37,011 bases of DNA, taken from a virus. A model generated the notes under the pieces. It was given only the letters and a program-made list of their open reading frames with translations. It was not told the origin of the DNA and did no database searches. The stretch is taken from positions 13,853-50,863 of IMG/VR virus record IMGVR_UViG_3300030389_004206; one strand, 5' to 3'. Each line of letters begins with the position of its first letter. The stretch's first letter is position 1. The position numbers and the translations under genes were made by a program. Shown here one piece after another: positions 1-37,011 of this stretch.

Positions 1-218
1 ATAAAAGTGGTCATCTTACTTTGAGATAAACCACCTTGTCTTTTCTTATGGGAGAACTGAAACTCATCACCCAATAAGAAACCATGATACTTGCCACTCA
101 TAAAGGCAAGTTCTTTACGACAGCTTTCCTGCCATTCCTTAACAAAGATAGATTTAAGAATTGACAACCTAGCAAAGTCATCAATCTTATTTCTGTCTTC
201 TTTACTTATATTCTGCAT
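1..218 (-). CDS. Partial phage protein, 3' end cut by window edge
   Basis: The minus strand is open from an ATG at 218 to position 1, giving 72 residues with no stop, so the C-terminus is missing. The product starts MQNISKEDRNKIDDFARL and is rich in charged residues, with no signal peptide or membrane segment. A purine-rich stretch (AAAGAGAG) about 10 nt upstream can serve as ribosome binding site. It is the next minus-strand gene after the terminase-nuclease cluster, where a large terminase or head gene would be expected, but this N-terminal piece shows no Walker motif and I do not recognise it. Confidence 0.7.
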   Translation of the reverse strand, partial: MQNISKEDRNKIDDFARLSILKSIFVKEWQESCRKELAFMSGKYHGFLLGDEFQFSHKKRQGGLSQSKMTTF

Positions 219-295
219 ATTAGCATTCTCTCTTTCTATACTATTTAAAGTATGTTTCCATTATGCACATATCCTAACTAATTGGAACATTTAAA

Positions 296-337
296 TATAA
301 GAAAAAAATCTTTTCTGTGGATAACTATTTTCTTATA
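296..337. repeat. 10-bp inverted repeat with a perfect DnaA box in its loop
   Basis: TATAAGAAAA (296-305) is exactly repeated in inverted form as TTTTCTTATA (328-337). The 22-nt loop contains TGTGGATAA at 316-324, which reads TTATCCACA on the minus strand and is the consensus DnaA box. The surroundings (219-370) are very AT-rich and carry no gene. It could be a host-DnaA-dependent replication or control site, but one 9-mer alone is weak evidence. Confidence 0.5.
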
Positions 338-370
338 AAAACAAGTTGTGCGTAGCACCCAAAATTTTTT

Positions 371-458
371 TTCTTGATTTTTTTTCTCGCGGCCGCGAGC
401 GGGCTTCTTCTACATTAGAAAACCGAATCGGCGTGGGGTCGGACTTAAGGGATTTTTT
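371..458. repeat. GC-palindrome/GTGGGGTC element, copy 1
   Basis: This is one of four related elements of about 85-95 bp. In order on the plus strand it has a TTGAT box, a perfect 14-bp palindrome CTCGCGGCCGCGAG (386-399), an AT segment TTCTACATTAGAA, and the box GTGGGGTC (433-440) followed by a GGATTTTTT tract. On the minus strand the box reads as the codons KKSL..DP, matching the C-terminus of the nuclease at 899-1369. Confidence 0.7.
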
Positions 459-484
459 AAAAGGATTCTCCTTACACAACTACA

Positions 485-577
485 TGATTTACCTATCAGA
501 AAAACAACTCGCGAGCCCCGCTCCTAAATTCTATATTAAAGGCCGGATCCACGTGGGGTCCGACCTAAAGGATTTTT
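485..577. repeat. GC-palindrome/GTGGGGTC element, copy 2
   Basis: This is the second copy, with an 8-bp palindrome CTCGCGAG (508-515), the AT segment TTCTATATTAAA (529-540) and GTGGGGTC at 553-560 followed by GGATTTTT. Its right end overlaps the last codons of the small membrane gene at 565-702. On the minus strand the box reads QKSF..DPT, the same codon alignment as the other copies. Confidence 0.7.
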
Positions 578-702
578 GGGATGGTGGTCCATGCTTCAGA
601 CCAGAGACCAAACAGGAGAAAACCTGCTACTGCAGCCAGTGCCTGCCATCTGGAAACACCGAACACCAGCATATAAACGCCGAAAAATATAGCTTCTAAC
701 AT
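565..702 (-). CDS. Small membrane protein (45 aa), holin-like in size
   Basis: A 45-residue protein starts MLEAIFFGVYMLVFGVS and ends IPKIL. Nearly all of residues 4-34 is hydrophobic apart from SRWQ, so one transmembrane helix or a short helical hairpin is expected. The ATG at 702 has a strong purine-rich ribosome site (AAAGGAAGAAG) at good spacing, which is the main evidence that it is a real gene. It lies downstream of the nuclease gene on the same strand and has its own candidate promoter. The size would fit a small holin or a membrane accessory protein, but it is far from the lysozyme gene and no family is recognised. Confidence 0.65.
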   Translation of the reverse strand: MLEAIFFGVYMLVFGVSRWQALAAVAGFLLFGLWSEAWTTIPKIL

Positions 703-746
703 ATCTTCTTCCTTTCTCAGGAGCTACCAGGATGCAGCTCATGGTT

Positions 747-777
747 ATAATATGGTGATTCAGGAATCAAAAGTCAA
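747..777 (-). promoter_or_regulatory. Candidate sigma-70 promoter for the small membrane gene
   Basis: On the minus strand TTGACT (772-777) and TATTAT (747-752) are 19 nt apart, slightly longer than ideal. The predicted transcript would begin with a hairpin (GAGCT at 736-740 pairing with AGCTC at 721-725) just ahead of the ribosome site of the gene at 702. Confidence 0.4.
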
Positions 778-794
778 GTAAAATCAATACTTTT

Positions 795-887
795 TTCTTG
801 ACCTCGCAGAAGATTCACCCGCGAGCGCGCCGGGAAACTTCTATTATAAGCTATGCTATGACGTGGGGTCAGGACTCAGGGATTTTT
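795..887. repeat. GC-palindrome/GTGGGGTC element, copy 3
   Basis: This is the third copy: TTGACC at 798-803, an imperfect GC palindrome CCCGCGAGCGCGCCGGG (818-834), the AT segment TTCTATTATAAG, then GTGGGGTC at 863-870 and GGGATTTTT. It lies immediately downstream, in the minus direction, of the nuclease stop codon. On the minus strand the box reads QKSL..DPT before running into stops, so it looks like a decayed copy of the gene's 3' end. Confidence 0.7.
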
Positions 888-898
888 GTTCAGGATTT

Positions 899-1369
899 TT
901 ACTTGACCTGCCTGGGAGCTGGGCCCGGTAAACATTTACCATAACCAGTGAAAATAATTTGGGGGTCCACCATTAAGGACTTTTGTATCTCGGACCAGGG
1001 AAGAGGATCTTCGAAGCATGCAACATGGCTCTTGGACTTAAAACCAACCTTCGACGCTTCATCAACCAGGTGTCCTGGAAAAATTTTCAAGGCTCTCTTA
1101 GCGAGGCTTCTGACAAGTATATAATTGGGTATATTGTACTCAGACAGCTTGAGATTTATAGCGACCTGCACCGGAGACAGTCCAATCTTGTTAATTGATG
1201 TACACTTAAGTTCAGCCCAAAAAGTGCCAGGCAGACCAGTCTGCTCATGTTCATAAAGACCATACAAATCAGGTAAACCAGGTGTAGACCAAGAGTCTAT
1301 TTTTAGGAAGTGTATTTTGTTACAGTTAGATCTTAGTGTAGTAGTGAATCTACCCTCAGCTTTTCTCAT
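899..1369 (-). CDS. PD-(D/E)XK / VRR-NUC-like nuclease
   Basis: This 156-residue protein carries the pattern of a PD-(D/E)XK nuclease. TPGLPDLYGLYEH (about residues 29-41) supplies the catalytic Asp after a Pro, and FWAELKCTS (about 51-59) supplies the E-x-K pair. The layout and small size resemble VRR-NUC or Holliday-junction-resolvase-like phage enzymes that act on branched or processed DNA. The ATG at 1369 lies inside the end of the upstream nuclease gene (14-nt overlap) and has AAGGGA four bases upstream. The gene sits two genes after the small terminase, suggesting a role in packaging or recombination. The coding sequence for the last 25 or so residues matches a nearby non-coding repeat family. 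Confidence 0.75.
   Translation of the reverse strand: MRKAEGRFTTTLRSNCNKIHFLKIDSWSTPGLPDLYGLYEHEQTGLPGTFWAELKCTSINKIGLSPVQVAINLKLSEYNIPNYILVRSLAKRALKIFPGHLVDEASKVGFKSKSHVACFEDPLPWSEIQKSLMVDPQIIFTGYGKCLPGPAPRQVK
901..985. repeat. Diverged element copy 4, inside the nuclease 3' end
   Basis: TTGACC (903-908), a GC-rich core containing GGGCCC, then GGGGGTC (961-967) and AAGGACTTTTG repeat the order and spacing seen in the three GTGGGGTC elements to the left. Here the sequence is part of the open reading frame and encodes QKSLMVDPQI. This copy is probably the parent of the other three, or a case of the element being recruited as coding sequence. Confidence 0.5.
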
Positions 1370-1736
1370 CTGTTCCCTTAAATCTACCTTTCTTATCTCT
1401 GTTTACACTTTGCTTTTTTAACCAGGCAGCTCTATCTAACTGAACTCTACAGTCTCCATTATCAAAAACATACAATAGTTTTACACCCAACTCCTTTTGT
1501 TCTGCAGTCAACACTCTATTAATCATTTGCTTAGAACCCAAAGTGTCTTTGTTATTTCTAAAACCTGCAAGCTTCACATCAAATAATTCAATATGCCCAA
1601 AATCATCAATGGCAATAAGATCGACACAACCTGTGCCAAAAACATTGCTAAAAACATAATATCCTTTTTCGGACAACCATAATATTGCTCTTTGATGTGC
1701 CCAATTACCCTTGAGGTGCTTGTCGTTCGTCACCAT
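1356..1736 (-). CDS. PD-(D/E)XK endonuclease-like protein
   Basis: The 126-residue product has a second, different PD-(D/E)XK arrangement. NWAHQRAILWLSEKGYYVF is the usual N-terminal helix and first strand, GTGCVDLIAIDD gives the catalytic Asp near residue 39, and IELFDVKLAG gives D-x-K near residues 53-55. A basic C-terminal tail (KKQSVNRDKKGRFKG) could bind DNA. It overlaps the small terminase gene by 32 nt and the next nuclease by 14 nt, so the three are co-translated. The likely role is cutting or resolving DNA during packaging or recombination. The start at 1736 has no strong ribosome site and may depend on coupling. Confidence 0.7.
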   Translation of the reverse strand: MVTNDKHLKGNWAHQRAILWLSEKGYYVFSNVFGTGCVDLIAIDDFGHIELFDVKLAGFRNNKDTLGSKQMINRVLTAEQKELGVKLLYVFDNGDCRVQLDRAAWLKKQSVNRDKKGRFKGTDEKS

Positions 1737-2244
1737 TGATTACCACCGGTTTAGCCGTTTCCCCTGATAATCTCTTTTCAAGCTCATTAATTTTTGCATC
1801 GACTTCCTCCATACTCATACTATCAATAGTTCCATATTTTATTTCTTTCTTGTCGATGTAAAGTCCTGCCACCTGACCTCTATTCTTTTCAGCTACAACT
1901 GCTGCATTCCAGTTACCTGCCTGCTCTGCTTTTTCTGATAACTCATACATTCTCTTTAAATGTTTATCATAGCTTACTTCATATTTTCTATAAAACTGCA
2001 CTCTATAATGGTTTATAGCGTTAACAACCTTTGGGAAGCTTTTTGGGTTTTGCATATTACTAGCCTGTTGTCTTGCGGTCTTTTCAGAAAAACCACACTC
2101 AATAGCTATTTGTGTTGCTGTCTTTCTACCTTCATACAAGACTATTAATTGTGCAAATTTAGCTTGCTTTGGTGTTAATCCTGGAAAATGATCAAAACGT
2201 TCCTGTAAAGTGGTTGTAACGTCTGTAACGTGAGTTTCTGTCAT
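1705..2244 (-). CDS. terS: Terminase small subunit
   Basis: This 179-residue protein matches the Terminase_2-type small subunit. LTPKQAKFAQLIVLYEG (about 23-39) is followed by a helix-turn-helix segment TATQIAIECGFSEKTARQQ (about 42-60) typical of the DNA-recognition end. A helical middle and a Glu/Lys-rich oligomerisation region follow. The small subunit recognises the packaging site and hands DNA to the large terminase, which is not in the window. Two in-phase TGTAACGT units lie in its first codons and continue as a repeat cluster upstream, a plausible recognition site. Two nuclease genes follow with overlaps. Confidence 0.85.
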   Translation of the reverse strand: MTETHVTDVTTTLQERFDHFPGLTPKQAKFAQLIVLYEGRKTATQIAIECGFSEKTARQQASNMQNPKSFPKVVNAINHYRVQFYRKYEVSYDKHLKRMYELSEKAEQAGNWNAAVVAEKNRGQVAGLYIDKKEIKYGTIDSMSMEEVDAKINELEKRLSGETAKPVVINGDERQAPQG

Positions 2245-2457
2245 GTAAGTACACTTTATGCTAAAATAAGTCTATTTCAATACTCAACATATCCCAACGT
2301 AACGTAACATTTAGTCCTAACGTTACACCCACGTAACACCCTAAAACCCCTAATATACAATGATAATAGTTATATATTATTAATGTTACGTAACATTTCT
2401 TCTAATTTATTTTTTTATTTTTGTATTTATATTTATATTACTATATGCACACGTTAC
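2214..2457. repeat. GTAAC/GTTAC iteron cluster beside the small terminase gene
   Basis: GTAACGT or its complement recurs: two copies 9 nt apart inside terS (2216-2222, 2225-2231), a double AACGT step at 2296-2310, TAACGTTAC near 2319, ACGTAACACC at 2331, a perfect 16-bp palindrome AATGTTACGTAACATT at 2382-2397, and ACGTTACACT at 2451. The interval 2245-2453 holds no gene. This is the pattern of a protein-binding site such as a packaging site, an operator or an origin. Confidence 0.65.
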
Positions 2458-2672
2458 ACTGTAGGCTTCACTGAACAAAAACTTGTTAAATAAACATTTC
2501 CTGCAGGTTTGAGACTTTGATATATTTGAGATGCGTCTTCATTACATTCAATCATTGTTTCATAAGATCCGTGGTCCAAGATCACTTGTTGACAGGTGTT
2601 TTCAAGTGAAAGGTTGGGATCATTTATACATATCCAAATAATTAGAAAGTATTTCATACTTTCAATATGCAA
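2454..2672 (-). CDS. Small exported or membrane-anchored protein
   Basis: The product, 72 residues from a TTG start at 2672, contains MKYFLIIWICIND, a short hydrophobic N-terminal segment that could be a signal or anchor. After it comes a polar region with several cysteines (ENTCQQVIL, MIECNED, TSFCSVKP) that could form disulphides outside the cytoplasm. An AGGA lies just upstream of the TTG; the alternative ATG at 2657 gives a tighter signal-like N-terminus but lacks a well-placed ribosome site. It is isolated between the iteron cluster and the structured leader of the divergent methyltransferase operon. No family is recognised. Confidence 0.5.
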   Translation of the reverse strand: MHIESMKYFLIIWICINDPNLSLENTCQQVILDHGSYETMIECNEDASQIYQSLKPAGNVYLTSFCSVKPTV

Positions 2673-2693
2673 TTAATCCTATATCATTGCAAC

Positions 2694-2770
2694 GAGATTC
2701 GTGGACACCTTTCCTCCTATTTTTTCATAGTGTCTCCGCAAGACAACAAGACAGCTTGTTCACGAGTCTC
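2694..2770 (+). ncRNA. Predicted three-way-junction leader RNA of the methyltransferase operon
   Basis: GAGATTCGTG (2694-2703) pairs with CACGAGTCTC (2761-2770) over 10 bp with one U-G wobble that works only in plus-strand RNA. P2 (GACA 2704-2707 with TGTC 2731-2734, extended by CTAT 2717-2720 with ATAG 2727-2730) follows with no linker. P3 (AACAAG 2745-2750 with CTTGTT 2755-2760) abuts the closing strand directly. An alternative hairpin TGTCT/AGACA (2731-2745) competes with P2. A weak promoter (TTTCAA 2660-2665, TATCAT 2682-2687) would start RNA at about 2693. The start codon is 16 nt after the fold. Confidence 0.55.
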
Positions 2771-2786
2771 CAGAAAATGAGAGAAT

Positions 2787-3422
2787 ATGAAACATAATTA
2801 TTTTAATATACCAGGATGGTTTAATATGCATGATGCATACGACCAGCTATTAGATCAGTGTGAAGACGGTGATGAAATACTAGAGATAGGGCCTTTCATG
2901 GGAAGATCCACGTCTTATCTAGCAACAAACATTATTAATTCAGCAAAGAAAGTTCACCTTTATTGTCTTGACACATTTGAAGGGAGCTCTGAACATGTTA
3001 ATCTTAAACTAAGTTCAAAGGGCTTTTACGATAAATTTTTACAAAACTGTCAAACGTTTATCGATAAAGGGGTAGTGACACCAATTAAATCTAGATCTGA
3101 TGATGCAAACACAATAAGAAGATTTCAAGATAAACATTTTCAAGGAATAATAGTGGACGCAGCTCATGAATATGAAGCGGTGAAAACTGACATTTTAAAT
3201 TGGTGGCCAAAGCTTAAGGACGGCGGGTCCATGGTTGGTGATGACATGTCATTGAAGTCTGTGCAACAAGCCGTAACAGATACCTTTGGTAAAAGTTTAT
3301 GTGTTGATAGTAGTGGCATAGACTACATCCAAGGGTATGAACAATGGTTTAGTGTATCTAAAAAAACGGAACGACCTAAATGTTTCAAATTGGTGCCTGG
3401 ACAGAATACTTTAGTGAAATGA
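2787..3422 (+). CDS. Class I SAM-dependent methyltransferase (Methyltransf_24-like)
   Basis: This 211-residue protein has the Rossmann methyltransferase layout. Motif I is ILEIGPFMGRSTSYLA (about residues 31-46), an acidic residue follows the second strand in YCLDTFEGS, and GIIVDAAHEYEAV followed by WWPKLKDGGSMVGDDM matches the later strands of the Methyltransf_24 group. Members often modify sugars or small molecules, so the substrate cannot be read from sequence; DNA-methyltransferase motifs are absent. The ATG is preceded by GAGAG and a predicted structured leader. It begins a plus-strand operon of three overlapping genes inserted between minus-strand blocks. Confidence 0.8.
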   Translation: MKHNYFNIPGWFNMHDAYDQLLDQCEDGDEILEIGPFMGRSTSYLATNIINSAKKVHLYCLDTFEGSSEHVNLKLSSKGFYDKFLQNCQTFIDKGVVTPIKSRSDDANTIRRFQDKHFQGIIVDAAHEYEAVKTDILNWWPKLKDGGSMVGDDMSLKSVQQAVTDTFGKSLCVDSSGIDYIQGYEQWFSVSKKTERPKCFKLVPGQNTLVK

Positions 3423-3700
3423 AATTTAACCTGAAGACGTGTCCAATTGTGATCGTCCGATGGCAAGACGCAACCGAGCCTTTCTCTGGCTGGGTAGAAT
3501 TCAAAGACATTATAAAAAAGACCGCAGCTGGTTGTTTTTCAATTGGATGGCTTGTAAAAGACACAGAAGAAGAGATGTCATTGATGGCCGACTGGTGTGA
3601 TGACGATTCTCAAGAAGGAGGAAGGGTTGCAATTATTCCCAAAGGTATGGTAAAAGAAGTAAAGTATTTAAAATACCATGATGCTAAAAGATATAATTAA
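3419..3700 (+). CDS. Conserved-looking hypothetical protein, operon gene 2
   Basis: The start is taken at 3419, where ATGA overlaps the stop of the methyltransferase gene; a longer in-frame reading from 3380 would lie inside that gene and is less likely. The 93-residue product begins MKFNLKTCPIVIVRWQDATEP and looks like a small beta-rich soluble domain with an acidic loop (MADWCDDDSQEGG) and a strand-rich end (GGRVAIIPKGMVKEVKYL). This pattern is familiar from uncharacterised phage proteins that seem to manage small-molecule or processing tasks, but no function is known to me. Confidence 0.7.
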   Translation: MKFNLKTCPIVIVRWQDATEPFSGWVEFKDIIKKTAAGCFSIGWLVKDTEEEMSLMADWCDDDSQEGGRVAIIPKGMVKEVKYLKYHDAKRYN

Positions 3701-3893
3701 GCAGCTAAGGGTGTTTGAACAGAGGACTGACTCAGGTGGTCATGACATGGTCTACGAGGTAGAATACAAAGATGGTTCAACAGAAAGATTTAATCATCGA
3801 GAGTGGAATACTATTGTAGCGAATGGAAAACAGTTTTGGGACAGACACATGAAGAATAAATACTTCGAACAGGGACACGAAGGCCTATATTAG
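3678..3893 (+). CDS. Small hypothetical protein, operon gene 3
   Basis: A 71-residue soluble protein starts MMLKDIIKQLRVFEQRTDSGG and contains a beta-hairpin-like stretch (YEVEYKDGSTERFNHREW). It overlaps the preceding gene by 23 nt and has no strong ribosome site of its own, so it is probably translated by coupling. Its stop codon overlaps by four bases the stop of the minus-strand gene at 3890-4024, so the operon ends tail-to-tail with no visible terminator. Function is unknown. Confidence 0.65.
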   Translation: MMLKDIIKQLRVFEQRTDSGGHDMVYEVEYKDGSTERFNHREWNTIVANGKQFWDRHMKNKYFEQGHEGLY

Positions 3894-4024
3894 GCCCCGT
3901 CATCCTCTTCAGATTCCTCTGATTCATCATCGCACTGACAATGCTTTACGGACAGTAATTCATTGTGTAGGTAAGCTATCGTTTGTAGTGCTTCTTGATA
4001 TTTTTCTTCTAGATTTTCTTGCAT
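3890..4024 (-). CDS. Acidic 44-residue protein
   Basis: The ATG at 4024 is preceded by AAGGAGGTCAAA, one of the best ribosome sites in the window. The 44-residue product starts MQENLEEKYQEALQTIAYLH, a likely amphipathic helix, has HCQC in the middle and ends in an acidic tail (DDESEESEEDDGA). Short acidic phage proteins often mimic DNA or inhibit host enzymes, but that is only a possibility here. A promoter with a motif shared with the replication-module promoter lies just upstream. Confidence 0.75.
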   Translation of the reverse strand: MQENLEEKYQEALQTIAYLHNELLSVKHCQCDDESEESEEDDGA

Positions 4025-4050
4025 TTTGACCTCCTTTTTGACGAAAGGCC

Positions 4051-4079
4051 AATATATAAAATTACAATCCTAACAGCAA
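4051..4079 (-). promoter_or_regulatory. Promoter with TTAGGATTG spacer motif, upstream of the 44-aa gene
   Basis: On the minus strand TTGCTG (4074-4079) and TATATT (4051-4056) are separated by 17 nt. The spacer starts with TTAGGATTG directly after the -35 box, exactly as in the promoter at 13858-13887. The motif begins about 41 nt before the start codon here and about 38 nt there, which suggests a shared phage regulator or promoter class. Confidence 0.5.
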
Positions 4080-4101
4080 ATAATCTTTGCTATTGACATG
4101 A

Positions 4102-4311
4102 TCAGTGTTTCGTGATCCGTGCGTCGTCTTCCTCAATCATCTCCTTCAACCAGTCTGGAGCCTGCTTTCTTATCGCTACTTCTATCATGTTTCTTAGTTT
4201 CATTTTTTCTACTTCATCACCACCAGTTGCTTTCTCTACCCTGTCCGATCGTAGAAATTTTTCTATCGTTTCGTTTACTGCTTTTTTCGTCATTATGCTA
4301 CCTTTCTTCAT
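4102..4311 (-). CDS. Small basic/acidic hypothetical protein
   Basis: The 69-residue product is hydrophilic and probably all helical: TKKAVNETIEKFLRSDRVEK, then MKLRNMIEVAIRKQAPDWL and a charged end. The ATG at 4311 has GGAG seven bases upstream; a second ATG at 4293 (starting MTKKAVNE) also has a reasonable site (AAAGG), so the start is uncertain by 18 nt. A perfect 6-bp hairpin with loop TAATC (4075-4091) follows the gene but has no U tract. Function is unknown. Confidence 0.65.
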   Translation of the reverse strand: MKKGSIMTKKAVNETIEKFLRSDRVEKATGGDEVEKMKLRNMIEVAIRKQAPDWLKEMIEEDDARITKH

Positions 4312-4416
4312 GATGTCTCTCCATCAGTCACACCACATACCTGTGTTACGAGGCTACAGACCAGGTGTCGACCCTTTGGATTAGGGTGGGATTGATAATC
4401 CGTTTATCAGACTATC
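4312..4416. other. Short gap with a 6-bp hairpin, no gene seen
   Basis: The only clear structure is TGATAA (4393-4398) pairing with TTATCA (4404-4409) around the loop TCCGT, just downstream of the 47-residue gene on the minus strand. No T tract follows on either strand, so it is not an intrinsic terminator; it may be a processing or stability hairpin. Confidence 0.4.
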
Positions 4417-4560
4417 TCACTTCACACTCTTTTCCAAACTTTTTATATATTTTTCTAACGCAAGAACTGCCTCGGTCACATTACTGTGAGCGATATCTTT
4501 CGTTATGTAGTCCTTGACAATTTGCATTGCCTGGCTACCGGTCATGAGCATTTTGAACAT
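4417..4560 (-). CDS. Small hypothetical protein (47 aa)
   Basis: The ATG at 4560 has GGAAAGGAGAGAAC directly upstream, an excellent ribosome site. The 47-residue product starts MFKMLMTGSQAMQIVKDYIT and continues with a helical, lysine-rich second half (VLALEKYIKSLEKSVK). It resembles short early phage proteins of unknown role. The ribosome site abuts the end of the pentamer array, so this gene is the first one translated after the array in the minus transcript. Confidence 0.75.
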   Translation of the reverse strand: MFKMLMTGSQAMQIVKDYITKDIAHSNVTEAVLALEKYIKSLEKSVK

Positions 4561-4572
4561 GTTCTCTCCTTT

Positions 4573-4968
4573 CCGGCCTCGCCAATCCACGCCTCACAAC
4601 ACCATACCCCAATCTACCGCAATCGTAACCCAACGAGCCACAACTCGCCACACCTGCCGAAATAAGCCTCAACTCACCATTCCAAGATAACCCTCACCTG
4701 AACGCACCTCACCCCGCCTGCCACGACACTCCAAAACTAATCCCGCCTCAACATAACTCACCTAGCCTGCCTTAACACACCTTGCTACCACCAGAGCGTA
4801 CCCGGCCTCACCACGCCTGCCTCGCCCTTCCTCAACTCACCGGACTATAACTAGCCTCACTCTGCCTGCCGCAACAAAACCGACCATACCTCGCTCAAAC
4901 TTACCACACCTGCCACGCCGTAACACACTGCGCCTTACCCCAACATATATGAACTTACCTAGCCTGCC
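4573..4968 (-). repeat. Non-coding 5-nt-period array (GGNNN on the minus strand) with GGCAGG slips
   Basis: Over about 395 nt, GG dinucleotides on the minus strand fall on a 5-nt grid. GGCAGG interrupts this, moving the grid by one base. CCTGCC occurs on the plus strand at 4653, 4717, 4766, 4816, 4865, 4909 and 4963; the spacings 64, 49, 50, 49, 44 and 54 are, except for 50, a multiple of five plus four. Each copy is preceded by a related box, consensus ACTYACCNNG on the plus strand. Stops occur in the minus frames and no ribosome site is seen inside. The array exactly fills the gap between two well-supported genes. Confidence 0.85.
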
Positions 4969-5192
4969 TAAACAGGTTCGGAATCGTCATGCTCTAAATC
5001 ATCAACGGTAGCAAGCACGTCCTCTATCTGTAATATGATAGAACCCATTTCATCTACATCGTCTTTATTTACATGACGTATCCCTTTAGATCTAGTGGCG
5101 TTGTTCATAGCTATCAGAGCGTCTTCGAGTAAACCGTAAAGTTCTCTGACTTCGTCTACCCACTCTTGATAATATTCGTCACTACTAGCCAT
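4968..5192 (-). CDS. Acidic helical hypothetical protein (74 aa)
   Basis: The ATG at 5192 follows directly on the stop of the 30-residue gene (TAAATG) and has AAAGGAGAA upstream. The 74-residue product is acidic and helical (EYYQEWVDEVRELYGLLED, then IILQIEDVLATVDDLEHDD). Its stop TAG is immediately followed by the first GGCAGG of the pentamer array. It could be a small protein-interaction module, but no family is recognised. Confidence 0.75.
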   Translation of the reverse strand: MASSDEYYQEWVDEVRELYGLLEDALIAMNNATRSKGIRHVNKDDVDEMGSIILQIEDVLATVDDLEHDDSEPV

Positions 5193-5285
5193 TTATTCTC
5201 CTTTCCTTACATACAATGGAACTCTAATCCATCCTTTTTTCTCTAACAATATTTTTATTATATGGTTATAATTATATTTTTTCAT
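5193..5285 (-). CDS. Thirty-residue basic peptide
   Basis: The ATG at 5285 has AGAAAGGAGAACTT upstream, a strong ribosome site. The 30-residue product starts MKKYNYNHIIKILLEKKGW and ends RVPLYVRKGE; it is basic with a central helix. Its stop directly abuts the next start codon, so the two genes form a coupled pair. It is too short for family assignment. Confidence 0.65.
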   Translation of the reverse strand: MKKYNYNHIIKILLEKKGWIRVPLYVRKGE

Positions 5286-5349
5286 AAGTTCTCCTTTCTT
5301 TTATGTGTGGTGCTGCTAGACAACAGCACCACTACATCTAGTATGCTTG

Positions 5350-5859
5350 TTACGCTGCATACTTATCGATGATGCGTTGAGCCTCAGAGAAAAACTTATG
5401 AAGTTCTCTTAGTTCTCCATACTTCTTTCTCCATGTGTTGAGATCTCTAGCAGCCTGTTCCAATATCTGCCTTCGATAATCATCATTGTCCAACGCTATA
5501 TCCAGTGGAACGTAACTGCGCTCGGCGTTGTCGTCATCACCGTCTGACGTAGTTACTTTTACACTATGAAAAGCACGAACCGGTTCGTCTACATGCTGCG
5601 TGACGACCATGACTGAACCGATTAACATTCTAGCTTCGTGCAATCGATGCTTTTCTGCAGCCGAAGCATCATCCCACGTGAAGCACGAGTGAAGTGGCGA
5701 ACTCTTTCTTTCTGCCGACTTCACAACTACATGTGGATTGAGGGTCCCGTACTTATTAGATATCGCTTCAAGCTCTTCTCCAACAGCTTGAGCGTCCACT
5801 GAATATTTTGTTTTACCATTGTTCCTAAATTCATAGGACTGTATTATTCTTCTACGCAA
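5350..5859 (-). CDS. Conserved phage early protein, function unknown
   Basis: This 169-residue protein uses a TTG start at 5859 with the near-perfect ribosome site AGGAGGTTAAAG, overlapping the upstream stop by 8 nt. The middle segment SCFTWDDASAAEKHRLHEA followed by RMLIGSVMVV and the helical C-terminus (YGELRELHKFFSEAQRIID) match a family I associate with early regions of many tailed phages, usually next to a partner like the 208-residue protein encoded just upstream. No biochemical role is known to me. The pairing and the stop/start overlap suggest that the two proteins act together. Confidence 0.75.
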   Translation of the reverse strand: MRRRIIQSYEFRNNGKTKYSVDAQAVGEELEAISNKYGTLNPHVVVKSAERKSSPLHSCFTWDDASAAEKHRLHEARMLIGSVMVVTQHVDEPVRAFHSVKVTTSDGDDDNAERSYVPLDIALDNDDYRRQILEQAARDLNTWRKKYGELRELHKFFSEAQRIIDKYAA

Positions 5860-6478
5860 CTTTAACCTCCTTCTTTCTTTCGATCTTTGTTACGTTGGTT
5901 ACTTTAAACATACCAAAGTTACCGTTTTTCTGTGGTCTCCATTCTCCGACACCAGATGCAAACCCCGCTACGTTAAACACATTGATCAATTGTTCAATTG
6001 ACCAGGCATTAGCATTGTATCGGACAGGAACCTCTGCCTGCCATTCTGTAAACTCACCTCTATATCTGAGGTCAGCTGCACCCATACCAACACGCACCAT
6101 GTCTTCTCTCATCACAGGTTTACCTTGAATCTTAATTAAGTCACACGGAATGTGAAATGATCCACGAGCCGAGACTTTTGTAAGACCTTCAATGTGAGAG
6201 CAAGCGTTGACGGCTGCTGCCTTGAACGCAATAGCAGGAAAGCCATAGTCTTTACCATTTGGCATTTGATACAAAGAATCTCTAAAACATTTTTCAGGAT
6301 CCTTCGCTTCTCTACCAGCAGCTTTAGCTATCTTCATCTGCTTATCTCTTATTTCTTGTTTAGCCTTTTCAGACCATTTGTTACATATCAAAGGTGAGTC
6401 ACCTTTTAATGTTATAATACAGTCCTGTAGTACTACGCCTGGGACTGTGATATTATCAGGCTCTTTTTTCTTGGTCAT
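5852..6478 (-). CDS. Conserved phage early protein, partner of the 169-aa protein
   Basis: The 208-residue protein has a characteristic N-terminal half: LKGDSPLICNKWSEKAKQEI, then AGREAKDPEKCFRDSLY, YGFPAIAFKAAAVNACSHIE and KVSARGSFHI. I recognise this as a recurrent early-phage family without an assigned activity. The beta-rich core and a glycine-rich segment (GFASGVGEWRPQKNGNFG) near the C-terminus recall RAMP/Cas7-like folds, but that is a guess to test by structure prediction. The ATG at 6478 has AGAGG eight bases upstream. It overlaps the ribbon-helix-helix gene by 23 nt. Confidence 0.75.
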   Translation of the reverse strand: MTKKKEPDNITVPGVVLQDCIITLKGDSPLICNKWSEKAKQEIRDKQMKIAKAAGREAKDPEKCFRDSLYQMPNGKDYGFPAIAFKAAAVNACSHIEGLTKVSARGSFHIPCDLIKIQGKPVMREDMVRVGMGAADLRYRGEFTEWQAEVPVRYNANAWSIEQLINVFNVAGFASGVGEWRPQKNGNFGMFKVTNVTKIERKKEVKVA

Positions 6479-6632
6479 TTTTATTACCTCTTATTCTTTC
6501 TTCTGATTCTTTATCAACCAGATATTCTATGAAACCAGCAACAGATCTGTAATCTCGATCGGCCATGGTCTTTAGTTTTTTGTAGCTTTCTTTCTTGATA
6601 GCTACAGACTTATATCTTGATACATCTGTCAT
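6456..6632 (-). CDS. Small ribbon-helix-helix-like DNA-binding protein
   Basis: From the ATG at 6632 the product has 58 residues: RYKSVAIKKESYKKLKTMA forms a likely N-terminal strand and first helix, and RDYRSVAGFIEYLVDKESEE the second helix, the layout of CopG/Arc-type repressors. A longer in-frame reading from 6677 lacks a ribosome site and has a different composition, so the TAATG junction at 6632 is preferred. As one of the first genes of the early operon it may regulate the promoter at 6795-6824, which is inference. Confidence 0.65.
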   Translation of the reverse strand: MTDVSRYKSVAIKKESYKKLKTMADRDYRSVAGFIEYLVDKESEERIRGNKNDQEKRA

Positions 6633-6697
6633 TACACCCACCCTAAATGATGGACGAGCACAATGGCTATGATGCATCCTATGATTATACTAATCAT
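6632..6697 (-). CDS. Twenty-one-residue hydrophobic peptide
   Basis: The reading frame MISIIIGCIIAIVLVHHLGWV starts where ATGA overlaps the stop of the preceding mini-gene. It ends where TAATG overlaps the start of the ribbon-helix-helix gene. It could be a single transmembrane segment. The double coupling and the AGGAAAGG site upstream support it, but a 21-codon frame can arise by chance. Confidence 0.45.
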   Translation of the reverse strand: MISIIIGCIIAIVLVHHLGWV

Positions 6698-6765
6698 TCA
6701 TCATCTTTCCTTTCCTCTTGTTCATACAAGATTAATTCAACCCATCCGGGTATTGCATATTCCAT
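6694..6765 (-). CDS. Twenty-three-residue leader gene of the early operon
   Basis: The frame starts MEYAIPGWVELILYEQEER at 6765 with GAGG six bases upstream and ends in an acidic DDE. It is the first frame after the sigma-70 promoter at 6795-6824, and its TGA overlaps the ATG of the next small frame. It may be a leader peptide or a small early protein. Length alone makes it uncertain. Confidence 0.45.
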   Translation of the reverse strand: MEYAIPGWVELILYEQEERKDDE

Positions 6766-6794
6766 AATAACCTCATTTCTATATTTCTTAACTA

Positions 6795-6824
6795 ATTATA
6801 TAATATCTCAAACTATATTGTCAA
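6795..6824 (-). promoter_or_regulatory. Consensus sigma-70 promoter of the small early operon
   Basis: On the minus strand TTGACA (6819-6824) and TATAAT (6795-6800) are 18 nt apart, and an overlapping TATATA gives 16 nt. Both hexamers are perfect consensus, so host RNA polymerase should transcribe the genes from 6765 leftward early in infection. Confidence 0.75.
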
Positions 6825-6849
6825 CTCCTAAAAAAATATTATTTATTGG

Positions 6850-6879
6850 TTGAAAAAAAAATTATTATATCCATATAAG
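6850..6879 (+). promoter_or_regulatory. Candidate plus-strand promoter for the structured RNA
   Basis: TTGAAA (6850-6855) and TATAAG (6874-6879) are 18 nt apart. A start about seven bases downstream would fall at 6886, at the 5' edge of the closing stem of the predicted RNA. No coding gene lies downstream on this strand. Confidence 0.5.
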
Positions 6880-6884
6880 TTATA

Positions 6885-7137
6885 CCAGGTTATTGAATAT
6901 GATCAGTTCAATATTGTGGCGGAATAATGGTTTTAACAGAGCCATAACGCACAGGGCGAAGTAGCTGACGGACAAGTGTTTGAGGCTATCAGCTTTGGTT
7001 CGAGTAGAATGTCAGGATGTCTATCTGTGTTTCGAAAGTTAAGGGTGAAACAACTAATCCCTTCAAATTACCTGGATCCAATCATACACGAGCATATCTA
7101 GAACACCCCTGTACGGTCATTTAAACAGGTTTTTTTT
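6885..7137 (+). ncRNA. Candidate structured non-coding RNA of about 250 nt
   Basis: The 6846-7135 gap has no supported gene. CCAGGTTATTGAA (6885-6897) pairs with TTCAAATTACCTGG (7062-7075), leaving one mismatch and one bulge and enclosing about 165 nt. Inside are an 8-bp hairpin 6927-6934/6938-6945 with two U-G wobbles valid only in plus-strand RNA, AGCTGA/TCAGCT (6963-6968/6989-6994) and TGTTTC/GAAACA (7028-7033/7047-7052). ACAGGG at 6951 can pair with CCCTGT at 7107-7112. A promoter at 6850-6879 and a hairpin plus eight Ts at 7108-7137 bracket it. I know no matching family. Confidence 0.55.
7108..7137 (+). terminator. Candidate intrinsic terminator of the structured RNA
   Basis: CCTGT (7108-7112) pairs with ACAGG (7125-7129) around a 12-nt loop and is followed directly by eight Ts (7130-7137). 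The stem is short, so efficiency is uncertain. The T tract runs into the antisense of the polymerase stop codon. Confidence 0.5.
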
Positions 7138-9052
7138 ACTTAATTTCTCCCCAATTTGCACCAATTTCACAATCTACCTTAATTGGCACTTTGAGATCGA
7201 CACACTCTACCATCTGCTTTTCAATCTTCTTTGCCTGGATCTCAGACTCAAAAGAACAATCTAATTCGTCATGAACTTGTATGTGTGGGACTACTCCTTC
7301 TTTATATAAATCTAATATAGCTTTCTTAGTCATATCTGCTGCCGAGCCTTGTATTAATCTATTCAACGCTTTGTATGTAAACGCACGTTTAATATTTTTT
7401 CCGTGTTCCCTGGTCGCTTGTTCACGAGGCAATGGCTTATGTACGCCAAAGCTAGCAGGTTCCCATAAATCAAAACGACACTTACGTCCAAGTAAAGTTC
7501 TTACAAAACCATTCTCTTGTGCGGACTTAGAGGCCTGGTCCATGAGCTGTTTTACAAACGGAACTCTACTGTGATAAGTTTTAAATAAGTCATCAGCCTG
7601 TTCGTCATTCAAACCTAATTGACTTTTCAACTTACCTTTACCCATACCATAGAACAAACCTAAGTTAACAGTTTTAGCTATCTTACGATCAATGTTAGCC
7701 ATCTCTGCAACTGTCCCGTGAAAGTCCAAATCATTGTTATAACCGTCAATGACTTTATCAGCACCATCCAAACCATTCCTGGTTATAGCGGCGTAATGAG
7801 CGACTAGCCGTGGTTCTTGCTGATTGTAGTCGAAACAACCCCACGTGGCTCCTTCTTCAGGTATAAATAAACTTCTAATCATTGGTCCTATCTTTTCGTG
7901 CCTGGCGGGTATCTGCTGTAGATTAGGATTAGACATAGAAAAACGACCGGTGACAGTGCCACCTTGATCTGATCTCATCTGATGTATCTCAGCGTGTATC
8001 CTACCTTTGTGTTGATGCTTCATGATAGTATCAATAAATGTTGTCCTGGCTTTGTTTATCTCACGGGCCTGAACAACCAACTTGGCCAGCTCGCTAGGAT
8101 GTGTACCTAAAAAATTTTTATCAAATTTAGGCTCCTTTGCTTTTGCTGTTTTCTCATAAGGTATGTCCATGGAGTCAAAAGCTTTTGCAATTGAACGTGC
8201 TGCCCACAGGTCAACAGAAACCCCTGAGATGTTTTGGATAGAGGAAAGAAGAATATTCTCTTCTTGAAGGAGTTTCTCTTTTATCTGAGCAGCACGATCG
8301 GTGTCTATACGGACACCTCTCCACTTCATCTCTATTAAAGCCGGAAGTATGTTCGTCTCTAATGAGAATATGGAAACTAAATCTTGTTTATATATCTCTG
8401 ATTCTAAGCGACCCCAGAGTTTAAGCGTGAGCTCTGCATCTTGTTCAGCGTATGGACCAACGAACTGAGCGGGGAGTTTATACATCTCACCCTTAGGGTC
8501 TACACCCCACTCTTTTGCAGCCTCATATAATAAAGCCTCTGACTTCTTTTCGCCTAGATAATCTTTAGCCACAGCATTCAATGAATAACCCATACGGTTC
8601 TCATCTATTATTTGTGCAGCTATCATTGTATCAATTAAAGTTCCGTTTACCGGTATGTCCTGGTGCTTAAGCCAACCGACATCATACATGGCGTTGTGAA
8701 AAATCTTTCTGTTTGGCAGCGCCATCATTTTTTTAAATTTTCTAAAAAATATTTTTTCATCAAAGTTACCACCGCCAGGATGTCGTAAAGGAAAGTAACC
8801 TTTCCAACCTTCAACAGCGATTGCAACACCTATGATTGCACCATTACCTGTAGCCCACCCAGGTCCTTTTGTTTTTATGTCAGGATCCATTGTCTCCAGG
8901 TCAATAGCTATTTCTTTAGCATCATCTAAATCAGGAATATTTTCTGGTGGCAACCACTCACTTGGTGGTTGAAACATTGGTATTTGATTACTCATGTAAG
9001 CTTCTATTTTCCCTTCTTTATATTCTGGTAGTATCCAACTATGATCTTTCAT
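7136..9052 (-). CDS. polA: DNA polymerase family A with 3'-5' exonuclease
   Basis: The 638-residue enzyme replicates the phage genome. The exonuclease motifs are present: AIDLETMD with D51/E53, FHNAMYDVGWL, and YAEQDAELTL. Polymerase motif A is FDYNQQEPRLVAHYA (about residue 405), the phage-type variant of DYSQIELR. Motif B is RKIAKTVNLGLFYGMG (about 457-472), and motif C is QVHDELDCSF (about 593). There is no 5' nuclease domain, so it is shorter than bacterial Pol I. The residue equivalent to E. coli Phe762 is Leu. The start overlaps the helicase stop as ATGA. Confidence 0.95.
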   Translation of the reverse strand: MKDHSWILPEYKEGKIEAYMSNQIPMFQPPSEWLPPENIPDLDDAKEIAIDLETMDPDIKTKGPGWATGNGAIIGVAIAVEGWKGYFPLRHPGGGNFDEKIFFRKFKKMMALPNRKIFHNAMYDVGWLKHQDIPVNGTLIDTMIAAQIIDENRMGYSLNAVAKDYLGEKKSEALLYEAAKEWGVDPKGEMYKLPAQFVGPYAEQDAELTLKLWGRLESEIYKQDLVSIFSLETNILPALIEMKWRGVRIDTDRAAQIKEKLLQEENILLSSIQNISGVSVDLWAARSIAKAFDSMDIPYEKTAKAKEPKFDKNFLGTHPSELAKLVVQAREINKARTTFIDTIMKHQHKGRIHAEIHQMRSDQGGTVTGRFSMSNPNLQQIPARHEKIGPMIRSLFIPEEGATWGCFDYNQQEPRLVAHYAAITRNGLDGADKVIDGYNNDLDFHGTVAEMANIDRKIAKTVNLGLFYGMGKGKLKSQLGLNDEQADDLFKTYHSRVPFVKQLMDQASKSAQENGFVRTLLGRKCRFDLWEPASFGVHKPLPREQATREHGKNIKRAFTYKALNRLIQGSAADMTKKAILDLYKEGVVPHIQVHDELDCSFESEIQAKKIEKQMVECVDLKVPIKVDCEIGANWGEIK

Positions 9053-10569
9053 CTAAAAATTTCTGAGAATTCTAAATTACTTTGACTAGCTATAAGATGC
9101 AAGGACTGTTTTGCTCTGGTCGCTCCAACGTAAAATACTCTTCTCTCATCATCAGGATTTGTAAGATAACCTTGCTCAACTCTTTTTGTAAGATCTGTTA
9201 ACAACATGACATTATCTGCTTCACCACCTTTAGCACCATGTATTGTCGATACTTTTATTCTAGGTTTTAAATCAATCTCTTCATCGTTTCTAAGTAAAGA
9301 CAAAACATAAACTTTCATAGTCTCTGATACTTGGCTCAATGCGTAATGCCATGGAGTCTGCTGCTCGACCTTTAGTCCATGTTCCGTGCCTAGTGTTGCG
9401 ATGTTAAACATTTTCTTTTCATCTACACCAGTCATGCCTTTATGGCCTCGAGCTACATCTTTATCTAATTTAAAATAAGAATACAAATTTTTAACCTGAC
9501 TGTAGTTTACTTTTTCTCCTCTTTGTAAGCTCTCCCAGGTCCTGATAGCCTCCACTAATTTTTTTGACACAGAAGGATTGTCAAACTTTTCATAATACAC
9601 ACCCATGCTTCTTAACTCATCAACCAACTGTTCAGCAACATAATTAGTCCTACCTAACAAGAGCCATGACCCGTGTTTCAAGTCCACAGAATCAAACCGA
9701 TGTATATGTCTTTCAAGAAAACCTGATGCAGTTTTAGGCCTATAGTCTTTTGGCACTCTGTTTTCTATTCTATTTACTAATTTATTTGCTACACCATGCA
9801 CCGCAATAGGCACACGATAAGATTGATTTAATATCTCTCGTTTACCCGGCAAATCTATTAAAAACTCAGGTTGTGCACCTGACCATTTAAATATTGCCTG
9901 ATCATCATCACCTGCGATGTAGACTCTTTCAACCACACTCTGCATGTGTTTAACCATTTCCCACTGTATGTAAGACAAGTCTTGAGCTTCATCTACAATC
10001 AAAACATCTAAATTAGGATTAGGTGTTTGTTTATTATATTCAATCAACATGTCAGTATAATCAAATAAATTTCTTTCTTTCTTGTAAGCTTTCACAGCCC
10101 TATCAACGTAGTCTAACTTTAGCCACCCGCCAGGCACGTGACCAAACTCATGAAACACTTTTTGTAATGACTCATTCTTGACTTTAGCTAGATTTATTAA
10201 CTGCATATAAATATCATCAGCTACAAACGCACCATAAGTATTTATTGTTGAGTCAGGATTAGTTAACCTAAGCTGTAGTATATTTTCTAAATCTTTGTAA
10301 TGTTCATCTTTCATCACATTTGTTTTATCAAGTTTCAATGCACGGTATGCTAGGCTATGTAAAGTTCTAAAATTAGAAAACTCTTTTCTATCTACACTAA
10401 ACTTAGAGCAGGCTCTGTTGACAGCCTCTTGTGATGCCTTACGAGTAAACGCAAAGTATCCTATGCGGTCGGGTGGTGTTCCACGCTCCAACTCCTCTTC
10501 AACAATACGCAATAACCTGGTTGTCTTACCTGTCCCTGGTGGTCCGAATATAATCGTTGTGTTATCCAT
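9049..10569 (-). CDS. UvrD/Rep-like superfamily 1 helicase
   Basis: This 506-residue protein has the SF1 motifs in order: Walker A FGPPGTGKTTRLL at residues 8-20, GYFAFTRKASQEAV (Ia), DVLIVDEAQDLSYIQ (Walker B), IAGDDDQAIFKWSGA (III), a motif IV-like region, STIHGAKGGEADNVMLL (V) and RRVFYVGATRAKQ (VI). It is shorter than UvrD and lacks large insertions, as in phage replicative or Dda-like helicases. It is coupled to the primase upstream (1-nt overlap) and to the polymerase downstream (ATGA), so helicase, primase and polymerase are made together. Confidence 0.9.
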   Translation of the reverse strand: MDNTTIIFGPPGTGKTTRLLRIVEEELERGTPPDRIGYFAFTRKASQEAVNRACSKFSVDRKEFSNFRTLHSLAYRALKLDKTNVMKDEHYKDLENILQLRLTNPDSTINTYGAFVADDIYMQLINLAKVKNESLQKVFHEFGHVPGGWLKLDYVDRAVKAYKKERNLFDYTDMLIEYNKQTPNPNLDVLIVDEAQDLSYIQWEMVKHMQSVVERVYIAGDDDQAIFKWSGAQPEFLIDLPGKREILNQSYRVPIAVHGVANKLVNRIENRVPKDYRPKTASGFLERHIHRFDSVDLKHGSWLLLGRTNYVAEQLVDELRSMGVYYEKFDNPSVSKKLVEAIRTWESLQRGEKVNYSQVKNLYSYFKLDKDVARGHKGMTGVDEKKMFNIATLGTEHGLKVEQQTPWHYALSQVSETMKVYVLSLLRNDEEIDLKPRIKVSTIHGAKGGEADNVMLLTDLTKRVEQGYLTNPDDERRVFYVGATRAKQSLHLIASQSNLEFSEIFR

Positions 10570-12071
10570 TAGAACGGCAACTCCTCTTTCATGCTAGGTA
10601 GATCTAAGTTGACATCATCAACGCTCTGATCTGGCACAAACCACATGTAAACAACTTTACCCCTAACTCTTTTACGTGTGTCTCCACCGCCTATCTGTTT
10701 TATTCTTGCTCCCATTTGTGTTGTAGTAAACTCTGTAAATCTTTTCTTTTGTAAATACTCTTCTAAAGAAGACATTTTAAAAAATATCTTACCCTCTTCT
10801 GCCCAGGCTTTACCAATTAATATCTCTTCTATGTTCATAGCTTTACCTTGATCGTTAATAAAATTATCAAGGTGTTGCTCAAAGCGACCCTCTTTTCTAA
10901 CTTCTTTAGGCATCTCAATTATCTCTACACCTTGTAACAACTGTTGTATTCTTGCAGTCCAATCCCTTGTATTCATAGGGTTAGGTAAAACATTTAAATT
11001 ATCCATGCATGCTTTTCTAAACTTTGACTGATCAAACAATTGATCTGTTGTTAGCTCGAGTCTTTGTCCATCCACATTCAAAAACCATACAGACTCATCT
11101 GATTGATACTTTGTTAAGTCACCAAACTTATGCTCGTAGTCAGGACCTACACCATGTATTCTCTGTCTACACAAGTTTGAATTACAATGAGAACACATTG
11201 GTTGATCTTTACACTTGTATGCATACTCTTTCTTCTCATGTTGTTTTATTGTTTTGTTTACCTGAGCAATAGATAAAGAGGGGTCCATGTACTTATGATT
11301 GAACTCAGATATCTTATCTTGCCAATGATCAGGAAAAGCTTTCTTTGCATACACTGCGTATTGATACAGGGCATTGTCTCTAGTGCCTTCAGGAAACCCC
11401 TCTGCCATTAAAGTTTCAAGACACGGTGGTCCATCTTTTAATTCACGTGACTCATCAGCTACACTAATCTCTTTTAATTCTTTTGGTGTCAACACTATGT
11501 CATCATAATGTTTGTAAAACTCTTCAACACCTAAGGACTTACCCTCATCGTCCATAGCGTATCTCATGCTCTCATCACCACCATGGTAAGGTAAATTTAA
11601 AAAGTTACCGGTGTCTCCCCTATCGGCTTTAATCTCTGTTTGTTTAGGAAAGATTTCACAGTCGGCATAACCTAAGTAAGCTGCAATCTCATAAAGCTTG
11701 TTTCTCATTATTGTTGCAGAGACAGATTGTTTGGTAAATAAAAACAGATGTGCTCCGCCACTCTTAGAACGGCACACACTCATAGGAATTTTTTTTAATT
11801 TAAGTTTTTTTATTATAGCTTTAAAATCAAGAGGATATTTATCAATGTCACAGCAACCCCAAAAACAGTTGCTATCATCCATAATAGGAACAACACCCAG
11901 CGACGGGTCCTGTCCTTCCAAGTGGCTCTTATAGTATTCTTCTAATAGAGGTTCTTTTTTAATAAAAGCTTTGCCGGACAGTTTACCATTTTCTTTAGTT
12001 TCTCCTTTATAGTAAACACCGTAGGCTCTATCTAAACCTCTGAATATCTCTCTAAATTTCTTATAGTCCAA
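10569..12071 (-). CDS. Archaeo-eukaryotic-type primase
   Basis: The 500-residue protein carries the catalytic core of an AEP primase. GCCDIDKYPLDF supplies D75 and D77, CRSKSGGAHLFLF (about 100-112) supplies the S-x-H motif, and IKADRGDTGN (about 150) a further metal ligand. A cysteine cluster (CKDQPMCSHCNSNLC) in the middle may bind zinc. The arrangement resembles the TOTE/primase-polymerase branch. The C-terminus ends MKEELPF, like the SSB tip. It starts at TTG (12071) with GGAG seven bases upstream. It likely makes primers for the adjacent polymerase. Confidence 0.8.
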   Translation of the reverse strand: MDYKKFREIFRGLDRAYGVYYKGETKENGKLSGKAFIKKEPLLEEYYKSHLEGQDPSLGVVPIMDDSNCFWGCCDIDKYPLDFKAIIKKLKLKKIPMSVCRSKSGGAHLFLFTKQSVSATIMRNKLYEIAAYLGYADCEIFPKQTEIKADRGDTGNFLNLPYHGGDESMRYAMDDEGKSLGVEEFYKHYDDIVLTPKELKEISVADESRELKDGPPCLETLMAEGFPEGTRDNALYQYAVYAKKAFPDHWQDKISEFNHKYMDPSLSIAQVNKTIKQHEKKEYAYKCKDQPMCSHCNSNLCRQRIHGVGPDYEHKFGDLTKYQSDESVWFLNVDGQRLELTTDQLFDQSKFRKACMDNLNVLPNPMNTRDWTARIQQLLQGVEIIEMPKEVRKEGRFEQHLDNFINDQGKAMNIEEILIGKAWAEEGKIFFKMSSLEEYLQKKRFTEFTTTQMGARIKQIGGGDTRKRVRGKVVYMWFVPDQSVDDVNLDLPSMKEELPF

Positions 12072-12080
12072 AACATCTCC

Positions 12081-12108
12081 TGAATAAGAAAGGGGGCCGA
12101 AGCCCCCT
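12081..12108 (-). terminator. UUCG-loop intrinsic terminator
   Basis: On the minus strand AGGGGGC and GCCCCCT pair over 7 bp around the tetraloop TTCG (12091-12108), followed by TTTCTTATT. This is the clearest terminator in the window. It lies between the ssDNA-binding gene and the primase gene, so it probably attenuates expression of the replication enzymes relative to the binding protein. Confidence 0.85.
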
Positions 12109-12113
12109 AATAG

Positions 12114-12950
12114 TTAGAATGGTATGTCTTCGTTAGTTTTATCTGAAGATGCTTCACTCTCCTCGTAAGAAACATTTCTCTCACCCTTACGGCAACTTTC
12201 TTCAAAGTCTTTTGCCATTTGTAAGATCTCAGCACTGTTATCTAAATCAGTGATGACTGCTTCTTTAGTAGGACCGTTCCAACCATACCAAGTTCCTTTG
12301 TCGTTAGACTCTTTCATAGTTGACCACTTATAAACGTGGGCAAAAGAAGGAGCGGCAAACAGAGTTCCATTAGCATTTTTTAAGAACTGTCTCTTCATCA
12401 TGGTATTCCAACGTTTGCTGTGCTTAAGCTGTGTAGATTTATAAGTAATTACAGCAGGTGAAGGCACACCAGTCTTATCCATAACTAAAACAAAATGATT
12501 GTGGCAAGTGTCAATATAGTTACCGCTATCAAGTCTGTCTTTGTTCTGATCGTCCCTTTTAGTCTTCATAAGTATATCAGAGCTAGCGTCGTATACATTG
12601 ACAGGTGCGCTGCTTCCTTGTCCACGATCAGTCCATTCAACATACTGTAATTGAAAGTAACAAGGTATTACTTTAATACCTTCGTCAGACTTAAACAGTT
12701 CTTGAGTCACAGTATTGTAAATCATTCCTGCTTTTGCACCCTCAATTTCTTCTAATTCAGGTGATAGCTGCATCAAGATTTTTATCCTTGGTGTAGCCAT
12801 TGTGTCAGTAGAAACATTTTGTAAACCTCTACCTGACAATGCTTCAAGACTTGACAGCGTAACCGCTGCTACGTCCGTGTTTTGTTTTTTATCAACTGCT
12901 TTAGCAGTAGACATTTTCTTCTTGTTTTTAGTTTTTCTAGTCTTACGCAT
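12114..12950 (-). CDS. Probable phage ssDNA-binding protein
   Basis: The 278-residue protein begins with a very basic segment (MRKTRKTKNKKKMS), has a beta-rich central domain (IKVIPCYFQLQYVEWTDRG; YIDTCHNHFVLVMDKTG), and ends with an acidic linker and the tip TNEDIPF, the hallmark of single-stranded DNA-binding proteins that recruit partners through their last residues. It is the third gene of the replication operon and is followed by a strong terminator, which fits a protein needed in excess. The ATG at 12950 has AAGGAGATAAT upstream. No sequence-specific OB-fold motif can be named, so the call rests on the tail, size and context. Confidence 0.6.
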   Translation of the reverse strand: MRKTRKTKNKKKMSTAKAVDKKQNTDVAAVTLSSLEALSGRGLQNVSTDTMATPRIKILMQLSPELEEIEGAKAGMIYNTVTQELFKSDEGIKVIPCYFQLQYVEWTDRGQGSSAPVNVYDASSDILMKTKRDDQNKDRLDSGNYIDTCHNHFVLVMDKTGVPSPAVITYKSTQLKHSKRWNTMMKRQFLKNANGTLFAAPSFAHVYKWSTMKESNDKGTWYGWNGPTKEAVITDLDNSAEILQMAKDFEESCRKGERNVSYEESEASSDKTNEDIPF

Positions 12951-12951
12951 A

Positions 12952-13518
12952 TTATCTCCTTATCTTTATTTCGTTCAAAACATGTACCCCGAAAAGATCT
13001 AAAGGTATTTCAGCTGGGTTGCCCTTATCTAGCTGCTCTTTAAAAAAAGCTTTAAGAGTGCTTGGATGTATTGATGCATTGTCCACTGGCTGTAATCCTT
13101 GCTCTTCGATCGCATGAATGAATTCTTGCGCTTTAGAGTCTTCGCCTTTAGCAAAGCTTGCTTTTACCTCACGTTTGATTAAGTCACCAAATCCTTTGTT
13201 TCGTAACACTTTAAAAGCATCTTCTTGTAAATCCTTTTTAATATGTGCTACTACTCTTTCAGATGCAGTAACTTTTGACCCATTCGCAAGGGTTAATGAT
13301 GTAAGATTCTTTGATCGTAAAAGATCTGCGGTCTCGTCGTACAACTTTTGTAGCTTAGTATTTAAGTCTTTCTTATGTAACTCAATATTACTAATCTCAG
13401 CCATAGTTGATTCGATTTCTTGACACTTAGATCCTAAAGAGGACAAAGATCCGTCATCTAACTTACTAAGATCTTTAGAAGATTGTTCTAAAGAACTTAG
13501 CACTGATGCGTTGTTCAT
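12952..13518 (-). CDS. Conserved phage protein, helical, near the ssDNA-binding gene
   Basis: The 188-residue product has a long N-terminal coiled-coil region (about residues 25-70), a short beta section (LTSLTLANGSKVTASERVV), and a C-terminal domain with DAFKVLRNKGFGDLIKREV and SIHPSTLKAFFKEQLDKGN. I recognise this combination from early regions of many podo- and siphophages, where it lies with replication genes, but it has no assigned function. The start shares its A with the upstream stop (TAATG) and has AGGAGAACT upstream. Confidence 0.7.
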   Translation of the reverse strand: MNNASVLSSLEQSSKDLSKLDDGSLSSLGSKCQEIESTMAEISNIELHKKDLNTKLQKLYDETADLLRSKNLTSLTLANGSKVTASERVVAHIKKDLQEDAFKVLRNKGFGDLIKREVKASFAKGEDSKAQEFIHAIEEQGLQPVDNASIHPSTLKAFFKEQLDKGNPAEIPLDLFGVHVLNEIKIRR

Positions 13519-13835
13519 TAAGTTCTCCTATTCATATCTACTTCAATTGGATAATACTTCTGATGTCGTTTATCCCACTTTAATAGATTAAATTTACCCC
13601 TATTTAATTCTGAACAATGAGCACAAACAATGCCTATGAGTGAAGGATCACCAAGACAAAGAATGTAATCATCGTCAGTATACTCTTTGATTACCTTCTT
13701 AACTTTGGCAACTGCAGGTCCAGGTGATAAAACAACCTGAAAACCAGGGGGCATGACTGGGACTAACTTACCATACCTATCAGCAGATAAGATGTCCCGA
13801 CCAGGCATCTCTTGTACTATATATACTATGCTCAT
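13518..13835 (-). CDS. Conserved small phage protein, first gene of the replication operon
   Basis: The 105-residue soluble protein begins MSIVYIVQEMPGRDILSADR. It has a proline-rich stretch (VMPPGFQVVLSPGPAV), DDYILCLGDPSLIGIVCAHC and a basic end. The layout is familiar from uncharacterised proteins placed ahead of replication genes in marine podoviruses. The ATG at 13835 has GAAGGAAAT upstream and follows a good promoter at 13858-13887. A cysteine pair (CAHC) is present without a second zinc pair. Confidence 0.7.
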   Translation of the reverse strand: MSIVYIVQEMPGRDILSADRYGKLVPVMPPGFQVVLSPGPAVAKVKKVIKEYTDDDYILCLGDPSLIGIVCAHCSELNRGKFNLLKWDKRHQKYYPIEVDMNRRT

Positions 13836-13857
13836 ATTTCCTTCTTTCTCGATGCGT

Positions 13858-13887
13858 ATTATATAGTAGTTGCAATCCTAATTTCAA
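13858..13887 (-). promoter_or_regulatory. Promoter of the replication operon with TTAGGATTG spacer motif
   Basis: On the minus strand TTGAAA (13882-13887) and a perfect TATAAT (13858-13863) are 18 nt apart. TTAGGATTG directly follows the -35 box, as in the promoter at 4051-4079. It drives leftward transcription of the replication genes and overlaps the divergent promoter of the helicase cassette. Confidence 0.65.
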
Positions 13888-13897
13888 GCACTATATT
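13870..13897 (+). promoter_or_regulatory. Divergent promoter of the helicase/PP-loop cassette
   Basis: TTGCAA (13870-13875) and TATATT (13892-13897) are 16 nt apart on the plus strand, ahead of the ATG at 13912. Its -35 and spacer overlap the opposing promoter, so the two are probably mutually exclusive. Neither hexamer is perfect. Confidence 0.4.
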
Positions 13898-13911
13898 TAT
13901 TTTCAGAAAGA

Positions 13912-15354
13912 ATGAATAAAATACAGGACTATCCGTTCAAGACCGAGCCCTTTGCTCACCAGTTAGCTGCATTAGGTGCAGCTCTAGATAAAGATAATTT
14001 CGCTTGGTTTATGGAGATGGGCACAGGTAAAACACTTGTAGCTATTTATAATGCAAGTTATTTATATGACAATGGACACATAGAAAGTCTATGTGTTATA
14101 GCGCCTAAAACTGTTTACAAAAATTGGATTAGAGAACTTACGAATCACTTACCTGATCACATAATACCTGACATATTTGTCTGGGGATCTGACAACAAAG
14201 CAGAGGAAAGAAAAAAACTAGACAAAATATTTTTACCAAACGATAATTTTAAAATATTTTTAATGAATGTTGAAGCTTTCAGCACAAAGAAAGGTGTCGA
14301 CTTTGCAAAGAAATTTTTTCTTTCACATAGATCAATGGTTGCAATTGATGAGAGCACCACCATTAAAAATCCCACAGCAGCCAGAACAAAAAGTATTTTA
14401 AAACTTGCACCTCTAATTAAATATAAAAGAATCATGACAGGTTCACCCGTCACCAGGTCTCCGATAGACCTGTATTCTCAATGTGCTTTTCTTGACGAGG
14501 ACTTACTAGGCTTCAGTTCTTTCTGGGCTTTTAAAAACAGATATTGTGTTATGGTTAGAAGAAACATGCCTACGCATAATTTTAACATGGTCGTTAGATA
14601 TCAACGACTAGATGAGCTCGCTGAGAAGATAGAAAACTTTTCTTATCGTGTGCTTAAGGATGAGTGCCTTGACTTACCAGAAAAAATATATCAGGTACGT
14701 AATGTATCTATGACACCTAAACAAATGGATATGTATGTATCTATGAAACGAATGGCCATAGCGTCGCTAGAGGGAGAAAGGCTGACAGCGTTATCAGCAT
14801 TAACGCAAATATTAAGGCTACATCAAATAGTGTGCGGGCACGTAAAGCTAGATAACGGAGAAGTAAAGCCAATAGAAAATAACCGAATAAAAGAATTATT
14901 AAATATATTAAATGAGACATCAGGTAAGGTTTTAATCTGGGCAAACTATAGACATGATATTGAAAGTATTGCAAGAGAAATAGCTAAGATCCATGGTCCG
15001 AGTTCCGTCGCTACCTTTTATGGTGACACGTCTAATGAAGAAAGACAAAAGATTATTGATGAGTTTCAAAATGAGGAGGAGTTAAGATACTTCGTAGCAA
15101 ATCCAAAAACAGGGGGCTATGGTTTAACTTTAACCAGAAGTCACACTGTGATATACTACAGCAACTCTTATGACTTAGAAGTCCGGTTACAATCGGAGGA
15201 TAGAGTGCACCGCATAGGACAAACATCAAAAGTCACTTATGTTGACTTAGTAACTGAAGGCACTGTAGATGATAAGATTGTACAAAGTTTAAGAAATAAG
15301 ATTAACATAGCGACACAAGTCATGGGAGAGGAGTTAAAGCAATGGCTGATTTAA
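13912..15354 (+). CDS. SNF2-family (superfamily 2) helicase/translocase
   Basis: This 480-residue protein has an N-terminal Q-motif-like AHQ, Walker A MEMGTGKTLVAI (K40), VAIDESTTIKNPTAARTKS (motif II, DEST) and RIMTGSPVTRSPIDLYSQC (III). Its C-terminal lobe has VLIWANYRHDIESIA, TGGYGLTLTRSHTVIYYSN and the SNF2-typical EDRVHRIGQTSKVTYVD. Phage members are thought to move along or remodel DNA, perhaps in replication, recombination or displacement of bound proteins. It is the first gene of a plus-strand cassette opposite to its neighbours and overlaps the next gene by 13 nt. Confidence 0.9.
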   Translation: MNKIQDYPFKTEPFAHQLAALGAALDKDNFAWFMEMGTGKTLVAIYNASYLYDNGHIESLCVIAPKTVYKNWIRELTNHLPDHIIPDIFVWGSDNKAEERKKLDKIFLPNDNFKIFLMNVEAFSTKKGVDFAKKFFLSHRSMVAIDESTTIKNPTAARTKSILKLAPLIKYKRIMTGSPVTRSPIDLYSQCAFLDEDLLGFSSFWAFKNRYCVMVRRNMPTHNFNMVVRYQRLDELAEKIENFSYRVLKDECLDLPEKIYQVRNVSMTPKQMDMYVSMKRMAIASLEGERLTALSALTQILRLHQIVCGHVKLDNGEVKPIENNRIKELLNILNETSGKVLIWANYRHDIESIAREIAKIHGPSSVATFYGDTSNEERQKIIDEFQNEEELRYFVANPKTGGYGLTLTRSHTVIYYSNSYDLEVRLQSEDRVHRIGQTSKVTYVDLVTEGTVDDKIVQSLRNKINIATQVMGEELKQWLI

Positions 15355-16184
15355 GCGTATTATCTTTAGGAGCGGGAGTGCAATCAAGCACGCTGGCTTT
15401 TATGTATGAGTATGGTGAGGTAGGACCGATGCCTGACTTTGCTGTGTTCGCAGACACTATGGCAGAACCAAAAGAAGTTTATGACTGGTTTGATTGGATG
15501 AAGAGTAAAATAAAAAATTACCCTATTCATGTAATCAGCGCTGGTAACATTGAAACAGATTCTATTGAGGCAGCAGAGGGTTTACATACTTCAAGAACCC
15601 CACCTTTTTTTACAAAAGACCCAAAGAAACATAACATGGGTATTCTTACCAGGCAGTGCACAGGTCATTATAAAATAGAACCTATTCATAAGTTTATTAG
15701 AGAACACATGGGGTATCAGAAAGGACAACGTGTTAAAAAAGGCACCGTTGTTGATATGATCATGGGTATATCTCGTGATGAAATGTATCGTGTTAAAGAA
15801 GCTAGAAAGCCTTGGATTAGAAATGTATATCCTTTAGTGGATAGAAACATAACCAGAGCGATGTGTAAGAAATGGTTTGATGATCACGCTATGCCTAAAC
15901 CACCAAGATCAGCTTGTACTTTTTGTCCTTATAAAACATGGAAAGAGTGGAAGTATTTAAAAGATAATTCACCTGAAGAGTTTCAACACGTCATTGAATT
16001 TGAAAAAAAAATTAATGGTGGGTTTAAAGGTATGCGTGAAGGTTACACTGTATTTGTTACCAAAGAGGGTAAGCCCTTGAGTGAAATAGATATAGATAAA
16101 AAAGCAGAAGACAAACAGATTAATATGTTTGATGAACTCGGTGGCGTTGCCATTAACGATTGTGAAGGGATGTGTGGAGTATGA
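15342..16184 (+). CDS. PP-loop ATPase, PAPS-reductase-like family
   Basis: The 280-residue protein starts with VLSLGAGVQSSTLAFM (residues 6-21), a PP-loop variant that binds and adenylates through pyrophosphate loss. It continues with DFAVFADTMAEPKEV and LTRQCTGHYKIEPIHKFI, the usual middle motif of PAPS-reductase-like proteins. SACTFCPYKTWKEWKYL gives a Cys-x2-Cys pair that may hold zinc or an Fe-S cluster together with other cysteines. DndC and queuosine or thiouridine enzymes share this fold, so a nucleic-acid or nucleotide modification is possible, but the substrate is not known. It is coupled to the SNF2 helicase gene. Confidence 0.8.
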   Translation: MADLSVLSLGAGVQSSTLAFMYEYGEVGPMPDFAVFADTMAEPKEVYDWFDWMKSKIKNYPIHVISAGNIETDSIEAAEGLHTSRTPPFFTKDPKKHNMGILTRQCTGHYKIEPIHKFIREHMGYQKGQRVKKGTVVDMIMGISRDEMYRVKEARKPWIRNVYPLVDRNITRAMCKKWFDDHAMPKPPRSACTFCPYKTWKEWKYLKDNSPEEFQHVIEFEKKINGGFKGMREGYTVFVTKEGKPLSEIDIDKKAEDKQINMFDELGGVAINDCEGMCGV

Positions 16185-16396
16185 GAATAATGTACCAAAA
16201 TGGTGAGGTCTTTTTAAGTCTTACAAGAGATGAAGTTGACCACATATATGAGAACAAAGGAAAGCCTGTTGCTTTAGGAATTAGAACTTTAAAAGTTTTA
16301 CACGAGGATGTTTCAAAGGCCGTGTTACATCATTGGTCAAACGTTGAGGTATGGGATGCTATTGAAGAACACCTAGAATCTCATAAAAGTAAATAG
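16181..16396 (+). CDS. Small hypothetical protein, end of the helicase cassette
   Basis: The start at 16181 overlaps the upstream stop as ATGA; an in-frame GTG at 16172 is the alternative. The 71-residue product begins MRIMYQNGEVFLSLTRDEVD and is a small mixed alpha/beta protein with a helical end (VEVWDAIEEHLESHKSK). Its stop is two bases from the stop of the opposing lysozyme gene, so the cassette ends tail-to-tail with the structural module without a visible terminator. Function is unknown. Confidence 0.7.
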   Translation: MRIMYQNGEVFLSLTRDEVDHIYENKGKPVALGIRTLKVLHEDVSKAVLHHWSNVEVWDAIEEHLESHKSK

Positions 16397-16398
16397 CA

Positions 16399-16860
16399 TT
16401 AGTAATTAGGCCCAGAGTTAGCCACAATTTCGGCCAAGTGCTCACAGCGCTTCGGAGTCTGTGAATGCCATCTAGAATCTTTCATTTCTTCCGCTGCTGT
16501 TTTCCAATCTTTAACTCTCATTGCTTTCCACATCTTAGCAAATTTTCGAACGCCATTTGTCCCCAGCTGAAACACCATCTCAAGAATCACCTCAGATATG
16601 TGTTGAGGCAAATCATGTCCAATACATTCGTCTATAAGATGATCAGCCCCCGCAGCTGCTTTATTTAAATCAATATCAAATAATTCATTTACTTCATCCA
16701 TAGAGATCTCTACGCCTTCTGCATATCTTTCTCGTTCGTGGGGCTGAATAAGGTGGCCTATGCCGATCGTGGCTTTTCCTAAACTGTCCAAGTACATTTG
16801 TGTGCGCAGGCCTTCATGGTCCTGTACCCGTGCTCGAAGTTCGTCTGTAATTTTAATCAT
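16399..16860 (-). CDS. T4-type lysozyme (glycoside hydrolase family 24 endolysin)
   Basis: From the ATG at 16860 the protein has 153 residues, the usual size. The catalytic triad is visible: E16 in QDHEGLRTQMY, D25 in YLDSLGK and T31 in ATIGIGHL, with the same spacing as E11/D20/T26 of T4 lysozyme. It cleaves peptidoglycan to release progeny. There is no signal peptide, so a holin or another route is needed. The start overlaps the preceding 30-residue gene as ATGA; a longer reading from a TTG at 16875 is less likely. It lies directly after the internal virion proteins. Confidence 0.92.
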   Translation of the reverse strand: MIKITDELRARVQDHEGLRTQMYLDSLGKATIGIGHLIQPHERERYAEGVEISMDEVNELFDIDLNKAAAGADHLIDECIGHDLPQHISEVILEMVFQLGTNGVRKFAKMWKAMRVKDWKTAAEEMKDSRWHSQTPKRCEHLAEIVANSGPNY

Positions 16861-16949
16861 GATCCTATGCCCCAATGCTCTTGATGTTCATCAGGTTTTC
16901 CTTTCTGAGGCAGTATTTTACTAAATAACTGTTTTAATTTCAACCACAT
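16857..16949 (-). CDS. Thirty-residue peptide upstream of lysozyme
   Basis: The frame starts MWLKLKQLFSKILPQKGKP at 16949, one base beyond the stop of the preceding gene, and its TGA overlaps the lysozyme ATG (ATGA). The first half is a basic amphipathic helix, the second half hydrophilic (DEHQEHWGIGS). It has no membrane segment long enough for a classical holin. It could be a peripheral-membrane lysis accessory or only a coupling frame. Confidence 0.5.
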   Translation of the reverse strand: MWLKLKQLFSKILPQKGKPDEHQEHWGIGS

Positions 16950-16950
16950 C

Positions 16951-17607
16951 TTAACCATAAAGCTCAGGTTGATCTATTGGTAAGTTATAAAAATCGTACA
17001 TCATGTCCATTGTTCTAAGTCTATCACCCATTGGTAAGTCAGGTTTAGTTTTAACAACAGGAATAAAATTGTTAGGTAAAACATCTATAACTCCAGAGCT
17101 CAAAGGCTCTTCAGTAACACTTCCTGTAACGCTGCCCCCTGTGGTTACAACAGGTGGATCAGGGAAAAATATATCTTTAATTGTATTTACCCCACCTATT
17201 AATGCATTTGCCCCTGGAATAAATGAAATTGGACTGATGTTTTTTGTTAAACTACCTAATCCTCTCATAAAATCGCCACCAAGTTCACTAAGAGTCGGAC
17301 CATACATGTTAGCCAATCTTTCTGTTTCCGCTACTAAGCTTCGAGGTGCATCGTCAGTCATTTGAGTTAAACCTTTTACTACTCCTGTGACGTTGCCTTC
17401 TGAATCCACAATATTGACTGGCTTAGTAAATTTATTTTTAAAATCAGTTAATCTTTGTTCTTGAAAAGCTCGTTTAGCTAATCTATCAGCAGACACATCA
17501 TCTCTACCACCAAAAAAAGCATCTCTTGTATTTTCTCTAACTGCCGGACCTGAGCCCCTGTTAAAGGCCACCATACTTCTTTGTAAATCTTTAAACGACT
17601 TTGACAC
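16951..17607 (-). CDS. Probable virion-associated protein (218 aa)
   Basis: The product starts at a GTG that shares a base with the upstream stop (TAGTG). It is polar at the N-terminus (FNRGSGPAVRENTRDAFFGG), has a Gly/Ile-rich central segment (FIPGANALIGGVNTIKDIFF) that could contact a membrane, a Thr/Gly linker, and a Pro/Asp-rich end. It is the last of a chain of large internal virion-type proteins before the lysozyme gene, which suggests a role in DNA ejection or virion assembly. No family is recognised. Confidence 0.6.
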   Translation of the reverse strand: MSKSFKDLQRSMVAFNRGSGPAVRENTRDAFFGGRDDVSADRLAKRAFQEQRLTDFKNKFTKPVNIVDSEGNVTGVVKGLTQMTDDAPRSLVAETERLANMYGPTLSELGGDFMRGLGSLTKNISPISFIPGANALIGGVNTIKDIFFPDPPVVTTGGSVTGSVTEEPLSSGVIDVLPNNFIPVVKTKPDLPMGDRLRTMDMMYDFYNLPIDQPELYG

Positions 17608-20384
17608 TATGCTCTCCTCTTTAATGATGCTTGTAGTAGCTCATCTTGTGGGAATAAAACCTCAGCTCTTTGTGCTGACAAAGGTCTATCAATAATTTCA
17701 TTAATATCCGGAACTATTGGTCTGGCCACTTGAGTTTGGTCAGGAACCTTAACTTGTACTTCTGGTGATTGAGCCTCTTGTGATGTTGCAGAAACAACAG
17801 TATTAGCTACCTCAGGTATTTTGTTTTTTGTTTTATTAACCACTTCACCTACAAACTTAGCATTGTTCATGTTAACTTTATTATTAAAGAACGTTGATCC
17901 AAGATCAAACATTCTATTATTAGCCGCTCTGGACTGTATTTGATTAAAATCATTTTCCATGTCAGTAAATAATTCTTTATCTTGATCAAATAAATTTTTA
18001 AGTAGTCTTGCTACGTTTTCAACTGCCTTAGGGTCTTTTAAAAATCTACCATCTGCTGCAGCCTTTAAAGCTTCAGCGAATGGTCTAATGACGAAAGGAT
18101 TAGCAAACAATCTTGATGAATATCGAGCAGCTAACAAACCTATTAATGTTGGCACCACACCAGCAGTTACAGCACCACCTGTTGCAACTAAACCACCACC
18201 TGTTATGGATCTTAAAATAGATTTTGTACCACCAATCTGAGCTCTTCTAGCTAAGAAGGTAGACATGTTAAAATTTTTATTATTAAAAAATAAAGCAGTG
18301 GCATTTGAAAAATCTCTTAGAGTATCTACGTCTAAAGCTTTACCACCGTCACCTACTAAGTTTGCTTTCTTTAAAGCATGATTAAGTCCTTGTAACGTAG
18401 AGTTGTCTAGACTAGATACTTGATCTAAACCTAAATTCTTTTTAAATATTTCTGTGCTGAAACGAAGTGTGCCCATATCCTCCAAAGCAGCTCTTGGTCC
18501 AAATCTTTCCGCCCCTTCGGACACAAATGCATCTCTAAAAGACTTACCTACTTTAAATGCAACAGCATCTTTAAATAATTGATCGCCGCCGTCTACTTTA
18601 CTAAATATCTTTCTTATTGTTTCTACACCTTCAACTGAGTTAAACTTAAAAGCTTTTTCAAAAATATCATTAGTGAAATCACCACCTAACCTTATTTGAT
18701 CTTCAATGTAAAAATCTCCCACACCTTTAAAATTACGATTTATTGTGCCGCCGAACAATGTAACCGTTTGAGCATAATTAGTATCAGCTTCTCTTAATGT
18801 TTTCATAAAAGCATCTCTGAGATTATTAAACTCTGTGGGGTTCATACCAGCAGGCATGATTGGTTTACCTCCTGCTGTGTCTAATACCCTACTTAAGGCT
18901 AAAAAATCATCAACACCTTCTTTGTATGTTCTCTTAGTGCCTGCCTCAGTCATGTTACCTATAGCACCAGCTATTGATGATCGCAGGGCCTTAAATCTGT
19001 TATAATCTACAAATCCGTTTGCAGGAACGTTAGCTGGATTTTTGGGATCAAGTATTTCATTTAAAATCCTAAAAGCTTGCGCACTTGATTTATCAGGTGC
19101 GAGATCTTCATACGCTTGAACCTTTTTAAGAAGAGGTCTAGCAACATTTATTAATTCACGAATATCAAAAGCTTTACCCATTTGCTGACCTATGTCTGCG
19201 ACTTGATTATATTGTCTAACCACTTCTTTTATTGCTACGTCATTAGCATCTAAAAAAGCTTTTCTGACATTGACACCCATCTCAGCCAAGATCGTGGCTG
19301 GTCCACCTTGAGCTGCAATGGTTAAATCCTTAAACCCAGGTATTAGTCTTTCACCCTCTTTTGCAAATTTTTCTGCATTTTTCTTATAGGCTTTTTGAAA
19401 GGCAGGACCAAAGAAAGGTATTCTACCAAAAGTGTTAGGAAAAGAGTTAATAATGGGAATGCTTGATACCTCAGCTCTACCTGGATCCACCCCTATGTCT
19501 TTTAATCTCTGATACACTTTAGGATCTACACCAACTAATTTATTAAAACCTGCTTTAAATAAACCAAGAACAGGTCTGGCAGCCACGATGGCACCACCAA
19601 AAGCTAAGTCAAACTGAGCTTCTTTTTTTAGATATTCTTTTAATTCATCTTGAGTCGGTCGATTAATGCCTTGCTCAAAACCTATCATGTCACCAAACTC
19701 ATCAAAAGTAGGGCTATATAAAACACCTTTTTTATTAAGGTCCGTAACTAAGTTTTCATAGTTTACTAAACTAGATATTAAACCCGCGGTGCCTCCAAAA
19801 ATACTACCGATAGCTGCACCAGGTAAACCAAAAAATCTACCAAACTTTGCTCCAACTCTTGCTCCTGCAAGAGCACCACCTATGCTAGCAGCTATGTCAC
19901 TTGAAAGTTTAAAAGCAGGCAACGGATTAGGTCTGTTTGTAAAATATTTATACGTGTCATCTATATCTTTTACTCTTGCAGATTCGGGATGTAACATATC
20001 TTCAGTGTAACCAAAACGATTCATGTAGGACTGTATGTCTTGCATGATTAAATCTTCAGGCACACCCTTTTCCATGCCCACAGTTGCTACCTGATTAATT
20101 ATTTCTTTCATTTTACCAAGAGGTATTTTAGCAGTTTCAAATCGACCAGCGTCTTTTGCATATTTTTCTGCAGCTTGAGTGAACTCCATACCAAGTATGC
20201 TAACTTTTGGTAATTTTGCATCTTTAGCTAAATTAGGTTCTGTGCTAGCTTCAACTAAGTCACCTTCTGCCATGGCACGAACGTCTGCCAAAGGTATGCC
20301 AGGACTTATCTCAGGCATGTTTGTTTTTTGTTGACCTTTCATTACGGCCTCCAAAACATCAGCTAGTGTTAAATAAGTTTTCAT
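17607..20384 (-). CDS. Large internal virion / ejection-type protein (925 aa)
   Basis: This is the largest protein in the window. Around residues 160-205 lies a run of GxxxG/AxxxG-rich hydrophobic sequence (SIGGALAGARVGAKFGRFFG), and near residue 720 a second Gly/Val-rich stretch (GGGLVATGGAVTAGVVPTL). Between them are long polar helical regions. Membrane-active glycine-rich segments in a very long protein next to lysozyme are the mark of podovirus internal proteins that are ejected into the host to form a DNA conduit (the T7 gp15/gp16 role). The sequence shows no transglycosylase motif. The start overlaps the upstream stop as ATGA. Confidence 0.6.
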   Translation of the reverse strand: MKTYLTLADVLEAVMKGQQKTNMPEISPGIPLADVRAMAEGDLVEASTEPNLAKDAKLPKVSILGMEFTQAAEKYAKDAGRFETAKIPLGKMKEIINQVATVGMEKGVPEDLIMQDIQSYMNRFGYTEDMLHPESARVKDIDDTYKYFTNRPNPLPAFKLSSDIAASIGGALAGARVGAKFGRFFGLPGAAIGSIFGGTAGLISSLVNYENLVTDLNKKGVLYSPTFDEFGDMIGFEQGINRPTQDELKEYLKKEAQFDLAFGGAIVAARPVLGLFKAGFNKLVGVDPKVYQRLKDIGVDPGRAEVSSIPIINSFPNTFGRIPFFGPAFQKAYKKNAEKFAKEGERLIPGFKDLTIAAQGGPATILAEMGVNVRKAFLDANDVAIKEVVRQYNQVADIGQQMGKAFDIRELINVARPLLKKVQAYEDLAPDKSSAQAFRILNEILDPKNPANVPANGFVDYNRFKALRSSIAGAIGNMTEAGTKRTYKEGVDDFLALSRVLDTAGGKPIMPAGMNPTEFNNLRDAFMKTLREADTNYAQTVTLFGGTINRNFKGVGDFYIEDQIRLGGDFTNDIFEKAFKFNSVEGVETIRKIFSKVDGGDQLFKDAVAFKVGKSFRDAFVSEGAERFGPRAALEDMGTLRFSTEIFKKNLGLDQVSSLDNSTLQGLNHALKKANLVGDGGKALDVDTLRDFSNATALFFNNKNFNMSTFLARRAQIGGTKSILRSITGGGLVATGGAVTAGVVPTLIGLLAARYSSRLFANPFVIRPFAEALKAAADGRFLKDPKAVENVARLLKNLFDQDKELFTDMENDFNQIQSRAANNRMFDLGSTFFNNKVNMNNAKFVGEVVNKTKNKIPEVANTVVSATSQEAQSPEVQVKVPDQTQVARPIVPDINEIIDRPLSAQRAEVLFPQDELLQASLKRRA

Positions 20385-23098
20385 TGTGCTATTTCTGGTA
20401 TCCCTGCCACCGCAATCTTATTTATCTCATCGATAAACTCCGTTAGTTCATAATAATCATCTTTTGCTGCATTATTCTGACCCGTATTTATAGATTGATT
20501 TGCGCCTGTACTCTTAGCATTAAAGTTTACATTTAAATTATTTTGATTATTACCAGCCTTTTCAACAGCTAAGTTACCATTAAACTGAGTGATAGATTTT
20601 CTACCATCAAAATATTGATATCTTGGGGCCATATCATCAGTGAACGTATTATTAATAATAGTGTTATATGAGTCTTCAAGTAATTCCTGATACTTCTCAA
20701 CCCTACCCCTAACCTGTTTAGGACCAGACGTTAGGTCTGTAATTGAAAAGTTAGCCAACGATTTTTCAATGGTGTCCTTTAACAGTCTCTGATCGGGTTG
20801 AATTGTTTGTGCAAAACCAAAACCTAATAAGGTTGAGTAAGTTTGCACTTGTGAAATTTTATCGGAAACTTTTAAAGTTTTACCAAATATGTTAACGCTT
20901 ATAGCATCTTCATCAAAGTCTTCTATTTTTCTTATATTATAATTACCATCTTCTATGTTATAGCCTATCTGACTTTTTTCTAATGCCTGTTTAATTGTTT
21001 GTATTCTCTCTTGTGCTAATTGTATTATCTCATCTCCTGCTACGTCCATGATTTCACCAGATGGCAACATTAAATCAGTGGTTCTTCCTTTCATTGTAAC
21101 TGATTGCCCATTTAGAGAACCCTCTGGTAATAAAGCCAATTCTCTAAGAGTATACTTAGTGCCACCAATGTCTATTTCATCATTAATTAATTCATCTGCT
21201 TTTACTACCAAGGCATTTCTGTAATCATAACCTGCTGCAGAAAGTAATACGTTTTCTATTAATCTTTCTTTTTGATAAGGTTCAAGACTATCGTTCGCCT
21301 CTATTTTTTGTATCTCTCCTTGTAATCTTTCTACCCCTACATCTGAAAAATTATCACCATACTTAGCTTGAAGGTCTTTATCGTTTTTAAAAGCACTAAT
21401 TATATCAGCACCTTTAAATGCAAAATTTTGTATCAAGTAAGGAGCACCCACAAGAGAAAAGCTAGACTCAGTATCATTCAATATGTTGTAAACAAAAGCA
21501 TCTGCCACAGTCATATTTTTTAAAATTTCTGTTAACAAATCATGAGGACCGCCACTTTTATAATAGCCGTCAGGGTCTCTAAGACCAGGTAAATACTCAC
21601 CAGGTGAGTCTGTTTTTAACATTTCAAAACCATTGAGCATAACAGTTCTAGTCCCTCCATCTTCTGTTGGAACATAAAAAGGTTGCGTTTCTAAATATGG
21701 CATTGCTTGTGCCATATTTTGAACTGGAATGGGAGGCACTGATGTATCATAACCAAGTTTTTCTCCATTAGGCCCAACAATTAATTTATGAACAAATCTA
21801 GTTTCATCAAACATTGTGTTTAAATCAAGAACTTTATCTGCCTGAGCTTGTGCTAATTCTATCAAATCTTTTTCTTTCTCTAATGCTAGAGCGACTGCAG
21901 ACGCACCTATCTCTTGTTTTCGAGCTCTTTCTGCAGCAGATAATTTTATAGCACTGTCTAACACAGGTTGACTAGCTTGACCTAACACATCTAAAAAACC
22001 AGCAAATCCTCTTTCACTTGTTTTACCAGATATTAAATTTGAGGCTAACTGTAAGAGAAGTAAAGCAGGTGTTGTAGGATCATCGACATCAGTTTGCTCT
22101 GATAAAATCTTTTTTAATTTATCTACTTCATCTTCAAAGTTAAAAGCCTCTTTTTGATCTTCAGCACTTTGCAATTCACCCATTAACTCTTTTTCATACT
22201 CACTTATATTTTCATCACTACCTGGTTCAGTGCCGGTTGAACCTCCCTCTAAATTAGTTTTTTCTTGCTCACTTAGGTCGTCGCCTTGTGCTGACTGTTT
22301 TCTTGCGTCAAGTATCTCTTGCATGACGTTAAGATCACCAGGACTTGTTTCTTTAAAAGGTTCTGGAGGTCTGAGTAATTCAACTAATCTTTTTGTGCCT
22401 TCTTCCATGCCAGCGGCATCATCTGTTGTGGCAAATTTCGTATCAGGGGTTGGTGTTTTTTTAAGAAACTTAGGATCTGTAGGTCCAACTGCTTCTATGA
22501 TTCTATCATTTAAAGCAGAGATTTCTGTTTGAGATACACCGTACATGGCTAGTTTAGAGCTAAAACCAGGCTCTTGTGCCTTTTCAACTATAAAAGCTTT
22601 TCTTTTCTCACTGCCTCTTGGGTATTCCTGATCAAAGGCAATAATCATGTTCTCCCGTGGGTTACCAAACAAGCCTGTCTTTACTGGAAGACCGTATGGG
22701 TTAGTTTCTGTTTCAATTCTACCAGCAGGATCTAATAAACCTGATCTAGAGACAGTTCCCCTTGAAGCACCAAAACCGACTGCAACTTCACCAATACCTT
22801 GTTTTGTAACATCTAAAAAAGGAGCTAATAATTGATTATACCCTTGTGAATAATATTCAGGAAGAGTGCTAAATAATTGTCTTAAACCCTCTTTAGCGTA
22901 AGGGTATGATCCCTCAGGGTCTTGTATACCTTGAGTTCTTAAGTCCTTAGCCTTATTAAAACCACCAAAAACATCAAAACCTAATAATGCACCACCTAAA
23001 CTATCTTGACCAGCTCCGGCAGGCAAACCATATCGAGAAACTCTCTTGCCTCGATTGAAGCCCTGAACAAACATTTTTCTATTGTATATATCATTCAT
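20381..23098 (-). CDS. Large internal virion / structural protein (905 aa)
   Basis: A long hydrophilic protein with an N-terminal basic/Gly region (FVQGFNRGKRVSRYGLPAG), a highly charged Glu/Asp/Gln-rich central part (about residues 240-340) likely to be coiled or disordered, and an Asn/Gln-rich end (AGNNQNNLNVNFNAKSTG). It lies between two Gly- or Gln-rich virion proteins and is coupled to both by overlaps. The position and size fit a second podovirus internal-core or ejection protein. No enzymatic motif is visible. Confidence 0.55.
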   Translation of the reverse strand: MNDIYNRKMFVQGFNRGKRVSRYGLPAGAGQDSLGGALLGFDVFGGFNKAKDLRTQGIQDPEGSYPYAKEGLRQLFSTLPEYYSQGYNQLLAPFLDVTKQGIGEVAVGFGASRGTVSRSGLLDPAGRIETETNPYGLPVKTGLFGNPRENMIIAFDQEYPRGSEKRKAFIVEKAQEPGFSSKLAMYGVSQTEISALNDRIIEAVGPTDPKFLKKTPTPDTKFATTDDAAGMEEGTKRLVELLRPPEPFKETSPGDLNVMQEILDARKQSAQGDDLSEQEKTNLEGGSTGTEPGSDENISEYEKELMGELQSAEDQKEAFNFEDEVDKLKKILSEQTDVDDPTTPALLLLQLASNLISGKTSERGFAGFLDVLGQASQPVLDSAIKLSAAERARKQEIGASAVALALEKEKDLIELAQAQADKVLDLNTMFDETRFVHKLIVGPNGEKLGYDTSVPPIPVQNMAQAMPYLETQPFYVPTEDGGTRTVMLNGFEMLKTDSPGEYLPGLRDPDGYYKSGGPHDLLTEILKNMTVADAFVYNILNDTESSFSLVGAPYLIQNFAFKGADIISAFKNDKDLQAKYGDNFSDVGVERLQGEIQKIEANDSLEPYQKERLIENVLLSAAGYDYRNALVVKADELINDEIDIGGTKYTLRELALLPEGSLNGQSVTMKGRTTDLMLPSGEIMDVAGDEIIQLAQERIQTIKQALEKSQIGYNIEDGNYNIRKIEDFDEDAISVNIFGKTLKVSDKISQVQTYSTLLGFGFAQTIQPDQRLLKDTIEKSLANFSITDLTSGPKQVRGRVEKYQELLEDSYNTIINNTFTDDMAPRYQYFDGRKSITQFNGNLAVEKAGNNQNNLNVNFNAKSTGANQSINTGQNNAAKDDYYELTEFIDEINKIAVAGIPEIAQ

Positions 23099-24051
23099 TA
23101 GATATTAAATCCGCCTTGGTTTAGTAAAGAGCTAATCCCCGCTAAACCAACACCGGCACCAAGTAATTGACTAAATGGTGAAGGAGAAGGTTGCGTTACA
23201 AAAGTTTGTTGAGATGAAGGCACCCCTCTTAAAATATCTGAAGCGAACTGTATTCTACCAAACGGTTCTCTTTGTGCCTCTAAAACATTTTGACGAGCCA
23301 CATCACGTTGCATTTGTTCTTGTTGTTGTTGTAATGCACCAAGTCCTAATAATTGTTGCGTGTCTGCAAAACCTGCTTGCTGAGCTCTACTGCCTAAAGC
23401 ACCAAGTTGCTCTCCTAATCCTGATTGTGCGATACCACCGGCCAATGTTTGTTGACCTAATTGACCTAAAGTAGCAGCCGTTCTAAGTTGTTGTTGTTGA
23501 GCCTGCAAAAAGTTTCTTTGCAAGTCTTCAGCTATTCGTCTTGACTTAATGTCTTGTAAGTTTCTAGCCAACTCAGCTCTCTGCACACCCTCACGACCAC
23601 CACCAAAGGCACCCGCTCCAACTGCCTGAGCAGCAGCAGTGTTCTGTGCTATTTGAGCTTGTCTGTCAATTTCAGCTAAAGCTTGTTGAGTAACTTGTTG
23701 TTGATAAGGATCCATGAACTGTTGCACATTTGATGGTCCTGTAAATCCTACACCCTGTCCTATTGTTCCAATACCTGCACCCATAGTGCTTCCTGCAGCA
23801 CCCAACTGAGATGTAGCTGTGCCTAAAAAAGGTTGAAAAGCCCCTATACCAGATGTTACTCCTGCGTTCGCAGCTGTTTGAGCTGCTGTAAAAGCAGTGT
23901 TTTGTAAAGGTTGAAATGTTGCAACACTAGCAGCAGGAATTGATTGAGCTACATTAGCAACTCCAGTGGGACCAAACACAGACTGTAAAAGCTGCTCTGT
24001 TCTGTTTTCTATAAAAGGTGCTTGTCTAATAATTTGTTCTTGAACTGCCAT
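23098..24051 (-). CDS. Gln/Ala-rich internal virion protein (317 aa)
   Basis: The protein is dominated by Gln, Ala and Gly. A Gly/Thr-rich N-terminal half precedes a long helical segment (QQQVTQQALAEIDRQAQIAQ through QRNFLQAQQQQLRTAATLGQ) that probably forms a coiled-coil or pore bundle, and the C-terminus is hydrophobic (FSQLLGAGVGLAGISSLL). This composition is shared by small podovirus internal and ejection proteins. It shares single-base overlaps with genes on both sides, consistent with a stoichiometric complex. Confidence 0.55.
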   Translation of the reverse strand: MAVQEQIIRQAPFIENRTEQLLQSVFGPTGVANVAQSIPAASVATFQPLQNTAFTAAQTAANAGVTSGIGAFQPFLGTATSQLGAAGSTMGAGIGTIGQGVGFTGPSNVQQFMDPYQQQVTQQALAEIDRQAQIAQNTAAAQAVGAGAFGGGREGVQRAELARNLQDIKSRRIAEDLQRNFLQAQQQQLRTAATLGQLGQQTLAGGIAQSGLGEQLGALGSRAQQAGFADTQQLLGLGALQQQQEQMQRDVARQNVLEAQREPFGRIQFASDILRGVPSSQQTFVTQPSPSPFSQLLGAGVGLAGISSLLNQGGFNI

Positions 24052-25211
24052 TATGCCATACCTACCATGTTACTTAATATACCCCTCTTTTGAGCATCTT
24101 GTAATCCGTAAAAGAAAGACCCACCCATTTCTTTTGCCTGATCTAAACTTTTTGCACCCATACCATAACCTATATCAGCGACCGTGTCAGCATTAACTAC
24201 AAACTCTCCGTCAGCTAATTTTGCAAATACAGTGTCCTTGTCCGGTGATCCACGGTCATCGGATATTGGACCGTCTCTTTCTAAAAATAAATCTCTTCTT
24301 GGACTGTTTTCTTCAAAATTTGCTATGTTACCTTCTTTCATTTCTTGAAAACCGCCTTCAGGGTTGAATCTTTGTTCCATCATCATGCCTTCTTTTGCTC
24401 TCATGATACCGCCGTTTGCACTCATATCATATGAGAATTGACCACCTGCAGTTAAAACAGGATTTACTAATCTAGCTATGCCTCCAGGCAGTGAACCTTG
24501 AGAGCCCATTTCTGGTGACTTAGGTAATTCATCTTTATCACCCTCATCAAAGAAGCCCGTTTGATCCAGCAATATACCTCCTCCTATTACTAACTCTGGG
24601 TTGACTTTTGCAAATTGTAAAAATTTACTTAAAGTGCCACCATCACCACCTGCTTTACCACTTAAAACATTTTCTCTTGCCATATCTAATAGTTTAACGT
24701 CGCTCTGACCAGTGCCTAAGTTTTTTAATCTATCAAATTCTGTTAGTGTATCTCCACTAATTGTTTGACCACCTGACATAACCATCTGACCTTTACCACC
24801 TGCGCCTGCTGTATCATAAACAGGAGTGCCGCCAATTATTTTTGAAGCCCCTGTAGCTTGATTCGGTAAATACTTACCACCAAACCCTAAATTTGTCATA
24901 CCTGGAGAAAAACTACGTTGACTAAATGATCTTAATATTCCTGCGTCACCACCGACAACACCAGGTATTGTACCCTGACTGAAAAACTGTCCGATGGGTC
25001 CTGACCCGCCAGACAAAAATCTTTGACCACCGTAACCTAAAGCTCCAGCAATCGCTGCATTTTTTAAAGCTTCTTCACCCTCGTCACCTCTAACTAAAGA
25101 ACCTATTCCAGAACCAACAGCAGCTCCTGCAGGACCTGCAACAGCATATCCAATAGTACCACCAATCGCTGGTAAAACGTCTTTAACACCCTCTATAAAC
25201 TTTTTTAACAT
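24051..25211 (-). CDS. Gly-rich virion protein with a hydrophobic N-terminus (386 aa)
   Basis: The first 40 residues (VLPAIGGTIGYAVAGPAGAA and on) form a glycine-zipper-like hydrophobic segment suited to membrane insertion. The C-terminus contains DTVFAKLADGEFVVNADTV and MGAKSLDQAKEMGGSFFYGL, a module I have seen repeatedly in marine podovirus virion proteins. The middle is Gly-rich and disordered-looking. It heads the ejection-protein cluster and is coupled to the next gene. Function is inferred from position. Confidence 0.55.
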   Translation of the reverse strand: MLKKFIEGVKDVLPAIGGTIGYAVAGPAGAAVGSGIGSLVRGDEGEEALKNAAIAGALGYGGQRFLSGGSGPIGQFFSQGTIPGVVGGDAGILRSFSQRSFSPGMTNLGFGGKYLPNQATGASKIIGGTPVYDTAGAGGKGQMVMSGGQTISGDTLTEFDRLKNLGTGQSDVKLLDMARENVLSGKAGGDGGTLSKFLQFAKVNPELVIGGGILLDQTGFFDEGDKDELPKSPEMGSQGSLPGGIARLVNPVLTAGGQFSYDMSANGGIMRAKEGMMMEQRFNPEGGFQEMKEGNIANFEENSPRRDLFLERDGPISDDRGSPDKDTVFAKLADGEFVVNADTVADIGYGMGAKSLDQAKEMGGSFFYGLQDAQKRGILSNMVGMA

Positions 25212-25217
25212 TTAAGA

Positions 25218-25469
25218 TCATTCCTCTTTATTTGTTGCACCCATGCCCAACCTAGGTGCAAAAATTGTTACGTCTCTTTGAATATCTTCTTCTTTGGTGT
25301 CTGTATTAGGATCAGAGATATCCGCTGAAACAGCATCCTCTGACTCATAATTAACTCCGGTTTTCTTATGAGTAATAACTGTTTCAGTTTTGCAACTGTA
25401 TATGGGAACCTGTTGGCCATTGATGTCTTTGTATCCTATGATCTTTGGCTCCTCTATAATTTTACTCAT
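25218..25469 (-). CDS. Small hypothetical virion-region protein (83 aa)
   Basis: This short acidic protein starts MSKIIEEPKIIGYKDINGQQ, has a beta-hairpin-like first half (VPIYSCKTETVITHKKTG) and an Asp/Glu-rich, probably flexible second half ending in TNKEE. It sits between a virion surface protein and the ejection proteins, on the same strand with gaps of under 20 nt. The family is not recognised. Confidence 0.65.
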   Translation of the reverse strand: MSKIIEEPKIIGYKDINGQQVPIYSCKTETVITHKKTGVNYESEDAVSADISDPNTDTKEEDIQRDVTIFAPRLGMGATNKEE

Positions 25470-25486
25470 ATTAACCTCTATTTGTA

Positions 25487-25843
25487 CTATTGTTGTTGTT
25501 TAATTTCAAGCAGTGATACTGTGACCATAGCCTTGTTTGCTGCATTAGCTGTCACTTTTAATGCATCTCCTGCCTCAAAAACCTTTACATCTTGTCTTGT
25601 TGTTGTGTCCGTAGCACTAACATCTACCTCATCTACCTCAAAATCTGCTGAACCATTGTTGTGAGCAATGGTCACGGTTATAGTGTCAGAGGCATGATAA
25701 TTATGAACTGATAAACTTTTTACAACAAATGTTGATACAGGCACGGGAGGAGAAGCTGATACATCTGCCTGTGGCACAGTAAATACTGTGGTTGCGTTGG
25801 TTGTTGTTAAATTAGCTATGAATCTTTTAAATACGTCAGCCAT
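25487..25843 (-). CDS. Small beta-rich virion protein (118 aa)
   Basis: The protein starts MADVFKRFIANLTTTNATT and is rich in Thr, Val and Ser with alternating hydrophobic residues (SLSVHNYHASDTITVTIAHN; VFEAGDALKVTANAANKAM), the pattern of a single beta-sandwich. Similar short proteins occur as decoration or tail-associated components. It shares one base with the preceding tail-like gene and lies downstream of the nozzle-like protein. It has no enzymatic motif. Confidence 0.55.
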   Translation of the reverse strand: MADVFKRFIANLTTTNATTVFTVPQADVSASPPVPVSTFVVKSLSVHNYHASDTITVTIAHNNGSADFEVDEVDVSATDTTTRQDVKVFEAGDALKVTANAANKAMVTVSLLEIKQQQ

Positions 25844-26553
25844 TACTGCAATACCTCCATTAGTAAAATACTCGATCTTGCATTATTACCTTGTGCAAAA
25901 ACGGAACCCGTTGCAGCGGCATTTCTAAATGTTGTTTTATAAGTTACAGCGCTAGTAGTATTAGGGTTATCATACCATACAAACCCGCTATGACCTGGAA
26001 ACAACGTGGTACCATCTCCAGTTCTTATATCATCATTTAACCACTCACTTACTATTGTAGTGCTGTCACGATACAGATAAGCATCTATTTGTGTGTTATT
26101 TGCATTCTTACCAAATATCTGTGCTAATGTTATTATGATTTTACTTGAGGTCGCTGTCGGTGTTATATCAGCAGTTAATCCAGTATCAACTTGTGAGCCT
26201 GTTGTGCTTGTAACTTGTGTGACCGTTGATGCATGAATTACTTGGTTTAATCTATTAGCAGTGACCGCAGGAGAAAAAGTAAAAACTCCGGTAGTATTAT
26301 TATAAGCGAGCGTGCCACCACCACTTGCTGAACCTGTGCTTACAGATAAATCAGATAGATCAACTCCACCCTGTCCACCACCATCACCTTGCAAAAAACT
26401 TGTTCTTCTAAGAATTTCATTTTTATTATCTTCCTGGTAAGAGGAATTAAGCTGTAATACTAATTGCTCTAATTGTCTTGTTAATTCAGCAAAAGGTCGA
26501 GGGTCATATTGATCAGGCGGATCAGGAAATCTAGTTTGTGCTATTTTTGCCAT
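25843..26553 (-). CDS. Tail-appendage protein with a B-family C-terminal domain
   Basis: The N-terminal third (DPRPFAELTRQLEQLVLQLN, a coiled-coil) differs from the other appendage proteins. From about residue 105 the sequence follows the B-family pattern of the tail array: a GSQVDTGL region, ADITPTATSSKIIITLAQI, then SAVTYKTTFRN and the ending SILLMEVLQ. The protein is therefore probably a trimeric tail or fibre component carrying the same receptor-facing fold as the proteins at 31627-36592. It is coupled to the nozzle-like gene by a 1-nt overlap. Confidence 0.65.
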   Translation of the reverse strand: MAKIAQTRFPDPPDQYDPRPFAELTRQLEQLVLQLNSSYQEDNKNEILRRTSFLQGDGGGQGGVDLSDLSVSTGSASGGGTLAYNNTTGVFTFSPAVTANRLNQVIHASTVTQVTSTTGSQVDTGLTADITPTATSSKIIITLAQIFGKNANNTQIDAYLYRDSTTIVSEWLNDDIRTGDGTTLFPGHSGFVWYDNPNTTSAVTYKTTFRNAAATGSVFAQGNNARSSILLMEVLQ

Positions 26554-28418
26554 TACCTTTCTCCATCTGGGAACGCATCAATGGTAAACGTGCCCATTTT
26601 AAAGTTACCACCAACTACGTTACTTTCTATTTTAAAATTTGCCTGTCTGCCTCTACCTCTAAAATCTTTTTTAGTGTCTGTGGTCTGCACAGTTGATGCT
26701 GTTTGACTAACAACATTACCGTAAGGATAATTTTTGAAACTAAAAGTTACACTAACATTACCTGTTTGATCTCTAAAATCTGGTATAAATCTTGATATTC
26801 GCATAAGTTGCTCTCCACCTTCATCAATATTAAAATCACCTGTTTGTATAAATGCATTCATAGCTGTTCCATCATCATCCGTGCCAAACTCATGGCGATA
26901 ATATTTAGAAACTCCGTTTGACAATCCTATGACTGTAGGAGTTGCATTAGCAACAGAATCTTTTAAATACTCAGTTGCAAGAGGGTTTTGAAATACTCCT
27001 CTGTCTACCCATGAAGTTCTGTTTAGTGTACCCACTGCCCAGGATTGTTCTAAGTAATTGTAAACAACACATTTATTTATTTGTGGGTCAGTTACATTGT
27101 CAGGATTTGTTACATAAAACCAAATTATTTCAGCAAACTCTGTATTAACACCTGCAAAAATTTGATCAGTTTGTGTTAAATCTATGTTTTCAAAAACAAA
27201 GTCATCAACTGTGCATGGTAGTTTTTTTACAGTACCATCAAATACAAAAAACGCATTTTGACCCATCCAATAAGATACATCTCTAACTACTACAGCAGCA
27301 TGTTGTCCAAGTAATCCACAGTTTTTACCTAACTGGTTTAAACCAAAAGTAAATGGTGGTCCTATAAATTGTAATCCATGCAACGACGTATCCGTCCAAA
27401 CTAATATTTGACCACGAGCTTTATCTGCTCCGACAATAGTAGATCCATCTTGTATTCTAAGTGACCCTGCTGTATTTGTTGCTCTCGGTTCATAAGTATT
27501 AATATCTTCTTGTGAGGAAAATCTTAACAACAATGGATCTTGAGAACCCCCGGTGCCGATAGTTTTTTCTGTCCCAAATAATATTAAATGTCTATCTGGT
27601 GTAGAAACCAGAGAGAACTTACTTGTTGTAGGAGCGCCTGTTACAGCGCTTGCTTTACCTGACACGGTGTCCGTGGTCGGTGACCATTGAAACGTTGAGC
27701 CATCTAAAGCTGTAGCTATCATTAATTCACCGAAATTATCAATAGACCAATCACGACCATTTAATGTTACAGAAGAAGACGATCTAGGTGTATTCCATGT
27801 CTCTGTGTTCCAAGTAGACGTACCCCATCCATAACCAAAAGTAGAAAAGGCGGGTGCAGAGTTTATGTCAAAAGTGGCAGTAGCTGTGCCTGTTGTGACA
27901 GATCCTGTTCCTTCATTAGCATCTTGTTGTATTACAAAAGCATTTGTACCAGTGACTGATTGTATTTCAAAACTTCGATCAAAATTTTCAGCTGTAAAAC
28001 TTGTGCCTGATAATCCAGTTGTTCCAGAAAAAGTGACAATGTCTCCTTCGTTAGCACCATGACCATTTACATTGACTGTTACATTTGGTGTGCCGTTGAC
28101 CGTGGTAAATATATTACTGACAGAAGTATTGGCTTGTCTTGTAGGAGTAATATCATACAGAATATCGTCAGCATAAATATAGAGCTTCTTATCTGTTCCT
28201 AAAGCAGCCAATCTTGTGCCGTCTAGAGCTACCCAATGATGAGCGTCTCTAACAACACCAATTAATGTATTAGTGGTTGTTTTATCCCAGCCACCTATTT
28301 TTTCAGGTAACCCATATCTAAATCTAATATTGTCACAATCAGTAAAGGTGCCAGATGCTCCGAGATCACTTGTTTGTTTGTTTATCCCTGGTTGAAGTTT
28401 TATTTTTGTTAGTGTCAT
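26553..28418 (-). CDS. Tail nozzle/stabilisation-like beta-propeller protein (621 aa)
   Basis: The protein begins with LQPGINKQTSDLGASGTFTD followed by CDNIRFRYGLPEKIGGWDKT, the signature of podovirus tail hub or nozzle proteins (P22 gp10/T7 gp12-like role), which close the portal channel and attach the fibres. Repeated strand-rich units such as WVALDGTRLAALGTDKKLYIY and GQILVWTDTSLHGLQFIG fit a beta-propeller, with an inserted Thr/Val-rich domain around residues 95-190. The start lies 53 nt inside the upstream glycosyltransferase-like gene, the longest overlap in the module. Confidence 0.7.
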   Translation of the reverse strand: MTLTKIKLQPGINKQTSDLGASGTFTDCDNIRFRYGLPEKIGGWDKTTTNTLIGVVRDAHHWVALDGTRLAALGTDKKLYIYADDILYDITPTRQANTSVSNIFTTVNGTPNVTVNVNGHGANEGDIVTFSGTTGLSGTSFTAENFDRSFEIQSVTGTNAFVIQQDANEGTGSVTTGTATATFDINSAPAFSTFGYGWGTSTWNTETWNTPRSSSSVTLNGRDWSIDNFGELMIATALDGSTFQWSPTTDTVSGKASAVTGAPTTSKFSLVSTPDRHLILFGTEKTIGTGGSQDPLLLRFSSQEDINTYEPRATNTAGSLRIQDGSTIVGADKARGQILVWTDTSLHGLQFIGPPFTFGLNQLGKNCGLLGQHAAVVVRDVSYWMGQNAFFVFDGTVKKLPCTVDDFVFENIDLTQTDQIFAGVNTEFAEIIWFYVTNPDNVTDPQINKCVVYNYLEQSWAVGTLNRTSWVDRGVFQNPLATEYLKDSVANATPTVIGLSNGVSKYYRHEFGTDDDGTAMNAFIQTGDFNIDEGGEQLMRISRFIPDFRDQTGNVSVTFSFKNYPYGNVVSQTASTVQTTDTKKDFRGRGRQANFKIESNVVGGNFKMGTFTIDAFPDGER

Positions 28419-29211
28419 CAGCTATACTAAATATTGTTCCCACGTGACCTTTAAAATGCATATTACCATGATGCACTAAGGGCGAGGCCACATCTGCCCA
28501 TATTTTACCCTGTATATTAGACCATAATCTACTAAAATAATAGTCCTCACTTAGATATCGTTCTTCTTTGTCCCAAGGTAATTTTCCCACACCAAAAAAA
28601 TCATAACAATTATCTGACTTCCATTGATTTCCGTTTACTATTTGATCAGATTTATATTTTCTCTCTGGATAAGCTTCTTTCAATTTTGTAAAAACATCCC
28701 TTTTTATTAACATCATACCCGTAGCTGCTTCCATGACCTCTGTATAACCACCTTGTAATTTAATGTTTGATATGTCTTCAAAGTTTAAATTATAACCCAA
28801 GGCTTTATAAGAGACCTGCTCCTCTGTAATATTAGGGTTTTCTTTTACTGCTTTTATGACTTGATTCCAATGTATGCATTTTCGTGGATAAATGCCACAA
28901 ACTATGTCTTTGTCTGCTCTTATGAGTCTATCTATATTAGAAGGTCCAAATCCAACATCAGCATCAATAAATAACAAATGTGTTCCAATATAATCTTTAT
29001 CATCTAAAAACATGGAAACTATCGTGTTTCGAGCCCTTGTAATTAAAGACTCGTTACCGATTGTTTGCACCTTCATTCCAACCCCTTGTTCCGAGGTCCA
29101 TTGTTGTAAAGCTAAAGTGCCGTGCATAGTATTTTCACAAAGCATTCCACCATACATAGGCATTCCTAAATACAAATTTATTTCATGATCTTTTAAATCG
29201 CCTTCTAACAT
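28366..29211 (-). CDS. Glycosyltransferase-like protein (GT-A fold)
   Basis: The 281-residue protein has NESLITRARNTIVSMFLDD followed by THLLFIDADVGFGPSNIDRL, where D83 and D85 form a D-x-D motif for metal and nucleotide-sugar binding. The segment GYTEVMEAATGMMLIKRDVF and the later LSEDYYFSRLW (acidic EDYYF) match the acceptor end of GT2/Anp1-like enzymes. Its place among tail genes suggests it modifies virion proteins or host surface sugars. The Asn/Lys/Thr-rich tail beyond residue 260 overlaps the nozzle-like gene. No membrane segment is visible. Confidence 0.65.
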   Translation of the reverse strand: MLEGDLKDHEINLYLGMPMYGGMLCENTMHGTLALQQWTSEQGVGMKVQTIGNESLITRARNTIVSMFLDDKDYIGTHLLFIDADVGFGPSNIDRLIRADKDIVCGIYPRKCIHWNQVIKAVKENPNITEEQVSYKALGYNLNFEDISNIKLQGGYTEVMEAATGMMLIKRDVFTKLKEAYPERKYKSDQIVNGNQWKSDNCYDFFGVGKLPWDKEERYLSEDYYFSRLWSNIQGKIWADVASPLVHHGNMHFKGHVGTIFSIADDTNKNKTSTRDKQTNK

Positions 29212-29222
29212 TTTATTCCTTT

Positions 29223-29786
29223 CTATTTAAACGGTGGTCCTACACTCCATATTACTAGTGAGTACCTAGTCCCTTTTGTTATCGGTGTTACCCTATGCCA
29301 AACAAAAGATGGAAATACTATGATAGATCCCTTATCTCTTGCTTCTTTGGCTGATAAAATTACAGATTTACTATCCTCTCTATTACGTAGGTCGAATTCT
29401 AAATTACCTCCCTCATATGCATCACCGTCTTCTAATGATACAGTTACAGAAAGCTTTCTAATGTTGCCATCAATCATTTTATTATGTGAGTCTTGATGCC
29501 AGTCGTAATATTGGTTTTCTTTATAAATTGTAAACTGACACTTTTCAGAACCCACCCAGTCAAAGTTCCAACCCGCACGTTTGTTTGCTTCTTGTATAAA
29601 AGGTTCTATATTTTTGTATAACCACTCTTCTTCCATCCAGGCTATCGAAGAATCTCTAGCCTTTAAACTCTCATCATGTATTTTTGCTTTTTCTATTATT
29701 TTTGATTTACCTGTTTCAATGATTTTATCACAAAACTCTGATGTTAAAGCTTTTTGAAAATAGTAATAATAATTGTCTAGAAACAT
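29223..29786 (-). CDS. 2-oxoglutarate/Fe(II)-dependent dioxygenase (prolyl-hydroxylase-like)
   Basis: The 187-residue protein carries the facial triad of the family: H97-x-D99 in YYDWHQDSHN and H164 in PSFVWHRVTP, with R174 in KGTRYSLVIW positioned to bind 2-oxoglutarate. GDAYEGGNLEFDL and GSIIVFPSFVW are standard core strands of PKHD/P4H-like enzymes. Such enzymes hydroxylate proteins or nucleic acids. Placement between the glycosyltransferase-like gene and the adhesin suggests modification of tail proteins, which is inference. All catalytic residues appear intact. Confidence 0.85.
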   Translation of the reverse strand: MFLDNYYYYFQKALTSEFCDKIIETGKSKIIEKAKIHDESLKARDSSIAWMEEEWLYKNIEPFIQEANKRAGWNFDWVGSEKCQFTIYKENQYYDWHQDSHNKMIDGNIRKLSVTVSLEDGDAYEGGNLEFDLRNREDSKSVILSAKEARDKGSIIVFPSFVWHRVTPITKGTRYSLVIWSVGPPFK

Positions 29787-29789
29787 AAA

Positions 29790-30713
29790 TTAGGTTACAC
29801 GTAAAAACCTGTAAACAATTTCTCCTGTGCCACCAGCACCACCAGCAGTTTGTGGTTGTGCACCACCCCCACCGCCGCCAGAACCCTGTGAGCCAGCGTC
29901 TCCTGCGCTACCAAATCTACCGGTGCCTCCTGATACTGCTCCATTATAGGATGCACCACCATTGCCACCTGCCTGATTACAATTATCAGTTCCACAGTTT
30001 TGACCTGTCACGCCTGCAACTCCTGATCCTGATTGATTGTATGATGTTATGACACCACCCACTAAACTTGTGGCAGATGGTATTGAAACAGTAGATCCAT
30101 CGGATTCTTTGAATGTACCTGATGTCAATACGGTTCCTAAATTAGAAACTGAACCACCTGATGAAGCAGAGTTTGTTCTAGTGCTTCCGTTAGGTGATGA
30201 GCCACCAGATGAACCACCACCTCCTCCACCACCGAGAGTAAATAGTGTCCCCGTGGATGATCCTGATAATTGTGTATTGTTACCGCCCTCAGCACTATAG
30301 TTTGGATAGGAACCTTGTGTGCTATTAGTGCCTGGAGTGCCAATAGTTAAAGTTAAAGTCTCACCTTCAGCTACAGTAAAAACTTGATTTGCCACGTAAG
30401 CACCTGATCCACCGCCTGTGCCCCCTGACTCACCACCAGACTTATCATATTCTGCACCGCTTACACCTGCCGCTCCACCTCCGACTGCTTGTCGGACGTG
30501 AATAGCGTTAGCACCAGATGGCACTGTGACTGTCGTTGTAGATGTCTGAGTTGTAAATGCAGTGGCAACAAATGCTTGATAAAATTTTTTCCAAGCACCA
30601 CTTACTTTAATATAGCCTTCTTGTATTTCTTTCCAATTACCTGATACTTTTACAAAAGCTTCATTAACTTCTTTAAAAGCACCGCTTACTTTAATGAACC
30701 ATTGACTAGCCAT
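29790..30713 (-). CDS. Glycine-rich tail-tip adhesin-like protein (307 aa)
   Basis: The first 48 residues hold three tandem 15-residue-scale repeats: WFIKVSGAFKEVNEAF, VKVSGNWKEIQEGY and IKVSGAWKKFYQAF. After a beta region (STTTVTVPSGANAIHV) most of the protein is Gly/Ser/Asn-rich with runs such as LGGGGGGGSSGGSS, as in polyglycine-sandwich adhesins (T-even gp38-like) and glycine-rich tail domains, which determine host range. The C-terminus (GAGGTGEIVYRFLRVT) closes with a strand. It is coupled to the fibre gene upstream. Confidence 0.7.
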   Translation of the reverse strand: MASQWFIKVSGAFKEVNEAFVKVSGNWKEIQEGYIKVSGAWKKFYQAFVATAFTTQTSTTTVTVPSGANAIHVRQAVGGGAAGVSGAEYDKSGGESGGTGGGSGAYVANQVFTVAEGETLTLTIGTPGTNSTQGSYPNYSAEGGNNTQLSGSSTGTLFTLGGGGGGGSSGGSSPNGSTRTNSASSGGSVSNLGTVLTSGTFKESDGSTVSIPSATSLVGGVITSYNQSGSGVAGVTGQNCGTDNCNQAGGNGGASYNGAVSGGTGRFGSAGDAGSQGSGGGGGGAQPQTAGGAGGTGEIVYRFLRVT

Positions 30714-31585
30714 TATGCATCATGGATTAGATAGAAATCTCCATCGGCTCCAGTGCCACTACTAGGTGCTGATGTGCTAGTTGTAGTGATAAGATTTCTA
30801 GCTGTAATATTTCCAATGTTTGATCCCGCTACTGTGCTTGTTGCAGTGATAGTGCTGGTGACGGATAACGCACCTGTTACCGTTGCACCTGCTGATGTTG
30901 TTTCAAACTTTTTTACATTGTCGTGAAAAATATCCACACCGTTATTTACATCCATAGTTAAGAATGTTTCAGTAGCAGCATCAGATCTAATAGTAATATT
31001 ATCTCCTTGTATGTTTAATTCACCATTGTTGTTTTCTATAAAACTATCTGTGCCATTGTGATAAATTTGTAAGTCTGTCCCTGTGCCAACATTAATAAAA
31101 TTACTGTCAGTTATTGATACGTTGCCAGTCATGTTTAAAAGCTTTGCAGATACAGTGCCCATTGAACCAAACACATTTGTTACGTTAAAATCAGATGACC
31201 CATCACAATAAATATGTGCATGACCACCTTGTGTAATGGCTACACCGTTTGCAGTGTGCCCTGTAGCGGCAATTGTTAATGTATGAGAACCTGATGTATT
31301 GTTAAAAAACACATAATTGTTTTCTTTAGCTGGTATAAAAACTGTAATATTACCAGATAGAGCACCTGTTAATTCAATAACTTTGTTAGATGATTCGGCA
31401 GTCGGTGATGCGTTGGCCGTGGTCAATGTTACGTCAGAGGACCCTGCAACGCTTTTGGATAAATACCCACCAGCAAAAGCATCTAAAACACTTAAGTTGT
31501 TATTTGTTTTATCACCCCAAGAACCAGCGTTTTCTCCTGATGCTTGTAATTCTAATTTTAATCTATCTGAAAATGTTGATGGCAT
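30713..31585 (-). CDS. Tail fibre protein (290 aa)
   Basis: The N-terminus SDRLKLELQASGENAGSWGD followed by KTNNNLSVLDAFAGG is a recurrent start of marine phage fibre proteins and probably the attachment domain. Strand-rich segments follow (ITVFIPAKENNYVFFNNTSG; DLQIYHNGTDSFIENNNGEL), then a Thr/Ser-rich shaft and the end GADGDFYLIHDA. The IYHNGTDSFI-type segment also recurs in cyanophage fibres. It likely bears or connects to the glycine-rich tip encoded next. The ribosome site is poor, so translation may depend on the mini-frame just upstream. Confidence 0.7.
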   Translation of the reverse strand: MPSTFSDRLKLELQASGENAGSWGDKTNNNLSVLDAFAGGYLSKSVAGSSDVTLTTANASPTAESSNKVIELTGALSGNITVFIPAKENNYVFFNNTSGSHTLTIAATGHTANGVAITQGGHAHIYCDGSSDFNVTNVFGSMGTVSAKLLNMTGNVSITDSNFINVGTGTDLQIYHNGTDSFIENNNGELNIQGDNITIRSDAATETFLTMDVNNGVDIFHDNVKKFETTSAGATVTGALSVTSTITATSTVAGSNIGNITARNLITTTSTSAPSSGTGADGDFYLIHDA

Positions 31586-31588
31586 AAC

Positions 31589-31627
31589 TTAAATTATCAC
31601 GGTTTTGTGAGGCATACAATAGACCAT
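31589..31627 (-). CDS. Twelve-codon coupling mini-frame
   Basis: ATG at 31627 overlaps the stop of the appendage gene as TAATG and encodes MVYCMPHKTVII before a stop four bases from the fibre start at 31585. No ribosome site is visible for the fibre gene. The frame may carry ribosomes across the 41-nt gap. It may equally be chance. Confidence 0.25.
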   Translation of the reverse strand: MVYCMPHKTVII

Positions 31628-32151
31628 TACGCTAGTACCTCTATAATCATCATATTTGATTGAGCTGAAAATCCATCTGCTTGTGAATTATTCAGTCTTA
31701 GTGTTCCATTGGTATTCGGTTTATTAGCCATTTGTACTTTATAAGTTCTTGCAGAAGTAGAAGATGCTGACCTTTGAATGCAAAAAGTCATGCTATTAGC
31801 AGCATTATCAACATAACCACTGGCTTTATACCATTCTTCTAATTCTGTGCTATCCTCAAATAATTTAAAACTAGCATTACTAATACCATTATGAACAATT
31901 TGATTCATGTTAGCCATAATATAAAGTGTGCTATCTGAAGCTGTGGGTGTAATTGCAAGTGTTAATCCTGTATCAGCATAAGTGGCTGAAGTTGTTGAAA
32001 AAGCTGTTGTAAAATTTTGATATACTATTTGACCAATTTTAGCTGCACCAGTAACTGTGCCGGTAAAAGCAAAATTATTTGCTAAATTAATTTTTGATGA
32101 TGTTATTGCACTATCTGCAAAAGCTCCTGCGGGTAATGTATTAAGTGCCAT
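31627..32151 (-). CDS. Tail-appendage protein, B family
   Basis: This 174-residue protein starts MALNTLPAGAFADSAITSSK, then AKIGQIVYQNFTTAFSTTSA and the family core LAITPTASDSTLYIMANMNQ, later ARTYKVQMANKP and the end MMIIEVLA. The core and ending are shared with the proteins at 32151, 34398 and 36026 and with the C-terminal half of the 25843 gene. A small beta-sandwich that trimerises at a fibre tip is likely. It is coupled by one base to the next paralogue upstream. Confidence 0.7.
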   Translation of the reverse strand: MALNTLPAGAFADSAITSSKINLANNFAFTGTVTGAAKIGQIVYQNFTTAFSTTSATYADTGLTLAITPTASDSTLYIMANMNQIVHNGISNASFKLFEDSTELEEWYKASGYVDNAANSMTFCIQRSASSTSARTYKVQMANKPNTNGTLRLNNSQADGFSAQSNMMIIEVLA

Positions 32152-32678
32152 TAGGGTAGTACCTCCATTACAGTTATAGAACTTCTTTGTTGTTCACCAG
32201 TTGAACTACCTTGATATGTTAAAATTAAAGTTTCAGTACCTTGTGGTTGATTAAATTTAACACCATAAGTTAATTCTGATGTTGATGATGGTGAGTGTAG
32301 GGTTTGTAAAAATACTGGTGAAAAAGCTAAAGCAGAAGTTGAATCTGGCTTATATCCTGCAAATCCGTAATTAGCTATTGATGTTCCACCTTGTGTTATT
32401 TGAAAACCAGCATCATTATAATTAGAACCTAATAGAAAAAATGATAATGAAACTTGAACTAATACTTTTGAACTTGTGGAAGTAGGTGTAATTGTTCTGT
32501 TAAGTTGTGTATATTGAGTAAAAGAAGAACTTGTAGTTGATGTCTGAGTATTCGTTTCTGTATGTAATACTTGACCAATTTTAAACCTCGAAGAAGTAAT
32601 GACACCCGAACCATCAGACGTGATAATATTATTATCACCACTGTCATTGATTAAATTTACTTTAAGCTTACTGGTCAT
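32151..32678 (-). CDS. Tail-appendage protein, B family
   Basis: The 175-residue product begins MTSKLKVNLINDSGDNNIIT, an N-terminal tag also present in A-family members, then RFKIGQVLHTETNTQ and the B core TITPTSTSSKVLVQVSLSFF. It ends with SELTYGVKFNQPQ and SSITVMEVLP. The shared tag suggests that both families dock at the same tail site through their N-termini. The gene lies between an A-family gene and another B-family gene. Confidence 0.7.
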   Translation of the reverse strand: MTSKLKVNLINDSGDNNIITSDGSGVITSSRFKIGQVLHTETNTQTSTTSSSFTQYTQLNRTITPTSTSSKVLVQVSLSFFLLGSNYNDAGFQITQGGTSIANYGFAGYKPDSTSALAFSPVFLQTLHSPSSTSELTYGVKFNQPQGTETLILTYQGSSTGEQQRSSITVMEVLP

Positions 32679-33197
32679 CTATGCCCCTATAATCCTATAC
32701 CCTGCTAAAAAAGTGTTATTTGCGTTTATATCCATAGCACTTCCTTCAAAGTGTTGAACATATAATTCAATATAATCTGATGCTGATAAATCTAAAACAG
32801 TAGAAGATGTAAATTTTTGTTCACTATTTCCTGTTCCAGCAAACATACCAAAAAAACCAAAGTTAGCATTAGAACCATTTTTGAATAAAGCTACTTGAAT
32901 TGAATCTGCATCATCTAATCCATTACAAAGTAATCCAAAACTAAAAAAGTATTTACCAGCTTTACCTGAGGGAACGGTAAATTTATTTGAAGCAAATGCA
33001 CTATCTGAGTCAAAAACTTCTGAGTCAAAAGTAACTTTAGTGTTTGTGTTGTTGGGTATGCTTTGATTACTTGATAACTTTACAAAGAATGCTGGGGTAT
33101 TAGTAAAAGGTCCAGATACAGTATCTCCTGCCTCACCAATCGTAATTGAAGAGCCTGACTGCTTTATAATCTCATTTACCTTTAACTGCGATACCAC
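32679..33197 (-). CDS. Tail-appendage protein, A family (C1q/TNF-like)
   Basis: The 172-residue protein starts at a GTG with AAGGAGTAAGTA upstream. The tag MVSQLKVNEIIKQSGSSITI is followed by TPAFFVKLSSNQSIPN, VTFDSEVFDSDSAFASNKFT and VPSGKAGKYFFSFG, and it ends NNTFLAGYRIIGA. The strand order and the final aromatic strand resemble the C1q/TNF-like jelly roll, which forms trimers and binds ligands. Three other members are in the window, one cut by the right edge. Confidence 0.7.
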   Translation of the reverse strand: MVSQLKVNEIIKQSGSSITIGEAGDTVSGPFTNTPAFFVKLSSNQSIPNNTNTKVTFDSEVFDSDSAFASNKFTVPSGKAGKYFFSFGLLCNGLDDADSIQVALFKNGSNANFGFFGMFAGTGNSEQKFTSSTVLDLSASDYIELYVQHFEGSAMDINANNTFLAGYRIIGA

Positions 33198-33207
33198 TAC
33201 TTACTCC

Positions 33208-33537
33208 TTATGACTTAGGGTTTGCGTCTTTGACAGATTTAATTCTAGCCTTCCAATCATCAAATGATTTATACATCTCATCGAGCTGATCGCCGATATC
33301 CCCATAGGCCGCTCTACGTGTAGCTCTTACTGTGTTGTTTGTCTCCTCAGTATTACCTGCTGTTTCATATGTAGCAAGTTGTTCATCCGTTGGTTTGTCC
33401 AAACCAGAAATATTCCATTCTCTTATGTAAGGACCCTTGCCGTCAGAATCATCCTGAAGTAAAACGTCAGTTGTAAAATCTACAGTCTTTGAGTTTGCCT
33501 CGCAGTAAAGTTTTACCTTTGTTGCTAATGATGCCAT
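33208..33537 (-). CDS. Tail-fibre assembly chaperone-like protein
   Basis: The 109-residue protein ends with TRRAAYGDIGDQLDEMYKSF followed by DDWKARIKSVKD, a motif typical of phage tail assembly chaperone (APC/XkdW-like) proteins, which help fibres fold and may be shed. WNISGLDKPTDEQLATYE in the middle is also typical. The start has AGGAGTAAACA upstream, identical to the site of the next gene. It lies with a second chaperone-like gene in the middle of the appendage array. Confidence 0.65.
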   Translation of the reverse strand: MASLATKVKLYCEANSKTVDFTTDVLLQDDSDGKGPYIREWNISGLDKPTDEQLATYETAGNTEETNNTVRATRRAAYGDIGDQLDEMYKSFDDWKARIKSVKDANPKS

Positions 33538-33546
33538 TGTTTACTC

Positions 33547-33915
33547 CTATCCGCTAAAGTCTGCGTAATCCACAACCTTAGCACGTTCTGCTGCTCTTTT
33601 TGTTTTTACATCAGAAGGCATAGCAGTTCCGCCCTCAGCTTCTCTGACCGACATCCAGTCAGTCGATGCAAGATAAGCTCTTGCTTCTTCATTTATCTTC
33701 TTTTGTGATGCAAATGCATCTTGTTTGTCCATGTCGGCTTTGACTTTGGCCCAAGTAACAGCATCTGGCTTTGCACCCATAATAGCTGTGTCATTGGAGT
33801 CTTTACCTACAACCCATTCAACTTGTGAGTTGAACTCAGCTTCAGTAGTCACTTTACCACGAATAACAAATTCGTAAGTGCCGATTGACTGTATTGCTTG
33901 TGCACAATCTGCCAT
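33547..33915 (-). CDS. Tail-fibre assembly protein-like
   Basis: The 122-residue product contains KKINEEARAYLASTDWMSVR followed by EAEGGTAMPSDVKTKRAAER, the conserved end of tail-fibre assembly proteins. In that family this helical region clamps the fibre C-terminus. The N-terminal part (YEFVIRGKVTTEAEFNSQVE) is a small beta domain. Its ribosome site (AGGAGTAAACA, then ATGGC) is a copy of that of the neighbouring chaperone gene. It probably serves one or more fibres encoded nearby. Confidence 0.65.
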   Translation of the reverse strand: MADCAQAIQSIGTYEFVIRGKVTTEAEFNSQVEWVVGKDSNDTAIMGAKPDAVTWAKVKADMDKQDAFASQKKINEEARAYLASTDWMSVREAEGGTAMPSDVKTKRAAERAKVVDYADFSG

Positions 33916-33924
33916 TGTTTACTC

Positions 33925-34398
33925 CTATAATATCACCAGTGTTCCACCACTAGCTACGTTTATTGTCTGTCCTGAGGACACTGTTACAGGACCCACTATA
34001 CTTGCATTTTCACTTGCTGCAATAGAAAGTCCCCCTGTTAATGTTTGTACATTTCTGTACGCACCATTAATACTTGTTAATTTAGCTGCTGTCACTGTAG
34101 CATCTGTTGGTGCACCCACATCAAACGTATCACCAAATATAACACCTGAGAAGGTCGCACTACTGGCAGGTGCACCTGTGAACGCTATCGTACCACTAGA
34201 TGATCCTGCAGTAAACGCTGTGCCCGGAACCTGATACACACCATTGATGTGTATCAGTAACTGAGCTAAACTACCAATTATTTGTGTTGTTCCACCAACA
34301 GCTATCGTAAACTGTGTTTCAGAACCATCAAAGCCGCTACTAATATCATCGATTAATGAAAAGTTGCCCTGTACAATTGGATTTCCTAAGTAGCCCAT
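33925..34398 (-). CDS. Small tail-fibre-like protein (157 aa)
   Basis: The protein starts MGYLGNPIVQGNFSLIDDIS, then FDGSETQFTIAVGGTTQIIG and LAQLLIHINGVYQVPGTAFT, a beta-rich module that I associate with fibres of cyanophages and related marine phages. The end (ASGGTLVIL) is strand-like. It lies between the chaperone-like genes and the B-family gene at 34398, with which it shares one base. It is likely part of the same appendage complex, perhaps the shaft. Confidence 0.65.
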   Translation of the reverse strand: MGYLGNPIVQGNFSLIDDISSGFDGSETQFTIAVGGTTQIIGSLAQLLIHINGVYQVPGTAFTAGSSSGTIAFTGAPASSATFSGVIFGDTFDVGAPTDATVTAAKLTSINGAYRNVQTLTGGLSIAASENASIVGPVTVSSGQTINVASGGTLVIL

Positions 34399-34928
34399 TA
34401 TGCTAAAATCTCCATAAGTGTTATTGTTGAATATCCGGAGTTTCCGTCTTTATTTACATAGCATGTGCCCCCTCCGGTATCAGACCAATTAGATGTTAAT
34501 CTATAATTTAATGCACTTGTTGAACTGGGGGATTCAAGCCATTGTATTGAAAATCCTCCGTCTCTTTCATACTCAGTTGTAAAATCCCACCTGTTAGCTT
34601 GAGAATAATGAATTAAGTTCGAATCTCTATACATTTTACAATTCCATCTAGTGTTACTACTGCTAGTACCTCCTTGTATTCCCATTACTGTACCTATTAC
34701 TAAAATCTTACTTGATGAAGCACTAGGTGTTATAGATTGAGTAACAATATCTTGGTCATTGTCACTTATACTTGTAGAAATCTCTGTTGCATTTTGACCT
34801 TGTAAAACTTGACCAATCTTACCTAAACCAAAGGCAGCCTTAGCCGCAGTTACTGCATCATCTTTGATATCTGCTGTATCTATAGTAGCGTCTGTTATTC
34901 CTGCTGAGGGTATCGTTGTTACTGCCAT
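34398..34928 (-). CDS. Tail-appendage protein, B family
   Basis: The 176-residue product has an N-terminal segment similar to its paralogue at 31627 (IPSAGITDATIDTADIKDDA), then GLGKIGQVLQGQNATEIST and the core QSITPSASSSKILVIGTVMG. It ends with SALNYRLTSNWSDTG and STITLMEILA. The surface segment between core and ending (RWDFTTEYERDGGFSIQWLE) differs fully from the other members, as expected for receptor-facing loops. It shares one base with the neighbouring 33925-34398 gene. Confidence 0.7.
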   Translation of the reverse strand: MAVTTIPSAGITDATIDTADIKDDAVTAAKAAFGLGKIGQVLQGQNATEISTSISDNDQDIVTQSITPSASSSKILVIGTVMGIQGGTSSSNTRWNCKMYRDSNLIHYSQANRWDFTTEYERDGGFSIQWLESPSSTSALNYRLTSNWSDTGGGTCYVNKDGNSGYSTITLMEILA

Positions 34929-34929
34929 G

Positions 34930-35478
34930 TTATGCTCCTATTAACCTATTTCCTGAAAAATGAAAAGATGGACCATTGAATTGTGGTGTACCTGAATCGG
35001 CGTTTATATATCCAAATACTTCTAAGTAATCCCCTTCTGCTAAAAGTAGAGTGCCACTAGCACTAAGTCTTTGTGAAGAATCACCTTTAAAATAATTAGT
35101 GGTCATTCTAATTCTTTGCTCAATTCCAGGGACTGAATCACTGTAAGAACCATTTTTATATAATTTTATCCAAACTTGTTTATAATCTGCTGAAACTTGA
35201 AAAGCACCATCAATGTAGATCGCATACTTACCTGCTCCTCCAGTAGGGACTGTAAATCTACTATTAGCAAAAGCATTATTAGTATCATAAGACTCTGAAT
35301 CAAAAGTAACTTTAGTATCAGTATTTAGAGAAATTGTTTGCGAGGTGCTGTTTGCTGCAGAAAAAGCAGGAGTATTAGCCCCCATACCTGCAATCGTATC
35401 TCCTGCACTACCAATAGTAATTGTTTTCGTAGCGTCTGTGCCAAGAGGCGAGATTGTTGATACTTTTAATGTGCTCAT
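34930..35478 (-). CDS. Tail-appendage protein, A family (C1q/TNF-like)
   Basis: The 182-residue product has MSTLKVSTISPLGTDATKTI, TIGSAGDTIAGMG and NTPAFSAANSTSQTISLNTD. The family block VTFDSESYDTNNAFANSRFT and VPTGGAGKYAIYIDGAFQ follows, and it ends FSGNRLIGA. The N-terminal tag and jelly-roll block align with the other A-family members, while residues 105-160 are unique to it. It is coupled to the next A-family gene by a 1-nt overlap. Confidence 0.7.
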   Translation of the reverse strand: MSTLKVSTISPLGTDATKTITIGSAGDTIAGMGANTPAFSAANSTSQTISLNTDTKVTFDSESYDTNNAFANSRFTVPTGGAGKYAIYIDGAFQVSADYKQVWIKLYKNGSYSDSVPGIEQRIRMTTNYFKGDSSQRLSASGTLLLAEGDYLEVFGYINADSGTPQFNGPSFHFSGNRLIGA

Positions 35479-36026
35479 TATGCTCCTATAATTTTATATC
35501 CACCGAACAATGTATCTCCATTACCATTATCTAATGATTTTGATGAACCAGTGTCTTGATAAAATGTACAAATAGCATACTCAGAGGAACCATTGAAATC
35601 TAATATTGTAGCTACATTCCAAGTTGTGTTAGCACTTGATCTACCAGTTGCTCTTACTCTACTATTATATGCACTATGCCTTATTTCTAATTCAAAATTA
35701 TTATTAAGATCAGTTCCAACATTTAATCTTGTGTTAGCAAATAAAAAATATTTACCGGCTTCTGTAGGTGTAAAACGATATGTGCTTGTGTCAAAACAAT
35801 TATCAGTATCATAGTTTTCAGCATCAAATACTATTGTAGTTAATGTTGCATGAGATATTGATTGTGTTGATGCGTTCATATAAGCACTAAACATTGGTGT
35901 CATTTGAGGAAAGTTAGTTAATGTTGCACCAGACTTTAGTGTTATCTGTGACGCATTACTAGAACCGATTGTAATATTAGAGGTTCCGCTTCTTGTGTCT
36001 ATGGTATCTACAAGTATCTTTGACAT
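35478..36026 (-). CDS. Tail-appendage protein, A family (C1q/TNF-like)
   Basis: The 182-residue protein has the tag MSKILVDTIDTRSGTSNITI, then TPMFSAYMNASTQSISHATL, IVFDAENYDTDNCFDTSTYR and FTPTEAGKYFLFANTRLNVG, with the ending TLFGGYKIIGA. The GYKIIGA end matches GYRIIGA in the protein at 32679. A Cys replaces a small residue in the DNCFD segment. The gene shares single bases with both neighbours. Confidence 0.7.
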   Translation of the reverse strand: MSKILVDTIDTRSGTSNITIGSSNASQITLKSGATLTNFPQMTPMFSAYMNASTQSISHATLTTIVFDAENYDTDNCFDTSTYRFTPTEAGKYFLFANTRLNVGTDLNNNFELEIRHSAYNSRVRATGRSSANTTWNVATILDFNGSSEYAICTFYQDTGSSKSLDNGNGDTLFGGYKIIGA

Positions 36027-36592
36027 TATGCTAATATCTCCGTAGCCATACCAATTGAAACCTCTGCATCACTATAGCCACCAGTATTTGCTGGCATATT
36101 TAATGTCCATGCTCCAGCATTAGTTTTTATTTGTAAATCATATTGAGTAGCAGAAGTTGTATTGGGTGAATCTAAATACACTAAAGGCTGTGGTTGTGTA
36201 TAATAAGCCGACTGACTATCAGCAGGCCATCTAGTAACTATGAATGGATCTGATTGAACATTTGATCCAGCAGTATTATTTCTAATTTTTAACATAACAT
36301 TAGCAGATGATGTATTACAACCAACACGAGGATAGAAAGATAGTAATACTTTACTAGAAGTTGCACTAGGGGTAATAGTTACAGAATAAATAGTTACATA
36401 ACTTGTAGAACTTGATGTTTCTGTATTTGATTTAATTGTTTGAATTACCTGACCTACTTTACCAAAACCGCTTGCTGTTCCGCTGTTAGAAATAGTGCAT
36501 CCTGAAGGTATTGTAAGTGTATCACCATTCGCTCCTAACGTTAAGCTAGTGCCTGATTGTGGTTCTAAGTTATCTACAAATATTGTTCCCAT
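36026..36592 (-). CDS. Tail-appendage protein, B family
   Basis: The 188-residue product starts MGTIFVDNLEPQSGTSLTLG and ANGDTLTIPSG, a tag shared with the A family. It then has GFGKVGQVIQTIKSNTETSS and the core TITPSATSSKVLLSFYPRVG, with the ending GMATEILA. The end is slightly diverged from the EVLA form of the other B members. The tag shared between families supports docking at a common tail receptor. Confidence 0.7.
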   Translation of the reverse strand: MGTIFVDNLEPQSGTSLTLGANGDTLTIPSGCTISNSGTASGFGKVGQVIQTIKSNTETSSSTSYVTIYSVTITPSATSSKVLLSFYPRVGCNTSSANVMLKIRNNTAGSNVQSDPFIVTRWPADSQSAYYTQPQPLVYLDSPNTTSATQYDLQIKTNAGAWTLNMPANTGGYSDAEVSIGMATEILA

Positions 36593-37011
36593 TATGATAC
36601 CAACCTGTGCATAAAAAAATAAGTGTTGTCTCCAGTCACAGCATCTTGAGATGTACCTTTGGTGTGAAAAACATAAATTTCGATATAATCACCAACAGCC
36701 AAATCCATATCTACGCAAATATTTAGATTCTGAGCTCTAACTGCATTTCCTGAAACAGCGTGTAAATTAGCTCTATACTGTGAACCATTTTTATAAATTT
36801 TTATTTCACCATACTCACCTGAGTCATTACCGTATTCTATTCTGACACTAGCAGTGCACAAATACTTACCTGCTTTTCCAGATGGGACAGTAAACTTATT
36901 AGATGCAAAAGCACTATCAGTATCATAATTTTCAGTTTGCCAAGTTATTAATGTGTCTGTGCTTGTTGCTACAGATTGATTTGCATTTTTACTAACGCTA
37001 AAAGCAGGAGT
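36592..37011 (-). CDS. Partial tail-appendage protein, A family, cut at right edge
   Basis: The minus-strand frame is open through the window edge. The true start is outside, and the internal Met-like codon at 36861 is not the start. The visible 139 residues begin TPAFSVSKNANQSVATSTDT, then NYDTDSAFASNKFTVPSGKA and GKYLCTASVRIEYG, and end NTYFFMHRLVS. This is the A-family jelly-roll block. It shows that the appendage array continues beyond the window. Confidence 0.7.
   Translation of the reverse strand, partial: TPAFSVSKNANQSVATSTDTLITWQTENYDTDSAFASNKFTVPSGKAGKYLCTASVRIEYGNDSGEYGEIKIYKNGSQYRANLHAVSGNAVRAQNLNICVDMDLAVGDYIEIYVFHTKGTSQDAVTGDNTYFFMHRLVS

Follow-up and report, generated by a model that had tools for sequence, protein, structure and literature searches.

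The window analysed here, a stretch of 37,011 nt that forms part of a virus record of 50,863 bases, contains a terminase small-subunit gene on the minus strand (1705–2244; PHROG 51, E 3.5e-9). The large terminase of this phage is closest to those of 023Pt_psg01, the Pelagibacter phages HTVC027P and HTVC023P, and phage DSL-LC04, with identities of 61–66%. Relatives of the HTVC023P-type phages are reportedly widespread in the ocean (PMC9599517). The element that concerns us lies about 450 nt upstream of the small-subunit gene and points in the opposite direction. It occupies positions 2694–2770 of the plus strand, between a divergent small open reading frame on the terminase side (2457–2657, minus strand) and the gene for a Class I methyltransferase of the Methyltransf_24 type (2787–3422, plus strand; Pfam PF13578, E 4e-17), in this phage the first complete gene to follow the element. 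The 77-nt extent given in an earlier note, made from the letters of this DNA, and the distance of 16 nt that it gave to the ATG at 2787 are borne out on the sequence. A vestigial mini-ORF (MREYET; 2777–2797, plus strand), which lacks a Shine-Dalgarno sequence, marks the site where relatives begin their first gene, ORF1 (KYRDITVTVKD...).

The earlier note had the fold begin where a promoter would start transcription, and a −10-like box is present just upstream of 2694 (TATATC/TATCAT; 2680–2687, plus strand); it defines a putative promoter, the start site of which would fall near the base of the closing stem, P1. Of the 16 homologues, 14 have a TATAAT-like hexamer, matching at five or more of six positions, at 7–8 nt before the P1 core, and two lack a good upstream −10. 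The divergent small ORF keeps a start exactly 38–39 nt away from the P1 core, in each of the 16 copies. This ORF encodes 67 amino acids in the window and 65–67 across the 16 relatives, and their alignment shows four cysteines that are invariant in all of them. The promoter stretch read on the minus strand (2659–2693) weakly resembles a CRISPR repeat family at a sub-threshold E of 0.19, probably by chance. Elsewhere in the window, a C-rich and G-poor stretch at 4600–4960 (plus strand; GC 0.54–0.58, GC skew about −0.5 to −0.6) comprises degenerate CCTGCC/CTCACC-like units between converging gene blocks.

A covarying stem on the plus strand

The RNA of the element folds at −22.9 kcal/mol, against a mean of −12.7 for shuffled sequences (z −3.7, with none of 200 shuffles as good), while the minus strand gives a weaker fold (z −2.2). 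The earlier note had described a closing stem of 10 bp with a single G-U pair. This stem is confirmed, and the minimum-energy fold lengthens it to 14 bp by pairing the 5′ arm GAGATTCGTGGACA (2694–2707) with the 3′ arm TGTTCACGAGTCTC (2757–2770), both on the plus strand. Relatives came from searches of viral contigs that used the methyltransferase and the terminase small subunit as queries; these gave 16 distinct copies of the element. Across these copies 94% of the P1 cells are paired, compared with 81% in shuffles; eight of the 14 pairs show two-sided changes; the covariation score is 0.496 versus 0.260 in shuffles; and the pairing collapses when the alignment is slid by a single column. Covariation in homologues, whose absence would have counted against the earlier note's reading, is present for P1 beyond both the shuffled and the slid controls. 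Within the 12-bp core 191 of 192 cells are paired, and the pairs include 31 G-U and no A-C, so that the folding species is the plus-strand RNA. In the 37-kb window, stems of at least 12 bp with at least five G-C pairs and an interior of 20–75 nt are found at three plus-strand places and nowhere on the minus strand, so P1 is unusual without being unique. We are highly confident that a structured plus-strand RNA exists at this element, for which the analysis shows structure, strand, conservation and position as well as independence from the gene downstream; the earlier note's proposal of a structured regulatory leader on this strand finds support in the conservation, the position, the G-U polarity and the covariation.

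The interior of the fold differs from what had been proposed. The minimum-energy fold contains neither of the two inner helices of the supposed perfect three-way junction, and across the 16 relatives P2 (GACAC/GTGTC) is paired in 64% of cells and P3 (AACAAG/CTTGTT) in 44%, no better in either case than in shuffled or slid controls. The three-way junction is thus unsupported. The stem instead encloses two invariant motifs among linkers that vary in length and sequence. The motif UUCCUCCU (2711–2718, plus strand) is found in all 16 distinct elements, is mostly unpaired (mean unpaired probability 0.52–0.93) and is complementary to Shine-Dalgarno sequences. The 11-mer UGUCUCCGCAA (2731–2741), likewise invariant in 16 of 16, carries a small apical hairpin (2731–2745, plus strand) in which UGUCU pairs with AGACA across the loop CCGCA. 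All homologues are predicted to form this hairpin, each in one of two registers; as its own pairs do not covary among the 16 copies, it rests on prediction. The earlier note had listed the same TGTCT/AGACA pairing only as a competing hairpin.

A second strong fold resembling a three-way junction is seen at 796–874 (plus strand), with z −3.3 against −1.0 for the minus strand. Some relatives have related copies of it at a spacing of about 90 nt, and the window itself shows short partial repeats at about 432–457 and 551–578.

Relatives of the element and a sister family

The element is present in all 27 terminase relatives that have at least 656 nt of upstream sequence, and the three relatives without it are contigs with 302 nt or less. 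Searching with the divergent small ORF returned 26 matches, all on contigs already known to yield the element. Because every copy comes from one terminase clade, the sequence counts for this family do not represent independent events. A tree-based count of substitution events was judged unreliable, since the small ORF behind the tree appears to have recombined against the element. A 13-nt repeat common to the element and the terminase gene was also discarded as probable chance. The element occurs once per genome, in genomes that have several operons. Among viral contigs the pattern of UUCCUCCU followed by UGUCUCCGCAA is found only in this clade, apart from unrelated matches. A scan of bacterial genomes with this single pattern (257 billion bases) gave 51 matches, about the number expected by chance; all are weak in the model, the best at 22.6 bits compared with 65–80 for true members, and none was accepted. 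Model R2 finds nothing in HTVC023P and HTVC027P (nearly whole genomes) or in 023Pt_psg01 and DSL-LC04 (part), and model R1 finds nothing in the terminase regions of these four. In the literature searched on HTVC023P-type phages we found no description of a noncoding RNA.

The gene behind the leader is not constant. In relatives the first plus-strand gene is an ORF of 42–64 amino acids, a methyltransferase or an unrelated ORF of 62 amino acids, from which it follows that the element belongs to the operon adjoining the terminase small subunit and not to one gene. Its description as the front of a SAM-dependent methyltransferase operon is thus true of this phage but does not extend to its relatives. 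Our proposal, at somewhat short of an even chance, is that it forms the 5′ leader of the operon diverging from the terminase small-subunit gene, in a clade related to the HTVC023P-type pelagiphages.

In sister phages, whose methyltransferase is mostly 38–46% identical, the same locus in the region divergent from the terminase holds an element that is analogous but built differently. It consists of a 15-bp stem and a hairpin with the loop UCCUUUC, both strongly covarying, and an unpaired CCUCCUUU. Among 35 distinct rows, 13 pairs have changes on both sides, and all shuffles fall short of the observed values for pairing, for two-sided changes and for covariation; this 35-row alignment was fitted to its own model and leans towards it, while the first sister set, which also has compensatory changes beyond its controls, is an independent MAFFT alignment. 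Pairs of the G-U type number 85, against 17 A-C or C-A. The model built from the first set matches 55 of 56 sister loci, and a pattern scan of viral contigs revealed further sister-type copies in phages of this kind among the matches listed. A model search does not find the sister element in the window, and it is absent from HTVC023P and HTVC027P, both nearly whole. The sister motifs match the 16S tail GGATCACCTCCTTTCTA over 7–11 nt in 38 of 39 elements, with the tail taken from a Bradyrhizobium genome. Both the pairings and the motif matches of the sister copies share ancestry and are not independent events.

The two families have in common the locus, the plan of a stem plus a hairpin, and CCUCC, and they differ in the order of the motifs; either a common ancestor or separate origins may account for them. 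An exposed motif of the CCUCC type is present in both, as UUCCUCCU in 16 of 16 elements of the window family, with only one per copy, and as CCUCC in 35 of 35 distinct sister rows. Of all the claims in the earlier note, the suggestion that a pyrimidine tract could mask purine-rich ribosome sites gains the most: every copy keeps this tract unchanged, and the sister family, a separate one, has it again as a near-copy of the 16S tail. Sister loci also have a promoter-like TTGACC, a spacer of 16–18 nt and an AT-rich −10, situated at, in or just after the 3′ arm, so that some sister transcripts would start beyond the element. At the sister locus L040 (2120–2160) TTGACC is followed by a 17-nt spacer and TATTAT, with the −35 inside the 3′ arm, which would give ORF1 a very short leader.

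Other features of the sister phages were noted along the way. Hairpins with loops of UCUCCGCA lie in intergenic sequence upstream of an MLN[DE]IK gene, on the minus strand at about 4582 of L048 and about 4850 of L018, and T-rich runs follow some of them. Hairpins containing GTCTCCGCA elsewhere in sister phages seemed related at first; they precede another gene, are unmatched by R1 and were set aside. Small minus-strand ORFs behind the complement of AAAGGAGG, inspected by eye in several sister copies, do not keep their start and stop codons and were rejected as well.

Possible roles of the proposed leader

The most likely reading is that the element represents a new family of pelagiphage leader RNA that presents anti-Shine-Dalgarno-like loops and acts on translation. 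Since the stem and the C-rich motifs are constant and the gene behind them is variable, a role at the level of the transcript is favoured over the regulation of one enzyme. The anti-Shine-Dalgarno proposal is made because the motifs complement Shine-Dalgarno sequences used by these phages, and because the first gene usually has none. Transcription would proceed from the −10 box, and the stem of 12–14 bp would begin at the likely start or a few bases from it, presenting the unpaired UUCCUCCU together with the small hairpin that carries UGUCUCCGCAA. The C-rich loops would then be a decoy of the 3′ tail of 16S rRNA; their partners would be purine-rich Shine-Dalgarno sequences, either in cis or in trans, at which the pairing would lower or re-time translation, while ORF1 behind the leader would escape, having no Shine-Dalgarno sequence in the copies read. 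The usage of such sites by the phages is consistent with this scheme in part. Upstream of their genes, AAAGGA and AGGAG show an enrichment of about 4- to 6.5-fold. The most frequent 7-mer ahead of the genes of sister phages is GAAAGGA (25 of 207, where 1.4 would be expected), which is complementary to the loop of the sister hairpin. Counting against it, AGGAGGA is rare upstream of genes in the window-family phages (2 of 232), and the motifs of this family match the 16S tail mostly over 6 nt, UGUCUCCGCAA sharing only CUCC. Two further points against it are the promoter-like site near the 3′ arm in the sister family and the two window-family copies that lack a good upstream −10. Moreover, any CCUCC motif would be complementary to Shine-Dalgarno sequences, which falls short of showing that the two pair. 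That the C-rich loops act on translation by such pairing is therefore a tentative suggestion from sequence complementarity, possible but on the doubtful side.

Two known systems bear a resemblance to the scheme. The sister motif CCUCCUUUC(UA) matches the alphaproteobacterial 16S rRNA 3′ tail over 8–11 nt in most copies; the phage motif differs in being held within a phage-encoded stem-loop. Alphaproteobacteria have anti-Shine-Dalgarno small RNAs, the alpha-r14/CcsR family, with CCUCC-type loops CCUCCUCCC, which are stand-alone transcripts with terminators. These too are structured RNAs with CCUCC-type motifs at unpaired positions, whereas the phage element precedes an operon, and no intrinsic terminator or terminator-like site was found in 2300–5400.

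A protein might read the same loops. In such a leader a binder of pyrimidine tracts, for example ribosomal protein S1 or a phage regulator, would occupy the C/U-rich loops and recruit the 30S subunit to the ORF1 start or repress the operon. The invariant motifs are pyrimidine-rich in both families, and in most window-family copies the start codon follows the stem by 7–12 nt without a Shine-Dalgarno sequence. However, the second window motif, UGUCUCCGCAA, is no pyrimidine tract, and the copies L108 and L110 have a normal Shine-Dalgarno sequence and a longer gap to the start codon; we consider this reading rather unlikely. The element could also work as nascent RNA on RNA polymerase, by antitermination or anti-pausing in the manner of HK022 put, or could protect the 5′ end of the mRNA, whatever gene follows. 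Here the beginning of the stem near the likely +1, regardless of the gene behind it, is suggestive. The putL RNA is also of similar length (about 70 nt) and lies just downstream of its promoter, the pairing in its cryo-EM fold beginning at A3 (PMC9378689). Like putL, the element is putatively a structured phage leader of about 70–80 nt at the very start of a transcript, in cis. The put RNA, though, has two stem-loops and binds the zinc-binding domain of RNA polymerase (PMC9378689), and such a pair of adjacent stem-loops is not seen here: what covaries is one long stem, with two C-rich motifs and a predicted apical hairpin inside it. With a single copy per genome despite several operons, and no terminator nearby that would need suppression, we hold a role of this kind to be unlikely.

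A site acting as DNA, for example a cos or pac site for packaging, or an operator within the divergent promoter region, would fit the vicinity of the terminase small subunit and the fixed spacing of 38–39 bp to the divergent ORF. But both arms of P1 change together, and a DNA inverted repeat would not favour the G-U pairs over A-C that the stem keeps (31 to 0), which makes a DNA site quite improbable. As to RNAs that bind small molecules, marine phages carry riboswitches, for example glutamine riboswitches, and the element shares with them its place as the leader RNA of a marine phage. Its compact fold, its invariant unpaired bases and the SAM-dependent enzyme behind it in this phage could speak for a riboswitch, e.g. 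for SAM or SAH. The element differs, though, in having no Rfam riboswitch match and no constant metabolic gene downstream, and as the gene behind it changes among relatives a SAM or SAH switch is left without support. Neither a terminator nor a conserved platform sequestering a Shine-Dalgarno sequence is seen, and a riboswitch is very improbable. The small fold with conserved core letters might equally bring a self-cleaving ribozyme to mind, which we regard as exceedingly improbable. Rfam covariance models run on 2640–2800 and on a sister copy returned nothing at the gathering threshold and next to nothing at E up to 10, with no ribozyme or riboswitch family matching even there; the look of a riboswitch or small ribozyme that the earlier note had seen gains no support there. 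ARAGORN finds no tRNA-like RNA.

Possible meaning for pelagiphage gene expression

Returning to the anti-Shine-Dalgarno reading, its furthest consequence would be that an RNA encoded by abundant marine phages that infect SAR11-type hosts mimics the 3′ tail of 16S rRNA, as a stem-loop with anti-Shine-Dalgarno sequences on display, at one locus and in two differently built families, and so steers translation initiation towards phage genes that have no Shine-Dalgarno sequence or away from others. We put this forward as an unlikely outcome. A leader RNA supported by covariation, in two families at one locus, offers a concrete way into the question of how these phages choose or time the expression of their genes. 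If the resemblance to the 16S tail is functional, a phage RNA would here be in competition with the sequence by which the ribosome itself reads mRNA.
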